64,000 nucleotides of DNA from Proteocatella sphenisci DSM 23131 (lineage in GTDB: Bacteria > Bacillota > Clostridia > Peptostreptococcales > Filifactoraceae), in NCBI RefSeq assembly GCF_000423525.1, contig NZ_AUID01000002.1, forward strand, positions 1-64,000, in the 5' to 3' direction. Below the pieces are notes generated by a model. That model saw only the letters and a program-made list of their open reading frames with translations, did not search any database and had not been told where the DNA came from. Of the stretch, positions 1 through 64,000 are shown piece after piece. Each line of letters begins with the position of its first letter. The stretch's first letter is position 1. The position numbers were made by a program, and so were the translations under genes.

Positions 1-419
1 TCACATTTGTTAAGGAATACTACGATGTATGGTACTCCAACCTGTCTTGAAAGAAGGATATGCTCTCTAGTTTGAGGCATTGGACCGTCTGCTGCTGAAC
101 ATACAAGGATAGCTCCGTCCATTTGTGCTGCTCCTGTGATCATGTTCTTTACGTAGTCAGCATGGCCTGGGCAGTCAACGTGTGCGTAGTGTCTGTTTGG
201 AGTCTCATACTCAACATGAGAAGTTGATATTGTGATTCCTCTTTCTCTTTCTTCTGGTGCTTTATCTATTTTGTCAAAGTCTACTGCTGATCCAAAACCA
301 TATCTTTCATGAAGTGTTTTTGTGATTGCTGCTGTAAGTGTTGTTTTACCGTGGTCAACGTGTCCTATTGTTCCAACGTTAACGTGTGGTTTATTTCTTT
401 CGAATTTAGCCTTAGCCAT
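1..419 (-). CDS. tuf: Elongation factor Tu, N-terminal part (cut by window edge)
   Basis: GTPase that delivers aminoacyl-tRNA to the ribosomal A site. The visible 139 residues start [20 protein letters not shown] and carry the G1 loop GHVDHGKT (residues 19-26), the switch region RGITIS, the G3 motif DCPGH near residue 82 and the start of G4 (NKC, normally NKCD). The ATG at 417-419 has a good ribosome-binding site (AGGAGG, read on the minus strand). The gene is last in rpsL-rpsG-fusA-tuf. Domains II and III lie outside the window. The family assignment is certain; the partial state is due only to the window edge. Confidence 0.98.
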
Positions 420-456
420 TGTTTTATTCCTCCTGAAATATATAATATTATTTTAC

Positions 457-480
457 CCGGGAAGAGAAGACTCCTCCCGG
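457..480 (-). other. GC-rich hairpin between fusA and tuf
   Basis: A six-base-pair perfect stem (CCGGGA/TCCCGG) lies in the 93-base fusA-tuf gap. On the minus strand it is followed by an A/T-rich stretch without a clean uridine run. It could be a partial terminator, an RNA-processing site or a stabiliser for the tuf message. The structure is seen directly; the role is inference. Confidence 0.45.
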
Positions 481-512
481 ATTGTTTTAGGTTTATAAAG
501 CCATATTGACTC

Positions 513-2588
513 TTACTTGCCTTCTTCCATTATCTTCTTAGCGATAGATGCTGGAACTTCTTCGTAATGGTCAAATATCATTGTATATGTTGCTCTACCT
601 TGAGTTGATGATCTTAGGTCTGTAGAATATCCGAACATTTCAGAAAGTGGTACCATAGCGTTTACAGCCTGAGCTCCGCCTAGTCTGGCTTCCATTCCTT
701 CTATTCTTCCACGACGAGAGTTAATGTCTCCCATAACGTCTCCCATATAATCATCTGGTGTAACAACTTCTACTTTAACTATTGGCTCAAGTATTATTGG
801 TGTTGCTTTTCTCATACCTTCTTTGAAGGCCATAGAAGCAGCCATTTTGAAGGCCATTTCTGATGAGTCTACCTCATGGTATGATCCATCATAAAGCTCA
901 ACTTTGACGTCAACAACCTGGTAACCTGCAAGTATTCCAGATTCCATAGCTCCCTGGATTCCCTGGTCAACTGGTCCGATATACTCTTTTGGTACTGATC
1001 CACCAACTGTAGCATTGACAAACTCATAACCATCACCTGGCGTTTGAGGGATCATTCTGATCTTAACGTGACCGTATTGTCCTCTACCACCTGATTGCTT
1101 GGCATATTTGTATTCAATGTTAACTGGGTTTTTTATAGTCTCTCTGTAAGCAACCTGAGGCGCTCCAACATTGGCTTCTACTTTGTATTCTCTTAGAAGA
1201 CGGTCAACTATTACCTCAAGGTGCAATTCACCCATTCCACCTATTATAGTTTGCCCTGTTTCCTGGTCAGTTCTCACTGTAAAAGTAGGGTCTTCTTCAG
1301 ATAGTTTCTGAAGTCCTACTCCCATTTTCTCCTGAGCTGCTTTTGTTTTTGGCTCTATTGCAACGTGTATAACTGGCTCTGGGAATTCCATAGACTCAAG
1401 TATGATAGGATGATCCTGATCACAAAGTGTGTCTCCTGTAGTAGTATCTTTAAGACCTACTGCAGCAGCTATATCTCCAGCATAAACTTCTGTAAGCTCA
1501 GCTCTTGTGTTTGCATGCATCTGAAGTATACGTCCGATTCTTTCTTTCTTGTTTTTTGTTGAGTTAAGAACGTAAGAACCTGATTTTAATATTCCTGAGT
1601 AAACTCTGAAGAATGAAAGCTTTCCAACAAACGGGTCTGCCATTATTTTAAAGGCAAGCGCTGAAAACGGCTCTGAGTCGTCTGCATGTCTTGCTTCTTC
1701 AGTTTCTCCGTCAAGAAGAACACCAGTAATAGATTCTACATCAAGTGGAGATGGCATAAATGAAACTACTCCATCAAGAAGTTGAGGTACACCTTTATTT
1801 CTGTATGCTGATCCACAAAATACTGGATTTATCTTAACATCAATAACACCTTTTCTTAGAGCTATTTTCAACTCTTCGATAGATATTTCTTCGCCTTCAA
1901 GGAATTTCATCGTTAAATCTTCATCTAACTCTGCAATTTTTTCTACCATAGTCTCTCTGCACTCTTCTGCAAGAGCCTTCATGTTTTCTGGTATTTCTCT
2001 GGCTTCTTGTTCTCTTCCAAGATCATCTATGTTGTAGTATGCTTTCATTTCAAAAAGGTCTATTACTGCTTCAAAGTCATCTTCTGCTCCGATTGGAAGC
2101 TGAACAGCTACGGCATTAGCGCCTAGTCTGTCTTTCATCATCTGAACAACTCTTAAGAAGTCTGCTCCGATTATGTCCATTTTGTTTACAAATGCTATTC
2201 TTGGCACTTTGTAATGGTCTGCCTGTCTCCAAACATTTTCTGATTGAGGCTCTACTCCACCCTTTGCACAGAAAACAGCTACAGCGCCGTCAAGAACTCT
2301 AAGAGATCTCTCAACTTCTACTGTAAAGTCAACGTGTCCAGGTGTATCTATGATATTAACTCTGTGCTCTTTCCACTCAGCAGTAGTTGCTGCAGAAGTA
2401 ATAGTTATACCTCTTTCTTTTTCCTGCTCCATCCAGTCCATCTGTGATGCACCTTCGTGAGTTTCGCCTAGCTTGTGAGTCTTTCCTGTGTAAAACAGTA
2501 CTCGCTCTGTTGTAGTCGTCTTACCCGCATCTATGTGGGCCATGATTCCTATATTTCTGGTTTTAGCCAGTGAAAATTGTCTTGCCAC
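513..2588 (-). CDS. fusA: Elongation factor G
   Basis: Ribosomal translocase GTPase (691 aa, normal length for EF-G). It shows the G1 loop [10 protein letters not shown] (about residues 17-26), the switch region [10 protein letters not shown]3 DTPGHVDF, G4 NKMD, and the full set of downstream domains, with the domain IV and V signatures [10 protein letters not shown] and GEIN-like MGDINSRRG near the C-terminus. It starts with GTG at 2588, preceded by GAGGAG. It lies 63 bases after rpsG and 93 bases before tuf in the str operon. There is no sign of truncation. A single fusA copy is visible in this window. Confidence 0.98.
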
Positions 2589-2651
2589 TGATTTTGACTC
2601 CTCTCTGACACTTAATTCAGTATAGTTACATTCTGAATCAGTTTGAAATAA

Positions 2652-3122
2652 TTAGTAACGGTAATGTGCAAATGCTTTGTTAGCGTCTGCCATTTTGTGA
2701 GTATCTTCTTTTTTCTTGAATGATGCTCCAGTTCCGTTTGCTGCGTCCATTATTTCTCTAGCTAACTTTAGTGTCATACCTTTTTCGTTTCTAAGTCTTG
2801 TGTATTTAACTAACCATCTAAGACCTAGTGTTTCTCTTCTCTCAGGTCTTACTTCTATTGGAACCTGATAGTTTGCTCCACCTACTCTTCTTGCTTTAAC
2901 TTCAAGCACTGGCATAATATTATTTAATGCCTTTTCGAATATTTCTAGTGGATCTTCATCTGTTTTCTCTTTAATTTCATCAAACGCCCCATATACTATT
3001 GCTTGAGCCGTTCCCTTCTTTCCGCCAAGCATTATCTTGTTGATAAGCTTTGTAACGGACTTGCTTCCATATATTGGATCTGCAAGTACTTCTCTTTTTG
3101 GAACATTACCTTTTCTTGGCAC
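2652..3122 (-). CDS. rpsG: 30S ribosomal protein S7
   Basis: Primary binding protein of the 16S rRNA 3' major domain (head of the small subunit), 156 aa as expected. The N-terminus [11 protein letters not shown] and the motif [16 protein letters not shown] are diagnostic. It starts with GTG at 3122, with GGAGGG seven bases upstream. It follows rpsL after a 113-base gap that contains a GC-rich patch, and precedes fusA. In many bacteria S7 represses its own operon by binding in this gap; that is known for the family and not shown here. Confidence 0.98.
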
Positions 3123-3235
3123 TTTGCTTCCCTCCTTAATGATTAATGGTTAAATCATCGGTACTCGACAAAATCTGCTTTGCCGGGGCGCCTATATAAA
3201 ACTCTATATATTAAACGCACCGTAAACAATACGAC

Positions 3236-3664
3236 TTATTTCTTAGCAGCAGCAGCTTTTGGTACTTTCGCACCGTACTTTGATCTTGATTGTCTTCTCT
3301 TATCTACACCTGATGTATCAAGAGATCCTCTTACTATGTGATATCTTACTCCTGGAAGGTCTTTGATCTTTCCTCCTCTTATAAGAACAACACTATGCTC
3401 TTGCAGGTTGTGGCCTTCTCCTGGAATGTAAGCTGAAACCTCTATTCCATTTGTAAGTCTTACCCTAGCGATTTTTCTAAGAGCCGAGTTTGGCTTTTTA
3501 GGTGTAACCGTTTTTACTGAAGTACATACTCCTCTTTTTTGTGGAGCACTTGCATCAGTACTTTTCTTTTTAAGAGCGTTATACCCTTTTTGAAGAGCTG
3601 GAGCTGTTGATTTCGCAGCTATTTCTTTTCTGCCTTTTCTTACTAACTGATTAATTGTTGGCAT
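3236..3664 (-). CDS. rpsL: 30S ribosomal protein S12
   Basis: Decoding-centre protein of the small subunit, 142 aa from the start [12 protein letters not shown]. The ATG at 3662-3664 is chosen over an upstream in-frame start at 3715 because AGGAGGTGCC sits just before it and all S12 proteins begin MPTINQL. The conserved [11 protein letters not shown] and [11 protein letters not shown] motifs are intact. Both lysines whose substitution gives streptomycin resistance in other bacteria are present, so this is the wild-type allele. It is the first gene of the str operon. Confidence 0.98.
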
Positions 3665-3774
3665 TATGGCACCTCCTTCTTTAATAAATTTGTTTTTTTG
3701 CACCGCCAACTGCATTGTCTATTGATTCGGCTATAATTAGTCGATTCTCAATGTGCTTTTTTACACACTAATAG

Positions 3775-3803
3775 ATTTTATCACTTTAAGATGCGTTTGT
3801 CTA
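3775..3803 (-). promoter_or_regulatory. Probable promoter of the str operon
   Basis: On the minus strand a TAGACA -35 box (3798-3803) and a TAAAAT -10 box (3775-3780) are 17 bases apart, about 110 bases upstream of rpsL and just downstream of the fakA stop codon. Predicted by eye from sigma-A consensus only. Confidence 0.6.
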
Positions 3804-3828
3804 CTTTTTTTTGTTTACATTTGTAAAT

Positions 3829-5430
3829 TTATTCTACTGACAGTATATAATAATACAGTGGCTGTCCGCCTTTGTGTACCTCTACATCCATGTCATCATA
3901 AATTTCTTCTAGTCTTTCTTTCAGGGCTTCTGCCTGGTCTTGGGTTACGTCTTGACCATAATAAAGCGTTATTATGTCATCCATGTCTACTATATTATCA
4001 AGAAGCTGCACTACCGCTTCGTCAACACTTTTGGTGCATGTAAGAATTTTTCCTTCTCCTATGCCTATTATGTCTCCCTCATGTATGTCAATGCCATCAG
4101 AGTTTGTATCTCTTACCGCATATGTTATCTGGCCTGACTTTACAGCCTTTGTTGCTTCTTGCATATTTTGCGTATTTGTTTCAAATTCTTCTGAAGGCTC
4201 AAATACCATGAGTGCCGATATAGCCTGAGGAACTGTTTTTGTAGGTATTACTTCTACATTTTTTTCACTCAGCTCTTTGGCCTGGTTTGCTGCAAGTATT
4301 ATATTTGAGTTGTTAGGAAGTATTATTATATTGTCTGAATTTATGCTGTTGATAGCCTTTATGAAGTCTTGTGTGCTTGGATTCATAGTCTGACCACCTT
4401 CTATTATCTGGTCAACTCCAAAATCTTTCATTATATGAGCAATGCCGCTCCCCATGGAAACTGATATTATTCCATATGCTTTGGGGGCCTTGTTTTTTTC
4501 TGAAGTCAGATTTTTTTGCTGAATCCTCATATTCTCAATTTTTATCTTGTCAAGCTGACCATGCTGACCTGCTGCTTCGAGTACTTTTCCTGGATTGTTT
4601 GTATGAATGTGTATTTTTATTATGCCATCATCCCCTACTACAACCATCGAGTCTCCATCTCTTTCAATTCTGGATCTAAGCTCTTGAGGTTCTATGTCTG
4701 CATTCATTACCATAAATTCTGTACAGTAACCAAATTCAATTTCGCCTTCAAATATATGGATGTCACTTTGTATAAATTCTTCATAGTCAATGCTGTCTGC
4801 CTGTCTTGATTCAACTATTTGACCATAATAACCCATCATCATGCCTTCCATGAATGACACAAGTCCTTTTCCACCTGAGTCTACAACATTTGCATCTTTA
4901 AGGGCTTTAAGAAGCTCGGGTGTTCTTATGAGTGAATTTTTAGCCTCTTCTAAAATTCTGTTCAGAAACTCTTCCATGGCCATATCTTCTTTTCTAATTG
5001 ACATAGCATATGTTGCCGTTTCTCTTATTACAGTAAGGATGGTTCCTTCAACTGGTTTCATTACTGCTTTGTAGGCTACATCTGATGCTTCTTTTAGGGC
5101 CACAGCAACATCTTTTATGCTAAGTGAGTTTTTGCCTTCTACTCCTTTTGCAAAACCTCTGAGTATCTGAGAAAGTATTACTCCGGAATTTCCTCTGGCT
5201 CCCATGAGCGAACCTTTGGCTATGGCTTTTCCTATAAGTGTTATATCGTCTTCTTTCAGTTTCTCAAGCTCTGATATTGCTGAAGCTATAGTAAGAGACA
5301 TGTTTGTGCCTGTATCCCCATCTGGTACCGGAAATACATTCAATCTGTCTATGAGAGCCTTATCATTTGTAAGTTTATTTGCTCCAGAAATTATCATTTC
5401 TCTTAACAACTTCCCGTCAATCTTATCCAT
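3829..5430 (-). CDS. fakA: DAK2/DhaL-domain kinase, FakA (YloV) family
   Basis: Member of the YloV/FakA family, the ATP-binding kinase that in Staphylococcus phosphorylates fatty acids held by a FakB (DegV-fold) partner. Length is 533 aa, typical of the family. The N-terminal DhaL-like domain has the Mg-ATP motif PVPDGDTGTNMSLT (about residues 33-46) and the glycine-rich MGARGNSGVILSQ. The C-terminal part resembles the usual YloV extension. It lies 13 bases downstream of an Asp23/Gls24 gene, the conserved yloU-yloV arrangement of Firmicutes. No FakB partner is in this window. Family is certain; the fatty-acid role is transferred from homologues. Confidence 0.88.
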   Translation of the reverse strand: MDKIDGKLLREMIISGANKLTNDKALIDRLNVFPVPDGDTGTNMSLTIASAISELEKLKEDDITLIGKAIAKGSLMGARGNSGVILSQILRGFAKGVEGKNSLSIKDVAVALKEASDVAYKAVMKPVEGTILTVIRETATYAMSIRKEDMAMEEFLNRILEEAKNSLIRTPELLKALKDANVVDSGGKGLVSFMEGMMMGYYGQIVESRQADSIDYEEFIQSDIHIFEGEIEFGYCTEFMVMNADIEPQELRSRIERDGDSMVVVGDDGIIKIHIHTNNPGKVLEAAGQHGQLDKIKIENMRIQQKNLTSEKNKAPKAYGIISVSMGSGIAHIMKDFGVDQIIEGGQTMNPSTQDFIKAINSINSDNIIILPNNSNIILAANQAKELSEKNVEVIPTKTVPQAISALMVFEPSEEFETNTQNMQEATKAVKSGQITYAVRDTNSDGIDIHEGDIIGIGEGKILTCTKSVDEAVVQLLDNIVDMDDIITLYYGQDVTQDQAEALKERLEEIYDDMDVEVHKGGQPLYYYILSVE

Positions 5431-5443
5431 CTACATCCTCCTG

Positions 5444-5794
5444 CTATTTTTGGACTCTTACGCCTTGTACGTTTATTCCAATTTTCGATACCTTGAGTCC
5501 TGTTTGATTTTCTACGTAGTATTTTACTCTTTCAATTATATTATCAGCAACGACAGAGACTTTTGTTCCATACTGTACGATTACTGATATTTCTATTTCT
5601 ATAACTTCATTTTCTATATCTACTTCTATTCCTTTGCTGCCGTTTGATCTGGATAAGAGTTCTACTATTCCGTATTTATTTTTAGAGGCCATTCCAACAA
5701 GGCCATAGCACTCAAGCGCCGCCTGGCTTGCTATTTTGGAAATTACTTCTTTTTCCATTGATATTGTCCCATATTCATTTACTATATTTAACAT
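5444..5794 (-). CDS. Asp23/Gls24 family protein (YloU-like)
   Basis: Small 116-aa protein of the Asp23/Gls24 family, cytosolic or membrane-associated proteins linked to envelope and alkaline stress in Gram-positives. Visible family features are the N-terminal GTISMEKEVISKIASQAA helix region, VIVQYGTKVSVVADNI in the centre, and the C-terminal strand VSKIGINVQGV. It starts with ATG at 5794, with AGGAGG upstream, and is co-transcribed with fakA. The precise biochemical role of YloU proteins is not settled. Confidence 0.9.
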   Translation of the reverse strand: MLNIVNEYGTISMEKEVISKIASQAALECYGLVGMASKNKYGIVELLSRSNGSKGIEVDIENEVIEIEISVIVQYGTKVSVVADNIIERVKYYVENQTGLKVSKIGINVQGVRVQK

Positions 5795-5836
5795 TTTTGC
5801 CTCCTGTTCTATTATTAGTAAATTGACTATTTCTTT

Positions 5837-5865
5837 ATTGTATAATAATTTTTGTATTTATTCAA
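5837..5865 (-). promoter_or_regulatory. Probable promoter of asp23-fakA
   Basis: TTGAAT (5860-5865) and TACAAT (5837-5842) on the minus strand, 17 bases apart, about 40 bases upstream of the Asp23-family start codon. By-eye sigma-A match. Confidence 0.6.
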
Positions 5866-5967
5866 GCGATTTAATGCTATAATGGGTTTATGACAAATAT
5901 TTTGTTATGGGCGTGTTACTTGTCAAATATATAAATTTATTTATTTTTTTTTGTGATAACTTTTATG

Positions 5968-5996
5968 TTGCAATTAACTCAAAGCTATGATAATAT
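5968..5996 (+). promoter_or_regulatory. Probable promoter of rpmB
   Basis: TTGCAA (5968-5973) and TAATAT (5991-5996) with a 17-base spacer, 46 bases before the rpmB start. The same intergenic region carries the divergent asp23 promoter. Confidence 0.6.
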
Positions 5997-6042
5997 AATA
6001 CTTGTTAAATTCACGATTATTGATTTGAAGGAGGTGTTTTGC

Positions 6043-6231
6043 ATGGCAAAGGTTTGTGATGTATGCGGAAAAGGTAAAATTTCTGGAAATAATGTCAGCC
6101 ATTCAAATCGTCATAACAAAAGAACTTGGACGCCTAACCTTAGAGTAGTTAGAGCTATTGTTGACAGTACGCCAAAGAAACTTAAGGTTTGTACAAGATG
6201 TCTACGTTCTGGAAAAATTGCACGAGCATAA
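6043..6231 (+). CDS. rpmB: 50S ribosomal protein L28
   Basis: Large-subunit protein L28, 62 aa from MAKVCDVCGKGKISGN. The ATG at 6043 is chosen because GAAGGAGGT lies seven bases upstream and L28 proteins start here; the longer in-frame extension back to 5953 covers the promoter region. The N-terminal CDVCGKG and C-terminal CTRCLRSGK pairs give a four-cysteine, zinc-binding form of L28. It is monocistronic on the plus strand, facing convergent thiN, with a terminator right after it. Confidence 0.97.
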   Translation: MAKVCDVCGKGKISGNNVSHSNRHNKRTWTPNLRVVRAIVDSTPKKLKVCTRCLRSGKIARA

Positions 6232-6235
6232 TAAT

Positions 6236-6277
6236 AAAAAAGCTTGAGGATTAATCCCCAGGCTTTTATTATTTTTA
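6236..6277. terminator. Bidirectional terminator between rpmB and thiN
   Basis: The stem AAAAGC...GCTTTT, extended by a GAGGA/TCCCC pairing with one mismatch and a four-base loop, is flanked by thymidine-rich tracts on both strands. It can end transcription of rpmB (plus) and thiN (minus). Confidence 0.8.
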
Positions 6278-6285
6278 ACTGATTT

Positions 6286-6930
6286 TTAATATTTTCGATC
6301 CCTGAGGCTCTCAATTATAATTGCGGAGCCTTTTTTTATTTCTACATAACAGTCTTTTATATATTCGTTTGACAGGCCAATGCTTTCTCCTCTTTTGAGA
6401 TTGTAGTCTTTCAGGGGATACTTTACTCCTTCAAGGCTCACTTGAGCGTCTTCAAATACGGCAAAAATCGAAAAATGCTGATTTTCTCTTTTTTTAGAAA
6501 TACACTCTCCCCTGCCACATACAAAGGCTCTGTCATAACGATCTACAAGCTTTAAACTAATGCCTTTTTCATAAGCATAATATAGCATCCCAAAATTAGC
6601 CAGACTGTGATCCCATCTTCCTCCGAGTGCCCCGTAGAGGTCAATTTCTTTGTAGCCTCTGTCAATAAGAAAATCAATACATATATGGGTATCGCTGAAA
6701 TCTTTTTCGGGATTAAATTTTATAAACTGAACTTGTTTTTCTTTAAAATATTCGAGAGTTTCTGTATTTATAGAATCAAGGTCCCCCAAAATATAATCTG
6801 GAATTATTCCTGCGCCCTGGAGCCTGTTGCTGGCCCCATCTGCACAAACAATAATTTTATATTGAGACATTTGAGCCTTTATTTTGTCAATTTCGCCTAT
6901 GTCTCCGTTTGAGATTATGGCCGCCTTCAT
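6286..6930 (-). CDS. thiN: Thiamine diphosphokinase
   Basis: Transfers pyrophosphate from ATP to thiamine to make thiamine diphosphate. The 214-aa protein has the family motifs CADGASNRL, PDYILGDLDSI and the conserved LYGALGGRWDHSLAN. The start ATG overlaps the rpe stop codon by one base (TAATG), so the two are translationally coupled. This rsgA-rpe-thiN order is common in Firmicutes. No thiamine biosynthesis genes or TPP riboswitch are visible nearby. Confidence 0.95.
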   Translation of the reverse strand: MKAAIISNGDIGEIDKIKAQMSQYKIIVCADGASNRLQGAGIIPDYILGDLDSINTETLEYFKEKQVQFIKFNPEKDFSDTHICIDFLIDRGYKEIDLYGALGGRWDHSLANFGMLYYAYEKGISLKLVDRYDRAFVCGRGECISKKRENQHFSIFAVFEDAQVSLEGVKYPLKDYNLKRGESIGLSNEYIKDCYVEIKKGSAIIIESLRDRKY

Positions 6931-7598
6931 TAAACTATCATCTCTTTTTCTGCGTTTTCCCTAAGCAGGTGGACTGCCTCTTTTATATTGCCTTTGCCAA
7001 ATATAGCCGATCCGGCAACAAGTATGTCTGCCCCCGCTTCTACAACATCTCCTATAGTCTTGGCGCTTACTCCCCCATCAACTTGTATATCTACGCTCAG
7101 GTTTTTTTCTATTATCATTGACTTAAGATCTCTTATTTTTCTTAGTGATGACTGTATAAAAGACTGTCCTCCAAATCCTGGGTTAACACTCATAATGAGT
7201 ACCATATCCAAGTCTTCAAGGATGTATTCGAGCACGCTTATTGGTGTGGCTGGATTTAGTGATACGCCCACTTTACAGCCACACTCTTTTACCGCCATAA
7301 CTGCTCTGTGAAGGTGGTTTGTCGCTTCGTAATGAATTGTTATTATGTCTGCCCCAGCATCTGCAAAATCTTTGATGTATCTTGCCGGTTCATCTACCAT
7401 GAGATGGCAGTCAAATACCATTTTAGAGTGTTTTCTTATACTCTTAATGACTACTGGTCCAAAAGATATGTTTGGTACAAATGATCCGTCCATGACATCT
7501 ATATGAAGGTATTCACACCCTGCTGCTTCTACTTTGGCTACTTCTTCTCCAAGTATTGAAAAATCTGCCGACAATATTGATGGCGCTATTTTTATCAT
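6930..7598 (-). CDS. rpe: Ribulose-phosphate 3-epimerase
   Basis: Interconverts ribulose 5-phosphate and xylulose 5-phosphate in the pentose phosphate pathway. The 222-aa TIM-barrel sequence has [10 protein letters not shown] at the N-terminus, the metal and substrate motifs [16 protein letters not shown] and [15 protein letters not shown], and the phosphate-binding VDGGV and VAGSAIF. Full length. Separated from rsgA by one base and overlapping thiN by one. Confidence 0.97.
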
Positions 7599-7599
7599 A

Positions 7600-8484
7600 T
7601 TATTTTCTCCTTTTGTTTTTGTCTCTTATTTCATTGAGAAGCTGAATATAGCTCTCATACCTTCTTGCAGGTATGTGCCCTTCTTCTACGGCTTTTTTAA
7701 CTCTGCAATCAGGCTCATTTTCATGTATGCATTTGGAACCAAACCTGCAGTCTACATCATATTCATAGAAATCTATAAAATATTCTTTGAGGTCTCTTTC
7801 TTCAATATCTGACAAGTCTATAGAGCTGAAGCCCGGTGAATCTGCTATGAACGAGTTTTCATCTACTTTTATCAGTTCTGTGTACCTTGTGGTGTGTCTT
7901 CCTCTTCCTATTTTTTCACTGACTTTTCCAGTTTTTAGTTTTGCATCTTCTACAAGCCTGTTTATAAGTGTGCTTTTGCCGGCACCTGAAGGTCCCGCTA
8001 CTATGGTAATATTGTTTTTAAGATAAGATTCTAACTCATCTACATTATATCCTGTTTCTGCAGATACCGCCAGTATAGGGTATCCTGTAGCCTTGTAGTT
8101 TTCTTTAAGGCTATCGATGAGTTTTGAGTCATCCAAATCAACCTTATTAAAACAAATTATTATTTCTACGGATTCTTTTTTTGCGGTTATCAGAAATCTG
8201 TCAATAAGTGACAGATTTGGATCTGGGGATTTTACTGCGAAAACAAGTATGGCCTGTGTGATATTTGCAATCGGAGGCCTCTTCATAAGATTATCTCTTT
8301 CATGGCCTTTGAATATAACACCTTTTCTATTTTCTTCATCGAGCACTTCTATCTCAACTCTGTCTCCTGTTACAAGTTCGACATTGTTATGTCTCCAGTT
8401 TCCACGTACTTTGGTTTCATAAACCTTATCTTCTACTTCCACATAATAAAACGAAGATATTGCCTTCACTATGATTCCTGTCAT
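7600..8484 (-). CDS. rsgA: Ribosome small-subunit-dependent GTPase A
   Basis: Circularly permuted GTPase that acts in late 30S subunit maturation. The 294-aa protein has an N-terminal OB-fold (about 1-65), then G4 (FNKVD), then G1 (GPSGAGKST, about 163-171), the permuted order typical of RsgA, and switch GRGRHTTR and G3 DSPGF. The C-terminus has a Cys/His zinc site ([16 protein letters not shown]). It sits in the prkC-rsgA-rpe-thiN run usual in Firmicutes. Confidence 0.97.
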
Positions 8485-8512
8485 ATTTCCCCCTTGTGAT
8501 TACAATCTTTTG

Positions 8513-10456
8513 TTAAAACTGTACTTTTGGATTTGCGTATAAATTGTTATAATCTCCATCTAAATATACATAGTATTCTCTTAATTCTCCAGGAAGTCCC
8601 TTTACTTCTACCTCAAGTACTTCTCCCAGATCAATCGGTTTTACTGTCTTGTCATATATAAAGGTGTCTTTGGTTACATCTTTTATCTGTACTCTTACGT
8701 TTTCTTTATCTTTTGGAAGGGTTATTACCATTGCATAACTTACTTCTTTAGGTTTTTCATAACGATTGACTACTATACCCACTTCTGATCCTGTAGACAT
8801 TTTCTGACCCGGACTTGGGTTTTGTGAAAGAACTATGCCTTCGCTTTGGCCTTTGTCTTCTCTGTATGATACTTTAAGATTAAAGTTCTTCAGTATGTTT
8901 CTTGCCTCTTGCTCTGATTTACCAAGCACAGTAGGCAGTTCTATGTTATTTTCTTCTTTTCCCATGCTCACGGTTATCTTTACAGTTTGCCCTGCTTCTA
9001 TCTTGTCTCCGGCTCTTGGGGTCTGTTCTATGACAATATTTTCTTCAGCCTGGTCAAATTTGTACTCTACCGATTCTTCCAATTTAGCATCTGATATAAG
9101 TTTGGAGGCTTCTTCTATTTTTTTACCTGTGAGTTCGGGAACCACCACTTCTTCTTTCCTCTGGGCCGAGATAATTACTTCTATAGTTTCGCCTTTCATA
9201 ATTTTTGTTCCAGCCTCAGGATCTTGTTTTGCTATGAGTCCTGGTTCGTATATGTTATTGACTTCTTCTCCTGCAATACTTATCTCAACCCCATTTTCCA
9301 GCGCACTCTCTTTTGCTTCTTCGAATGTTTTTCCTGTAAATTCTGGTGTTTCAATTTTGTCTTTATCTGTATTCTGACCAAATCCACCATTTATCATGAA
9401 TATTATCCCTACAAAGACCAGGGCTGCTAGCAGTGCCCCAGTTACAGTCATTATAAGCTTTTTACTATCTTTTTTTTCAGATTTTATATCCGATTTTTTT
9501 TGAGATTTTTTAACCTTACTGCTTTCTTCAGACTTTTTTATTTCATTTTTATCACTTACGTCAGTAAATAATATCTTATATTGATCATCTGGTACTATTT
9601 TTTGTGTATGATATGTCTCATCTGAAAAATTATTCTCAAATGCCTTGTTTTCTTTTATATAGTCCAGATCTCTTATCAGGTCGCTGACTGTTTTGTATCT
9701 TCTGTCTGCACTTTTTTGCGTAGCTTTTCTTATTACATCTTTTATCTCTGCTGAAATATTGTCATTATCTGAAAAAGTAATCTCTTCTTGTATGTGTTTG
9801 AGCGCTATGTTTACAGGGGAGTCTCCTTCAAAGGGAAGTTTTCCTGTGATCATTTCATACATCACTATACCCAGTGAATATACGTCACTGCGCTCGTCAA
9901 CGTATCCGCCTCTTGCCTGCTCTGGTGAAAAATAATGTACTGATCCCATTATAGAACCTACAGCTGTAATAGTTGAACTGCTTACAGCCTTGGCTATACC
10001 AAAATCAGCAACTTTTACCATATTGTTCTTTGCAAGCATAATGTTTTGAGATTTTATATCTCTGTGGACTATTTTTTTGCTGTGCGCTTCTTCAAGGGCC
10101 ATTGCTATCTGCCTGGATATTGAAACCATAGTTTCTTGCTCTATTGCGCCTTTTTTGTGTATCTCATCTTTTAGGTTTTGTCCGTCTACAAATTCCATAA
10201 CAATATATGATATATCTTCGTCTTGTCCTACATCAAATATATTTATTATGTTCTGCTGATTAAGACTTGCAGCAGATTGTGCTTCATTCTTAAATTTTTC
10301 TATAAATTCTTCGTCTTTTCCAAATTCTGGCTTCAGCATTTTAATAGCTACTATCCTGTTAAGTATCCTGCATTTGGCCTTGTATACATAAGCCATACCG
10401 CCTTCGCCTATCTTTTCGAGTATTTCATATCTGTTTCCAAGCAGTTTATTTATCAT
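8513..10456 (-). CDS. prkC: Membrane Ser/Thr protein kinase with PASTA repeats (PrkC/StkP family)
   Basis: Eukaryotic-type kinase sensing cell-wall muropeptides or lipid II in relatives. The 647-aa protein has a cytoplasmic kinase domain (about 10-265) with IGEGGMAYV, catalytic HRDIKSQN and DFG (VADFGIAKA). A lysine-rich juxtamembrane segment follows, then a transmembrane helix near residues 332-354, and three extracellular PASTA repeats (about 370-570) recognisable from repeated PGAGDKI/PEAGTKI/PSPGQKM-type motifs. An extra C-terminal extracellular segment of about 75 residues follows the last PASTA. Its start overlaps the prpC stop by four bases. Confidence 0.95.
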   Translation of the reverse strand: MINKLLGNRYEILEKIGEGGMAYVYKAKCRILNRIVAIKMLKPEFGKDEEFIEKFKNEAQSAASLNQQNIINIFDVGQDEDISYIVMEFVDGQNLKDEIHKKGAIEQETMVSISRQIAMALEEAHSKKIVHRDIKSQNIMLAKNNMVKVADFGIAKAVSSSTITAVGSIMGSVHYFSPEQARGGYVDERSDVYSLGIVMYEMITGKLPFEGDSPVNIALKHIQEEITFSDNDNISAEIKDVIRKATQKSADRRYKTVSDLIRDLDYIKENKAFENNFSDETYHTQKIVPDDQYKILFTDVSDKNEIKKSEESSKVKKSQKKSDIKSEKKDSKKLIMTVTGALLAALVFVGIIFMINGGFGQNTDKDKIETPEFTGKTFEEAKESALENGVEISIAGEEVNNIYEPGLIAKQDPEAGTKIMKGETIEVIISAQRKEEVVVPELTGKKIEEASKLISDAKLEESVEYKFDQAEENIVIEQTPRAGDKIEAGQTVKITVSMGKEENNIELPTVLGKSEQEARNILKNFNLKVSYREDKGQSEGIVLSQNPSPGQKMSTGSEVGIVVNRYEKPKEVSYAMVITLPKDKENVRVQIKDVTKDTFIYDKTVKPIDLGEVLEVEVKGLPGELREYYVYLDGDYNNLYANPKVQF

Positions 10457-11220
10457 TTTATACCCACCTTACTGTCATACTTTATGCATATCAAAGAAAT
10501 GTTATCAATCCCACCTTTTTCAAGTGCTTTGTCTATGAGATCATTTGATTTCTGTTTCAGACTTGCATCTGTAGATATGACTTTTAGTATCTCTTCGTCT
10601 GTTATCATGTTTGTAAGCCCATCTGAGCATAATAGTAAAATATCTCTTTCTTTAAGTTCAAATTCATATGTGTCGATTTTTATATCGCAGTCTGTTCCTA
10701 TTGCCCTTGTTATTACATTTTTTTTGGGATGAGTAAGCGCTTCTTCTTTTGTAATTGCTCCTGATTCAATAAGCTCTTGTACAAATGAATTGTCTTTTGT
10801 AAGTTGCTTTATCCGGTTTTCCCTTACTATATAACACCGGCTATCTCCTACATTTGCAACCATGAGCATATCTCTTGACGTAACGGCAGCCACCATAGTA
10901 GTTCCCATTCCGTAATACTCTTCTTTTTCGCTCTCTTCAAATACCAAATGATTAGCTTTTTTTATTGAAAATGTAAGCATATCTACAATCTTCTGGTGTT
11001 TTTCTTCTGCAATGTATTCTTTTATTTTATCTTTGTTCTCTTCCATTGAAGAAATCACGGCAGTAGTAGCTATCCTGCTTGCTACTTCCCCATTTTTATG
11101 ACCACCCATTCCATCTGATACGATAAATATATGCGCCTCATCACAAAGCGAAAACTGGCCTACAAAGTCTTCATTATTTTCTCTTACCTTACCGACATGA
11201 CTTTTAATATAATATTCCAT
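10453..11220 (-). CDS. prpC: PP2C-family Ser/Thr phosphatase (PrpC/Stp)
   Basis: Manganese- or magnesium-dependent phosphatase that reverses PrkC phosphorylation. The 255-aa protein has the PP2C metal-binding motifs SDGMGGHKNGE and GDSRCY, the central LTKDNSFVQ, CSDGLTNMI and the C-terminal GGIDNISLI. It overlaps prkC by four bases (ATGA), a conserved phosphatase-kinase pair. It follows rlmN by 22 bases. Confidence 0.96.
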   Translation of the reverse strand: MEYYIKSHVGKVRENNEDFVGQFSLCDEAHIFIVSDGMGGHKNGEVASRIATTAVISSMEENKDKIKEYIAEEKHQKIVDMLTFSIKKANHLVFEESEKEEYYGMGTTMVAAVTSRDMLMVANVGDSRCYIVRENRIKQLTKDNSFVQELIESGAITKEEALTHPKKNVITRAIGTDCDIKIDTYEFELKERDILLLCSDGLTNMITDEEILKVISTDASLKQKSNDLIDKALEKGGIDNISLICIKYDSKVGIK

Positions 11221-11242
11221 GATATTATTCCCTCCATAAACT

Positions 11243-12283
11243 CTATATTTCAGTTTTATTGTCGATTATACTTCTTCTCAGTTGTCCGCAAGCTCCGGCA
11301 ATATCTCTTCCCAGCTCTCTTCTTACTGTAGCTTCTATATTATTTTTAATCAATATATTCTGAAACTCTTTTACTTTTTTCATATCCGGCCTTTTGAAGT
11401 CATTTTCTTTTATTTCATTTATAGGGATAATGTTGACATGAGAAAGTGATCCTCTTAGGAGTTTTGCAAGTTGCATTGCTGTTTGTGGATTATCATTCAC
11501 GCCTCTTATAAGTGCATATTCATAAGTTACTCTTCTTTTGGTTTTTTCTGAATAGGCTTTTGCCGCGCGTATCAGCTCTTCTACACTATAACTTTTTCCT
11601 ATAGGCATTATCTCCTCGCGTGCGTCCTGGCTAGTCTGGTGAAGAGATATGGCCAGGTTTACTGGTATTTCAAGTTCGGCCAGCCTTTGTATCTGAGGAA
11701 CCAGTCCGCATGTGGATACAGTTATATGTCTGTACCCAATGTTGAGTCCTTTTTCGTCATGGACCAGCACAAAAAACTTCTCCAGATTTTCCATGTTATC
11801 AAAGGGTTCTCCTGAACCCATTATAACTATATTGGAGATCCTCTCTCCGGCATCTTTTTGGGCAGTTATTATCTGTCCCAGTATCTCTCCTGCTGTCAGG
11901 TTTCTTACCAGGCCGTCTATTGTAGATGCGCAGAATTTGCATCCCATCCTGCACCCTACTTGTGTGGATATGCACAGGGAAAGCCCGTGCTTGTATTTCA
12001 TAAGCACCGTCTCTACAATATTGCCATCATCAAGTTCTATAAGATATTTTTTAGTTTCATCTTCCTGGGACTCCAGTTTTTGATATATTCCTGCTTTTGA
12101 AATATAGGCCACCTCTGAAAGCTTGTCTTTTAGTTTTTTGGGTATATTAGGTATTTGGTCTATGCTTTCAATGCCTTTTGATATAAATGAATATATCTGC
12201 TCAGAGCGATATTTAGGCTCTCCTATGGATACTATCAGCTCTTTTAACTCTTGGCCTGTAAGGCTCTTTATATCTTTTTTCAT
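11243..12283 (-). CDS. rlmN: Dual-specificity 23S rRNA/tRNA adenine-C2 methyltransferase RlmN
   Basis: Radical-SAM enzyme that methylates C2 of A2503 in 23S rRNA and A37 in some tRNAs. The 346-aa protein has the cluster-binding CRMGCKFC (Cys111, Cys115, Cys118), GSGEPFDN and the C-terminal catalytic Cys in GRDIAGACGQL. A longer HTH-like N-terminal domain precedes the barrel as usual. Located 13 bases after rsmB. Confidence 0.97.
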   Translation of the reverse strand: MKKDIKSLTGQELKELIVSIGEPKYRSEQIYSFISKGIESIDQIPNIPKKLKDKLSEVAYISKAGIYQKLESQEDETKKYLIELDDGNIVETVLMKYKHGLSLCISTQVGCRMGCKFCASTIDGLVRNLTAGEILGQIITAQKDAGERISNIVIMGSGEPFDNMENLEKFFVLVHDEKGLNIGYRHITVSTCGLVPQIQRLAELEIPVNLAISLHQTSQDAREEIMPIGKSYSVEELIRAAKAYSEKTKRRVTYEYALIRGVNDNPQTAMQLAKLLRGSLSHVNIIPINEIKENDFKRPDMKKVKEFQNILIKNNIEATVRRELGRDIAGACGQLRRSIIDNKTEI

Positions 12284-12296
12284 ATTTTCCCTTTTA

Positions 12297-13583
12297 TTAG
12301 CTGATTCTTTTCAGCTTGCATATATAAAATCCATCACTTTCACCGTCTGAAGGAAGCATCATAACATCTTCTTGGGTCTTTTCAAAATTGCCATTCTTTT
12401 TCAGAAAATCATCGGTTATATCCTGATTTTCTTCTTTATTAATTGTGCATGTACTATATATCATTATGCCACCAATCTTGATATACTTGGAAGCATTTTG
12501 AATTATTTTTCTTTGTATGTTATAGATAGAGCTTATATCTTTTATTGTCTTATACCTGATTTCTGGTTTTCTTCTTATTATTCCAATCCCTGAACAAGGG
12601 GCATCTACAAGCACTCTGTCGTATTTCCCAGCCATATCCGGATTGTATATAGTTGCGTCATTTTGGCTGGTGTTTACTATTTTAACTCCAAGTCTCTTGC
12701 AAGTATTAGTTACCAGTTCCAGTTTGTTCTGTGATATATCCATTGCGTCTATTCTGCCTTCATTATTCATAAGCTCTGCAATGTAACCAGTCTTGCCTCC
12801 TGGACATGCACAAATGTCTAGTATATATTCTCCAGCAGCTGGATCAAGTTCTTTTACGCATCTCATGGAGCTTATATCTTGTACACTGAAAAGTCCGTCT
12901 TTGTAGCTTTTGCTATTTTCTATATTTTTAAGATTCTTTACTACAAGCGCGCCTTTTACTTCTTCCACCAGCTGAGCATCTGCGCCTTCTTCTTTTAAAA
13001 GCTCTGCAAGCTTTTGAGGACTTGTTCTCAAAGAGTTGGCTCTTATATAAAGTTTGGGTTTTATTGAAAAACCATACATTATATCTTCAGTTCCTTCCAG
13101 ATCATACTGCTTCATAAGCAGGTCCACTATATCTGGGGATACTGAATATTCTACTGATACTCTTTCCGAAGTGTTTTTTATGTCTATATCAAATGCACCA
13201 GGGTCTCTTAGTACATTTCTCAAAACGGCATTTACAAATCCGCTTCCTCTTGGGAATACTTTTTTACATAGTTTTACAGATTCATCTACCGCTGCAAAAT
13301 CAGTCACTGAGTTCATTTCTCTTATCTGATAGAGGCCCATTTCAAGTATTACAAGTACTTCTCTTGAAATGTCTGATATTTTTTGCTTACTGAATTTTTG
13401 TATAACGTAGTCCAGATAAAGCTTGTTTTCTATTGTACCATATACTAGTTCTGTAAAAAAACCTCTGTTTATATTATCGAGTTCATTTTTTCTCAGTATT
13501 TTATTTATAGTTATGTTTGAATATCCACCTTGATTAATCACATTATATATGGCTTCATATCCCAATTCTCTTGGATTTTTCAT
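12297..13583 (-). CDS. rsmB: 16S rRNA m5C967 methyltransferase
   Basis: SAM-dependent cytosine-C5 methyltransferase of 16S rRNA. The 428-aa protein has an NusB-like N-terminal RNA-binding domain (about 1-130), the SAM-binding CACPGGKTGYIAE, the catalytic motif IV VDAPCSGIGIIRRKPEIRYK and motif VI YSTCTINKEEN, so both cysteines are present. It is a member of the conserved fmt-rsmB-rlmN run. Confidence 0.96.
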   Translation of the reverse strand: MKNPRELGYEAIYNVINQGGYSNITINKILRKNELDNINRGFFTELVYGTIENKLYLDYVIQKFSKQKISDISREVLVILEMGLYQIREMNSVTDFAAVDESVKLCKKVFPRGSGFVNAVLRNVLRDPGAFDIDIKNTSERVSVEYSVSPDIVDLLMKQYDLEGTEDIMYGFSIKPKLYIRANSLRTSPQKLAELLKEEGADAQLVEEVKGALVVKNLKNIENSKSYKDGLFSVQDISSMRCVKELDPAAGEYILDICACPGGKTGYIAELMNNEGRIDAMDISQNKLELVTNTCKRLGVKIVNTSQNDATIYNPDMAGKYDRVLVDAPCSGIGIIRRKPEIRYKTIKDISSIYNIQRKIIQNASKYIKIGGIMIYSTCTINKEENQDITDDFLKKNGNFEKTQEDVMMLPSDGESDGFYICKLKRIS

Positions 13584-13641
13584 AATTCCTCTTTCATTAT
13601 AATTTATATAAGTTACTTTATAATTTGTTTGTGTATCACCT

Positions 13642-13667
13642 TCAAAAAGGACGCAGTTTGCGTCCTT
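13642..13667 (-). terminator. Terminator after the zinc protease gene
   Basis: A perfect nine-base-pair stem (AAGGACGCA/TGCGTCCTT) with a three-base loop is followed on the minus strand by five thymidines. It lies between the protease stop codon and rsmB, so it may end or attenuate transcription entering rsmB. Confidence 0.75.
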
Positions 13668-13675
13668 AGTTTTTC

Positions 13676-14368
13676 TTATCTTCTGTTCCTGTCCCTTATA
13701 GCAATCAATCTCATAAGCTGTGATATTGCTGCTGCCGCTGCTGCAATATATGTCAGAGCTGCTGCATTTAGCATTCTTCTGCCCTGGGGTATCTCAGAGG
13801 GGCTTAGTATTCCCATCTCTGCCAGTAATTTTATAGCTTTACTGCTGGCGTTGAGCTCTACGGGAAGCGTTATCAACTGAAATAAGACACTGGCCGAGAA
13901 CATTATCACGCCTATATTGAATAGGGCAGGCATTGCTGCAATAAACATTCCGGCTGCTATAAATACCCATGCCAGATTTGATGCAAGGTTGACTACTGGA
14001 ACCAAACTGTTCCTTACTTTCAAGGGTACATACGCATTTGCATGCTGTAAGGCGTGCCCTACCTCATGCGCCGCTATTGAATTGGCAGCTATTGTGTTTC
14101 CGTAATATACATCATTTGAAAGTCTCAGTACTTTTGTTCTCGGGTCATAGTGATCGCTGAGTTTTCCAGCAACCAGCTCAATTTGTACATTGTTCAGGCC
14201 ATTTTTATCAAGTATCTCTCTGGCTGTCTGCATGCCTGTATAGCCCCTTGTAGTCCGTATTCTAGAAAACTTACTGTAGGCGCTGTTTATTTTCCCCTGA
14301 GCATACATAGTCAGTATCATTGCGGGAATCAGTATTATCATTGTGTTGTCGAAGTATAATGGGTACAT
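13676..14368 (-). CDS. Membrane zinc metallopeptidase, YugP family
   Basis: Putative neutral zinc metallopeptidase (Zn_peptidase_2/YugP family) of 230 aa. The active-site HEVGHALQH lies at residues 101-109. One N-terminal hydrophobic helix (about 8-22) and two or three further hydrophobic segments (about 115-165 and 205-222) place it in the membrane. It sits between fmt and rsmB, a common position in Clostridia. Its physiological substrate is unknown. Confidence 0.88.
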   Translation of the reverse strand: MYPLYFDNTMIILIPAMILTMYAQGKINSAYSKFSRIRTTRGYTGMQTAREILDKNGLNNVQIELVAGKLSDHYDPRTKVLRLSNDVYYGNTIAANSIAAHEVGHALQHANAYVPLKVRNSLVPVVNLASNLAWVFIAAGMFIAAMPALFNIGVIMFSASVLFQLITLPVELNASSKAIKLLAEMGILSPSEIPQGRRMLNAAALTYIAAAAAAISQLMRLIAIRDRNRR

Positions 14369-14382
14369 ATTTTTTCCTCCTG

Positions 14383-15312
14383 TTATACAAACAAGTCTCC
14401 TCGCTTTATATCATTTCCTTTAAGATATTCTTTTACAGGCATTCTTTTCTTGTTTGGAAATTGAACCTCATATACCAGCACACTGCTTTCTTTTGCCCTT
14501 ATCTCAATGCAGTCGCTTTTTACGTCTATTATTTCTCCATAATTATTATTAAGTGAAGGGTTTCCAAGCTTTAAATCGAATAGTTTTACAGTTTCATCAT
14601 TTAGTTTTGCATATGCTGATGGCCAGGGATCCACCCCTCTTGCAAGGTTTATAACAGCTTTGGCATCTTGGCTGAAATCAAGATGTCCCAGTTCTTTATT
14701 CATCATAGGCGCGTAAGATGATTTGCTATGATCTTGAGCGATTCTTGGCACTTGCCCTTTTTCAAACAACTCAAGCGTTCTTGAAAGAGTTTTTTTGCTT
14801 AAATCTGCAAGCTTGTCATGAAGTGACCCTGATGTATCTTCAGGCTCTATGTCTATCTCATCTGAAAGTATGATATCTCCAGTGTCTAGACCCTCTGCCA
14901 TATACATGGTGGTTATTCCTGTCTTTTCTTCACCATTTATTATAGCAAAATTTATTGGAGCCGCTCCCCTGTATTTTGGAAGCAGGGATGCATGTACGTT
15001 TATGCATCCCAGTCTTGGTATATCTAATATCTCTTTTGTTAATATCTGACCAAAAGCAGTTACGACTATAAGATCCGGATTTAAACTTTTTATAAGTTCT
15101 ACGGATTGTTTTTCTTTTACCCGATCTGGCTGATAGACTTCAAAACCATACTCCAGCGCTTTTTCTTTTACTGGTGTAGGTTGAAGTTTTTTGCCTCTTC
15201 CCTTGGGTTTGTCTTTTTGAGAAATGACAAGTAATACCTCGTCTCCTCTTTCTTTGAGAACTTCAAGTGAATTAACCGCAAACTCAGGAGTTCCCATAAA
15301 TATTATCTTCAT
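14383..15312 (-). CDS. fmt: Methionyl-tRNA formyltransferase
   Basis: Formylates initiator Met-tRNA using 10-formyltetrahydrofolate. The 309-aa protein has IIFMGTPEFAV at the start, the formyl-transfer motif HASLLPKYRGAAPIN and SLHDKLA. A C-terminal OB-like tRNA-binding domain is present. It is adjacent to def, the enzyme that later removes the formyl group. Confidence 0.97.
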   Translation of the reverse strand: MKIIFMGTPEFAVNSLEVLKERGDEVLLVISQKDKPKGRGKKLQPTPVKEKALEYGFEVYQPDRVKEKQSVELIKSLNPDLIVVTAFGQILTKEILDIPRLGCINVHASLLPKYRGAAPINFAIINGEEKTGITTMYMAEGLDTGDIILSDEIDIEPEDTSGSLHDKLADLSKKTLSRTLELFEKGQVPRIAQDHSKSSYAPMMNKELGHLDFSQDAKAVINLARGVDPWPSAYAKLNDETVKLFDLKLGNPSLNNNYGEIIDVKSDCIEIRAKESSVLVYEVQFPNKKRMPVKEYLKGNDIKRGDLFV

Positions 15313-15344
15313 ATTTATAAACTTACCTTTCTTAGCATATACTT

Positions 15345-15812
15345 TTATTCTGATTTTTCTTTGTCTGTCGTTTCTTTTTGTACTCTGTCTTTAAAAAGTA
15401 TTCCGTTCAGGTGATCATGCTCGTGAAGCACTGCTCTTGCAAACAGGTCTTCTCCTTCCATTACGCATTCTTGCATGTCTTCGTTGAAGAACTTGAACTT
15501 TACGTAATTTGGCCTGCATACCGGTGCATAGTATCCCGGAAGGCTAAGGCATCCTTCGTCGTCTGTCTGCGAGCCTTTGGTTTCAAGTATTTCTGGGTTG
15601 ATACAAACTACAGGTCCGTCTCCTACATCGATAACGAATATTCTTCTGAGAACCCCTACCTGTGGCGCAGCAAGGCCTACTCCATCTGCTTCATACATGG
15701 TATCTATCATATCTTCAATAAGTTCTTTTATTTTAGGTGTTATTTCTTCTACTTTTTTTGATTTTTTTCTAAGCACATCGTCTCCGTCATGCCTTATTGT
15801 TCTTATTGCCAT
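15345..15812 (-). CDS. def: Peptide deformylase
   Basis: Metal hydrolase that removes the formyl group from nascent proteins. The 155-aa protein carries the three family motifs: GVGLAAPQVG (45-54), EGCLSLPG with the metal-ligand Cys88, and HEHDH with His130, Glu131 and His134. Located between priA (16 bases upstream) and fmt (32 bases downstream). Confidence 0.97.
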   Translation of the reverse strand: MAIRTIRHDGDDVLRKKSKKVEEITPKIKELIEDMIDTMYEADGVGLAAPQVGVLRRIFVIDVGDGPVVCINPEILETKGSQTDDEGCLSLPGYYAPVCRPNYVKFKFFNEDMQECVMEGEDLFARAVLHEHDHLNGILFKDRVQKETTDKEKSE

Positions 15813-15828
15813 ATTTTCCTCCCGAAAA

Positions 15829-18084
15829 TTACATCATATTTTTAGGGTTTACATCTACCGATACAAATGTATCGTCATCTATAATTATACTTCTTTTTTC
15901 AGATAAAATAAAGTTTATTATACTTTTTAGCAGATATATTTCATTTTCTTTACTTGTCTTATAAAAGAGTTGCCATCTGTATTTTTTTTCTATCTTTTGT
16001 ATTATGCAGGGCGTAGGACCCAGAGGAATAAATTCCGCTCCTCTTTTGCCTGCATAAAAATTTATTGCATCTTTAATTTTTTCTGCTGTATTTGCTGCTT
16101 TCCCCATATTGGGGCTGCTTGATACGATTCTTACAATACTTCCAAATGGAGGATATCCAAAATCTTTTCTGGCTCTTATCTCGATTTCATAAAGCCCCTC
16201 GTAGTCATTGTTCTTTATAAATTCAAATATTTCATGGTCTTTCTCTACGGTCTGTACAATTACCTTTCCCTTGTGTTCTCCTCTGCCTGCTCTGCCAGCA
16301 ACCTGAGATACCATGGAAAATGTTTTTTCATAGCTCCTGTAATCTGGAAATCTCAGGCTCTGGTCTGCATTCAGGACTACAACCAAAGTCACATCTTCAA
16401 AATCCAGGCCTTTGCTTATCATTTGAGTCCCTATTAAAATATTGGCATTGGTGTCTTTGAATTCCATGAGTAGTCTCTCATATTCACCTTTTCTTGTCGT
16501 AGTGTCCTTATCAAGCCTTACCGTTTTTGCACCGACAATGGATTTTTTTATGTCTTCTTCTACTTTTTGCGTTCCCATTCCAGTTTCTTTCATTTTACTT
16601 CCACTGCACTCACTGCATATTCCATCATAAGTTTTGCTATATCCGCAGTAGTGACACATGAGCTTGTTTCCATTTTTATGGTAGTTGAGAGTTATATCAC
16701 AGTCCGGGCACTTTGGTGTATGAGCGCAGTCTGTACATGTGAGGCTCGTTGCAAATCCTCTTTTGTTTAGAAATACTATCACCTGTTTACCGCGGTCTAT
16801 CTCATTTTGAATTTCTTCTTTTATATGCTGATTTATAAGTGATGTATTGCCACTTCTAAGTTCATCCATAGTATCTGTTATCTGTATTTCAGGCAAAGTA
16901 GCATTAACCCTGCTGGTAAGTTTTACCAGGTCATATTCTTTGCAAGCTGCTTTGTAATATTGTTCTATGGTTGGGGTAGCGCTCCCTAAAACAACTGTTG
17001 CACCTGTGTACTCAGCTATTTTTTCAGCCACTTGGACAGTGTCATACTTGGGGTTTTGCTCGGATTTATATGCATCATCATGACATTCATCAATTATTAT
17101 GAGTCCCAGATTTTTAAGGGGTGAGAAAATAGCCGACCTTGCACCAATTACTATCTGGGCCTCTCCGCTCTCTATTATAGCCCACTGGTCTTTTTTTTCG
17201 CCTTCACTCAGATGACTGTGCATTATGGCAATGGTGTCTCCAAATATATTTCTAAAACGCGCTATAGTCTGGGGAGTAAGTGAAATTTCTGGAACCAGAA
17301 GTATTACTGATTTTTCATTTTCAAGTGCATCTGCTATAAGCCTGATGTATATTTCAGTTTTTCCCGAACCTGTTATACCAAAAAGTAACTTTGGTTTCTT
17401 GTTGTAGAGATTTTGCGTAATTTCTAAATACACATTTTCCTGCTCTTTTGTAAGAGTAGTTTTCTTGCTCTTAAGTTTATAGTTTTCTTCTGGCCTTCTA
17501 TATTGGAGTTTTTTTTCAAGCTGTGCAATGCCGTCTTCTACCAGCTGCTTTATTGGCTGACTCAGTATTACTTTGTTTTTTTCTTGTATTTCCATTATGT
17601 CTACAGGCCCTTTGATCAGCTCTTCAATTAAAAGAATTTTGTTTTTTGCATTTTTCCTCTGAGCGCCTTTGTATATCTCCAATTGTTCCAAGCTTAGCAA
17701 TGGTACAAGTATTCGCTTATATTTAAGCGAGGTTTTTTCTGCTTTTGGGAAAAAGAGTGAAACCGCCTCAAACATACTGCACATATATTGTTCTTTTATC
17801 CAAATCGCAATTTTAAGTGCTTCTGGGCTTATGAGAGGCACGTCTTCTTTTATTCCTGCTATCTGCTTGAGTACAATCTCCTTGGTGTTTTTTGTTTCAG
17901 AAGACTGGTCTGGTATATTTATTACAAGTGCTTCGTGTATCTTGTTCCCCTTGCCAAAAGGAACATCTACTCTTTGGCCTGGTTTTATGTCAGAAGGCGC
18001 CAGATAGTTAAAGACTCTGTCTACGTATCTGGATTTATGTTTTATGATTATTTCGACTTCAGTATTCATCATTGTGTCTGACAT
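15829..18084 (-). CDS. priA: Primosomal replication-restart helicase PriA
   Basis: 3'-to-5' helicase that reloads the replisome at stalled forks. The 751-aa protein has an N-terminal DNA-binding domain, Walker A GITGSGKTE (about residue 236), the DEAH-like DECHD, helicase motif GSATPT, and the zinc-binding cysteine cluster (CTDCAHTPKCPDC and CHYCGYSKTYDGICSEC). Motifs QMISKGLDF and QVAGRAGRG complete the helicase core. Full length. Confidence 0.97.
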   Translation of the reverse strand: MSDTMMNTEVEIIIKHKSRYVDRVFNYLAPSDIKPGQRVDVPFGKGNKIHEALVINIPDQSSETKNTKEIVLKQIAGIKEDVPLISPEALKIAIWIKEQYMCSMFEAVSLFFPKAEKTSLKYKRILVPLLSLEQLEIYKGAQRKNAKNKILLIEELIKGPVDIMEIQEKNKVILSQPIKQLVEDGIAQLEKKLQYRRPEENYKLKSKKTTLTKEQENVYLEITQNLYNKKPKLLFGITGSGKTEIYIRLIADALENEKSVILLVPEISLTPQTIARFRNIFGDTIAIMHSHLSEGEKKDQWAIIESGEAQIVIGARSAIFSPLKNLGLIIIDECHDDAYKSEQNPKYDTVQVAEKIAEYTGATVVLGSATPTIEQYYKAACKEYDLVKLTSRVNATLPEIQITDTMDELRSGNTSLINQHIKEEIQNEIDRGKQVIVFLNKRGFATSLTCTDCAHTPKCPDCDITLNYHKNGNKLMCHYCGYSKTYDGICSECSGSKMKETGMGTQKVEEDIKKSIVGAKTVRLDKDTTTRKGEYERLLMEFKDTNANILIGTQMISKGLDFEDVTLVVVLNADQSLRFPDYRSYEKTFSMVSQVAGRAGRGEHKGKVIVQTVEKDHEIFEFIKNNDYEGLYEIEIRARKDFGYPPFGSIVRIVSSSPNMGKAANTAEKIKDAINFYAGKRGAEFIPLGPTPCIIQKIEKKYRWQLFYKTSKENEIYLLKSIINFILSEKRSIIIDDDTFVSVDVNPKNMM

Positions 18085-18107
18085 TGAAATTCTCCTTAAT
18101 ATGTTCG

Positions 18108-18141
18108 AAAGAGGGCACTTTTATTATCAGTGTCCTCTCTT
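18108..18141 (-). terminator. Hairpin between coaBC and priA
   Basis: An imperfect stem (AAAGAGGgCACT paired with AGTGtCCTCTcTTT) occupies the 72-base gap after the coaBC stop codon. The thymidine run after it on the minus strand is weak, so partial termination or mRNA processing is as likely as full termination. Confidence 0.45.
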
Positions 18142-18156
18142 TATTCTTATGTGTAT

Positions 18157-19371
18157 TTATTTTCGGTCGTCTCTGCTGTCGTCATACAGCTCCATTATTT
18201 TGTCAAACAAACTTTTGGCAACCATACTTTTATCCATGAGTGGAAGCTCTGTTACAGACCCATCGCGGTCTATTATGTTAACTATGTTAGTATCCACTCC
18301 AAAACCTGCACCTTCTTTTTTTACATCATTTGCAACAATAAGGTCAAGATTTTTGCGTTCCATCTTGGATATAGCATTTTTGAGTATATGGTCGGTCTCT
18401 GCTGCAAATCCAACCAGTATCTGGTTTTTTCTTTTTTGCTGACCTGTTTCAAAGAGTATATCGTGGGTTCTTTCAAGCTCTATACTCATATCGCCTTCAC
18501 TCTTTTTTATCTTACTTTGAGATTTTTGTGATGGGGTGTAGTCTGCTACTGCTGCTGATTTTATTATTATATCCATTTCAGCAGCCCTTGTTATGACAGC
18601 CTGATACATATCTTCTGCAGATTCTATGCTTATAAATTCTGATATTCCATATGGAATTTTTTCCGATGTTTTTCCTGATATCAAGGTGACCTTAGCCCCT
18701 CTTCTTACGGCTTCTCTTGCAACCTGATACCCCATTTTCCCAGAAGATCTGTTGGTTATATATCTCACCGGATCTATAACTTCAATAGTAGGTCCTGCTG
18801 TTACGAGCACCTTTTTGCCCTCAAGGTCATTTGTAAGTGTAAGATGGTGGATTACAGTATCTACTATAGTCTCTGGATCTTGCATCTTGCCTTTTCCTAT
18901 ATCATTACAGGCTAGCAAGCCTTCCAGAGGTTCAATAAATATTACTCCTCGCTGCATCAGTTTTTGGATATTTTCCTGAACAGCCGGACTTTCGTACATT
19001 ACAGTATTCATAGCTGGAGCCATTATGATTTTTGATTTTGTTGCCATAAGGGTCGTGCTGAGCATATCATCAGCTATCCCGTTTGCCATTTTACCAATTA
19101 TGTTTGCGGTAGCCGGTGCTATAAGGAACACATCTGCTTTTTTTGCAAGAGAAATGTGTTCTATATCCCAGTAAAAATTCGTATCGAACATGTCAGTCAC
19201 TACTTTATTTTTAGAAAGACTCTGAAGCGTTACTGGACCGACAAACTCTGTCGCGCTCCTCGTCATTATAACATCTACGTTGACCTCTTTTTTTGTGAGC
19301 CTGGAAACTATATCGCATGCCTTGTATGCAGCTATTCCCCCTGTCACTCCCAATACCACATTATATTTCAT
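18157..19371 (-). CDS. coaBC: Bifunctional phosphopantothenoylcysteine decarboxylase / phosphopantothenate-cysteine ligase
   Basis: Two steps of coenzyme A synthesis. The 404-aa fusion has the flavin-dependent CoaC half (about 1-185) with TGGIAAYKA, PATANIIGK, PAMNTVMYE and the active-site Cys in LLACNDIGKGKM. The CoaB half follows with TAGPTIEVIDPVRYITNRSSGKMG and VANDVKKEGAGFG. It is one base after rpoZ in a gmk-rpoZ-coaBC-priA run. Confidence 0.96.
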   Translation of the reverse strand: MKYNVVLGVTGGIAAYKACDIVSRLTKKEVNVDVIMTRSATEFVGPVTLQSLSKNKVVTDMFDTNFYWDIEHISLAKKADVFLIAPATANIIGKMANGIADDMLSTTLMATKSKIIMAPAMNTVMYESPAVQENIQKLMQRGVIFIEPLEGLLACNDIGKGKMQDPETIVDTVIHHLTLTNDLEGKKVLVTAGPTIEVIDPVRYITNRSSGKMGYQVAREAVRRGAKVTLISGKTSEKIPYGISEFISIESAEDMYQAVITRAAEMDIIIKSAAVADYTPSQKSQSKIKKSEGDMSIELERTHDILFETGQQKRKNQILVGFAAETDHILKNAISKMERKNLDLIVANDVKKEGAGFGVDTNIVNIIDRDGSVTELPLMDKSMVAKSLFDKIMELYDDSRDDRK

Positions 19372-19372
19372 A

Positions 19373-19633
19373 TTACTCTCCCATCAGATTGTTGAAAGCA
19401 TTACATTTGTCTTCGTAATCCTGCTGCTCCATCTCCATAGTGTATGAACTGCTATATCCTATCTTTTTTTCAAAAACTTCCTGAGTTGCTATAGAAACAG
19501 GCTTGATATCTATTGTCTTTACAAGAGCATCACTGCCTTCAACTATTTGTCTCGCTCTTTTTGACACCTGGTTCACAAGCACATATCTGCTGTCTGATAT
19601 TTCTAATAAATCGTTTATTGATGGATATAACAT
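19373..19633 (-). CDS. rpoZ: RNA polymerase omega subunit
   Basis: Small assembly subunit of RNA polymerase, 86 aa. It has the family signature YPSINDLLE followed by SRYVLVNQVSKRARQI. The C-terminus is acidic, as in other Clostridia. The start overlaps the gmk stop by one base (TAATG). Identification rests on sequence and on the conserved gmk-rpoZ-coaBC order. Confidence 0.93.
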   Translation of the reverse strand: MLYPSINDLLEISDSRYVLVNQVSKRARQIVEGSDALVKTIDIKPVSIATQEVFEKKIGYSSSYTMEMEQQDYEDKCNAFNNLMGE

Positions 19634-20247
19634 TATTTTTCCTCCTGGTATAAGTTGATAATCTGTTGACTGTACCTCTTAACATTGCTTTTTTCGGCTT
19701 TAATTATACTTTCCATATAATCTACAGCTTCGTCTACATCTTTATTTATAATAAAATATGAGTATTCATCTATTTTTCTTATCTCACTCAGTGCTCTTGA
19801 GAGCCTGTCCTTAATCTGGTCATCTGTTTCAGTCCCCCTCTTTACGATTCTTTTTTCAAGTTCGCATATGGTTGGAGGAAGTACAAATATGAGCACTGCG
19901 TCTGGGTATTCTTCCTTTATCTGCATAGCACCCACAATTTCGATTTCAAGCAAGACGTTTATTCCTTTGTTTATATTTTCTTCCACTACACTCTTTGGCG
20001 TTCCATAGTAGTTTCCAAATACATGAACATGTTCTAAAAAACCATCTTCTTTGAGTGATTTTTCAAATTCATCTTTTGATATGAAATTATAGCTGATTCC
20101 GTCAACTTCACCAGTTCTCATTTTCCTGGTGGTAGTTGAAACAGATAGTCTGACATCTTTGTTTTTCTTCATGAAGCTTTCACATATAGTGCCTTTTCCA
20201 GCTCCTGATGGTCCTGAAAGTACAAGCAAAAGACCTTTCCTATCCAT
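19633..20247 (-). CDS. gmk: Guanylate kinase
   Basis: Phosphorylates GMP to GDP. The 204-aa protein has the P-loop [10 protein letters not shown] (12-21), the GMP-binding [19 protein letters not shown] and [13 protein letters not shown]. It overlaps the end of remA by eight bases and rpoZ by one, so it is translationally coupled on both sides. Confidence 0.97.
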
Positions 20248-20515
20248 TATATTCTCCCTTTATCTTTTCATTACAGTTTTCCCTGTTGTCAAATCTATGA
20301 CCCAAGGTCTCAGGGTTATGCGATGAAAGTATTACGTGATAACTATCAATTATTATAACTGCCCTTGTTCTACGTCCATAAGTTGCATCAATGAGCTTCT
20401 TAGTGTTCTTGGCTTCTTCTATTATTCTTTTTATAGGCGCCGAATCAGGACTCACTATTGCTATTATCCTTCTGGCATTAACAGTATTTCCAAATCCTAT
20501 ATTTACTAAGCTCAT
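20240..20515 (-). CDS. remA: Extracellular-matrix regulator RemA (DUF370)
   Basis: DNA-binding regulator family that in Bacillus activates biofilm-matrix and osmoprotection genes. The 91-aa protein begins [20 protein letters not shown]. The ATG at 20515 is preferred over an upstream in-frame start at 20530 because GAGGG lies just before it and RemA proteins start at this point. The motif [13 protein letters not shown] is conserved. In the standard yicC-remA-gmk-rpoZ cluster. Confidence 0.92.
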
Positions 20516-20530
20516 TTTTTCCCTCTGCAA

Positions 20531-21415
20531 TTATTCAATATTTTGTATCTGCTCTCTTATTTTTTCAAGTTCGCATTTTAAATCTACTACGACGTTTGTG
20601 ATTTCTATTTTTGAAGATTTAGATCCGATAGTATTTACTTCTCTGTTCATTTCCTGAAGTATAAAGTCCATTTTTCTTCCTACAGATTCTTCACCTTCTA
20701 CAGTTTCTTTCAGCTGTATAATATGGCTCTTAAATCTTACTATTTCTTCTGTTACATTGGATTTGTCTGCAAGTATTGCGGCTTCTTGAACCACTCTCTG
20801 GTCATCGATATTTTGTCCCATATTCTTGAGCATATCCGAAAGTCTTGCAACAAGTTTCTGATGATATTCAAATTCTATGTTCTCACTCAGTTGTTCAATT
20901 TTTTCAAAATATGTTTCCAAAAGTGTGCATCTTTGAAGGATATCTTCCTTTAGCTTTTCACCCTCTACGCCTCGCATTTCCCTGAAGCTTATAAATGCTG
21001 GTTCCATTGCCTTATCAAGACACTTTTTTATTTCATTTTGATCTATCTCTTTTTCTTCAAGTCTTACAACATCCTGAAATTTTGCGAGATCAACTGCACG
21101 TACCTGGCTGGAGGCTCCTGTAACTTCTTCGATTCCTGTAAGAATCTCATAATAATTTTTTACAAGAGCTTTGTCAAAACTGACTTTTGTGTCACTCTCA
21201 CTTCCAAGTTCAAGTTTCACGAATATATCCACTTTACCTCTGGTAGCATATTTTTTAAAACTCTGCTTGATATATTCCTCCAGATATGCAATTTTTCTTG
21301 GTAACTTTACTTGAATATCCAGATATCTGTTATTCACACTCTTCGCTTCTACGGTAAAGTGATATCTTTCATCAAGATATTCTCCTCTTCCGTAGCCAGT
21401 CATGCTGATTGTCAT
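20531..21415 (-). CDS. YicC/YloC family endoribonuclease
   Basis: Member of the YicC/YloC family, endoribonucleases implicated in RNA turnover. The 294-aa protein has the N-terminal MTGYGRG motif, the EAKSVNNRYLDIQVKLP strand, and the DUF1732 C-terminal domain with EEIVRFKSHI, GRKMDFILQEMNREVNTIGSKS. First gene of the yicC-remA-gmk-rpoZ-coaBC run. Family certain; substrate not predictable here. Confidence 0.92.
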   Translation of the reverse strand: MTISMTGYGRGEYLDERYHFTVEAKSVNNRYLDIQVKLPRKIAYLEEYIKQSFKKYATRGKVDIFVKLELGSESDTKVSFDKALVKNYYEILTGIEEVTGASSQVRAVDLAKFQDVVRLEEKEIDQNEIKKCLDKAMEPAFISFREMRGVEGEKLKEDILQRCTLLETYFEKIEQLSENIEFEYHQKLVARLSDMLKNMGQNIDDQRVVQEAAILADKSNVTEEIVRFKSHIIQLKETVEGEESVGRKMDFILQEMNREVNTIGSKSSKIEITNVVVDLKCELEKIREQIQNIE

Positions 21416-21547
21416 CTCTTCCCACTTTCCCAGGCAATATTATAAATTTACATTACTTTCTATTATACCTTCTTTTTGCAAAAAAATAAAGTTCATATTA
21501 CATTAATTGTGGTAAAATAAACTAAAAACAGGAAAAAGGTGAAAACA

Positions 21548-23344
21548 ATGCCATTAGACGGATTAACACTTCATGCTGCTGCGCACGAACTCAATGCTTC
21601 ACTCGTAGGCGGTAAGATAGATAAGATAGGTCAGGCAGAAAATGATGAAATACTTCTGTCTATCAGAAACAATCAAAAAAATTACAAGCTCCTAATGAGC
21701 GCAAACAGCGCTAATCCAAGAATTTATCTGGTAAAAGAATATAAAAAAGAGAATCCCATGAAGGCTCCTATGTTCCTCATGATACTGAGAAAACATATAG
21801 GCGGAGGCAGGATCATGTCGGTTTCTCAAAATGGATTTGACCGCTCTGTTACTATAAAAATCGAGGCTTATGATGAGATGAGGGTTCTTAGTGAAAAGCT
21901 TTTAATAATAGAAATGATGGGTAAGCACAGTAATATAATACTCGTGGATGCTGAAACGAACAAGGTTATAGATTCAATAAAAAGAGTTTCTCTTTTAATG
22001 AGCTCAGTCAGAGAGGTTCTCCCTAACAGAGAATTTACTCTTCCGCCTGAGCAGAACAAGAAAAACCCCCTTATAAATATAAGTCTGGTCGATTTTGTTT
22101 CTGTGTTGAAAAATAAAGATACCCAGATATTTAAAGCCATCTATGGGAATTTTGAAGGGATCAGCCCTATTGTCGCTAAAGAAATATGTTTCCGCTCATC
22201 CATTGACTATTCTCTTTCAACTTATGAACTTACTGACTCTAGCTTTGAAACTCTTAAAAACTGTTTTGACAAGCTTTTTAATGATGTATCTGATAATAAT
22301 TTCTACCCAAATATAGTAATGGATAAGCGACTCAATACTCCAGTAGAATTTTCTTCTATATTACTGACTAACATGAAGGACTACAAAATCGAGCCAAGTG
22401 AGAGCATAAGCGAGATATGTGAGCAATATTTTGCTCTCAAGGATCTTTATGAAAGGATACATCAAAGGTCTTCAGGACTCAAAAAATCCATACAGATAAA
22501 ACTGGACAGGGTAAGCAGCAAACTCGAAAAACAAACAGAAGAACTAAGTAAAGCCTATGAGCTCGACAAGTATTCAAAGACCGGTGAACTTCTTAAGGCA
22601 AATATATATATGCTCCAAAAGGGTATGAAGCAAGTAACCGTAATCGACTACTTTGACGAAAATACTCCTCAAGTAACAATCCCTCTTGACGAGCACCTTA
22701 CTCCATCTGAAAACATCCAGGCTTCTTACAAGAAATACAACAAATCCAAAAACCGCATCAAGGAGCTGGGCACACAAATTGAACATACTCGAAGCGAAAT
22801 GGACTATCTTGATAATGTAATGGTATCTATAAATAACTGCACGAGCCTTGATTCTATTGAAGAAATTAAAGAAGAACTTGTAAAAGAAGGTTATTACAGT
22901 TTTTCAAAAACAGAAGGCAAAAAAAATAAAAAAGATAAAGCCTCAGAACCCATGGAATTTATTGCCTCTGACGGAACTAAGATTTTTGTAGGAAAAAACA
23001 ATACGCAAAACGACAAACTTACACTTAAAATGTCCAGACCAGACGATGTATGGCTTCACACTAAGAACATACCCGGATCTCATGTAATAATAAAGCAAAA
23101 CCTTGATGATGTATCTGAAGAGGCTCTTTATGAAGCTGCAAGACTTGCCGCATATTACAGTAAAGCCAGAACTTCATCTCAGGTTCCTGTGGACTATACC
23201 CAGAGAAAAAATGTCAAAAAGCCCAATGGGGCCAAACCGGGCCTGGTTATATACGACGACTACGGAACTCTATATGTGACACCAGATGAAGAACTCGTAT
23301 ATAAGCTTATGAAAAAACACGAGGATAAAAATGAGGTGACTTAA
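21548..23344 (+). CDS. rqcH: Rqc2 homologue RqcH (NFACT / fibronectin-binding family)
   Basis: Ribosome-associated quality-control factor that recruits tRNA-Ala and directs alanine tailing of stalled nascent chains; older annotations call it fibronectin-binding protein. About 598 aa. NFACT-N starts MPLDGLTLHAAAHELN, a long coiled-coil middle follows (about 285-455), and the C-terminal NFACT-R domain has VWLHTKNIPGSHVII. The ATG at 21548 is preferred over an in-frame GTG at 21539 because AAAGGTG then becomes its ribosome-binding site. It overlaps the next gene by one base. Confidence 0.93.
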   Translation: MPLDGLTLHAAAHELNASLVGGKIDKIGQAENDEILLSIRNNQKNYKLLMSANSANPRIYLVKEYKKENPMKAPMFLMILRKHIGGGRIMSVSQNGFDRSVTIKIEAYDEMRVLSEKLLIIEMMGKHSNIILVDAETNKVIDSIKRVSLLMSSVREVLPNREFTLPPEQNKKNPLINISLVDFVSVLKNKDTQIFKAIYGNFEGISPIVAKEICFRSSIDYSLSTYELTDSSFETLKNCFDKLFNDVSDNNFYPNIVMDKRLNTPVEFSSILLTNMKDYKIEPSESISEICEQYFALKDLYERIHQRSSGLKKSIQIKLDRVSSKLEKQTEELSKAYELDKYSKTGELLKANIYMLQKGMKQVTVIDYFDENTPQVTIPLDEHLTPSENIQASYKKYNKSKNRIKELGTQIEHTRSEMDYLDNVMVSINNCTSLDSIEEIKEELVKEGYYSFSKTEGKKNKKDKASEPMEFIASDGTKIFVGKNNTQNDKLTLKMSRPDDVWLHTKNIPGSHVIIKQNLDDVSEEALYEAARLAAYYSKARTSSQVPVDYTQRKNVKKPNGAKPGLVIYDDYGTLYVTPDEELVYKLMKKHEDKNEVT

Positions 23345-24231
23345 TGAAAAAAAACAATTTTTCTTTTAAATACATGTACCCGCATAAGGATGATCCAGTG
23401 GTCTTTTATGCTGTCAAAGCTCTTTACGGTAGATATACAGACGATAACCTAAGTCAGCTTGGAGGCCAGCTTGCATATTTCTTTATACTGTCCATCTTTC
23501 CTATGCTTATGCTGATAAGCCAGATTGTGGGTATATTATATATAGATACTGCAGAGCTTTCATTTGTGCTTTCAGAGTTTTTGCCCCCAAACGTTTTGGA
23601 CATAGTTTTTGATTATCTCCAGTATGCATCTGACACAAAAAGCACAGGGATATTTACATTCAGTGCAATATCATCTGTCTTTATTGCATCAAAAGCTCTG
23701 ACTTCTATCATCTATGCTCTTAATAAGGCATACCGGGTAGATGTGCTCGCTAACAATATTCAAAAACAGATACTTGCTTTTGTAGGCACATTGTCCCTTG
23801 TTTTTGCACTTATTTTATCCCTTGTACTCATAACTGTTGGGAAACCCCTTTTTTATGACATACTTGAGTTTTTCAGACTAGACACCATCTCTCTTCAGGC
23901 ATGGACAATATTCAGGTGGTCTGTGTCTCTTAGTACATTGTTTTTGACCCTGTATCTGGTCTATTTCATAATCCCGGTAGAGAGAATTCCTCGCAGGTAC
24001 AATGTCACAGGAACTCTTTTTACCATGATTTCACTACTGACAATGTCACTTGGATTTGCTTATTATGTCAACAACTTTTCAAAACACACCATAATCTATG
24101 GTTCCTTAGGCACAGTAATGCTACTTCTTTTGTACCTTTATTTTTCAGGAATTATCATCGTGCTCGGCGGGGAGCTGATCCACATACTTTACCATAGAAG
24201 CATAGGAAATTATGAATTTGATGTAAAGTAG
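23344..24231 (+). CDS. YihY/BrkB family integral membrane protein
   Basis: Polytopic membrane protein of the YihY/virulence-factor BrkB family (295 aa). Hydrophobic segments are visible near 45-65, 105-125, 142-162, 185-205, 215-235 and 245-275. Family motifs include LGGQLAYFFILSIFPML, the KALTSIIYALNKAYRV helix and GSLGTVMLLLLYLYFSGIIIVLGGEL. The older RNase BN assignment for this family was withdrawn; the function is unknown. Coupled to rqcH through TTAATG. Confidence 0.88.
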   Translation: MKKNNFSFKYMYPHKDDPVVFYAVKALYGRYTDDNLSQLGGQLAYFFILSIFPMLMLISQIVGILYIDTAELSFVLSEFLPPNVLDIVFDYLQYASDTKSTGIFTFSAISSVFIASKALTSIIYALNKAYRVDVLANNIQKQILAFVGTLSLVFALILSLVLITVGKPLFYDILEFFRLDTISLQAWTIFRWSVSLSTLFLTLYLVYFIIPVERIPRRYNVTGTLFTMISLLTMSLGFAYYVNNFSKHTIIYGSLGTVMLLLLYLYFSGIIIVLGGELIHILYHRSIGNYEFDVK

Positions 24232-24242
24232 TTTCCCCTTTA

Positions 24243-24271
24243 TTGACACATTTTAATTTTATTGGTATATA
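24243..24271 (+). promoter_or_regulatory. Probable promoter just after the YihY gene
   Basis: Perfect TTGACA (24243-24248), a 17-base spacer and TATATA (24266-24271), on the plus strand. It does not lead directly into a gene; a strong terminator follows about 110 bases later, suggesting a short non-coding transcript. Confidence 0.5.
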
Positions 24272-24277
24272 TTGTTT

Positions 24278-24385
24278 AATGTTGACAAAATTGGTTATAA
24301 ATGTTTTAGAGAGATTTCCCGATCTCTTCTCTTTTTATAGCCACGAGAGGACTCCCTATTCCCTAATTCTCGTGGTTATTTTTTT
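24278..24385 (+). ncRNA. Candidate small RNA ending in a strong terminator
   Basis: About 105 bases between the promoter at 24243-24271 and a thymidine run contain two hairpins. The first is AGAGAT/ATCTCT (24310-24315 and 24322-24327). The second is a perfect eight-base-pair stem CCACGAGA/TCTCGTGG (24341-24348 and 24368-24375), followed by TTATTTTTTT. It contains no convincing reading frame. It may be an independent sRNA or just the YihY transcript terminator; the promoter in front favours the first, weakly. Confidence 0.35.
24341..24385 (+). terminator. Intrinsic terminator upstream of the carAB promoter
   Basis: Perfect CCACGAGA/TCTCGTGG stem with a 19-base loop followed by a thymidine-rich run. 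It ends transcription from rqcH-yihY (or from the candidate small RNA) and isolates the carAB promoter that begins four bases later. Confidence 0.85.
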
Positions 24386-24388
24386 ATA

Positions 24389-24417
24389 TTGACTTTAATC
24401 AGATTCTTGGATATAAT
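24389..24417 (+). promoter_or_regulatory. Promoter of carAB
   Basis: TTGACT (24389-24394), a 17-base spacer and a perfect TATAAT (24412-24417). It lies directly after a terminator and about 30 bases before the PyrR-type element, so the carAB leader RNA is about 220 bases long. Confidence 0.8.
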
Positions 24418-24442
24418 TATCTCAAGATAAATCATACTTTAA

Positions 24443-24469
24443 TTTGGTCCAGAGAGGCCAGAAAGGGAT
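24443..24469 (+). promoter_or_regulatory. PyrR-binding loop (anti-antiterminator) of carAB
   Basis: The leader contains GGTCCAGAGAGGCCAGAAAG, which matches the conserved UCCAGAGAGGCU...AAGG core of PyrR-binding loops in Bacillus and other Firmicutes pyr operons. Known mechanism: UMP-bound PyrR stabilises this hairpin, blocks the antiterminator and lets the downstream terminator form. The match is seen in the sequence; binding by PyrR is inference. pyrR itself is not in the window. Confidence 0.8.
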
Positions 24470-24553
24470 AGATAAAATGATGATTTCTTTTGTAAATACA
24501 AAAGTGATTGGTTTTTGCGCATGTAAAAACTTTTCTTCATACATTGATACAAT

Positions 24554-24607
24554 AAACAGAGGTAACTTTTTGCAAATTTTGTAAAAAGCTTATTTCTGTT
24601 TTTTTTA
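24554..24607 (+). terminator. Attenuator terminator in the carAB leader
   Basis: AAACAGA pairs with TCTGTTT around an inner CTTTTT/AAAAAG stem, followed by eight thymidines, about 35 bases before the carA start. In combination with the upstream PyrR loop it forms the switchable terminator expected for uridine-nucleotide control. Confidence 0.8.
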
Positions 24608-24644
24608 TTATATCCCGTAATAATAATTGAATTTGGAGGAAACT

Positions 24645-25700
24645 ATGAAAGCAAAACTGATTCTGGAAAATAACGTGGTTTTTGAAGGCAAGGCCTTTGG
24701 ATACCTGCACGAATGCACAGGCGAAGTAGTCTTTAATACAGGTATGACAGGATATCAAGAAGTTTTAACAGACCCATCCTACTATGGCCAGATAGTTACT
24801 ATGACCTATCCGCTCATAGGTAATTATGGCATAAATCTTGAAGACACAGAGTCTTCTTCACCAAAGGTAAGGGGTTTTATAGTAAGAGAAAAATCAAATT
24901 ACCCAAACAACTTCAGGTGCGAGCTTGAACTTGATACTTATCTCGAATCTAACAAGATAATGGGACTTGAGGGAATAGATACAAGAGCACTTACAAAGCT
25001 GCTTAGAAATGCCGGAACTATGAAAGGCATAATAGTTCTTGAAAATTCCACCTACAGCGAAGATGAAATTAAAGAAAAACTCAATGTTTTCTCAAATAGA
25101 GATGCAGTTTCAAAAGTTTCAACTAAAGAAATACACAAGATCCCTGGCAAGGGTAAAAAAATTGCAGTTTTAGATTATGGAATTAAGACAAGTATTTTGA
25201 GAAATTTCATTAGCCGCGGTTGTGAGCTTACTGTTTTCCCATACAACGCAACCGCCGACCAGGTACTTTCAGCTGATCCAGACCTTATCTTTCTTTCAAA
25301 CGGCCCTGGAGATCCTGCTGATATGTCTGAGGCCATAGAAGAGATAAGAAAAATGGTTGCAATCAAGCCAGTAGTTGGGATATGCCTTGGCCATCAGCTT
25401 CTTTCAATCGCATTTGGAGGAGCTACCGGTAAACTCAAATTTGGACACAGAGGATGCAATCATCCGGTAAAAGATATATTTATGGATAGAGTTCATATAA
25501 CATCTCAAAACCACGGCTACTATGTCACTGAGCTTCCTGAAAACTTTGAAATAACTCATGTGAGCATGAACGATGACACTATAGAGGGTATGAGACATAA
25601 GACAATGCCTGTGTTTTCGGTTCAGTTTCACCCAGAAGCAAGCCCAGGGCCTGTAGACAGCGAGTATATATTCGATGAATTTCTAAAGTATTCACTGTAA
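24645..25700 (+). CDS. carA: Carbamoyl-phosphate synthase small (glutaminase) subunit
   Basis: Hydrolyses glutamine and passes ammonia to CarB for carbamoyl phosphate, used in pyrimidine and arginine synthesis. The 351-aa protein has the CarA N-terminal domain and a class I amidotransferase domain with the nucleophile Cys247 in GICLGHQ and HPEASPGP for the catalytic His/Glu. The ATG at 24645 has TGGAGGA upstream; the in-frame TTG at 24627 lacks a site. Followed by carB after 24 bases. Confidence 0.97.
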   Translation: MKAKLILENNVVFEGKAFGYLHECTGEVVFNTGMTGYQEVLTDPSYYGQIVTMTYPLIGNYGINLEDTESSSPKVRGFIVREKSNYPNNFRCELELDTYLESNKIMGLEGIDTRALTKLLRNAGTMKGIIVLENSTYSEDEIKEKLNVFSNRDAVSKVSTKEIHKIPGKGKKIAVLDYGIKTSILRNFISRGCELTVFPYNATADQVLSADPDLIFLSNGPGDPADMSEAIEEIRKMVAIKPVVGICLGHQLLSIAFGGATGKLKFGHRGCNHPVKDIFMDRVHITSQNHGYYVTELPENFEITHVSMNDDTIEGMRHKTMPVFSVQFHPEASPGPVDSEYIFDEFLKYSL

Positions 25701-25724
25701 TTATTTTATTCAAGGAGGATTAAT

Positions 25725-28700
25725 ATGCCATTAAATAAAGCTATCAAAAAAGTACTTGTTATAGGTTCTGGTCCCATCATCATAGGTCAGGCCGCCGAAT
25801 TTGACTACTCAGGCACTCAGGCCTGCCAGTCGCTTAAAGAAGAAGGTATAGAGGTAGTGCTTGTAAACTCAAACCCTGCCACAATTATGACTGATAGAGA
25901 AATAGCAGATAAAATATATATAGAACCCATAACTCTGGAGTTCGTTGAAATGATAATAGCAAAAGAAAGACCAGATTCACTGCTTGCCGGAATGGGTGGC
26001 CAAACGGGACTAAACATGGCAGTAGATCTGCATGACAACGGGATACTTGAAAAATATAATGTTAATGTAATAGGAACTTCTATAGATGCTATCAAAAAAG
26101 GCGAGGACAGAGAACTCTTCAGAAATATGATGAAGGAAATAAATCAGCCGGTCATCGAAAGTGAGATTATAACAGATCTTGAGTCTGGGCTCAGGTGGGC
26201 AGCAAAGTCAGGCTATCCTGTTATAGTAAGGCCTGCCTACACACTTGGAGGTTCAGGAGGTGGAATCGCAGAAAATGAAGATGCCCTGAGAACTATTTTG
26301 GCGTCTGGACTAATGCTGAGCACTATTGGACAGGTGCTTCTTGAAAAAAGCGTCAAAGGCTGGAAAGAAGTCGAGTACGAGGTTATGCGTGACATCAAGG
26401 GAAACTGCATAACAGTATGTAACATGGAAAACATAGACCCGGTTGGAATTCACACAGGGGACTCTATAGTGGTTGCTCCAAGCCAGACTCTTTCAGACAA
26501 AGAATATCAGATGCTCAGAACTTCATCCTTTAAAATCCTTGAAGCTGTAGGCATAGAAGGTGGTTGCAATGTTCAGTTTGCTCTCAACCCCAATTCATTT
26601 GAATATGCTGTAATCGAAATAAACCCAAGGGTATCACGTTCATCGGCGCTTGCTTCAAAGGCTACAGGATACCCTATAGCAAAAGTAGCTGCAAAGATTG
26701 CTCTTGGATACGGACTTGATGAAATAAAAAATGCCGTTACTCAAAAGACTTATGCCTGTTTTGAGCCCTCGCTTGACTACGTTGTCGTAAAAATACCTAA
26801 ATGGCCTTTTGACAAGTTCTATCTTGCGGACAGAGAACTTGGAACAAAGATGATGGCAACTGGTGAGGTTATGGCAATCGGATCCAACTTTGAAGCAGCA
26901 TTTCTAAAAGGAATCAGATCCTTGGAACTGAATAAATTCTCAATGGAACATCCAAAATTCAAAGACTACTCACTAGCACAACTTAAGGCCAAAGTGATTT
27001 CTCCAGATGATGAAAGAATATTTGCACTTGCGGAGATAATAAGACGCGATTACAGAATGGACAAAATCTCAAAAATCACTGGCATAGATCCCTTCTATCT
27101 TGAAAAATTCAAATGGATAATAAACGAGGAGCAAAGACTTAAACTGAGCAAGCTTGCTGATCTTGACAAAGAGTGGCTGCTTAATCTAAAGAAACATGGA
27201 TTCTCAGACAAGGCTATAAGTGACATGCTCAAAGTTTCTCCAGACCAAGTTTACAAATTAAGAAACATCTGGGATATAAATCCGGCCTTTAAGATGGTAG
27301 ATACCTGCGCCGGAGAATTTGAAGCAATGTCTCCTTACTATTACTCAACATATGAGCAGTATGACGAGGTTGAAGTATCTGATAAAAAGAAAGTAATCGT
27401 ACTTGGTTCAGGACCAATAAGAATCGGTCAGGGAATCGAATTTGACTATGCCTCAGTTCACTGCGTAATGGCGCTTAGAAAAATGGGTATCGAAACTATA
27501 ATAATAAACAACAACCCAGAAACTGTAAGTACCGATTTTAATATATCTGATAAGCTTTACTTTGAACCGCTTACAGAAGAAGACGTACTTGAAATAATAT
27601 ATAAAGAAAAACCGGATGGAGTTATACTTCAGTTTGGCGGACAAACTGCCATAAAGCTTGCCAAGTTCCTAAAAGAAAAAAACATCCCTACTCTTGGAAC
27701 TACTTCAGATCAAATAGATCTTGCAGAAGACAGAGAACAATTTGATGCCCTTCTTGAAAAACTTGGAATTGCAAGACCTAAGGGTAAGGCAGTATGGAAT
27801 GTTCAAGAAGGAGTAAGCGTGGCATCCGGACTGGGATATCCAATCCTTGTAAGACCATCTTTTGTGCTGGGAGGTCAGGGAATGGAGATCACTCATTCTG
27901 ACGAAGAGCTTTCTCACTACCTTATTGATGCATTTAAAAAAGACAAAAAGAATCCGGTTCTTGTAGATAAATATATTATGGGAATGGAACTTGAGGTAGA
28001 TGCTATCTCAGACGGAGAAGATGTGCTGATACCTGGAATAATGGAGCACCTTGAAAGAGCTGGCGTGCACTCAGGAGACAGTATTACAATGTATCCAACT
28101 CAAAATGTGAGCGATAAAATTAAAGCCGACATTTTAGATTACACAAAAAAACTGGCACTGGGAATAGGAATAAAAGGTATGATAAACATTCAGTTTATAA
28201 GCCTTGATGAAAAGCTTTATGTAATAGAGGTAAACCCAAGAGCTTCAAGAACAGTACCTTATATATCAAAGGTCAGTAAAGTGCCAATAGTCGAACTGGC
28301 TACCAAAGTAATGCTAGGCGCAAAATTGAAAGATTTGGATTATGGCACTGGAATATACAAGGAAAGCAAGCTTATTTCAGTAAAAGTTCCAGTGTTTTCA
28401 ACACAAAAACTCCCTAACGTAGAAATCAGCCTTGGACCTGAAATGAAGTCTACAGGCGAAGTATTAGGTATTGGAAATACTCTTGAAGAAGCTCTTTACA
28501 AAGGCTTTGTGGGTGCCAACATGTACACAGGTAAAAAAGGTAAAACAATCCTTGCAACTATAAACAATCAAGATAAGGATGAGTTCATCGAGATTGCCAA
28601 AGACCTGGATAAGCTTGGATTTAATTTTGTATCTACGCAAGGTACAGCTGACTCACTTAAGGCAGCCGGAATAAAGGCAAGAGCTGTCAACAGGATAAAT

Positions 28701-28934
28701 GAAGATAGTCCAAACCTTATGGATCTTATAAAAAATAAGGAAGTACACCTGCTTGTAAATACTCCTACCAAGGGAAATGACTCAAAAAGAGACGGCTTTA
28801 ACATGAGAAGAGCCGCGATTGAGAGAAATATAGATGTAATGACTTCACTCGATACATTCAGAGCTTTCCTTTCATTTGAAAAGCTTCTAATCACTCCAGA
28901 AAAACTCGAAATATTTGATATTTCAAAATTCTAA
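25725..28934 (+). CDS. carB: Carbamoyl-phosphate synthase large subunit
   Basis: 1069-aa synthetase with two homologous ATP-grasp halves. The duplicated start motifs [18 protein letters not shown] (about residue 13) and [18 protein letters not shown] (about 560) are both present, as are the glycine-rich ATP loops [12 protein letters not shown] and [12 protein letters not shown]. The C-terminal MGS-like regulatory domain (about 935-1069) has the usual [11 protein letters not shown], where UMP or ornithine bind in relatives. Full length, coexpressed with carA. Confidence 0.97.
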
Positions 28935-28967
28935 AAAACTACAAATTAGCCAAATTACAATTTATAC

Positions 28968-29012
28968 ACAGCAAAAGGAGAGCGACTGTTTCGAGTCCTC
29001 TCCTTTTGCTGT
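28968..29012. terminator. Long perfect hairpin between convergent carB and tldE
   Basis: A 15-base-pair perfect stem (ACAGCAAAAGGAGAG and its complement) extended by GACT/AGTC after one bulged base, with a six-base loop. It lies 33 bases after carB and 101 bases after the end of tldE on the other strand, and is the likely shared transcription end. It lacks a flanking thymidine run; only an internal TTTT occurs in the right arm. Confidence 0.6.
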
Positions 29013-29027
29013 ATTCCCTGTATATAA

Positions 29028-29070
29028 AAATAGTATAATCTAAATTATTCTATTTTGGATTATACTATTT
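29028..29070. repeat. AT-rich inverted repeat
   Basis: A 13-base perfect inverted repeat (AAATAGTATAATC, 29028-29040, and its complement, 29058-29070), extendable to about 17 pairs with one wobble, around a nine-base loop. Second of three consecutive inverted repeats between carB and tldE. Confidence 0.7.
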
Positions 29071-29075
29071 GAAGA

Positions 29076-29092
29076 GTATGTTGTCAACATAC
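29076..29092. repeat. 17-bp palindrome
   Basis: GTATGTTG-T-CAACATAC, a perfect eight-plus-eight palindrome around one base, 22 bases from the end of tldE. It has the look of an operator half-site pair but lies at a 3' end, where regulation of initiation is unlikely. Confidence 0.6.
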
Positions 29093-29113
29093 ACCCACAT
29101 TATAATGCTTTCT

Positions 29114-30454
29114 CTATGACCCCGATATGCTTAATTTTGATACTCTCACGCTTGGTGATCCTGCTCCTCCTGAAAGAGGTGATGCAACAAAATCATCGGC
29201 TACGCAGTCTATGTCTTTTAGCAGATCAAAAAAGTTTCCTGATACAGTTATCTGGCTCACAGGTTTTGAAATAAGGCCATCTTCTATACTGAAACCATTA
29301 CACTGAAGTGAAAAATCACCTGAGACAACATTTATTCCTGAGTGGAGTCCTTGCACGCCTGTTATCTTTACCCCTTTTTTTATATCTCTGATCATAGTTT
29401 CTACATCAGAATTTCCGGGCATGAAACAGATGTTGAAAGGTGCAATCTCAACAGAGCTCTTATACGAGCCTTTTGATGCATTTCCTGTTGTTTTTACTTT
29501 GTCTATATATGCCGTCTTAAGGTTGTGGAGATATGTTTTTAGTATTCCATTTTCAATTATCGGCTTTTTATAAGTCGCTATCCCCTCTGCGTCAAATGCC
29601 GTTGTTCTCATCCCAAGTTTAAGGTGTGGGTCATCAATTATATTTACAAGCTCAGAGGCTATTGGCAGATCAAGTTTTCCTGACAGGGCTGAGAGTTTCT
29701 TTTGTACCTGCTCTGCACTGAAGTGATTTGAAAACTGAGAAAACAAATCAGCAAATGCCTCGTTTTCAAATACAACCGGACACTCAAGAGAAGGTATTGG
29801 CTGTGCTCCAAGCATTCCAAGGGCTTCTTGTGAAGCGGATTTTATTATCTCATCCATGTTTAGCTCTGAGAAACTTTCAGCCATATGGACTCCAGTTCCC
29901 GTCCTTGTGTCCTTATCTTCCTTAGCAACAACTCCTGCATATGCGTATATCATTTTTCTTGTTTCCTTAAGGTCGAGACCTTTTGTATTTTTTATCTGTT
30001 TGGTAAAAACTGATTCAGAATATGAATTTCCAGAAATTCTTACGATTCTCTCATCTGATTCAAGGATTCCTTTTTCAAGTTCAATCATAAATCTTATCTT
30101 ATCTTCAACCGAAATATCGTCTTTGATTATTTCATCTGACATATTTTCATAGGGTCCCTTGCCATCATGAAGGAATACTCTGTCTTTGGATTCGATTATC
30201 ATGGCATTTGAGTATGCCTCATCTACGAGCATTTCAACGGCATTATCATCAAAAATTTCTGTGTAGGCATATCCCATTTTCCCATCAATTATTCCGCGAT
30301 AAGAAAGTCCACCTTGATCAGACATATTAAATTTTTCTACCTGACCCTGATAAACAGAGATTCTAAGACTTTCCTCGGATTCATAATACACTTCCTGATC
30401 TTCAAATCCCCTTGTTGCGCCTTTATTAAAGAGTTTTTCTATACGTGATTGCAT
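29114..30454 (-). CDS. tldE: TldE/PmbA family metallopeptidase subunit
   Basis: Non-catalytic partner of the TldD/TldE heterodimeric protease, which degrades unfolded peptides and processes some ribosomally made antibiotics and the CcdA antitoxin in E. coli. The 446-aa protein has the family pattern but no HExxxH zinc motif, as expected for TldE. The C-terminal region has the conserved GINVVSGDFSLQCNGF and SPLSGGAGSPSVRV. Its start codon overlaps the tldD stop by one base. Confidence 0.9.
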   Translation of the reverse strand: MQSRIEKLFNKGATRGFEDQEVYYESEESLRISVYQGQVEKFNMSDQGGLSYRGIIDGKMGYAYTEIFDDNAVEMLVDEAYSNAMIIESKDRVFLHDGKGPYENMSDEIIKDDISVEDKIRFMIELEKGILESDERIVRISGNSYSESVFTKQIKNTKGLDLKETRKMIYAYAGVVAKEDKDTRTGTGVHMAESFSELNMDEIIKSASQEALGMLGAQPIPSLECPVVFENEAFADLFSQFSNHFSAEQVQKKLSALSGKLDLPIASELVNIIDDPHLKLGMRTTAFDAEGIATYKKPIIENGILKTYLHNLKTAYIDKVKTTGNASKGSYKSSVEIAPFNICFMPGNSDVETMIRDIKKGVKITGVQGLHSGINVVSGDFSLQCNGFSIEDGLISKPVSQITVSGNFFDLLKDIDCVADDFVASPLSGGAGSPSVRVSKLSISGS

Positions 30455-31842
30455 TATAAATCTCCTTTTCCACCAACAGTTATATCAGACACTTTTATTG
30501 CCGGCTGCCCCAGTCCTGCTGGAATAGATCCACTTACCGAACCACACATCCCCTCACCCGAATCAAAATTGTCCCCTACCATTTCAATTTTTTTCAGTAT
30601 TTCAAGACCTGTCCCAATGAGAGTTGCTCCCTTAATCGGTGCGTCTATTTTTCCATTTTTAACAAGATACGCTTCTTGCGTTGCAAAATTGAATTCTCCT
30701 GTAGTTGGGTTCACGGACCCGCCTCCAAGATATTTGGCATATATTCCGTTATCTATCGAGGCTATCATATCTTCAAATCGGCTGTTTCCATTAAGGATGT
30801 ATGTGTTAGTCATGCGTGAAGTGGGTGCAAATTTATATGATTCTCTCCTGGATGAACCCGTTGGACCCATATTCATGCGTCTTCCATTGAGCTTGTCTAC
30901 CATATAGTTTTTGAGTATGCCGTTTTCTATGAGGACATTTCTTCCTGTCTGAGTGCCTTCATCATCAAAAGAAGATGAGCCCCACTCATTTTGAACTGTA
31001 CCATCATCTACCGCTGTAACTACGTCTGATGCAATTTTTTCTCCAAGTTTTCCTGCAAACACCGAGTTGTTCTTTGCTACCGAAGTCGCCTCAAGACCGT
31101 GTCCACAGGCCTCATGAAATATAACTCCGCCAAATTTATTGTCTATTACAACTGGAAATCTTCCGCTTGGTGCTGGCCTTGCCCCAGTCATGGTTACTGC
31201 TATCCTAGCTGCTTCTCTTGCCATGTCCTCTACATTTATATCATCATACAGCTCGAAGCCTTTTCCGGAGCCTTTTCCAATCATCCCCTGTTCCATCTTC
31301 CCATTTCTTTGTGCTACTGCGTTTATTACGAAGCGGGTTCTGCTTCTCTGCTCCTTTACAAATTTGCCCTCAGAATTTGCGATAAGAACATTTTGCGTAA
31401 AATCAAGATAGTTTACTCTTACCTGACTTATTGAGGAATCATAATCCGATGCTGCTTTGTGAGCGTTTCTCATCATTTCAGCCTTGATTGATTTTTCAAT
31501 TGTCTGCGGCATTATTATTACGGGATGGTATACACTCGCTTCTTCCATTACAAAGTCTATCTTAAGATCAAGAGGAACTGATTTCAGAGATTTTGATGCA
31601 CTTTGCGCAAGTTTTATCAGTGTTTCTCTATCCATTTTGTTGGTATAGGTATAAACGCTGTTAAATCCATTAAAAATCCGTATTCCCACTCCTGCCGTCC
31701 TGCCCGCCAAAGATCTTTCTACCCTTCCTTCTATCATGCCGATAGCCGTGTCAAATCTGTCTTCTGCAAAAACTTCTGCAAAATCTCCTCCGTAAGACAG
31801 TGCCGCCATAAGCACATCATTTACAATATTTTTGTCCAGCAT
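30454..31842 (-). CDS. tldD: TldD family zinc metallopeptidase
   Basis: Catalytic subunit of the TldD/TldE protease, 462 aa. The zinc-binding FHEACGHGLEA (HExxxH) is visible near residue 255, followed by SSFDDEGTQTGRNVLIENG and the C-terminal GMCGSVSGSIPAGLGQPAIKV. Coupled to tldE by a one-base overlap and preceded by maf 21 bases upstream. No RiPP precursor or modification gene is in the window, so a general proteolytic role is the safer reading. Confidence 0.93.
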   Translation of the reverse strand: MLDKNIVNDVLMAALSYGGDFAEVFAEDRFDTAIGMIEGRVERSLAGRTAGVGIRIFNGFNSVYTYTNKMDRETLIKLAQSASKSLKSVPLDLKIDFVMEEASVYHPVIIMPQTIEKSIKAEMMRNAHKAASDYDSSISQVRVNYLDFTQNVLIANSEGKFVKEQRSRTRFVINAVAQRNGKMEQGMIGKGSGKGFELYDDINVEDMAREAARIAVTMTGARPAPSGRFPVVIDNKFGGVIFHEACGHGLEATSVAKNNSVFAGKLGEKIASDVVTAVDDGTVQNEWGSSSFDDEGTQTGRNVLIENGILKNYMVDKLNGRRMNMGPTGSSRRESYKFAPTSRMTNTYILNGNSRFEDMIASIDNGIYAKYLGGGSVNPTTGEFNFATQEAYLVKNGKIDAPIKGATLIGTGLEILKKIEMVGDNFDSGEGMCGSVSGSIPAGLGQPAIKVSDITVGGKGDL

Positions 31843-31863
31843 AATTTTCTCCTTAATTTCAAG

Positions 31864-32433
31864 CTAAATCCTGCAAAGTTCTTCGTATACTCTGTTGATT
31901 GGAAGCCCCACAACGTTGAAATAGTCTCCAACTATAGATTCCACAAAAAGTCCTGCATGTCCCTGTATTCCATATGCACCTGCTTTGCCCATGGGCTCTC
32001 CAGAACTTACATACCAGTCAATCTCTTCTTCTGTAAGTTCTTTGAACACTACTGTAGTTTTTTCACAGAATTTGATTTTTTTGTCGTTTGCATCTATTAT
32101 ACATACTCCCGTGTATACACTGTGGGCTCTTCCTGAAAGCTTTTTGAGAAGCTTTTTTGCATGATCTGCATCTGCAGGTTTCCCTAATATCTGTCCGTCT
32201 ATATAAACTATTGTATCGCTTCCTATCACTATGTCATCTGGATATTTTCGGGCTATTGGCAGTGCTTTTTTGCATGCCAGTTCCTTGAGATTTTCTTCTA
32301 TATCCTGACTTTCATCCATAGTTTCGTCAACGTCTACAGCGTCTACGCTGAATTCCCAGGGTGTAAGCTCCATAAGTTCTTTTCTTCTAGGCGATTTTGA
32401 CGCCAGTATTATTTTTTTTTGCATCTTCTTCAT
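31864..32433 (-). CDS. maf: Maf family nucleotide pyrophosphatase
   Basis: Hydrolyses non-canonical or modified nucleoside triphosphates; linked to septum control in Bacillus. The 189-aa protein has the signature LASKSPRRKELM near the N-terminus, SDTIVYIDGQILGKPA and YGIQGHAGLFVESIVGDYFNVVGLP. An alternative ATG at 32424 would shorten it by three residues and has a better purine-rich upstream; the choice is open. Followed by tldD. Confidence 0.93.
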   Translation of the reverse strand: MKKMQKKIILASKSPRRKELMELTPWEFSVDAVDVDETMDESQDIEENLKELACKKALPIARKYPDDIVIGSDTIVYIDGQILGKPADADHAKKLLKKLSGRAHSVYTGVCIIDANDKKIKFCEKTTVVFKELTEEEIDWYVSSGEPMGKAGAYGIQGHAGLFVESIVGDYFNVVGLPINRVYEELCRI

Positions 32434-32522
32434 AAAAATAAGCGGGAAACCTGTACTGCCCGATTTCCCTCTCCTTTCAATTCATTATTATTTATTTTCC
32501 GATTATTATTTACTATCTCTTA

Positions 32523-34373
32523 TTATATGACTTTTGCTGGTATTTTAAAGTTCACGAAATACTGGTCATACCACACAAGAAAGGCATATATTGTGTATAT
32601 CTTTCTGCCGTTATTTTTCTTTCCTGCATAGTGCTCATCAAGAAGTGCCAGTATTTTATCCTTGTCAAAAAACTCGGATACGTACTCTTTTTCAAACTGA
32701 GCTCTTACTATGTTGCAGTATTTTTCTTCCTTTATCCAGTGAATAAAAGGTACAAGAAATCCTGCTTTTCTTCGCTTTGCCCAGTCCAGAGGTATCTTTT
32801 TCTTTGCTGCTTCTCTAAATACATATTTTGTAGTAGTCTTGTTTACTTTGTATTTAACAGGTATTTTTGTTGAAAGGTTCCATACTTCTTTGTCAAGAAA
32901 GGGTACTCTGAGCTCTATTGAGTGCGCCATGGTTATCTTGTCCGCTTTAAGCAGTATGTCGTCTACTATCCACATATTCATATCCAGGTAGCTTCGCTTT
33001 GTTACATCGTCCATATCCTTAACCTTGTCATAGTATGGCTTTGTAAGATCTCTGTATGTCTGAGAATTCTTGTATTTCTTATTAAGGATATCATTTGCCT
33101 GCTCATCTGACATTATATGGGCCTGGCCTATATAACGCTCTTCTACACTCTGACCATATTTCATTATTATGGTCTTTCCTGTAAAGTGAGGCTTATCTTT
33201 TGTCATGTCTCTTATCTTCCTTCTAAGTCCCATAGGAAGCATTGAGTAAAGCTTGTTTATTGTCGGTTCTTCATACTCGTTGTAACCTGCAAACAGCTCG
33301 TCTGCGCCTTCTCCGGAAAGCACTACCTTGACATCTTTTGCTGCAAGCTCTGAAAGGTAATAAAGAGGCACCGATGAAAGATTGGCGTGTGGCTCATCTG
33401 AATGATACTGAACCATAGGTATGGCATCAAAGAATTCGTCTGCCGTTATCATCTTTGCTTTATTTTGTATATGGAGTTTTTCTGAAAGTTCTTTTGCATA
33501 TACTGTCTCATCGAATCCCTGATTGTCAAATCCCACAGAGTAGGTATTATCAGGTTTTGCACATGAAACAATATAACTGGAATCAACTCCTCCAGAAAGA
33601 AATGCGCCTACTTCCACATCGCTTATCTTGTGATATTTTACTGATTCTTCTACAGACTCGCCTATAAGCTTTACGTATTCATCAAAGGGCTTATCTTCTA
33701 CTTTATAATTAAGACTGAAGTATTTATTTATACTCATCTCGCCATCTTTGAATATAAAGTAATGGCCTGGTTTTAACTTGTTTACATTCTTGAAAAAAGT
33801 TTCATTAAGTACTGAATACTGGAAAACAAGGAAGTGTTTAAGCGCTTTTTCATTTACTTCTTTTTTAAATCCAGGAAATGGCAGAAATGATTTTATCTCT
33901 GATCCAAAAAGCAGTTCTTCCCCGATTTTTGAGTAGTAAAATGGCTTTATCCCAAAGAAATCTCTCGCTCCAAAAAGCTGTTTCTTTTTTTCGTCCCATA
34001 TTACAAAGGCAAACATTCCTCTTAATTTTTCAAGCAGGTCTGTGCCATATTCTTCGTATCCATGTATCAGAACTTCTGTGTCTGAGTTATTCTTGAATAT
34101 ATGTCCTTTTTCGAGGAGATCCTTTTTTATTTCCTGATAGTTATATATCTCTCCGTTAAAAGTGATTATCAGTGATCCATCCTCATTTTTCATAGGCTGA
34201 GATCCTTCTTCAAGGTCAATTATGCTGAGTCTCCTGAAGCCCATCGCAATCTCGCTGTCTGTATATATGCCTTCACTGTCAGGTCCTCTGTGGATAATCA
34301 TATTCCCCATATTCCTGATAGTTTCTTCTTTATTCTCTATTTTTTTACTGTAAAATCCTACAAATCCGCACAT
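32523..34373 (-). CDS. asnB: Asparagine synthase (glutamine-hydrolysing)
   Basis: Makes asparagine from aspartate, ATP and glutamine. The 616-aa protein starts MCGFVGFYS, so the glutaminase nucleophile Cys2 is in place. A class II amidotransferase domain (about 2-190) with RGPDSEG precedes the synthetase domain with the PP-loop GAFLSGGVDSSYIVS and VLSGEGADELFAGY. Full length. It is separated from maf by 89 bases and from the ABC transporter upstream by a terminator. Confidence 0.95.
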   Translation of the reverse strand: MCGFVGFYSKKIENKEETIRNMGNMIIHRGPDSEGIYTDSEIAMGFRRLSIIDLEEGSQPMKNEDGSLIITFNGEIYNYQEIKKDLLEKGHIFKNNSDTEVLIHGYEEYGTDLLEKLRGMFAFVIWDEKKKQLFGARDFFGIKPFYYSKIGEELLFGSEIKSFLPFPGFKKEVNEKALKHFLVFQYSVLNETFFKNVNKLKPGHYFIFKDGEMSINKYFSLNYKVEDKPFDEYVKLIGESVEESVKYHKISDVEVGAFLSGGVDSSYIVSCAKPDNTYSVGFDNQGFDETVYAKELSEKLHIQNKAKMITADEFFDAIPMVQYHSDEPHANLSSVPLYYLSELAAKDVKVVLSGEGADELFAGYNEYEEPTINKLYSMLPMGLRRKIRDMTKDKPHFTGKTIIMKYGQSVEERYIGQAHIMSDEQANDILNKKYKNSQTYRDLTKPYYDKVKDMDDVTKRSYLDMNMWIVDDILLKADKITMAHSIELRVPFLDKEVWNLSTKIPVKYKVNKTTTKYVFREAAKKKIPLDWAKRRKAGFLVPFIHWIKEEKYCNIVRAQFEKEYVSEFFDKDKILALLDEHYAGKKNNGRKIYTIYAFLVWYDQYFVNFKIPAKVI

Positions 34374-34461
34374 TATATTTACACTGCCTTTCCTATATAA
34401 TCCTTTATTGTCTCACCTTGTAATAATACCATATCAAGGGCATTTTCACAATTAAAATAAG

Positions 34462-34498
34462 CAAAAAAACAGGCATCTCTCTAAGAGAAAATACCTGC
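34462..34498 (-). terminator. Terminator of the NitT/TauT-like ABC operon
   Basis: On the minus strand a GCAGG...CCTG stem with an inner TCTCT/AGAGA pairing is followed by seven thymidines, 19 bases after the stop codon of the ABC ATPase gene. Clear intrinsic terminator that separates this operon from asnB. Confidence 0.85.
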
Positions 34499-34516
34499 GC
34501 CCATTTGATATAATGG

Positions 34517-35101
34517 TTAAATTTTTATTATTAAATCTCCCATAAAATCAGCCTCTTCGTCATTATGAGTACTTATGATAAGCGTTTTTCCGTGTGAGCA
34601 TTTTTTTACATACTCCATGCACCTGAGCCTGGTATCATTGTCCAGCCCTTTAAAGGGTTCATCCATAAGTATAATATCACTCTCTGCCATTACCGCTCTT
34701 ACTATTGCGACTCTTCTTTTCATTCCTCCACTGAGTTTTTTTACAGGTGTCTTAAGTTCTTTTCCAAGGCCTGCAAGCTCAAGATTCTCCATGATGCGTT
34801 CATGTCTGTGCTTTGAATTTAGCACCATCTTTATATTGGTCTCTACGCTGAGTAGCTCACACAGACGATCTTCTTGAAAAACTGCAGAAAGCCTCATTCC
34901 CTCTATTCCATTTACAGTTCCAACATCTGGCGATTCAAGGCCCATAAGGATATTTAAAAGCGTAGTCTTTCCTCTGCCTGAGCTCCCCATGAGGATAGTA
35001 GTTCTGCCTTTTGGTATACTTATTTCAAAGTCTTTGAATACAATTTTTTCACCGTATGTCTTACTTATATTCTTAAGTGTTATGTGAGATTCTTTTATCA
35101 T
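34517..35101 (-). CDS. ABC transporter ATPase, NitT/TauT type
   Basis: Energy-coupling ATPase of a small-molecule importer. At 194 aa it is shorter than the usual 240-260 aa of SsuB/TauB proteins, lacking most of the C-terminal part. All core motifs are present: Walker A GSSGRGKTT, Q-loop VFQEDRL, signature LSGGMKRRVAIVRAV, Walker B IILMDEPFKGLD and the switch His in STHN. Third gene of SBP-permease-ATPase. The substrate cannot be read from the sequence. Confidence 0.88.
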   Translation of the reverse strand: MIKESHITLKNISKTYGEKIVFKDFEISIPKGRTTILMGSSGRGKTTLLNILMGLESPDVGTVNGIEGMRLSAVFQEDRLCELLSVETNIKMVLNSKHRHERIMENLELAGLGKELKTPVKKLSGGMKRRVAIVRAVMAESDIILMDEPFKGLDNDTRLRCMEYVKKCSHGKTLIISTHNDEEADFMGDLIIKI

Positions 35102-35125
35102 ATTTTGCTCCAGTATAAAATAAGG

Positions 35126-35896
35126 TTAGATTCTTTCTATCTTCTTGCTTATCATTTTTATGATTCCTATAATAGTTTTTTCATAGATTACGCTTATTAT
35201 TATCATAGTCACTGTCCAGGCCAGCAGTTCGGCGGTATCTAAAAGTATCTTTGCCTGATAGAGATTTTCACCTATAGAATTTCCTGGAAGTCCAATTACT
35301 TCAGCCGCTATTCCTGATTTCCAGCAAAAAGCTATTCCTATGGTAGCTCCTGATAAAAAAAATGGCATCACAATCGGCGTATATATGTAAAGAGCTTTTT
35401 TAAAAGGACTTATCCCGAAAACCTTTGCCATCTCAAGAAGCTTGGCGTCTGTATTTGCAAGCCCACTTAGAGTATTTGTATAAATTATTGGAAGCACCAT
35501 CAAAAAAGATATAAATATTGACAGATTTTTTGTCTTTATCCATACAAGTGCAAGTATTACAAATGAGGCCACAGGTATAGCCTTTATTACATGCATAAGT
35601 GGCTCAAGTGCTATCCTTATTATACTCTTGTTATAAGAGAGCACTGAAAGAATAATCCCAAGTGTGCATGCCATCGCAAATCCTGCTGTCATTCTAATCA
35701 TTGACCCGGAAATAGCACTCCAAAAATGAGGCTGAACAAAAAGCTCTGCCATGGTCTTTAGGACCTTAACTGGGGATGCCAGAAGTATCTCTTCTCCTAT
35801 TGCCATGCTCGCAAACTGCCACAGCAGTATCCAGAAGGAAACTGCTGCAATGGTTACAATTTTAGATTTTTCCTGATTATCTTTATTTAGGTTCAT
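35126..35896 (-). CDS. ABC transporter permease, NitT/TauT type
   Basis: Membrane subunit of 256 aa with about six hydrophobic helices (near 17-33, 70-90, 104-122, 126-145, 178-198 and 222-242). It contains the coupling-helix EAA-type segment KLLEMAKVFGISPFKKALYIYTP cut here to its core, ending IYTPIVMPFF. It lies five bases after the lipoprotein gene and 24 bases before the ATPase gene, forming one importer operon. Confidence 0.88.
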   Translation of the reverse strand: MNLNKDNQEKSKIVTIAAVSFWILLWQFASMAIGEEILLASPVKVLKTMAELFVQPHFWSAISGSMIRMTAGFAMACTLGIILSVLSYNKSIIRIALEPLMHVIKAIPVASFVILALVWIKTKNLSIFISFLMVLPIIYTNTLSGLANTDAKLLEMAKVFGISPFKKALYIYTPIVMPFFLSGATIGIAFCWKSGIAAEVIGLPGNSIGENLYQAKILLDTAELLAWTVTMIIISVIYEKTIIGIIKMISKKIERI

Positions 35897-35900
35897 GTCC

Positions 35901-36893
35901 TTATTCCTGATTCATATAATAAAAATCCTCGCCCGGCAACTTTCCTCCTACAGATTTAGGGTCCTGATCAAACAGAATCTGCAGATACGCCCCAAGATTG
36001 GACTTCATTGATTCACCATCTATGAAAACTATATTTGATTTTGGTATAGCAAGTTTTGCTATTGGTGCGGGTACTATCTCATATTTACCTACAAGCTCTG
36101 CAGCTTTTTCAAGATCAGTTGCGGTGAACTCTGTAGATGATTTGTATTCATTTAAGAATGTTTTAAATGCTCCTTCATTATCTTTAAGAAATTCATTTCT
36201 TACTATGATAACACCAGTCACAAGCTCTTGCGCGTTTATCTTTTTCCACTCATCTCCAAAACTTATTGCATCTCTGAGGTTTTCATTCTTTGATTTTGCA
36301 ACGGTCACAAATGGCTCTGGAAGAACTCCTATTGCACCCTCGGAACTTGCAAGTACTGCTGCCACTTCTGCAGATTCAGCCTTATATTCTATAGTAAGGT
36401 CTTTTTGCGGATCTATTGCGTTTGAAGTCAGAAGATATTTAAGTGCATATTCAGGCGTAGTTCCTTTTCCAGTAGAGTAAATTGTCTTTCCTCTTAAATC
36501 TTCAAGCGAATGTATCGTATCTCCATTTTCAACTATATATAGAACTCCAAGCGTATTTATAGCTGCTACAGAGATTTTGCCTTCTGTCTTGTTATACAAA
36601 ACTGATGCGAGATTTGCAGGTACTGCCGCAATATCAAGTTCTCCTTTTACAATGTTTGCAACTATTTCATCCGCGGTACCGCTTATCTTAAAATTATATG
36701 GATTGAGTGAGGTGCTCTCTTCACTTTGATTCATAAGACTTACCATTCCCATTCCAGTCGGGCCTTTCATTACTGCTACGTTGATTGGTGTTTCTGATAC
36801 CTCTGGCGCAGTTTCTTCAGGTTTTTGCGCGCACCCTGACAGCATCGCGACAGATAATAAAACAGTTAACATTAGTGATATTGATTTTTTCAT
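35901..36893 (-). CDS. ABC substrate-binding lipoprotein, NMT1/SsuA-like
   Basis: Extracellular solute-binding lipoprotein of 330 aa. The signal peptide starts MKKSISLMLTVLLSVAMLSG, with lipobox LSGC (Cys21). The body has the SsuA/NMT1-like pattern with GELDIAAVPANLASVLYN and LRGKTIYSTGKGTTPEYALK. The ATG at 36893 is chosen over one at 36905 because GGAGGGG lies immediately upstream. Relatives bind sulfonates, taurine, nitrate or pyrimidine precursors; specificity here is unknown. First gene of the operon, divergent from the HAD gene. Confidence 0.87.
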   Translation of the reverse strand: MKKSISLMLTVLLSVAMLSGCAQKPEETAPEVSETPINVAVMKGPTGMGMVSLMNQSEESTSLNPYNFKISGTADEIVANIVKGELDIAAVPANLASVLYNKTEGKISVAAINTLGVLYIVENGDTIHSLEDLRGKTIYSTGKGTTPEYALKYLLTSNAIDPQKDLTIEYKAESAEVAAVLASSEGAIGVLPEPFVTVAKSKNENLRDAISFGDEWKKINAQELVTGVIIVRNEFLKDNEGAFKTFLNEYKSSTEFTATDLEKAAELVGKYEIVPAPIAKLAIPKSNIVFIDGESMKSNLGAYLQILFDQDPKSVGGKLPGEDFYYMNQE

Positions 36894-36969
36894 TTTCCCC
36901 TCCATGATTATATGTATTTTGTGTAAATTATATCATAAAAACAGTGGGTTTACTATGTTATGTCCCTGA

Positions 36970-36998
36970 TTGACACCGGATAATTTCTGTTATATCAT
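36970..36998 (+). promoter_or_regulatory. Probable promoter of the HAD-yitT pair
   Basis: Perfect TTGACA (36970-36975), 17-base spacer, TATCAT (36993-36998), 46 bases before the HAD start codon. The minus-strand ABC operon starts from the same intergenic region, where a GATATAATT -10-like element is seen. Confidence 0.65.
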
Positions 36999-37044
36999 TG
37001 TAAATGGACGTGAATTTTACTCTAAAAATCATCTGGGGGTGTGT

Positions 37045-37707
37045 ATGAAAAAATTAGCAATATTTGATCTTGATGGGACACTTGTAAGTTCCCTTAAAGA
37101 TATAACCAAATCAATAAACGAGGCTTTTGAATACTTTGAAATAAACTCTATTACCGAAGAGCAATGCATGAACGCACTTGGTCATGGCGCTAGAAGCCTT
37201 GTAATAAAATGTCTTGAATATGCAGGATATAATACAGAATCTAAAACAGAGCTTGAAGAAATCATAAACAAATATAATCAAACCTACGGAAACTCTTCAA
37301 ATTCAAATACCATACCGTTTGATGGAATTCTTGATATGCTTAAAAATATAAGGATTGCAGGATACAAGACCGCCATTGTCTCCAACAAGCCCCATGCTTT
37401 TACGCTTAAAATGTCTGAGGATTTATTCTCAGGGCTGATAGATTTAACTTTTGGCCAAAGTGAACTGTTTCCTAAAAAACCCGATCCTTCAATCATATAT
37501 CACACACTTTCAAAGTTAGGATTTGATAAATGTGACAGTATTTATATTGGAGACTCTGATGTAGATGTAATGACTGCAAAAAATTCAGGCTTATCATCCA
37601 TAGCAGTCAGCTGGGGCTACCGCTCAAGGGATATCCTTGAATCCAGCTCTCCCGATTATATAGTAGATTCAGTGGAAGATCTTGAAAAAATTCTTTATAT
37701 CATATAA
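37045..37707 (+). CDS. HAD-family phosphatase (phosphoglycolate phosphatase-like)
   Basis: Haloacid dehalogenase hydrolase of 220 aa. Motif I is FDLDGTLVSS at residues 6-15, motif II AIVSNKPHAF, motif III lysine in FPKKPDPSIIYH and motif IV YIGDSDVDVMTAKNSG. A helical cap lies between motifs I and II (subclass IA), as in Gph and PpaX. The ATG at 37045 has GGGGGTG upstream; the longer in-frame version to 36970 covers the promoter. Substrate is not predictable with confidence. Confidence 0.9.
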   Translation: MKKLAIFDLDGTLVSSLKDITKSINEAFEYFEINSITEEQCMNALGHGARSLVIKCLEYAGYNTESKTELEEIINKYNQTYGNSSNSNTIPFDGILDMLKNIRIAGYKTAIVSNKPHAFTLKMSEDLFSGLIDLTFGQSELFPKKPDPSIIYHTLSKLGFDKCDSIYIGDSDVDVMTAKNSGLSSIAVSWGYRSRDILESSSPDYIVDSVEDLEKILYII

Positions 37708-37718
37708 GTGAGGTCATA

Positions 37719-38582
37719 ATGTCGAAATTAATAAGTTCAAATCTTAAAAATGTATTTTTCATACTTTTGGGAAATACTATCTATGCGCTCGCAATAGTTG
37801 TGTTTATACTGCCGAGCAATCTTATAACTGGTGGAACCACTGGACTTGCTTTATTATTTTATAACCTTTTTGGGCTTCCAATAAATATATTTGTTTCTAT
37901 ATTCAATATAGCAATGTTTGGTCTGGGAGCATTTGTACTTGGAAGAAAATTTATACTCACTACCCTAATAAGTACTTTTTACTATCCCTTTATTCTTACC
38001 GTGCTCCAAAAAATACCTCAGATACAAAATATTACAACAGACTATATGCTATCTGCCATATATGCAGGTATCATGATAGGAATGAGTATAGGAATAGTTA
38101 TAAGGGCGGGAGCTTCTACCGGAGGCATGGATATACCCCCGCTGGTTCTTTACAAGAAATTCAGGATTCCAGTTTCAGTTTCCATGTATGCATTTGATTT
38201 TTCCATACTTATGTCTCAGATGCTGTTTGCAAACAAGGAGCAGGTCCTCTATGGCATAATCCTTGTTCTGATTTATACTAGTGTTCTTGACAAGGTACTT
38301 ATTATGGGCGAATCCAAGACCCAGGTGAAGATAATAAGTGATAAATATAATGATATTAATGCCATGATACTTGAGGAGCTCGACAGAGGCTCAACCCTTA
38401 TGCACAGTGAGACAGGATACCACAGGAAAGACGCCATGGTGATACTTACCGTAATATCCAACAGAGAACTCTCAAAACTAAATCAGCTTGTTTCTTCAAT
38501 AGATTCTGATGCCTTTATGATAGTTAACAGGATAAGTGAAGTAAGAGGTCGCGGATTCAGTCTTGACAAGGTCCACAGTTAA
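37719..38582 (+). CDS. YitT family membrane protein
   Basis: Polytopic membrane protein of the YitT family (287 aa). Five or six hydrophobic segments occupy about residues 10-190, with the conserved NLITGGTTGLALLFYN and GIVIRAGASTGGMDIPP. The cytoplasmic C-terminal DUF2179 domain (about 205-280) has the conserved HSETGYHRKDAMVILTV. Function unknown for the family. It lies 12 bases after the HAD gene and ends in a terminator. Confidence 0.9.
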   Translation: MSKLISSNLKNVFFILLGNTIYALAIVVFILPSNLITGGTTGLALLFYNLFGLPINIFVSIFNIAMFGLGAFVLGRKFILTTLISTFYYPFILTVLQKIPQIQNITTDYMLSAIYAGIMIGMSIGIVIRAGASTGGMDIPPLVLYKKFRIPVSVSMYAFDFSILMSQMLFANKEQVLYGIILVLIYTSVLDKVLIMGESKTQVKIISDKYNDINAMILEELDRGSTLMHSETGYHRKDAMVILTVISNRELSKLNQLVSSIDSDAFMIVNRISEVRGRGFSLDKVHS

Positions 38583-38614
38583 AGAATAGATCGAGTATTT
38601 TCCATTTATTTATT

Positions 38615-38647
38615 AAAGCCACTTGTATAAATACCGGTGGCTTTTTC
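38615..38647 (+). terminator. Terminator after the YitT gene
   Basis: AAAGCCAC/GTGGCTTT, eight perfect base pairs with a 14-base loop followed by thymidines. It marks the right boundary of housekeeping genes before the accessory region on the minus strand. Confidence 0.85.
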
Positions 38648-38684
38648 GACGTTTTTATAAAATAGGAAATAGGCAGATAACCTA

Positions 38685-39260
38685 TTATTTTAAATTGTCA
38701 ATAGCATACTGAGCTTCTTGGTTAGTGAATTTTTCTCCATAATCTGATATTAATTGATCATATATTGCACTAGGTGACATTGCCATTGTTTCTTGATACG
38801 ATTCAGCTTTTTTTAAAGCATTATACTTCCAGTCTGCATCAATGTTATCAATTGCATACTGAGCCGCTTCTTTTGAAAATTTTTCACCATATTCTGATAC
38901 TAGCTGATCATATAATCCAACTTTAGACATATGCATTGTATCATCATATATTTCAGCCTTTTTTAAAGCAGATTTGTATTCTGTTGGTACATCTGATACT
39001 TGAGTCTCTTGTGTTTCAGATGCTGGTGGAGCAGATGTTTCAATTTGTGATGTATTATCGCCACTATATTCGGGATCAGAAGTCATCTCCGTACCTGGCC
39101 CTGTTGCTCCAATTCCGATAAATATAACAATTGCCCAAACCCACCATTTTTTATAAAACGGTTTCTTGTTTTTTGCCCCGCAAGATGGACAACTTTTTGC
39201 GTTTTTTGCGATTTCCCCTCCGCAAGTTTTACAATTGATCAAATTTTTGTTACGTTCCAT
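38685..39260 (-). CDS. Zinc-ribbon membrane protein with two Ltp-type repeats
   Basis: A 191-aa protein with three parts. A cytoplasmic zinc ribbon at the N-terminus has Cys10, Cys13, Cys24 and Cys27 (CKTCGG and CPSCGA). One transmembrane helix follows at about 39-53. After a Ser/Thr/Glu-rich linker come two 44-residue repeats (97-140 and 147-190), each built as ALKKAE-Y--TM-MS---YDQL-S-YGEKF---AQYAIDN. These repeats match the Ltp (PF07553-type) helix-turn-helix module of host-surface lipoproteins; the Ltp protein of Streptococcus thermophilus phage TP-J34 gives superinfection exclusion. Here the anchor is a helix and not a lipobox. Last gene of the accessory region. Confidence 0.8.
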   Translation of the reverse strand: MERNKNLINCKTCGGEIAKNAKSCPSCGAKNKKPFYKKWWVWAIVIFIGIGATGPGTEMTSDPEYSGDNTSQIETSAPPASETQETQVSDVPTEYKSALKKAEIYDDTMHMSKVGLYDQLVSEYGEKFSKEAAQYAIDNIDADWKYNALKKAESYQETMAMSPSAIYDQLISDYGEKFTNQEAQYAIDNLK

Positions 39261-39403
39261 GTTAATTCCCCCTTTTCATAATAAATATTTTACTGAACTT
39301 ATACCACCTATTTATAAAACATCAATACTTAATTATTCTTTAAATTGGATGTTTTTTATTATTTAATAAACAATATCCAGTTCCTATTACCATATATATG
39401 ATT

Positions 39404-40924
39404 TTACTTTGTATTTTTTAGCAGCTTATCTTTTCTCTTTTCAAATTCAGAAGATTGAACATCCATACTTAATCCACTATAGTATTCTATTGCTCTTTCA
39501 CAGATTTCAATTGATTTTTGAATCTCATTTCTTTTCTCATAAATTATTGACAGTCTCTTGAATGCCGGAATTACACAATCAAACTTACCAATTTCATTTA
39601 TTTCTTTTTCAATCTGGCTTTCAGAATAAATTCCCCTTAGCATTTTAATTTCTTTTCTTCTTGAATTAATGTAACTTTTCTGCAATTTATCCAAGTTGTT
39701 AATGTCTTCTAAGCAATAATAAATGCATTTTTCGAGATATTTTTCGTCAAGATTTCTGTATTTATAATAAAAATCCAGTAGCTGATTATAATCAAAATGG
39801 ACTTCGTATCCATTGCTTTTATTTTTATCCATCTGATCTATCAAAAATCTCTCTTTCGTATAATCAAATGAGGGGACAATGACTTCCTTTTTCGATTCTT
39901 TTTTCTTTTCCAATTTTCCTGTTTTTCTTAGTTGCACGAGCTTTTCTTTTACATCTTCATGTGTCTCATCCAGTAAATCATATACAGCTTTCTTAAACTT
40001 AAAATTTTCAGTAAGTAATGGAACCTCTATGGTTTCATTGAACAAAGATGTATTTGCAAATATATGAGTTCCTTCTTTTCTCAATTTGTAAAACTCTTTA
40101 TCCTTTATAAATCTGTCTATCTCTAAATTTTCTGCTGTGTATTCCTTATAAATATTTGATGTTAAGGTTTCTTCAAATATTTCCGAATAATTTTTTATAT
40201 AATTATTTTTCGTGAATTCAAAAGACTTGTGCATTCTCATTATGTCTTTAGCATATAATGGAATATTCAAGCTATAGTTGCAAAGAAGAAAAAGATTATC
40301 TGAGAAATTATATTCGTGATCCCGATCAAGAGAATTGATAAACATCTGAACAAGATCCACGTTTTGGCGATACAGGCAGGTTAATATAAGAGCATTCCCT
40401 GAGTAATTCTGGAATGAATTATTCTTGTGAACATCCCTGAGCTTTAGAATTACATCAAATGCTTTTTTATAGTCTCCTGAAAACAAATGCCTCTCCAGTC
40501 CGTAATACAGAATAAATACATATCCTATATCAATTCTACTGTCATAGGGATTCTCAAGCAGTTTCCAATACACCCCTCTTTGCTCTTTGGACAGTTCACT
40601 ATAATTCGGATAGTACGGCGGCCTGTCTACTTTTGAAATATCTACATTTGTATTTATCGGCAAACTGCTATATATAAGACTTGGCTCCTTACTCATAAAA
40701 TTAAAAGATATTTCAAAACCATCAATTACAAATTTATCATTTTTATTATCTGGTAAATAATTTCGCTTTGGTCCATCAGCAATCCAAATCAAATCTTCTA
40801 AGTCGCTATGTACAGAAAGTGTTGTTAAAGCATTAAATTCGACTTCTTTATTTACCGAAATCAAAGAATTTTCAATAGTATTCTTGTTTTCGTTACTCTT
40901 AAACAATTTACTGAATAACCCCAT
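39404..40924 (-). CDS. TerB_N-domain protein in a restriction locus
   Basis: A 506-aa soluble protein. Residues 101-148 (RPPYYPNYSELSKEQRGVYW, then DIGYVFILYYGLERHLFSG) match the TerB_N domain, found beside TerB and in proteins of phage-defence and tellurite-related loci. The rest is helical and charged, with a Lys/Glu-rich linker near 340-360 and a C-terminal part (about 440-500) that resembles TPR-type helices (AFKRLSIIYEKRNEIQKSIE). No catalytic motif is seen. It starts 42 bases after the preceding ORF on the same strand, so it is probably part of the hsd operon. Confidence 0.72.
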   Translation of the reverse strand: MGLFSKLFKSNENKNTIENSLISVNKEVEFNALTTLSVHSDLEDLIWIADGPKRNYLPDNKNDKFVIDGFEISFNFMSKEPSLIYSSLPINTNVDISKVDRPPYYPNYSELSKEQRGVYWKLLENPYDSRIDIGYVFILYYGLERHLFSGDYKKAFDVILKLRDVHKNNSFQNYSGNALILTCLYRQNVDLVQMFINSLDRDHEYNFSDNLFLLCNYSLNIPLYAKDIMRMHKSFEFTKNNYIKNYSEIFEETLTSNIYKEYTAENLEIDRFIKDKEFYKLRKEGTHIFANTSLFNETIEVPLLTENFKFKKAVYDLLDETHEDVKEKLVQLRKTGKLEKKKESKKEVIVPSFDYTKERFLIDQMDKNKSNGYEVHFDYNQLLDFYYKYRNLDEKYLEKCIYYCLEDINNLDKLQKSYINSRRKEIKMLRGIYSESQIEKEINEIGKFDCVIPAFKRLSIIYEKRNEIQKSIEICERAIEYYSGLSMDVQSSEFEKRKDKLLKNTK

Positions 40925-40966
40925 ATTTTTCTCCTATCAGCATATTTTCAAAAAAGTGACCATAGT

Positions 40967-41704
40967 TTACCGTTTTTTTCTCTTATCAATACCTCTTTTA
41001 ATTCCTTCATCTATTGCTTTTCTCTTTATTGACTTCATATCTTCACCCTTTACTTCCAATATTTCAATGTCTCTGAAGTCGTTTATTATATACAAAGTGC
41101 CTATGCAATCTATAAATATCTTATTGAAATTGAAATTTTCATGCAGCTCTATGCTATTCACTATTTCTATAATGTCAAACTCTTCAAGCAGTTGAGTGTG
41201 AGTAAAAATATACAGCCAGTGATCCTTGAATTTATGATGATTCTTGAGATGGTCATAGTAGATAGTATTAAGCTTTTCTGATTTATCCACTATACTTTTT
41301 TTAATAAGTTCGTGATGTATTTTGGTATCATATAAACCTTTGAAGTAGTCGAAAATTACCATATTTTCAAAGATTTCTATGTGGCCTTTCATTTTTTTGT
41401 TTCTGCTCTCCATCTTTTCTTTTATATACTGTGGAGGAAGATTTTTTCCAAAATATTCATTAATATACCTTCTTTGCTCTCCTTCTTTTTTTGATATCGC
41501 CTCCACGACTTCAATCCCTATTCCGAGTTGTTCACTTTGAAAGTCCGGAGAATCAAGATGATTTAAAGCCTTTAGCTTAGAGTCAAAACAGGTTTCTAAG
41601 GTAATCCTTGCGTAGCACTCAAAATAGTCTTTGCTGTACTTCTCATTTTCATATCCTTCTTTCATACCTGCCTCCAATTTAGAGCTTAATCCGCTTTTAC
41701 TCAT
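40967..41704 (-). CDS. Uncharacterised protein overlapping hsdR
   Basis: A 245-aa protein I do not recognise by name. The ATG at 41704 is chosen because it overlaps the hsdR stop as ATGAGTAA, giving eight bases of overlap and translational coupling; the in-frame extension to 41740 lies inside hsdR. Residues 51-70 (DSPDFQSEQLGIGIEVVEAI) resemble the D...E core of some PD-(D/E)XK nuclease-like proteins, but the expected lysine after the glutamate is not there. The C-terminus is very basic (KRKAIDEGIKRGIDKRKKR), suggesting nucleic-acid contact. Cytoplasmic; no membrane segment. Confidence 0.7.
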   Translation of the reverse strand: MSKSGLSSKLEAGMKEGYENEKYSKDYFECYARITLETCFDSKLKALNHLDSPDFQSEQLGIGIEVVEAISKKEGEQRRYINEYFGKNLPPQYIKEKMESRNKKMKGHIEIFENMVIFDYFKGLYDTKIHHELIKKSIVDKSEKLNTIYYDHLKNHHKFKDHWLYIFTHTQLLEEFDIIEIVNSIELHENFNFNKIFIDCIGTLYIINDFRDIEILEVKGEDMKSIKRKAIDEGIKRGIDKRKKR

Positions 41705-44700
41705 TCCTGAATCCTCTGTAAGCCTCTTTAGCAATCTCATTCATTATTACTGAATAGAAATTCTGATCCTCAAATAGCTTTTTGAATGCGTCCATCTGCT
41801 CTTCGTAGCACCCTTGAGCAACGTCTTCGAAAATCTTTGGAAATATACTTTCTGAAAAGACTTCGATACTGTTTTTCTTTGCATATCTTTTCAGTTTTTT
41901 GTTATCCTTTACTATTTTCCCATATATTGTTTCTACAATAACCTTGTCTCCATCAGAGAATATTCCAGCGAACTTGTCATTGATGTGATTTATTATATTC
42001 TCTAAAAGCTCATCTTTAACATCCTTATTCTTGTCAACATCAACGGTCTTAGTATTATCAATTACAGTATAATCTCCATTTCCTTCCATCACAATCTCAC
42101 CTTCGTATGTTTTTTCAAGCTTAAAAAACTCAAGTTTAATTTTATCGCTCAGATCAACGTTTTCTGACTGAGCTTTAGGAAGCAGTTTATCCATATACTT
42201 CAGGAAGTTGTATTCCTTCTGCAGCTCCTTATCAAACATCCTTGTTATCTGTGTTATATATGAATGCCATTTCACAAAATTCCTTATGGATCTTCTGTAT
42301 TTATACTGTTCCTCTTCATCCATAACTTCATAATTCTTTATCACAGGAGTGAACAGGCTTGTGATTTTGCCAAGATCCTTGTCTGTCTGCTTTGGCTTGT
42401 AGTATATCTTATTGAAATTCTCTACATCATCGTCATTGTAAAGCAAGAATTGCCTTATTAAGATTTTCAGATCATAAATCATGTTAACATTTATTTCTTC
42501 ATCAAGAACCGTACTCTTATAGAATGGTTCAAATGATTCTTTGATATCGTCTGCCTCGTTCACAAAATCCATTACGAAGGTATCAACTTTCCCTGGAGCT
42601 GTTCTGTTGAGCCTCGAAAGAGTCTGCACAGCCTTAACGCCAGTAAGTTTCTTGTCAACGAACATCGTATGAAGAAGTGGCTCGTCAAATCCTGTCTGGT
42701 ATTTTTCTGCTACTATGAGCATATTGAACTCATCTGAGTGAAATACCTCTGGTAGTTGTCTTTCACTTACTCTGCTGCCATCTTGCCTTATATTCAGACC
42801 TGGTTCTGTATATTCATCCACTCCGTCCTTTACTGTTCCAGAAAAAGCTACCAGAACATCCAAGTCCTTATATCCCCTGCTCTCAATATATCTCTTGAAT
42901 TCAAGGAAATAACGCACAGCATGAAGCCTTGATGCGGTAACAACCATAGCCTTTGCCTTGCCACCTATTTTCTTCTTTGTGACATCTCTGAAGTATTCAA
43001 CCATGATTGATGTCTTCTGCTGAAGATTATATGAATGCAGCGACTCATATCTCTTTATGGCTTTAACTGCTTCAGTCTGAGGCAGTTCAGGATTTTCAGG
43101 AGTATTTTTTGCTATCTTATAGCAGGTTTTATACGTCATGTAATTCGCAAGCACATCATGTATGAAGCCTTCTTCTATTGCCTGCTTCATGGAATATACA
43201 TGAAATGGCCTGAAAGTGCCGTCTTCATATCTCTGGCCAAACATTTCGAGAGTCTTCTGCTTTGGAGTGGCAGTAAATGCGAAAAACGAAAGATTTTTAT
43301 GTCTTCCATGACTTAGAAGCTCTTTTACAAGCTTGTCCTCAAAATCCTCTTCTTTAGACTCTTCTTCTCCTTCAATCCTCTCATATTCCAATAAAGCTTC
43401 TTCACTGTCTGCAAGGGCAGTTTTGAGCTTCTGAGCACTTGATCCAGTCTGTGATGAGTGAGCCTCATCGACTATGATTGCAAATCTTTTTCCCTTGTTA
43501 CTCTCAATTTCTTCATAAATAACAGGGAATTTCTGAAGAGTGGTCACTATTATTTTCTTTCCATCGTTTATCGCATCTCTCAGATCCTTTGAAGATTTCC
43601 CATCTCCTATTGTCTCGACAAGCCCAAACGTATGATCAAAGCTGCTTATTGTGTCCTGCAGCTGAGAATCAAGCACTTTTCTGTCTGTTACTACGATAAC
43701 AGAAGTAAATATAGAGTTGTTACACTCATCGTGAAGACTCGAAAGACGGTAGCTGCTCCATGCTATGGAGTTTGATTTCCCTGAGCCTGCACTGTGCTGT
43801 ATAAGGTAGTTCTTTCCAGATCCGTTTCTTTTCACATCATCCATTATCTTCGTAACTACATCGAGCTGATGATAACGTGGGAAAATCAATTTCTTGCTTG
43901 TTTTATATGTATCTTTTCCGTCTTTTGTTACCTTCTTTTTTTCTATGCTCACATGAAGGAATCTCTGAATTATATTGAGAAGAGATTCTTTTGTAAGTAC
44001 ATTTTCCCAAAGATAGGAAGTATTGTAACCATCAGGATTTTCAGGGTTTCCAGATCCCCCGACATTTCCCGCTCCTCCTGATCCCTGATTGAATGGCAGA
44101 AAGAATGTCTTATCTCCATTGAGTTGCGTGGCCATAGCTATTTCATAGAGATCAACTGCGAAATATACAAGGAATCTTCTGTTGAACTGAAAGCAAAGCT
44201 CCCTGTGATTACGATCTTCCCTGAACTGCTTCATTGCATTTTCAACAGACTGCCCTGTAATCTGATTTTTAAGCTCAAGTGCAACCAGAGCAATACCATT
44301 CAGGCTGAGCACCATGTCTATCGTATTGTTATTCTCATTGGAATATGCAAACTGGCGTGTAACGGTCATTATGTTTGCCTTATAACCATTTACGAGTTTG
44401 TCATTAAGAGTTGATTCAGGCTTGAAATAGCAAACTTTGAACTTAACTCCCCTGTCGTTTATTCCGCTTCTAAGCACATGAAGCAGCCCATGAGTCGAAG
44501 TTTCCTCGCAGAAACGCTTCAAAAACTTCTTTTCTGAGTCATTGCCATATATCTTCTCATATCTTTCCCACTCGTTCTCCTGAGTAATTTTTATAAATGA
44601 CAAAAGCTTGTGCAGATCTACTGCATTTAACTTGTCATAGGTGGACATATCCCCTTTGATATATCCACCTGAATTTATGAGAGATGTTTCTATGTCTTGT

Positions 44701-44726
44701 TCAAATCGTATTTCTTTATATTCCAA
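41697..44726 (-). CDS. hsdR: Type I restriction endonuclease, R subunit
   Basis: Translocating nuclease subunit of a type I restriction system, 1009 aa, full length. The N-terminal nuclease domain has the PD-(D/E)XK residues Asp137, Glu151 and Lys153 (TIDMVL...LELKNQ). The SF2 motor has Walker A HSAGSGKS (311-318), the DEAH box IIVDEAHSSQTG, FAFTATPKQKT and the motif VI region QTLSRLNRTAPGK. The C-terminal helical domain binds the methylase core in relatives. It follows hsdS by 31 bases and appears intact and active. Confidence 0.96.
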   Translation of the reverse strand: MEYKEIRFEQDIETSLINSGGYIKGDMSTYDKLNAVDLHKLLSFIKITQENEWERYEKIYGNDSEKKFLKRFCEETSTHGLLHVLRSGINDRGVKFKVCYFKPESTLNDKLVNGYKANIMTVTRQFAYSNENNNTIDMVLSLNGIALVALELKNQITGQSVENAMKQFREDRNHRELCFQFNRRFLVYFAVDLYEIAMATQLNGDKTFFLPFNQGSGGAGNVGGSGNPENPDGYNTSYLWENVLTKESLLNIIQRFLHVSIEKKKVTKDGKDTYKTSKKLIFPRYHQLDVVTKIMDDVKRNGSGKNYLIQHSAGSGKSNSIAWSSYRLSSLHDECNNSIFTSVIVVTDRKVLDSQLQDTISSFDHTFGLVETIGDGKSSKDLRDAINDGKKIIVTTLQKFPVIYEEIESNKGKRFAIIVDEAHSSQTGSSAQKLKTALADSEEALLEYERIEGEEESKEEDFEDKLVKELLSHGRHKNLSFFAFTATPKQKTLEMFGQRYEDGTFRPFHVYSMKQAIEEGFIHDVLANYMTYKTCYKIAKNTPENPELPQTEAVKAIKRYESLHSYNLQQKTSIMVEYFRDVTKKKIGGKAKAMVVTASRLHAVRYFLEFKRYIESRGYKDLDVLVAFSGTVKDGVDEYTEPGLNIRQDGSRVSERQLPEVFHSDEFNMLIVAEKYQTGFDEPLLHTMFVDKKLTGVKAVQTLSRLNRTAPGKVDTFVMDFVNEADDIKESFEPFYKSTVLDEEINVNMIYDLKILIRQFLLYNDDDVENFNKIYYKPKQTDKDLGKITSLFTPVIKNYEVMDEEEQYKYRRSIRNFVKWHSYITQITRMFDKELQKEYNFLKYMDKLLPKAQSENVDLSDKIKLEFFKLEKTYEGEIVMEGNGDYTVIDNTKTVDVDKNKDVKDELLENIINHINDKFAGIFSDGDKVIVETIYGKIVKDNKKLKRYAKKNSIEVFSESIFPKIFEDVAQGCYEEQMDAFKKLFEDQNFYSVIMNEIAKEAYRGFRNE

Positions 44727-44757
44727 GATGCGTCCCCCTCTTCTTAGCTATATATTT

Positions 44758-46023
44758 TTAGTCTACTGCTCTTTTTCCTGTTACACATTCATATATTAAT
44801 GATTTTTTGTAGGTTTCAAGGTCTGATAGTAAGGCTTCTTTTTGAGATATAAGGCTATCTATTTCGGTACATTTTCGATGTATGAAATTTGCAATTTCTT
44901 TTTGTTCTTCAAATGTCGGTACTGGTAGATAAAAATTAATAAAAGGCTCCGTTTGTAATCGCCATCTTCCAAGATTTGAAACCCCTTGTCCTAAACCGTA
45001 AAATATTCTATTTGTATAACAAATTTGAAATATATTCTTATAATATTCTTTCGAATAATTAACACCCTGTTTCATTCTAAAAACTCTATAATCTGGACTC
45101 GTAACACCATCATATTCTGACAAATCAATCCATCCTGTAAGTAAGTCCATATGATTCATAGCAAAATCACCCTTATATACAAACTGATATTTGCTATAAT
45201 CAGATGATAATTGACCGTCATTTGATATGATATCTTTTACTTTTAGTCCCTGCTGTGTAATTGAGAGTACATCATAGCCGAGTTGTCCTGATATTCTCTT
45301 CAGTATTTTAAAAATATACTTTATTTTCTTCACTTCCCAATGCTTGGGTATCTCTCCAATCCACTCTATCCCACTATCTTTCATTTCTACATCAGGATTC
45401 AAGCCCTTTGTTACTGCTTCTGTGATCAGAGATTGCTTGTATTTCTTATATTCCTCTATTGATTCTCTTGTTTTTTCAAGGATATGGTCTATTTCAGATA
45501 CCTTCTGGTCGAGGAAGTTGGCTATTTTTTGTTGTTCATTTATTGGTGGGGTAGGTATTATTATATTTTTTTGGTTTTGAGAATTTAGGATTTGAACAAC
45601 ATTACCAGTAGAGTAATACCAATGTTGTTCTTCTTGAGTGCTTAAATAATATAAGCCATATTTCCATTGAATTATGTTTTCATCAAAATTAATAGCATTA
45701 ATTTGTTGATTGTAAGCTACTTCTTCCTGAGAATACCCGAACTTTCCAATGCTACCAATGCAACAAATTAATGGTGTATTTGGTTTTGCTATCCTTGCTT
45801 TAGCATATCCAATTTCATTTATTCTTTCTTTTGTATCTACTATTGGTATAAATTTGTTAAGATTGTCGGGTTTAACCCATATCAATAAACCCTCATCATA
45901 ATAATTTTCATTTCCTTGCATAGACGGAGTGTTACCTGTTTGTATCGAACATATTTTTCCTAATGCAGCAGCTCCCCAATCCTCTGGTATTTCACCTATC
46001 CATTCAATCCCTGAATCTTTCAT
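44758..46023 (-). CDS. hsdS: Type I restriction specificity subunit S
   Basis: DNA-recognition subunit, about 421 aa, with two target-recognition domains (about 15-165 and 225-370) and two conserved helical spacers (QQKIANFLDQKVSEIDHI and EQKEIANFIHRKCTEIDSL). Each half begins with MKDSGIEWIGEIP (residues 1 and 214), which shows the internal duplication. The start is uncertain: ATG at 46023 gives the typical family N-terminus, while an in-frame GTG at 46044 would overlap hsdM by 17 bases. Neither has a strong ribosome-binding site, so coupling to hsdM is likely. The recognition sequence cannot be read from the protein. Confidence 0.94.
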   Translation of the reverse strand: MKDSGIEWIGEIPEDWGAAALGKICSIQTGNTPSMQGNENYYDEGLLIWVKPDNLNKFIPIVDTKERINEIGYAKARIAKPNTPLICCIGSIGKFGYSQEEVAYNQQINAINFDENIIQWKYGLYYLSTQEEQHWYYSTGNVVQILNSQNQKNIIIPTPPINEQQKIANFLDQKVSEIDHILEKTRESIEEYKKYKQSLITEAVTKGLNPDVEMKDSGIEWIGEIPKHWEVKKIKYIFKILKRISGQLGYDVLSITQQGLKVKDIISNDGQLSSDYSKYQFVYKGDFAMNHMDLLTGWIDLSEYDGVTSPDYRVFRMKQGVNYSKEYYKNIFQICYTNRIFYGLGQGVSNLGRWRLQTEPFINFYLPVPTFEEQKEIANFIHRKCTEIDSLISQKEALLSDLETYKKSLIYECVTGKRAVD

Positions 46024-46027
46024 TTTT

Positions 46028-47830
46028 CTACTCAACTGATTCACCGTCCTTAGAGAATAACGCTCTGAGAGAAGACATAAGGTCTGTTTCCATAGCTACT
46101 ATTCTTTCTGCTACTCTATCTGCTTTCTCTGGTGCCTCGTATTTATAGAAATATCTTGTAAAAGGAATTTCATAGCCTATTTTGGTCTTATTTTTATCTA
46201 TCCATGCATCAGGATTGTATGGTATCACTTCTTTCTTGAAGTATTCTTCGATTACCTCATCTTTTTCTCTTCCAAAAATCATCGGAACACTTTCAGTGTC
46301 ACGCTTTGAGGTGTCTGCTGATTTCTTTCCACTTTTCTTTTGTATCTTTCCATCTTCATCGTAAACTGGAGTCTCAACTGTTATTTTGTAATATCCAAAA
46401 TCTTCATTCTTGAATACTTTAGACTCTACTGTTTTTCCTTCATGTTCATATGTCTTGTTCTGGAATTCTCCATATGCAGCCACTATAACTTTTCTGCATT
46501 CTTCCGATAAATCAACACGTTTAAATCCAAGTGATTTTCTTCTTTTTTCATACATATTTGAAGCATCTATGAGCTGGATCTGTCCTGCTCTTTTTGAAGA
46601 TTTATTTTTAGATAAAATCCAGATATATGTTGTAATACCTGTATTATAAAATAGATCTGATGGAAGCTGGACTATTGCTTCAATCCAATCATTTTCTATA
46701 AAATACCTTCTTATTTCAGATGGGCCTGATTCTGCATCTCCTGAGAACAGAGGGGAGCCATTGTGTATTATAGCCATCTTTCCAGTGTCATTGAGTTTTT
46801 TCGCTCCATTGAGAGTAAAGAGCATCTGCCCGTCACTTATTTTTGGAAGTCCTGGTGAAAATCTGCCTTTTTCTCCAAGCTTGTTTTCTGATTCAACTCC
46901 GTTCTTCTGTGCCTTCCAGTCTACGCCAAATGGAGGGTTTGAGATTATATAATCAAATGTATATCCTGAGAACTGATCATTTGAAAGAGTGTCTCCAAAA
47001 CGCATATTGCTTGAGTTTCCACCTCTTATTATCATATCTGCCTTTGCTATCGCATATGTCTCAGGATTGAATTCCTGACCAAATAGAGTTACTTCTGCTT
47101 CTGAGTCAAGCTCTTTTAGTCTTTCCTCCATTGCAGTAAGCATCTGAGATGTTCCCATAGTCATATCATATACAGTCTTTACAACGCCTTCTTCCTGAAG
47201 CATATTTCTTTCCTCTGCAACAAGAAGGTCTGTCATGGTGTATATTATATCTCTTGCCGTAAAGTGGGCTCCTGCCTCTTCGTTATAACTCTCTGAGAAT
47301 TTTCTCACGAGCTCCTCGAAAATATAACCCATATCAGTAGTAGTTATAAGGTCTGCACCCATATATGCATTAGACTTGTTGAATTCCTGAATTACGTAAA
47401 ATAACTTGTCATCCTCTTTTGAATTTCCGACAAGGTCTGCTATAGTATTTTCAAATTTAAAGTTCTTCATTATGTCCAGAATGTTATCGGAAAACCCTGC
47501 GATGAACGACTTGAAATTATCTTCTATATGTTCTGGTTCATTCAGTAGATTACTAAACGTAAACGGGCTTGTATTATAGAACTCATATCCTGCAGCTTTC
47601 TTCAAAAATCCATCTCTGACTTCAAAGTTCTTTACTTCTTCATATTTTTTCATTACTGCTTCTTTTGTAGGCTCAAGAGTGTCATTAAGCCTCTTTAGGA
47701 GAGTCATAGGAAGAATAACCTTGCCATACTCATGTGGCTTGAATGTTCCTCTAATAATGTCTGCAACTCCCCAGATCATGTTCGCTTTTTCTGAAATATT
47801 AATATCTGTCTGTTTATGTAAAGCTGTCAT
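46028..47830 (-). CDS. hsdM: Type I restriction N6-adenine methyltransferase, M subunit
   Basis: Methylase subunit of 600 aa. An N-terminal helical domain (about 12-160) precedes the SAM domain with catalytic motif IV NPPFG (SNPPFGVDWK), typical of N6-adenine methylation. The SAM motif I region reads VYDMTMGTSQML, unlike the commoner DPTCGSGGML form; I believe a subgroup of HsdM shares this variant. The C-terminal part has IRRYFIENDWIEAIVQLP. First gene of the hsdM-hsdS-hsdR operon, with ATG and GGAGG upstream. Confidence 0.95.
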   Translation of the reverse strand: MTALHKQTDINISEKANMIWGVADIIRGTFKPHEYGKVILPMTLLKRLNDTLEPTKEAVMKKYEEVKNFEVRDGFLKKAAGYEFYNTSPFTFSNLLNEPEHIEDNFKSFIAGFSDNILDIMKNFKFENTIADLVGNSKEDDKLFYVIQEFNKSNAYMGADLITTTDMGYIFEELVRKFSESYNEEAGAHFTARDIIYTMTDLLVAEERNMLQEEGVVKTVYDMTMGTSQMLTAMEERLKELDSEAEVTLFGQEFNPETYAIAKADMIIRGGNSSNMRFGDTLSNDQFSGYTFDYIISNPPFGVDWKAQKNGVESENKLGEKGRFSPGLPKISDGQMLFTLNGAKKLNDTGKMAIIHNGSPLFSGDAESGPSEIRRYFIENDWIEAIVQLPSDLFYNTGITTYIWILSKNKSSKRAGQIQLIDASNMYEKRRKSLGFKRVDLSEECRKVIVAAYGEFQNKTYEHEGKTVESKVFKNEDFGYYKITVETPVYDEDGKIQKKSGKKSADTSKRDTESVPMIFGREKDEVIEEYFKKEVIPYNPDAWIDKNKTKIGYEIPFTRYFYKYEAPEKADRVAERIVAMETDLMSSLRALFSKDGESVE

Positions 47831-47868
47831 ATTATCCTCCGTTGTTTGTAAAAAACTAAATTACATTA

Positions 47869-47877
47869 ATTATATCA
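47869..47877 (-). promoter_or_regulatory. Extended -10 promoter of the hsd operon
   Basis: TGATATAAT, an extended -10 element (TGnTATAAT), lies 39 bases upstream of the hsdM start. No good -35 box is seen at the proper distance, which is typical for extended -10 promoters. Confidence 0.6.
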
Positions 47878-47884
47878 TTTTATG

Positions 47885-47902
47885 TGTCCAATAAAACGGA
47901 CA
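47885..47902. promoter_or_regulatory. Inverted repeat at the hsd promoter
   Basis: TGTCC-N8-GGACA lies just upstream of the extended -10 element, in the -20 to -35 zone where a repressor or control protein would act. No controller gene is visible next to the locus, so the role is inference. Confidence 0.35.
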
Positions 47903-47992
47903 GTAACTGCATATGATTGTAAATATCTGTATTTCTTAGTATTAAAAGTGTTCTTTAAGACCATTATACCTAATTACTCAAAAACATTCCAT

Positions 47993-48060
47993 AAAAAATA
48001 TGCTCCTCCCTGAGTTGCACAGTTTTCATTATCTAAACTGCCTGGCCAGGTGGAGCATAT
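47993..48060 (-). terminator. Terminator of the V-type ATPase operon
   Basis: A long hairpin: ATATGCTCC pairs with GGAGCATAT, with inner pairing including CAGTTT/AAACTG and a CCTGGCCAGG palindrome at 48041-48050. On the minus strand it is followed by six thymidines, ten bases after the subunit D stop codon. Strong intrinsic terminator. Confidence 0.88.
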
Positions 48061-48070
48061 CATCAATTTT

Positions 48071-48697
48071 TTAGCTATTTTCCTGTTTTTTACTCTTTAC
48101 TTTTTTCAGCCTGAAAAAGTCTTCTCTTTCTTTTTCTTCGAGTACTTCGGATATATATTTTACGGTTTCTTCATATCTTGGTATCTGAATTTTTTCAAGG
48201 GCATTTGCACGTTTTACAGTCTTCTTGATCTCAAGTGATATAAGATAAACTGCATTTTCTATCTCTGCAAGCTCGTAAACAAGATATTTAAGGTTTTCAA
48301 GGGTGTTTACCGCGTTGTCAAGCGCAGAGTTGGTCCTGAAAAAACTATAGTTAGGATTCTTATTTTCGTCTTTTTCGTAAATTACCATGGGGATTTCAAC
48401 TCCCATTACGCTTCGATGCAGTATCTGAAATTCTTCTTGTTTTGGTATGGACATGGCTACATCAGAAACAGTGTTAACTCCAAGAGTTATATTTGCAATC
48501 TCAAGAGTGCTATATGCATCTTCAAACTGGTTTTTAACTTTCTTCTGAATCTCATTTGCCCGATCAACAAGAGTCATGGCTTCTCTTATCAGAACTGTAC
48601 GTTTTTTGTCTAAAAGCGCATAGCCGCCTCTTGAAAAAGAAAGATTTTCTCTGGCTTTTATAAGGTTGGCTTTTGTAGGAGTAAACTGGCTTTGCAT
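48071..48697 (-). CDS. atpD: V/A-type ATPase subunit D (central stalk)
   Basis: Central rotor-shaft subunit of 208 aa. It begins MQSQFTPTKANLIKARENLSF-like, ending in the family core TKANLIKARE, followed by the long coiled-coil pair expected for subunit D; the pattern LLDKKRTVLIREAM is conserved. The C-terminus is basic. Last gene of the nine-gene operon and followed by a strong terminator. Confidence 0.95.
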   Translation of the reverse strand: MQSQFTPTKANLIKARENLSFSRGGYALLDKKRTVLIREAMTLVDRANEIQKKVKNQFEDAYSTLEIANITLGVNTVSDVAMSIPKQEEFQILHRSVMGVEIPMVIYEKDENKNPNYSFFRTNSALDNAVNTLENLKYLVYELAEIENAVYLISLEIKKTVKRANALEKIQIPRYEETVKYISEVLEEKEREDFFRLKKVKSKKQENS

Positions 48698-48707
48698 AGA
48701 TTTCCTC

Positions 48708-50087
48708 CTATCTTTGTGTGTAATATTTTTCCATCATCTGTGGTGAGAGTCTCTCAAGTTCTTCTGGTGGAAGTATACCCAGTATGTCCCATGCTATATC
48801 AAGAGTCTCTTCAATTGTTCTTTTTTCATCTGTTTTCTGACTCAAAAACTGTTTCTCAAATGCCACTCCAAAGGCGAGGAATTTACGGTCTATCTCAGAA
48901 AGATCGTCTTCTCCTATTATCTGCGCCAGGCTCCTTACATCTTGTACTCTTGAGTATGATGAAAACAGCTGTGAAGCTACTTCATCATGGTCGTCTCTGG
49001 TGAATCCTTCTCCTATACCATCTTTCATCAGTCTTGAAAGCGAAGGGAGTACATTTATAGGTGGATATATATTTTTCTGCTGCAAATCTCTTGAAAGTAC
49101 TATCTGACCCTCAGTAATATATCCCGAAAGGTCAGGTATAGGATGAGTTATGTCATCATTTGGCATAGTCAATATAGGAAGCAGAGTAACTGAGCCCGCC
49201 TTGCCTCTTATCATACCGGCTCTTTCGTATATAGTAGCCAGGTCACTGTAGAGATATCCTGGATATCCTTTTCTGCTTGGAACTTCTTCTCTGGAAGAAG
49301 ATATCTCACGAAGCGCTTCTGCATAGCTGGTCATATCTGTGAGTATAACAAGTACATGCATACCCTCTTCGTATGCCAGATACTCTGCAGCAGTCATAGC
49401 GCATCTTGGTGTGGTTATCCTCTCAATAACTGGGTCATCCGCAAGGTTTACATACATTACAACTCTTTGTATAACCCCTGAGCCTTCAAAAGATTTTCTG
49501 AAAAAATCAGCGTCGTCATGTTTTACTCCCATAGCGGCAAATACCACTGCAAAGTTTTCGCTATCTTCTCCTTTTACAGAGGCCTGCCTTACAATCTGGG
49601 CCGCCAGCTCATTGTGGCTGAGTCCATTCCCTGAAAATATAGGGAGTTTTTGTCCTCTTATGAGAGTCATCAGAGAATCTATTGCCGATATCCCTGTTTC
49701 GAGATAATTCCTTGGATATTCTCTGGAAACTGGATTTACCGGTCTTCCGTTTACGTTATATTTTTTTTCGCAATATATAGGGCCTGCTCCATCATAGGGC
49801 TTGCCTATGCCATTGAATGACCTTCCTAAAATGTCTCTTGAAAGGGCTATCTCCAGTGGTTTACCGGCAAATTTTACTGATGCGTTGCTGGTCGAAATCC
49901 CTTGTGTTCCCTGGAAAACCTGGGCTATTACACGATTCCCATCCACTGTTACAACCTTGCCATCTCTCTTTAATCCGTTGTCCAGTGTTATTTCCAGAAT
50001 TTCTCCATAGGCTACTCCTTCGACGCCTTCTAATACTATAAGGTCTCCCTTTACTCTGTCCAGCTTTAAATATTCTCTGTTAGCCAT
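48708..50087 (-). CDS. atpB: V/A-type ATPase subunit B
   Basis: Non-catalytic nucleotide-binding subunit of the hexameric head, 459 aa. It has [25 protein letters not shown], the degenerate loop [20 protein letters not shown] in place of a Walker A, and [22 protein letters not shown]. Full length. It shares one base with subunit A. Confidence 0.97.
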
Positions 50088-51871
50088 TAGATTACGTCCT
50101 TTCTATTTGAGTATTTTTCTATTATCATGTCATAATAACTGTTAATCTCAAAGTGAAGATCGTCTATCCTTGAAAGGTCATCATTTGGCACTGTGTACTT
50201 CATTTTTATTACATCTTCAAAAAGCTTTGGATTTTTTATTTCTGAAAGTGGTATTGATTTTTTTTGAGCATCAATCGCTCTGTCATTAAGGTGTTTTATA
50301 ACTTTGAGCATCTCGTACTGTTTTTTCAGTGGAACGAATGTATCGTCTTTGTGCATAGCGTTTTGCTGAAGAAATCCTCTTTTGATTACTTTTGCTATCT
50401 CTATGGTTATTCTCTGATCATCTGGAAGCACGTCTTCACCTACCAGCTGCACTATGGAGTTTAGCTTTTCTTCTTCTCCAAGTATAGACATCATCTGTTC
50501 TCTTATTGGAAGCAAGTCTTCTGCTACTTCCTGAGCGTAATAATCCTCAAGCAGCTTTGTATATCCGCTGTAACTTGTCAGATAACCAACTGCAGGATAA
50601 TGCCTTGCGTATGCCAGCTTTTTATCAAGTGCCAGAAAGGCATTTACAAATCTCTTTGTATTTTCCGTAACTGGCTCTGAAAAGTCTCCGCCTGGAGGCG
50701 ATACTGCCCCTATTATGGTTACAGATCCTTCTTGATTGTTAAGGGTCTCAACATAACCCGCTCTTTCATAAAACTGGGCCAGCCTGGACGGAAGATATGC
50801 TGGATAACCTTCTTCTGCTGGCATCTCTTCAAGACGTCCCGAAATCTCCCTCAGAGCTTCGGCCCATCTAGATGTTGAATCTGCCATTATAGCAACATGA
50901 TACCCCATATCTCTGTAGTATTCAGCAATTGTTATTCCTGTATATATACTGGCCTCTCTTGCTGCAACTGGCATATTGGATGTATTTGCTATAAGAATAG
51001 TCCTGTCCATGAGTGGTTTATTACTCTTTGGATCTATAAGCTTTGGAAAGTCTTCGAGAACTTCTGTCATCTCGTTTCCTCTCTCGCCGCATCCAATGTA
51101 GACAATAATATCAGCATCTGACCATTTTGCAAGCTGATGCTGAGTCATGGTTTTTCCTGTACCAAATCCACCAGGCAGCGCTGCCGTTCCGCCTTTTGCT
51201 ATTGGAAAGAAGATATCGAGCACCCTTTGACCTGTAATCAAAAGTTTTTCTATGGGCCTTCTCATTGCAACAGGTCTTGCTGTTCTCACAGGCCAGATCT
51301 GATATAATTTGAGATTTATTGTGGTGCCTTTGGTCTGCACCTCAGCTACGTTTGTATCTATATTGTATTTTCCAGATGGAAGCACGTTTTTAGCTTCTCC
51401 ACTTATTTCAGGAGGAACCATTAGCTTATGAAGAATCAAATCTGATTCCTGCACATAAGCATATATCATTCCAGGTGAAAGATAATCACCTTCTTTTATA
51501 ATCATCTCTACATCCCAGATTTTTTCCATATCAATGCTTATGAGTCCGATTCCCTCTGCAATAAATTCTCCTGAAATTCGCTCTATTTCTTTAAGGGGTC
51601 TTTGTATTCCATCAAATATATTACCTATCATTCCTGGTCCAAGAGTAAGTGAAAGCGGCTTGTCTGTAGGATGTATCTTTTCTCCCACTTTAAGCCCTTC
51701 TGTTTCTTCATAGACCTGTATTGTCCCTGTTGATTCATCAAGAGATATTACTTCTCCAAGAAGTTTTTTATCCCCTACCATCACCATCTCTCTGACCTGA
51801 AAATCCTGCATATTTTGTGCTTTTACAACAGGACCATTCACAGAGAGAGTAACTGCTAATTCTTTATTCAT
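50087..51871 (-). CDS. atpA: V/A-type ATPase catalytic subunit A
   Basis: Catalytic subunit of 594 aa. The Walker A loop [14 protein letters not shown] lies near residue 235, preceded by the V-type-specific non-homologous region, and [33 protein letters not shown] and [12 protein letters not shown] follow. The length with the insertion distinguishes it from an F-type beta subunit. Coupled by one-base overlaps to E upstream and B downstream. Confidence 0.98.
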
Positions 51872-52506
51872 TAGTTAGTGCCTCCATCTCTTGCATAGTT
51901 TTGTATGAACTGTCCTATGACATCACGTCTTGCATTTATTGAATTTTCCAGTGTCTTTGTTATTCTCAGGTTTGATTCTGGTATTTCCATGACAAATCCA
52001 CCTATGAAACTTATATCCCCTTCTAGTATTTCATATTTCTTATAGCCCTTAGCTTCGAGCTCTGATTTTATCATCTTTCTTGTTTCATTGTGGTTTGCTG
52101 GAGCAAGAGTCAAGATAAGTTTACTGTCTTTAGAAATTTCTTCTGATTCCAAAGTGCTTATAACTATCCTGCTTATAAATTCAGGATATTCACTACCTAG
52201 TACAAAGACTCTGCATTTATCTTCTATCTTAAGAGTCATAGTCTTTATAAATCCTTCTGACATTTTGAGAAGTTCGCGCTTTTCACTTTGTACAGCCATT
52301 GAAATTTTTTCTTGTTTCTGTCTGTTTATCCTGTCTTTTGAGAGTTTAGCTGTTCTTTGTGCACTTTCTTCAAGGAGCGCTTTTTGACTGTTAAGAAATG
52401 TATTTATCTCATGATTTTTTTCCTCAAGTCTGCGACTGTTTTCCTTTTCAATTTTACTGCTTATGAGTTCTTCAAACTGACTCATTTTTTCTTCAAGAGT
52501 AATCAT
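51871..52506 (-). CDS. atpE: V/A-type ATPase subunit E (peripheral stalk)
   Basis: Peripheral-stalk subunit of 211 aa. The N-terminal half is a charged coiled coil (ENSRRLEEKNHEINTFLNSQ) and the C-terminal half is globular with GGFVMEIPESNLRITKTLENSI. Sequence identity within this family is low, so the call relies on length, coiled-coil layout and position between F and A. Starts with ATG and GAGGTG upstream. Confidence 0.85.
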   Translation of the reverse strand: MITLEEKMSQFEELISSKIEKENSRRLEEKNHEINTFLNSQKALLEESAQRTAKLSKDRINRQKQEKISMAVQSEKRELLKMSEGFIKTMTLKIEDKCRVFVLGSEYPEFISRIVISTLESEEISKDSKLILTLAPANHNETRKMIKSELEAKGYKKYEILEGDISFIGGFVMEIPESNLRITKTLENSINARRDVIGQFIQNYARDGGTN

Positions 52507-52531
52507 TTATTCACCTCTTCCTTATTGCGAC

Positions 52532-52840
52532 CTATAGTTTTACTCCTATTGATTCGTTTATATATCTGGTTATATAATTATCTTCTCTTCTTTGTCCGAA
52601 TCTGTCTGGTATTTCAACTATGAGTGGATATGCCCTTTTGAGCTTTATATTCATTACTTCTTCTTCTACAAGCTCAAATATTGCCTCAGTAAGGATCAGT
52701 ATCCCTATTTCTCGGTCATTGAGAATCTCTATTATCTTACCTATTATTTCTTCTTTTTCGTGAAGGATTACACCTGATATACCTGCAAGTCTCATGGCAA
52801 CCATAGTGTCTTTGTTGTCACTTATTAGAAATGATTTCAT
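52532..52840 (-). CDS. atpF: V/A-type ATPase subunit F
   Basis: Small 102-aa subunit with a CheY-like Rossmann fold that binds the central stalk. The pattern SDNKDTMVAMRLAGISGV followed by IGILILTEAIFE and YPLIVEIPDR is typical. Located between K and E. Named F in the archaeal/Thermus scheme (NtpG in Enterococcus). Confidence 0.9.
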   Translation of the reverse strand: MKSFLISDNKDTMVAMRLAGISGVILHEKEEIIGKIIEILNDREIGILILTEAIFELVEEEVMNIKLKRAYPLIVEIPDRFGQRREDNYITRYINESIGVKL

Positions 52841-52852
52841 TGGATCACGTCC

Positions 52853-53269
52853 TTAAATTCTTCCTAAAATTAATATTGATACTATTAGTCCATATATGGC
52901 AATACCTTCTGCCAGTCCTACAAATATTAGGGTCTTACCAAGTATTTTCTGGTCTTCAGATACTGCACCAAGTGCTGCTGAACCAACTGATCCAACTGCA
53001 TATCCCGCGCCTATGGTAGCCATACCTGTAGAAAGGGCAGCTGCTATATATCCCAGGCCTGATGCATCAGTTCCTGTTGTTGTGGCTGCGTTTGCTATTT
53101 CTGGTATCATAAGCAGTATAGCCCCTGCTGCAAGTGGAGCAAACATACTTATGTTTGCAACAAGCGTCTTTTTTATCTTAGAGCAATCCGCTCCCTTTAT
53201 ATATAATCTTGCACCCATACCTATTGTTGCTACTACTACAAACGCCATAATTGCTAATACTATTCTCAT
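52853..53269 (-). CDS. atpK: V/A-type ATPase membrane rotor subunit K
   Basis: Rotor-ring proteolipid of 138 aa, hydrophobic throughout. Residues 1-60 hold two helices unlike a c-type hairpin, and 70-138 hold a clear c-type hairpin with the glycine-rich GMATIGAGYAVGSVGSAALGA and the ion-binding carboxylate Glu121 in VGLAEGIAIYG. There is thus one carboxylate per polypeptide with about four helices, shorter than the 156-aa Enterococcus NtpK. Whether it carries sodium or protons cannot be decided by eye. Confidence 0.92.
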   Translation of the reverse strand: MRIVLAIMAFVVVATIGMGARLYIKGADCSKIKKTLVANISMFAPLAAGAILLMIPEIANAATTTGTDASGLGYIAAALSTGMATIGAGYAVGSVGSAALGAVSEDQKILGKTLIFVGLAEGIAIYGLIVSILILGRI

Positions 53270-53270
53270 C

Positions 53271-55259
53271 TTAAACTTCCTCCGCTTCTTCTATGAATTT
53301 TACTGGTATATATGATTTTCCATCACCTTTGAAATATTTACTGAAAAGTTCGTAATATTCGAGTCTCAGTCCCTGAATAAGAACTATAAGTCCTTCCAGA
53401 CCAATTATTATTATATTTCCAAGTACGAGTATTGCCATTCCAATAAAAGGACTGTTTGCAATCTTTGCCATAGTAGAAAAAGCAAGGAAAAGTCCAACGT
53501 GGTTAAGGGCAAATGCTCCTATTCTTATAAATGATATTGAGTTTGAAAGAAGGCTGAGAATCGTCTCTACAAGGTCGAATCCCCCTTCTATATAGTAGGT
53601 TCCCTTTCCCTCTTCATAATGAGCCTCTTGCCTGAAAATCAAGGCATAAAGAGGGGTCTTGAAAAGAAGCGCCGCAAGTGAGGCCACCATAATTATTCCC
53701 AGTACTAAATTGGGGATTAAAGTTGCCTTTAAGAGCATCTGAAGGCCAAAGGAAAGAAGTGCTACGTAAAATATAAGCCCTGCCAGTCCATTTCTTCCAA
53801 ATAAGCATTCTTCTATATTTTGATCGCGTTTCAAATTATATATTGAAATTCCAAAACTTATAAGAAGCAATATTACTCCAAATCCTATAGCGCTGTATAG
53901 AACAAAATTTATGTTTTCAAGTGGTCTTACTACAAGCGCCGGTATTATCTCTTCGTCTCCAAATACACTTCCATACATAAATCCAAACAGAGTCGAACTC
54001 AGTCCTATTCTGAAAAGGATTTCTCCATAGTCTTTTGAATCAGTTCCTTTTTTTGATTTTCTCTGCATCAGGAAACCCGCCACTACGAGAACAAGACCTT
54101 GTCCAACGTCTCCAAACATTGCTCCAAAAAGGATCAGATAGGTTACTCCAAGGAAAAATGTAGGGTCTACTTCGTTATAGTTGGGTACTCCATACATATT
54201 AACAAGAAGTTCAAAGGGACTTATTACCCAGTTGTTCTTGAGTTTTGTGGGAGGTATTACTTCTTTGCTTATATCCTCAGAATTTTCTTTAACAAGAATT
54301 ATATCCTTATATTTTGATTCAAGAAAGCTAATTATAGTATCTATCTTTCCTTCTGGTATCCATCCTGTAAAGTAGAAGAAATTATTTGTAACTGCAATAT
54401 TTTCTTTCATATATTCTATTTTTTCTTCTAAATGTATTTCAGAATAAATCTGTCTTATTTCTTCCTGGTATCTCTGATTTATATTTTTTATTACTTCTTT
54501 GTATTCGCCGTATTCTTTTTCCAGTTTTTTGATTTGTTCACCTACTATGTTAGAAGTCTGCGAAACATTTCCACTTATATCATCTGGTATGTCTATCTCT
54601 TTAAAATTAAGTGACCTTAATATCTTGTTGGTCTCTTCTTCATATTTTGAAGGCGAAAAAATCAGATATGATTCTCCATCTTCAGAACTCCCTATATGGA
54701 GGACAATAGCCGATATATTTTCGTAGTTATCACGAAGCTTTATACGATTTTCCTTGGTAAGAGTTCCTATGTGATAATTTATGTGCTTCATTTCTCTTAT
54801 CTCTGATATATCTATGTCTGCGTTGTCGAGAAAACTTATATTTTCAAGAAAATATTCTTTTTCCTTGATGATTCTTTTCAAATTATCCATCTTAAGTTTT
54901 ATAGGTGCTATAACACTATACATTGAATTTAATCGAGCTGTTATCTTCTGAAAATCATAAGTTGTGTCTATATCTGCGTTTATCTCAAGTTTCATATCTA
55001 TGCTGTCTGATATAAAATCCAGTTTTTCAAAAAAATCTTTAAAATCCGTCTTTTCAAATTTTATCTTTTGCATACTCCCAAGGTCTACAGAATCTTCAAG
55101 AAATTCACTAACCTTGTGCATGGTCAGGCTATCTGTACTGTTTGATTTCGTATAGTTTTGTATATGGACGCTTCCGTCTATTACCAGATCTTCAAGGATT
55201 GGATGTATGTTTTCGACAGGAGAGATTATATTGAGCATCTTCATTTTTTCTATTGCCAA
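53271..55259 (-). CDS. atpI: V/A-type ATPase subunit I (stator a-subunit)
   Basis: Large membrane stator subunit of 662 aa. The N-terminal cytoplasmic half (about 1-355) is coiled-coil rich; the C-terminal half has about seven or eight membrane helices, with PFELLVNMYGVPNYNEVDPTFF at the junction and the conserved ARG-region equivalent SFIRIGAFALNHVGLFLAF. It starts with TTG at 55259 (MAIEKMKML), overlapping subunit C by ten bases; ATG at 55244 is an alternative. Confidence 0.93.
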   Translation of the reverse strand: MAIEKMKMLNIISPVENIHPILEDLVIDGSVHIQNYTKSNSTDSLTMHKVSEFLEDSVDLGSMQKIKFEKTDFKDFFEKLDFISDSIDMKLEINADIDTTYDFQKITARLNSMYSVIAPIKLKMDNLKRIIKEKEYFLENISFLDNADIDISEIREMKHINYHIGTLTKENRIKLRDNYENISAIVLHIGSSEDGESYLIFSPSKYEEETNKILRSLNFKEIDIPDDISGNVSQTSNIVGEQIKKLEKEYGEYKEVIKNINQRYQEEIRQIYSEIHLEEKIEYMKENIAVTNNFFYFTGWIPEGKIDTIISFLESKYKDIILVKENSEDISKEVIPPTKLKNNWVISPFELLVNMYGVPNYNEVDPTFFLGVTYLILFGAMFGDVGQGLVLVVAGFLMQRKSKKGTDSKDYGEILFRIGLSSTLFGFMYGSVFGDEEIIPALVVRPLENINFVLYSAIGFGVILLLISFGISIYNLKRDQNIEECLFGRNGLAGLIFYVALLSFGLQMLLKATLIPNLVLGIIMVASLAALLFKTPLYALIFRQEAHYEEGKGTYYIEGGFDLVETILSLLSNSISFIRIGAFALNHVGLFLAFSTMAKIANSPFIGMAILVLGNIIIIGLEGLIVLIQGLRLEYYELFSKYFKGDGKSYIPVKFIEEAEEV

Positions 55260-56296
55260 GCTTTCTCACCACCTTTTACAAGTAATTTTTTTATTTCTTT
55301 GTTCTTATATCTTACTCCTTCAAGTATTGTAATCAAATCATGAGATTCAAATTCTGAATCGTGGACATATCTTACCAGTTTTGCCATTGTCATAGGATTT
55401 GCCTTATCCAGTTTTGTCATCATCTCAAGCAAATGCCTGTTTATCATGACTTGAAGATACTTATCATCATTAGGATTTAGTATTATGCCATATTTTTCAA
55501 GCATTTTCATTATTAAATCAATGCTGTCTTCTGAGTATATTATATTTTTAATTTTCTTTAAATTGAGCTTTTCTCCACCTAAAAGTGTATAGTTAAAGAT
55601 TTCTTCATCCATAAGATTATAATAGCGTTTTGCCCTGTATATCCATTGAATATTTATGAGATCAATATTAACTCCGATAATATGTTCTACAATTGCCTTA
55701 TCCTCAGTAGAAAGTTTTTCTGCTCTTTTTCTCAGTTCCCTGAAATATACTGAATCAAGATTCATCTCTGCATGGAATTCTCTCAATTTGAGGTCTTCTT
55801 CAGTAATGCTCCTGAAAGCTTCTTCAAAAATGGTTCCCCTGAATTCTTCTCCTAAATCAAAAAGACTGTTGTTGCTTAAAAGCCTTTCAAACGATACTGT
55901 CTCGTGTTTTTTGCTGTGCTCAAAATGCTGTGGAAGCTCTTTCAGATCTTCTTTCCTGCTCACAGCTCTGAGAATAAGTTTTATATCTTCTACTTCCGAC
56001 CTTAGAAACATGGCTTCTATGAATTTTTTTTCGTGGGTGGGCAAATACTTTGTAAGTTTTTCTATATCTGTGATTATTTCTTTCCTTAGTACGAGCTCAA
56101 ATTCCCATCGCCTTATTCTATCTATGCTGTATTCACTCAGTACTCTGGCATATCTGGTATTGTGTTTGATATAGTTTCCAATCTCTCTTTCTGTGTCCAA
56201 CCCAAGCAGTATGTCATAGTCTTTCAGGCTGACCAATTTCGAATCCATAGCCTGCAGTTTTGTATTCAAAGCACTAAATTTGCTTGCACTTCCCAT
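55250..56296 (-). CDS. atpC: V/A-type ATPase subunit C
   Basis: Mostly helical subunit of 348 aa that links the central stalk to the membrane ring. It contains the family patterns NTKLQAMDSKL, ADLLRAK-like FELVLRKEI and VDLINIQWIYRAKRYY. It lies between the H/G coil and subunit I, so the order here is C before I, unlike ntpFIKECGABD of Enterococcus. Confidence 0.9.
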   Translation of the reverse strand: MGSASKFSALNTKLQAMDSKLVSLKDYDILLGLDTEREIGNYIKHNTRYARVLSEYSIDRIRRWEFELVLRKEIITDIEKLTKYLPTHEKKFIEAMFLRSEVEDIKLILRAVSRKEDLKELPQHFEHSKKHETVSFERLLSNNSLFDLGEEFRGTIFEEAFRSITEEDLKLREFHAEMNLDSVYFRELRKRAEKLSTEDKAIVEHIIGVNIDLINIQWIYRAKRYYNLMDEEIFNYTLLGGEKLNLKKIKNIIYSEDSIDLIMKMLEKYGIILNPNDDKYLQVMINRHLLEMMTKLDKANPMTMAKLVRYVHDSEFESHDLITILEGVRYKNKEIKKLLVKGGEKAWQ

Positions 56297-56297
56297 T

Positions 56298-56618
56298 TTA
56301 TTCCTCCAGGTTTCTTATTATCATCTCAAACGAATCCTGAATAACCTTGTCTTCAAATTGACTGTATCTTTCCTGTAATTCCCTGGCCTTGTCTTTTGAC
56401 GTTTCCCTAATTTGCCCTATCTCCAATTCGGTCTCAATGGATATTTTCTTCTGATATTCTTCAAGATGAGATCTTACTTCTACTTCAATATTTTCCTTTA
56501 TTTCCTTGAGTCTCAGCTTTTTTCGTTGTTCCAGATCTTCAAGTGTGTTTTTAAAATCTTCCTCTCTTTGTATTGCATCTTTATCAATCTTGATTATATT
56601 TTTAATTATGTCCTTCAA
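56298..56618 (-). CDS. V/A-type ATPase peripheral-stalk coiled-coil subunit (G/H)
   Basis: First gene of the ATPase operon, 106 aa, almost entirely a charged coiled coil (EEDFKNTLEDLEQRKKLRLK and so on), as in AhaH/NtpF-type stalk subunits. The start is chosen as TTG at 56618 because GGAGG lies seven bases upstream of it; a longer in-frame reading begins at 56639 but runs through that ribosome-binding site. Call rests on composition and position. Confidence 0.82.
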   Translation of the reverse strand: MKDIIKNIIKIDKDAIQREEDFKNTLEDLEQRKKLRLKEIKENIEVEVRSHLEEYQKKISIETELEIGQIRETSKDKARELQERYSQFEDKVIQDSFEMIIRNLEE

Positions 56619-56672
56619 AGTCTTTCCTCCCGTCCACAAAAATTTAGTAATTTTTTAATATCACATTTAACC

Positions 56673-56702
56673 ATTATATACCCTTATTTCTTTAAAAACC
56701 AA
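56673..56702 (-). promoter_or_regulatory. Probable promoter of the V-type ATPase operon
   Basis: TTGGTT (56697-56702), 18-base spacer, perfect TATAAT (56673-56678) on the minus strand, about 55 bases upstream of the first gene. Confidence 0.6.
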
Positions 56703-56866
56703 TTTAAAAATGTATTTAAAAATATATGATATGGCTTATACGTCCAGTTTATTCATTTTAGTTTCATATTATCTTTATTTTGCTTTGATTTACTCTGTTT
56801 TTCTTTCATTTACACCAATTATCATTTTTATTATTTATTTATTGTTTATCTATTTTTTATCATACG

Positions 56867-56892
56867 AAAAAGCCAGGGTATAAACCCTGACT
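56867..56892 (-). terminator. Terminator of the DUF3798-linked ABC operon
   Basis: AGTCAGGGT pairs with ACCCTGGCT (one mismatch) and is followed by TTTTT on the minus strand, 20 bases after the permease stop codon. It separates the transporter from the ATPase operon; the remaining 160 bases of this AT-rich gap hold only the ATPase promoter. Confidence 0.82.
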
Positions 56893-56912
56893 TTAATTAA
56901 AATCATAGTAAA

Positions 56913-58217
56913 CTACAGATCTTTTCTTGCCTTTACCTGTTTCCATGCATAGAGTGCAAGTGATATGCCTATAACTCCATATGCAACAAATACCCTAAAG
57001 TATTCTCCTATCTGAGCATTACCAAACAGGTTCTGTCCTGCCTGTGGCGATACTATAAACAAGGTATGAAACAGTGCCGTTCCTATTATTGCCTGTCCTA
57101 TGGTCGCCTTGCTTACTGATGCTCCACCTACGAGAAGGGCAGCAATAGCATACATGCCGACCTGCTCGTGACCACCATAAGTATTTAGCGTCCCGATATT
57201 TTGAAGGAAGATTAGCTGACCAACACCAGCAAGCACAGTGGATATCATTATTGCTTTTATTCTGGTCTTGTTAACGTTAATTCCTGAAACTTCTGCAACA
57301 TGCATATCCTGACCAACAGTCCTGAAGTCTTGTCCAAGTTTCGTCGCCATGATGAATTTAGTAAATATACATATCAGGGCAATTACAAGAAATGCCGCCG
57401 TAGGGAATTTTATCATGTTTATTATTGATTTTTGTTGGGAAAGAACTATAAGAAGTCCAAAAATAACAACAAATATAACTGCTTTTATTAGTGCATTTAT
57501 ATACTTCTCGTATCTGTCTTCCTTCTTATTTTTATAAGCTCCATATGCAAAAAGTGCAATCAGTACTATGCATATAACCATGCTTGCATGTACAAATGTA
57601 ATCTTGAAAAAGGGATCAAATGCTCTGTCAAGTGCATATTTTATGGAGTTAAGGTCTATGGTGTTTTTTATTCCTACCCCACCGCTCAGCACAAGTACAG
57701 GGTTGTTCATAGGAATAATCGTTCCTACAAGGAACAAGAACAGCAACTGGTAAAGGCCGTTGGTGAAATATCCAAGTATCATACCTGCAATCATTTCCTG
57801 ACCTCTTGTCTTGTTAAGGACTACCCCTGTAAGATAACCAAATACAATAGATATTGGGATGGTGATTGCTACAGCAAGAGAAAATCCAGCAAGTCCTGTT
57901 ATTCCCCAGTGAGTTACAGCTATAAGTGCGATTTGTCCTGCCATGGCTCCTATAACTATACCAAAGTTAAGTCCCATTCCAGCAAGTACTGGTATTATTA
58001 GTGAAAGCACAAGGAAGAGGTTTCTGGAAAGTCTGCTCACCAATTCATTTATTATAAAGCTCATAGGCATCTGAGCCACCTGAATGCAGATCAGGCAAAG
58101 TGCCACGAATATAATAACCACTATGTTATCTGTTAATGTTGTTTTTATTTTTTTATTCCAGTCTATTTTATTATTAATTATCTCTACCGGAGTTTTTTTG
58201 TTATCTATATTTTCCAT
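56913..58217 (-). CDS. ABC transporter permease (nucleoside/sugar type), second
   Basis: Membrane subunit of 434 aa with about ten hydrophobic segments. It belongs to the BPD_transp_2 group used by RbsC-, BmpB- and LivHM-like importers, with GMGLNFGIVIGAMAGQIAL, the coupling motif AEVSGINVNKTRIKAIMIS and LVGGASVSKATIGQAIIG. It overlaps the first permease by one base. It is longer than the first, with a hydrophilic loop near residue 235-245. Confidence 0.88.
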   Translation of the reverse strand: MENIDNKKTPVEIINNKIDWNKKIKTTLTDNIVVIIFVALCLICIQVAQMPMSFIINELVSRLSRNLFLVLSLIIPVLAGMGLNFGIVIGAMAGQIALIAVTHWGITGLAGFSLAVAITIPISIVFGYLTGVVLNKTRGQEMIAGMILGYFTNGLYQLLFLFLVGTIIPMNNPVLVLSGGVGIKNTIDLNSIKYALDRAFDPFFKITFVHASMVICIVLIALFAYGAYKNKKEDRYEKYINALIKAVIFVVIFGLLIVLSQQKSIINMIKFPTAAFLVIALICIFTKFIMATKLGQDFRTVGQDMHVAEVSGINVNKTRIKAIMISTVLAGVGQLIFLQNIGTLNTYGGHEQVGMYAIAALLVGGASVSKATIGQAIIGTALFHTLFIVSPQAGQNLFGNAQIGEYFRVFVAYGVIGISLALYAWKQVKARKDL

Positions 58218-59257
58218 TAGTCTTTTCCTCCTCCCATCTTTGTTAAAGCATAAAGAATAATTCCATTTTGCACGATTATTCTCATTACCTCAGAAAGATT
58301 TCCTTCTGTAACAATCTTATTTGCTACCGGAAGAGAAAGAGTAAGAAGCCCCTGGAAAAGGAAAGTTCCTAATACTACGTGAACCAGCGTTGCTCTTTTT
58401 GAGCTTGCGCCACCTATAAGTATAGATGCTACTGCTGCAAACCCCATCATCATGGGAGCCTGATAAAGCTGGTAGAAACCAAAACTCTGTGCGTAAACTA
58501 TAATACCTACAGCTCCACACATAGTTGATATCATAGTTCCAAGAAGTCTTGCATTGTCTACGTTTATACCTGATGACTTTGCAAATCTGGGATTATCTCC
58601 CGCAGTTGCCATTGCAATCCCAGTTTTAGTTCTGAGAAATATAGCCATAAGCGCACAGCAAAAACCAAAGAATAATAAGAGTCCGGTTGGAACAGTTATT
58701 CCAAATATTTCAAATGCTCCAAAGTTATCAAGTATTTTAGAATATCTGTTTCCCAAAGTGATAGTGGTTCTTAGTCCGTCACCTATAGGCCACTTAAGCT
58801 CCAGGCTTTTAAAAGGTGCTATCAGCCATACTATACACATAAGCGATATGATTGAAAATCCTGCATATGTAGATACAGTCATCTCAGACCCCTTTACTCT
58901 GTTAAGAAGCAGCCCATAAAGCCAGCCAGCAAAAAGAGCAAAGGGCACTGAAACTATCATTGCCACAAATAGAGCTACAAATCCTGTGAGGTTAAGCTCT
59001 ATACTTATGAGTCCTCCCACGAGTCCACACACTATACCAATTGGTATCCCAAAGTTAAGACCTATGCCGCACAGTATGCCTGGCACCATGGCAAGTACAA
59101 GTACGCCGTTCATACCCATTCTTACAAGCGCATCAGAAAGCAGATTATTCAGTGGAAGACCTAATTGAACAGCCGCGATGCAAAGAACTATGAAGAAGGA
59201 TATAATTATAAGTCTTGGAGTTCCTAATGAACTTACTTTCTTCTTGATATTATCCAT
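58217..59257 (-). CDS. ABC transporter permease (nucleoside/sugar type), first
   Basis: Membrane subunit of 346 aa, paralogous to its neighbour, with GIGLNFGIPIGIVCGLVGG, the coupling helix segment AKSSGINVDNARLLGTMIS and LIGGASSKRATLVHVVLG. The pair would form a heterodimeric channel. It overlaps the ATPase gene by eight bases and the second permease by one. Confidence 0.88.
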   Translation of the reverse strand: MDNIKKKVSSLGTPRLIIISFFIVLCIAAVQLGLPLNNLLSDALVRMGMNGVLVLAMVPGILCGIGLNFGIPIGIVCGLVGGLISIELNLTGFVALFVAMIVSVPFALFAGWLYGLLLNRVKGSEMTVSTYAGFSIISLMCIVWLIAPFKSLELKWPIGDGLRTTITLGNRYSKILDNFGAFEIFGITVPTGLLLFFGFCCALMAIFLRTKTGIAMATAGDNPRFAKSSGINVDNARLLGTMISTMCGAVGIIVYAQSFGFYQLYQAPMMMGFAAVASILIGGASSKRATLVHVVLGTFLFQGLLTLSLPVANKIVTEGNLSEVMRIIVQNGIILYALTKMGGGKD

Positions 59258-60842
59258 TTAGATTTCCTCCTTTGATTTTTTTGTAATCTCCACTCATCAT
59301 AAGTCCAAAATCTACGTCACTGTCAGTTGGAAGAAGTATTCCTTCTACTTTGCCTTCTGTTATTATGGCTATCCTGTCGCAAATCATTCTTAGTTCATTA
59401 AGTTCAGAAGACGTCATTACAACGGTCATTCCCTTTTCTCTGCTAAGCTCAACCAAGGTATCGAGTACTATCTTTTTTGCTCCTATATCAATACCACGTG
59501 TAGGTTCTGATACAAAGAGCAGCTCTGGCTCAAGAGTAAGCGCTCTGGCTATGCACACCTTCTGCTGATTACCTCCAGAAAGTCTTCTTGTAAACTGTTT
59601 TGGTCCTGTACACCTTATATCAAGAGACTCTATATACTTTAAGGCATTTTCTCTTATAGCCTTATTGTCAGCCAGCTTTAAACCTATTTTTTTCAGGAAT
59701 TTCTCTTTTATCTGCATAGCGGTAGCAGATATATTTTCCTCTATGGATACATCCAGTAGAAGGCCAACCCCTTTTCTATCTTCTGATACAAAGGCTACTC
59801 CTTCTTTCAAGATATCTTTGGTATCTCCAAGCTTTAATTCTTTGCCTTTGAATATTATGTCTCCTGCCGATGGATAAAGACCTATTACCCCATTGGCTAT
59901 ACCTAATTTTCCGTGTCCTGCCAGTCCTCCGATACCAAGTATCTCACCCTTCATGATATCCAGGCTTATACCTTTTGCCTCTTCAGCTGGCATATGTACT
60001 CTCAAGTTTTTGATTGACATTATAACTTCGTGGTTTTCTGCACTTTTTTCTTTTGTAAGCATCTCTACTTCACGTCCTACCATTTTTTGAGCTATTTCCT
60101 CAATGTTGGTCTCTGATGTGGCAAGCTTGCATACGAGTGTTCCATCTCTAAGTATTGTTATGTTTTCTGTAGCCGACATAACCTCATCGAGCCTGTGTGT
60201 TATAAATAGTATTGCAATTCCTGAATCAGCGATTTTTTTCATAGCTTTTATGAGCTGTTCCGCTTCGCTTTCTGTCAGTACCGCCGTAGGTTCGTCAAAA
60301 ACAAGAAGCTTTACATTGGATTTATCGATTTCTCTTGCAATTTCTATAAACTGCATGTATCCAACCGGAAGATGAGACACATGTTCCTTTTCACTAAAAT
60401 CCATTCCAAGTGTGTCCAGAGCTGTTCTCGCATCTGCTTCCATCTTTTTTATATCCAGAGTTTTCATTGACTGTCCAAACACTTTGCTGACAGGATTACT
60501 TTTTAGTATCTCTCTGTTAAGCTTTACATTTTCAGCAACAGTAAATCCTGGTATAAGCATAAATTCCTGATGGACCATTCCTATGCCCATCTCCATTGCC
60601 TGTTTTGGTGATTTTATATGAATTTCTTCTCCATTAAAGGTTACTTTTCCTTCAAATCCTCCTGTGGAGTGAATCACTGGCATTCCAAATAAAATATTCA
60701 TAAGTGTAGATTTTCCTGCGCCGTTTTCTCCAAGCAGAGCATGTATCTCGCCTTTTTTAACTTCCAGATCTACACCTTTAAGCACTTTATTGCCAAAGTA
60801 AGTTTTTTCTATTCCTTTCATAGATAAAACGTATTCATTCAT
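59250..60842 (-). CDS. ABC transporter double ATPase (RbsA/MglA type)
   Basis: Two fused nucleotide-binding domains, 530 aa. The N-terminal half has intact Walker A GENGAGKSTLMN and Walker B LLVFDEPTAVLT. The C-terminal half has a degenerate Walker A (GLAGHGKLGIANG), intact signature LSGGNQQKVCIARAL and Walker B ELLFVSEPTRGID, the asymmetric arrangement normal for sugar and nucleoside importers. First gene after the lipoprotein gene and an intergenic hairpin. Confidence 0.93.
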   Translation of the reverse strand: MNEYVLSMKGIEKTYFGNKVLKGVDLEVKKGEIHALLGENGAGKSTLMNILFGMPVIHSTGGFEGKVTFNGEEIHIKSPKQAMEMGIGMVHQEFMLIPGFTVAENVKLNREILKSNPVSKVFGQSMKTLDIKKMEADARTALDTLGMDFSEKEHVSHLPVGYMQFIEIAREIDKSNVKLLVFDEPTAVLTESEAEQLIKAMKKIADSGIAILFITHRLDEVMSATENITILRDGTLVCKLATSETNIEEIAQKMVGREVEMLTKEKSAENHEVIMSIKNLRVHMPAEEAKGISLDIMKGEILGIGGLAGHGKLGIANGVIGLYPSAGDIIFKGKELKLGDTKDILKEGVAFVSEDRKGVGLLLDVSIEENISATAMQIKEKFLKKIGLKLADNKAIRENALKYIESLDIRCTGPKQFTRRLSGGNQQKVCIARALTLEPELLFVSEPTRGIDIGAKKIVLDTLVELSREKGMTVVMTSSELNELRMICDRIAIITEGKVEGILLPTDSDVDFGLMMSGDYKKIKGGNLNG

Positions 60843-60898
60843 AAAAATTACCTCCCTTCGTTTATTTTTCTCAATTTTCTGAATTTTACTTTTAATTT

Positions 60899-60931
60899 AA
60901 ATAAAGACTACCAAAACTGGTAGCCTTTATT
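60899..60931. terminator. Hairpin between the DUF3798 lipoprotein gene and the ABC ATPase gene
   Basis: AATAAAG-CTACC paired with GGTAG-CTTTATT, with one opposed mismatch and a six-base loop. It sits 27 bases after the lipoprotein stop codon. Such hairpins commonly let the abundant binding protein be expressed above the rest of its transporter operon. Confidence 0.65.
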
Positions 60932-60957
60932 CATTTATTGTTATTTTCTACACAAAA

Positions 60958-62106
60958 TTAAAATACTACATATTCAGACAATACCATTAGATAATTCTCA
61001 AATGTTGTTCCTGTAGCTTCGTTAGTGTAAGGAGTTATAGTTACTGTTCCTCCAACTGAACTAAGAATTTCTGATACTTTATCAAAATCAACCTTATCTG
61101 CAAAATCTCCATCAAGGTAAGCTTTTGCATATTCAACTCCGCCTTCAACAAACATCATGTTTATTGGAACTGGCCAAGTTGCCATTCTTCCGCTCATTCC
61201 AGCTTCTCCAACCTTTGCAGTTATCTGCTCGATTACAAAAGGAACGTCTCCAGCTTTGTCTTCTGGTATTTCAATACCAAGTGCTCCTGGGTATCCGTGG
61301 AATGGTGATGGACAGCATTGCTGTGGATAAAGAGCTTTAGTTTCTATTATTGCTTTTATCATAGGCTCTTGCATTGAACAGTTTGTTCCAAAGAATGCAG
61401 TCTCTGTTCCAAATTCTGCTACTTTTCTTGGAATGTCTTCAAGTATAAACTGTTGTGTTCCAGGAACTCCTGCGTCTCCTGTTGGGTCTGGTGCAGTTGC
61501 ATCTACAAATACAAGTCCTGCTGCCTCAGCATTTTGTCTTAAAAGATCTCTTCTTGCTGCAAGCATCTGATATGACATATGTCTTGGGAATGAATAGTGA
61601 ATGAAAGTCTTTGCTCCCATTTTAACTGCTTCATCAATTATAGTCTGTCCCATTCCGATCTCATCAGCAACAAGCACAAGGTCTGCTTTTGAAGCTATCA
61701 TGTCAGGGTCTTCTCCCGGTGTAGCGGCAATTATAAGTAAGTCGTCTCTAAGTTCTTTGGCCTGATCGATTGCAGCAGATGCTCCTGGAACTGCCTGACA
61801 CATAACTATAGCTTTAACATCAGGATCTGATGCAAGACTCATAAAATTTGATATAGTTGTCTCAGTTTCTTTCATGAAGTTGTCTGGATATGTTTTTGTA
61901 ATTATCATATCTCCATACTTTTCCTTCATTTTTTCTGCTGCTCGGAACTCTTCTTCTCCTTGTGAAACGGTTCCTGTCAATATGCCTATTTTATATGTAG
62001 GCGTTTCAGTTGATTCTGCTGCTTCCCCTGATTCTGTTCCAGAACCACAAGCTGCCAATCCGAAAATCATCGTTGCACTTAAAAGTGCTGCTAGAACTCT
62101 TTTCAT
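60958..62106 (-). CDS. DUF3798-type solute-binding lipoprotein
   Basis: Extracellular lipoprotein of 382 aa with signal MKRVLAALLSATMIFGLAAC (lipid-modified Cys20). The body (TYKIGILTGTVSQGEEEF, LIIAATPGEDPDM, FGTNCSMQEPMI) fits the DUF3798 family, which has the two-lobe layout of periplasmic sugar-binding proteins. The ATG at 62106 has GGGAGAAAC upstream and puts the signal peptide at the very start; the in-frame ATG at 62127 does not. It lies upstream of one double ATPase and two permeases, which fits a sugar- or nucleoside-type importer, but the ligand is unknown. Confidence 0.85.
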   Translation of the reverse strand: MKRVLAALLSATMIFGLAACGSGTESGEAAESTETPTYKIGILTGTVSQGEEEFRAAEKMKEKYGDMIITKTYPDNFMKETETTISNFMSLASDPDVKAIVMCQAVPGASAAIDQAKELRDDLLIIAATPGEDPDMIASKADLVLVADEIGMGQTIIDEAVKMGAKTFIHYSFPRHMSYQMLAARRDLLRQNAEAAGLVFVDATAPDPTGDAGVPGTQQFILEDIPRKVAEFGTETAFFGTNCSMQEPMIKAIIETKALYPQQCCPSPFHGYPGALGIEIPEDKAGDVPFVIEQITAKVGEAGMSGRMATWPVPINMMFVEGGVEYAKAYLDGDFADKVDFDKVSEILSSVGGTVTITPYTNEATGTTFENYLMVLSEYVVF

Positions 62107-62161
62107 AGTCAGTTTCTCCCTTTTCATCTTTGTAAGATTATTTACAATTTTGTGTATGCTT

Positions 62162-62190
62162 ATAATACTACATTTTTTTACATAAGTCTA
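62162..62190 (-). promoter_or_regulatory. Probable promoter of the DUF3798 operon
   Basis: TAGACT (62185-62190), 17-base spacer and TATTAT (62162-62167) on the minus strand, about 56 bases before the start codon. Confidence 0.55.
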
Positions 62191-62251
62191 CTTATTTTTA
62201 ACATATTATTTAGATTATTTTGAAAACAATCACTTGAAAACAAATTAAATC

Positions 62252-62286
62252 AAAAAAAAAGACCAGTTGATATTACTCAACTGGCC
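62252..62286 (-). terminator. Terminator of the structured RNA
   Basis: Ten-base-pair stem with one G-T pair (GACCAGTTGA with TCAACTGGCC) and a six-base loop, then nine thymidines on the minus strand. Textbook intrinsic terminator. Confidence 0.92.
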
Positions 62287-62500
62287 TCTTTTACTCTGAG
62301 ACTGACCTGATCTTTTCCCCCACACTCGCCTGCTGGAAATTTCGCTCTGGTTCACATCACTACTTTGCTCTCTCGATTTTTTATCGGCAGGACTTACATC
62401 TAAGACGCGCCATGCTCACTTTGTACATTTTTGTCAAAGCTTACGTGGGTCCCTTTGCCCGCGTCTGGCCTGGACTCTCAACCACAGACTCTCAAAGCTT
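62252..62500 (-). ncRNA. Structured GC-rich RNA of unknown class, about 245 nt
   Basis: Between 62.25 and 62.50 kb the base composition changes sharply from AT-rich to roughly half G+C, with no open frame of note. On the minus strand it has its own promoter (62505-62534) and ends in a perfect GGCCAGTTGA/TCAACTGGTC-type stem (62261-62286) followed by nine thymidines. Internal pairings include AGACGCG/CGCGTCT (62460-62466 with 62403-62409), CCTGC/GCAGG and a CGAT/ATCG hairpin. The repeat GAGAGTC occurs twice near the 5' end. It lacks the landmarks of tmRNA, RNase P, SRP RNA, T-box or common riboswitches. A raiA-type or 6S-like RNA is possible but not shown. Confidence 0.7.
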
Positions 62501-62504
62501 CCTT

Positions 62505-62534
62505 ATTTTACTTTATAAGTCCCTGCTTTGTCAA
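62505..62534 (-). promoter_or_regulatory. Promoter of the structured RNA
   Basis: Perfect TTGACA (62529-62534), 18-base spacer and TAAAAT (62505-62510) on the minus strand, placing the transcript start at about 62500. Confidence 0.75.
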
Positions 62535-62558
62535 ATATAATTTTAAATTTTTTTTTAC

Positions 62559-62579
62559 ATTTGTGACATTGTCACAAAT
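62559..62579. promoter_or_regulatory. Perfect 21-bp palindrome, probable operator
   Basis: ATTTGTGACA-T-TGTCACAAAT, ten perfect base pairs around one central base, between the divergent promoters of the structured RNA and the aminopeptidase gene. The TGTGA...TCACA arms recall CRP/FNR-family sites, but the spacing (five bases) is one short of the E. coli CRP consensus. The regulator is not in the window. Confidence 0.7.
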
Positions 62580-62606
62580 CGCTTCATTAATAACTGCATA
62601 TTATGA

Positions 62607-62612
62607 TATAAT
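62607..62612 (+). promoter_or_regulatory. Likely -10 box of the aminopeptidase gene
   Basis: TATAAT preceded by TGA (extended -10), 54 bases upstream of the start codon. No clear -35 box. The palindrome at 62559-62579 is centred about 50 bases upstream of the expected transcript start, a position that suits an activator. Confidence 0.5.
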
Positions 62613-62665
62613 CTTAATAATTATAAATTTTATTTAAAATACAACAATAAAGGAGTATTCCAAAT

Positions 62666-63934
62666 ATGAAATTTGAAAATTTTGACCCAATCAAGATGTC
62701 CCTTATAGAAAAATATGCAGAGCTTATTGTAACTAAGGGCGTAAATCTGCAAAAAGGACAACCAGTTATACTCAGAGGCCCTATAGGCGCAAGCGAATTT
62801 ATGAGACTGGTTCTTCGAAAATGTTATCAACACAGTGCTTCATATGTAATGCTTGAGTATATAGACAGCCTTGCCGAAAAAGAAAAATATCTATACGGGG
62901 CAGAGGCAGCGATCTCTTATTTTCCAAAGTGGAGAGCAGATGGATATGAAGAATTATGCAAAAACAATGCCTGTTTCATACGTATAAGCGGTGATGACCC
63001 TGATGTTTTTTCAGATGTACCTGCCGAAATAACAGGGCTTGCAAATAAAACAAATTCTCAGGGAATGAAGAAGGTAAACAGATATACCATGAGCAGTGAG
63101 CTTTCCTGGGTAGTTGCAGGCGCCCCTACACCAGAATGGGCAAAAAAAGTCTTTCCAAATCTCTCATCAGATGAAGCGGTAGACAAACTTTGGAATAGAA
63201 TTTTAGAAGCTTCAAGAGTAAATGCTGCAGATCCTGCAAAAGCATGGGATGAACATAATGAAAGTCTGAGGTCTAAAACCGATTATCTTAATTCAATGCA
63301 GTTTAAATCTCTTCACTATAAATCAGAAGGAACTGGAATAACAAAAGGTACAGATTTAACTGTAGAACTTCCAGACAACCACATCTGGAGCGGCGGCTGC
63401 GAAAAAAATGCAGCTGGTATCTATTTTAATGCTAACATGCCTACTGAAGAAGTCTTTACAGCTCCAGAAAAAACAGGAGTCAATGGCTACATTTCAAGCA
63501 CTCTGCCTTTTAACTGTAACGGAAATCTTGTAGAGAATTTTGTACTTTACTTTAAAGATGGAAAAGTCGTAGATGTAAGTGCACAAAAGGGTCTTGATAC
63601 TCTCAAAGAGCTGCTTGCTACAGATGAGGGAGCGTCATATCTTGGAGAAGTTGCACTGGTACCTCACGATTCTCCTATATCCAACTCCAATACAATATTT
63701 TTTAATACACTTTTTGATGAAAATGCATCTTGTCACCTTGCTTTTGGAGAAGCTTATCCAAGCTGTATAGAGGGTGGAGAAAAAATGTCTGAAAAAGAGC
63801 TCGAAAATCATGGACTCAATACATCTCTTGTTCACGATGATTTTATGGTAGGTTCCCCCAGATTGAATATAGTCGCTTTAAAAAAATCTGGAGAGGCGAT
63901 ACAGATTTTTGAAAATGGTAACTGGTCAATCTAA
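62666..63934 (+). CDS. M29 family aminopeptidase (AmpS/PepS-like)
   Basis: Leucyl-type metallo-aminopeptidase of 422 aa, full length for family M29. Visible signatures are ELIVTKGVNLQKGQPVIL at the N-terminus, GTDLTVELPDNHIWSGG, the metal-binding NMPTEEVFTAPEKTGVNGY and CHLAFGEAYPSCIEGG, and a C-terminal VHDDFMVGSP. These hold the Glu, His and Asp ligands of the two-metal site in homologues. Start ATG at 62666 with AAAGGAG upstream. Cytoplasmic; probably releases N-terminal amino acids in peptide catabolism. Confidence 0.93.
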   Translation: MKFENFDPIKMSLIEKYAELIVTKGVNLQKGQPVILRGPIGASEFMRLVLRKCYQHSASYVMLEYIDSLAEKEKYLYGAEAAISYFPKWRADGYEELCKNNACFIRISGDDPDVFSDVPAEITGLANKTNSQGMKKVNRYTMSSELSWVVAGAPTPEWAKKVFPNLSSDEAVDKLWNRILEASRVNAADPAKAWDEHNESLRSKTDYLNSMQFKSLHYKSEGTGITKGTDLTVELPDNHIWSGGCEKNAAGIYFNANMPTEEVFTAPEKTGVNGYISSTLPFNCNGNLVENFVLYFKDGKVVDVSAQKGLDTLKELLATDEGASYLGEVALVPHDSPISNSNTIFFNTLFDENASCHLAFGEAYPSCIEGGEKMSEKELENHGLNTSLVHDDFMVGSPRLNIVALKKSGEAIQIFENGNWSI

Positions 63935-63962
63935 AACTATTTAAAACTGAAAAGAGGGTAAT

Positions 63963-64000
63963 ATGGATTATCTGATTTTATTTTTGGAGGGAATAATTAC
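63963..64000 (+). CDS. ccdA: Start of a probable cytochrome c biogenesis protein CcdA (cut by window edge)
   Basis: Only the first 12 codons are visible: MDYLILFLEGII after a GAGGG ribosome-binding site. This matches the usual N-terminus of Firmicutes CcdA, a membrane protein that passes reducing equivalents to extracytoplasmic thioredoxin-like proteins. It starts 28 bases after the aminopeptidase stop codon. The call rests on a very short match. Confidence 0.5.
   Translation, partial: MDYLILFLEGII

Follow-up and report, generated by a model that had tools for sequence, protein, structure and literature searches.

The protein encoded at 41704 to 40967 on the minus strand is probably a PD-(D/E)XK-type metal-dependent nuclease that serves as an accessory defence effector, independent of the HsdMSR complex whose genes precede it. 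It belongs to a family that is undescribed in the libraries searched (Pfam, NCBIfam, PADLOC and PHROGs). Members recur in or beside type I restriction loci and also occur away from type I genes. The fold, catalysis, substrate and defence role given here are predictions.

Gene and operon

The window is a 64,000-nucleotide stretch of Proteocatella sphenisci DSM 23131 (contig NZ_AUID01000002.1, positions 1 to 64,000). The target gene lies in it with four neighbours on the same strand.

46028-47830, minus strand: hsdM, methyltransferase subunit, 600 amino acids (Pfam; NPPF motif)
44758-46044, minus strand: hsdS, specificity subunit, 428 amino acids, GTG start (Pfam)
41697-44726, minus strand: hsdR, restriction subunit, 1009 amino acids, TTG start (Pfam; nuclease and helicase motifs intact)
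41697-41704, minus strand: eight bases, ATGAGTAA, shared by the end of hsdR and the beginning of the target (sequence reading)
41704-40967, minus strand: target, predicted PD-(D/E)XK-like protein of 245 amino acids, family undescribed (ORF reading, residue alignment)
39404-40924, minus strand: fifth gene, TerB_N protein of 506 amino acids (Pfam; weakly similar to Shango SngA)

The eight-base overlap between the end of hsdR and the target, described in an earlier note on this DNA, was confirmed and placed on the minus strand. hsdR closes with AAT GAG TAA, the target opens with ATG AGT AAA, and the letters common to both are ATGAGTAA. The plus strand over 40967-41704 is closed by stops. A ribosome-binding site (GAGGA) lies approximately 8 nt 5' of the ATG at 41704. 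An alternative in-frame start at 41740, which would give a protein of 257 amino acids, has no such site. Short gene overlaps are frequent in bacterial operons, so the overlap indicates co-expression and not the stoichiometric co-production that had been read into it.

The start of the TerB_N gene is 42 bases downstream of the target and has its own ribosome-binding site (AGGAG). No terminator-like sites were found between hsdR, the target and the TerB_N gene. Because of the hsdR/target overlap, the lack of such sites and the 42-base gap, the gene order is that of an apparent hsdM-hsdS-hsdR-target-TerB_N operon. A promoter scan scored no better than shuffled sequences. The HsdMSR system of the window looks intact, since Pfam matches and key motifs were present in HsdM, HsdS and HsdR, those of HsdR being D-x-ELK (nuclease), GSGKS, DEAH and TAT.

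The TerB_N gene might serve this operon as another accessory and may encode a partner of the target. Its product resembled Shango SngA in PADLOC (E 6e-13); SngB and SngC were absent. A relative of it at locus L072 (9172-10758) adjoins a recombinase and phage-like genes. A further minus-strand gene of the window (38685-39260) encodes a zinc-ribbon and repeated Ltp lipoprotein domains, the Ltp family taking its name from a host cell surface-exposed lipoprotein.

The protein family

The family was collected by whole-genome searches which began with the target and were iterated with growing alignments. The first search counted relatives at 4/98, including the false match L004, a response-regulator/diguanylate-cyclase gene that was dropped. 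At class level 5 of 391 genomes had a relative and at phylum level 2 of 398, the window genome being counted in both; in one order it was 15 of 248. Scanning genome contigs brought in one Peptostreptococcaceae MAG, further MAGs from Lachnospiraceae and a distantly related protein from Paracoccus. Occurrence is therefore patchy, at approximately 1-6% of genomes depending on the group. No relatives were found in plasmid, phage and viral-contig collections.

The family comprises 28 loci (the window and 27 others) with 29 sequence pieces matching the family profile; the full alignment contains 24 members of complete length. Relatives are mostly 20-30% identical. Two copies are broken: that of L012 (9986-10656) is split across two reading frames and that of L014 (9998-10198) ends early, after the putative active-site strand.

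The target, its relatives and the family consensus gave nothing above chance against Pfam, NCBIfam, PADLOC and PHROGs. The best Pfam match of the target, a viral nuclear antigen, did not reach the cut-off of that family. None of 13 members matched any of 5027 PADLOC models at E values up to 1; PADLOC does not flag the family because the curated libraries searched lack it. Neither one sequence nor two profiles gave a meaningful match when run against PDB sequences, and none of the library profiles for PD-(D/E)XK nucleases recognises the family.

Putative active site

Only seven positions are near-invariant across the 28 loci. P53, D54 and E65 are invariant (28/28), as are K141 and L164 (27/27), while G63 is kept in 27/28 and E29 in 26/28. 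The residue order is a helix Glu, PD, hydrophobic-Glu-Val-Thr, a later-helix Lys and then a strand. E29 lies in a predicted helix (21-40) and matches the motif I acidic residue of PD-(D/E)XK nucleases. The motif II Asp (in PD) and the motif III acidic residue are present in all 28 members. The putative catalytic set would thus be E29 (first helix), D54 (PD motif), E65 (EV[T/V] motif) and K141 (later helix).

The earlier note had likened the segment DSPDF...GIGIEVVEA, residues 51-69 of the target, to a PD-(D/E)XK core without its expected lysine. The likeness held for P53, D54 and E65; structure comparison gave no significant match. The lysine is indeed absent two residues past E65, where Thr (21), Val (6) or Ser (1) stands in the 28 members, but an invariant lysine is found elsewhere. 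K141 lies approximately 75 residues after E65, inside a predicted helix in both models, and appears to be a stand-in for the lysine missing from beta3. This downstream lysine would account for the lack of one at the motif III position. Judged from the aligned residues, the set is that of the PD-(D/E)XK motifs in displaced-lysine form only. The label "PD-(D/E)XK-like" is used because fold and activity are predicted only.

The strongly basic tail reported for the target was also seen (11 K/R compared to 3 D/E in the final 22 residues). It is particular to the window copy and not common to the family, and was rejected as a DNA-binding feature of the family.

Of the AlphaFold models, which the earlier note had proposed as a check, that of the target had a pLDDT of 46.5 and that of relative L016 64.9. 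In the L016 model the equivalent of K141 lies inside a helix (117-132), and the order of helices and strands is compatible with the proposed core at modest confidence. The hairpin carrying PD...E is among the least confident regions of both models. The check was compatible with the helix lysine and gave no significant structural match. Foldseek with the L016 model returned nothing significant. Comparison of this model with PDB chains gave no clear winner; yeast acetyl-CoA carboxylase domains scored highest (Z 7.1) and a bunyavirus cap-snatching nuclease scored Z 3.5. Profile-profile comparison of the family with HsdR N-termini, Cas4, Res and Uma2 was uninformative. It decides neither way because the link between Uma2 (one sequence) and the HsdR nuclease domain was also missed.

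Genomic context of the family

Seven of the 28 loci place the member in or beside a type I system.

Window: target directly after hsdR
L027 and L060: hsdM-x-member-hsdS-x-hsdR
L037 and L064: member directly after hsdM
L026: member between hsdS and hsdR
L040: member approximately 1.4 kb upstream of an hsdS-M-S-R run

The gene-neighbourhood survey that had been suggested placed the other 21 members elsewhere, a few of these loci being at contig ends and partly visible; most homologues thus lie away from hsdR, the outcome named beforehand as counting against an extra subunit. The nearest relatives of the target (L063, L067, L025 and L013) have no adjoining type I genes within the visible contigs. 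Coding overlaps with hsd genes span 8 bases in the window and L027 and 4 bases in L060, L037 and L064. At least four kinds of type I system carry the family, since HsdR identity is only approximately 23-26% among the window, L027, L040 and the L026/L037 kind.

The type I loci also carry AbiH (L037), a SIR2-like gene (L060) and an AAA_15 ATPase with Fic (L064). L026, L037 and L064 represent one type I kind (HsdR 79% identical between L026 and L037) in which the embedded genes vary, with Fic, AbiH, AAA ATPase and family members at differing positions. A small gene of approximately 170 amino acids adjoins hsdS in L026 (11906-12415) and L037 (8626-9141); the two are 36% identical. No Pfam family matched the L026 copy, and the gene might encode a HEPN-type partner. 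In L040 (9622-11746) the type I operon is followed by genes for a YgjP metallopeptidase and a caspase-like protease.

Several other members are near defence genes, namely C5 methylases (L018), type III restriction (L036) and TIR (L014). In L065 (1-5375), cas1 and a cas4-like gene are found approximately 3 kb away from the member, and the locus opens with a stretch of CRISPR-like repeats. No defence gene was in view at L013, L067, L062 and L039.

The first 13 genomes held 8 strong hsdM genes in approximately 30 Mb, and 5 of the 13 members were beside one. With relatedness ignored, the binomial chance of 7 type I placements among 27 is 7e-9 at 1% per gene and 7e-5 at a generous 4%. When similar systems were collapsed (4/24) it is 9e-5 at 1% and 0.014 at 4%. 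On the family tree, the type I label has to change four times, and at least two of these changes are forced. We favour repeated entry of the family into type I operons.

Comparison with known systems

In COG4636/Uma2 the lysine has moved to the following helix, with a PD motif and an acidic residue on the next strand (PMC551604). The target family is like Uma2 (DUF820, COG4636, PF05685) in its PD, next-strand acidic residue and helix lysine, but its acidic-to-lysine gap of about 75 residues is much longer than in the one Uma2 sequence compared. The Uma2 profile (PF05685) matched neither the target, its relatives nor the family consensus. In DUF1626 and DUF506 the motif III lysine is replaced by Thr or another residue, and a basic residue lies in the following helix (PMC1913061). 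Thr is likewise usual (21/28) at this position in the target family, but there is no sequence match to these families and lengths and contexts differ.

The family would also be like NucC, a CBASS effector, in its type, a small PD-(D/E)XK(-like) defence nuclease. Comparison of NucC with the L016 model was not significant (Z 4.9, rmsd 5.9, 126 residues, 10% identity), and no CBASS genes were seen at the loci here. PrrC is a tRNA-cutting nuclease built of an ATPase and a HEPN domain. Pfam finds neither of these in the target, which is of another protein family; like PrrC it would be a nuclease(-like) gene embedded in a type I locus. PrrC is embedded beside EcoPrrI as a type I accessory, and an anti-restriction peptide that inhibits the type I enzyme releases PrrC (PMC12707154). 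TgvAB, a GmrSD-like type IV system of VPI-2 in Vibrio cholerae, is embedded in a type I operon and is anti-phage without HsdR restriction (PMC11411939). The target is similarly an accessory gene carried inside a type I operon, but it is one small protein whereas TgvAB is two proteins with DUF262/DUF1524 (HNH-type). Neither DUF262 nor DUF1524 was matched in the target by Pfam.

Discussion

The favoured reading is that of a self-standing gene which entered type I operons repeatedly and became co-translated with them. The target would be made together with HsdMSR through the overlapping start and would cleave nucleic acid on its own account, either in attack on invading DNA or as a damage response. 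It would thereby complement type I restriction from outside the HsdMSR complex. The suggestion that the gene encodes an accessory nuclease tied to type I systems is supported by the recurrent linkage (7/28 loci), with the activity predicted from sequence. The extra subunit proposed with it found no such support.

A dedicated fourth subunit or modulator of the window HsdMSR would fit the translational overlap with hsdR and the similar hsdM or hsdS overlaps of L027, L060, L037 and L064. It is rejected as improbable because 21/28 members are unlinked, the nearest relatives (L063, L067, L025 and L013) among them, and because both the kind of system (at least four, with HsdR proteins only some 23-26% identical) and the gene position (after R, M-S interval, S-R interval, upstream) vary. 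A guard or abortive-infection nuclease deserves more weight, though it too is unlikely. Here HsdMSR would keep the target silent, and the target, once freed by phage inhibition or loss of HsdMSR, would cut nucleic acid of the host or the phage. The hsdR overlap would ensure co-production, PrrC and its anti-restriction peptide trigger (PMC12707154) are a precedent, and the neighbouring cargo of type I loci includes the abortive-infection types AbiH and SIR2. However, the 21 members without adjoining type I genes have no obvious partner and appear to be tolerated without an HsdMSR guard, and the type I systems that carry the family are diverse. An independent nuclease is favoured over a guarded one because solitary copies exist. 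A fuller version, in which an HsdMSR-gated displaced-lysine nuclease is released as a back-up when restriction is blocked and represents a new type I-coupled effector class, seems unlikely.

The family might instead have nothing to do with defence. A mobile or housekeeping-type nuclease that is here by chance, akin to the selfish spread that has been suggested for COG4636, would suit the patchy occurrence, the solitary copies and the broken copies of L012 and L014. Against it, members occur in type I loci far more often than chance predicts, this placement arose more than once, and the overlaps with hsd genes are tight; we regard this as the least probable of the explanations. The target could also be a pseudo-enzyme or have an unrelated fold, the conserved acidic residues and lysine serving another purpose. 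The absence of a significant profile or structure match to nuclease families would agree with this, but P-D, E, the helix K and the helix E persist across very divergent proteins in the manner of a catalytic-site signature, and such an explanation is improbable. The independent, displaced-lysine nuclease accordingly remains the reading that we prefer, as a probable one.

It is known that type I operons carry extra defence genes. The nuclease-like family described here has no entry in the curated libraries searched. Read by motifs alone, a nuclease whose catalytic lysine has been displaced can seem dead. By analogy the target most likely resembles TgvAB or PrrC as an accessory recruited to type I operons, though from another protein family. 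If it is an active nuclease, it would join the effectors to be screened against phage, and mutagenesis could be aimed at four precise residues.
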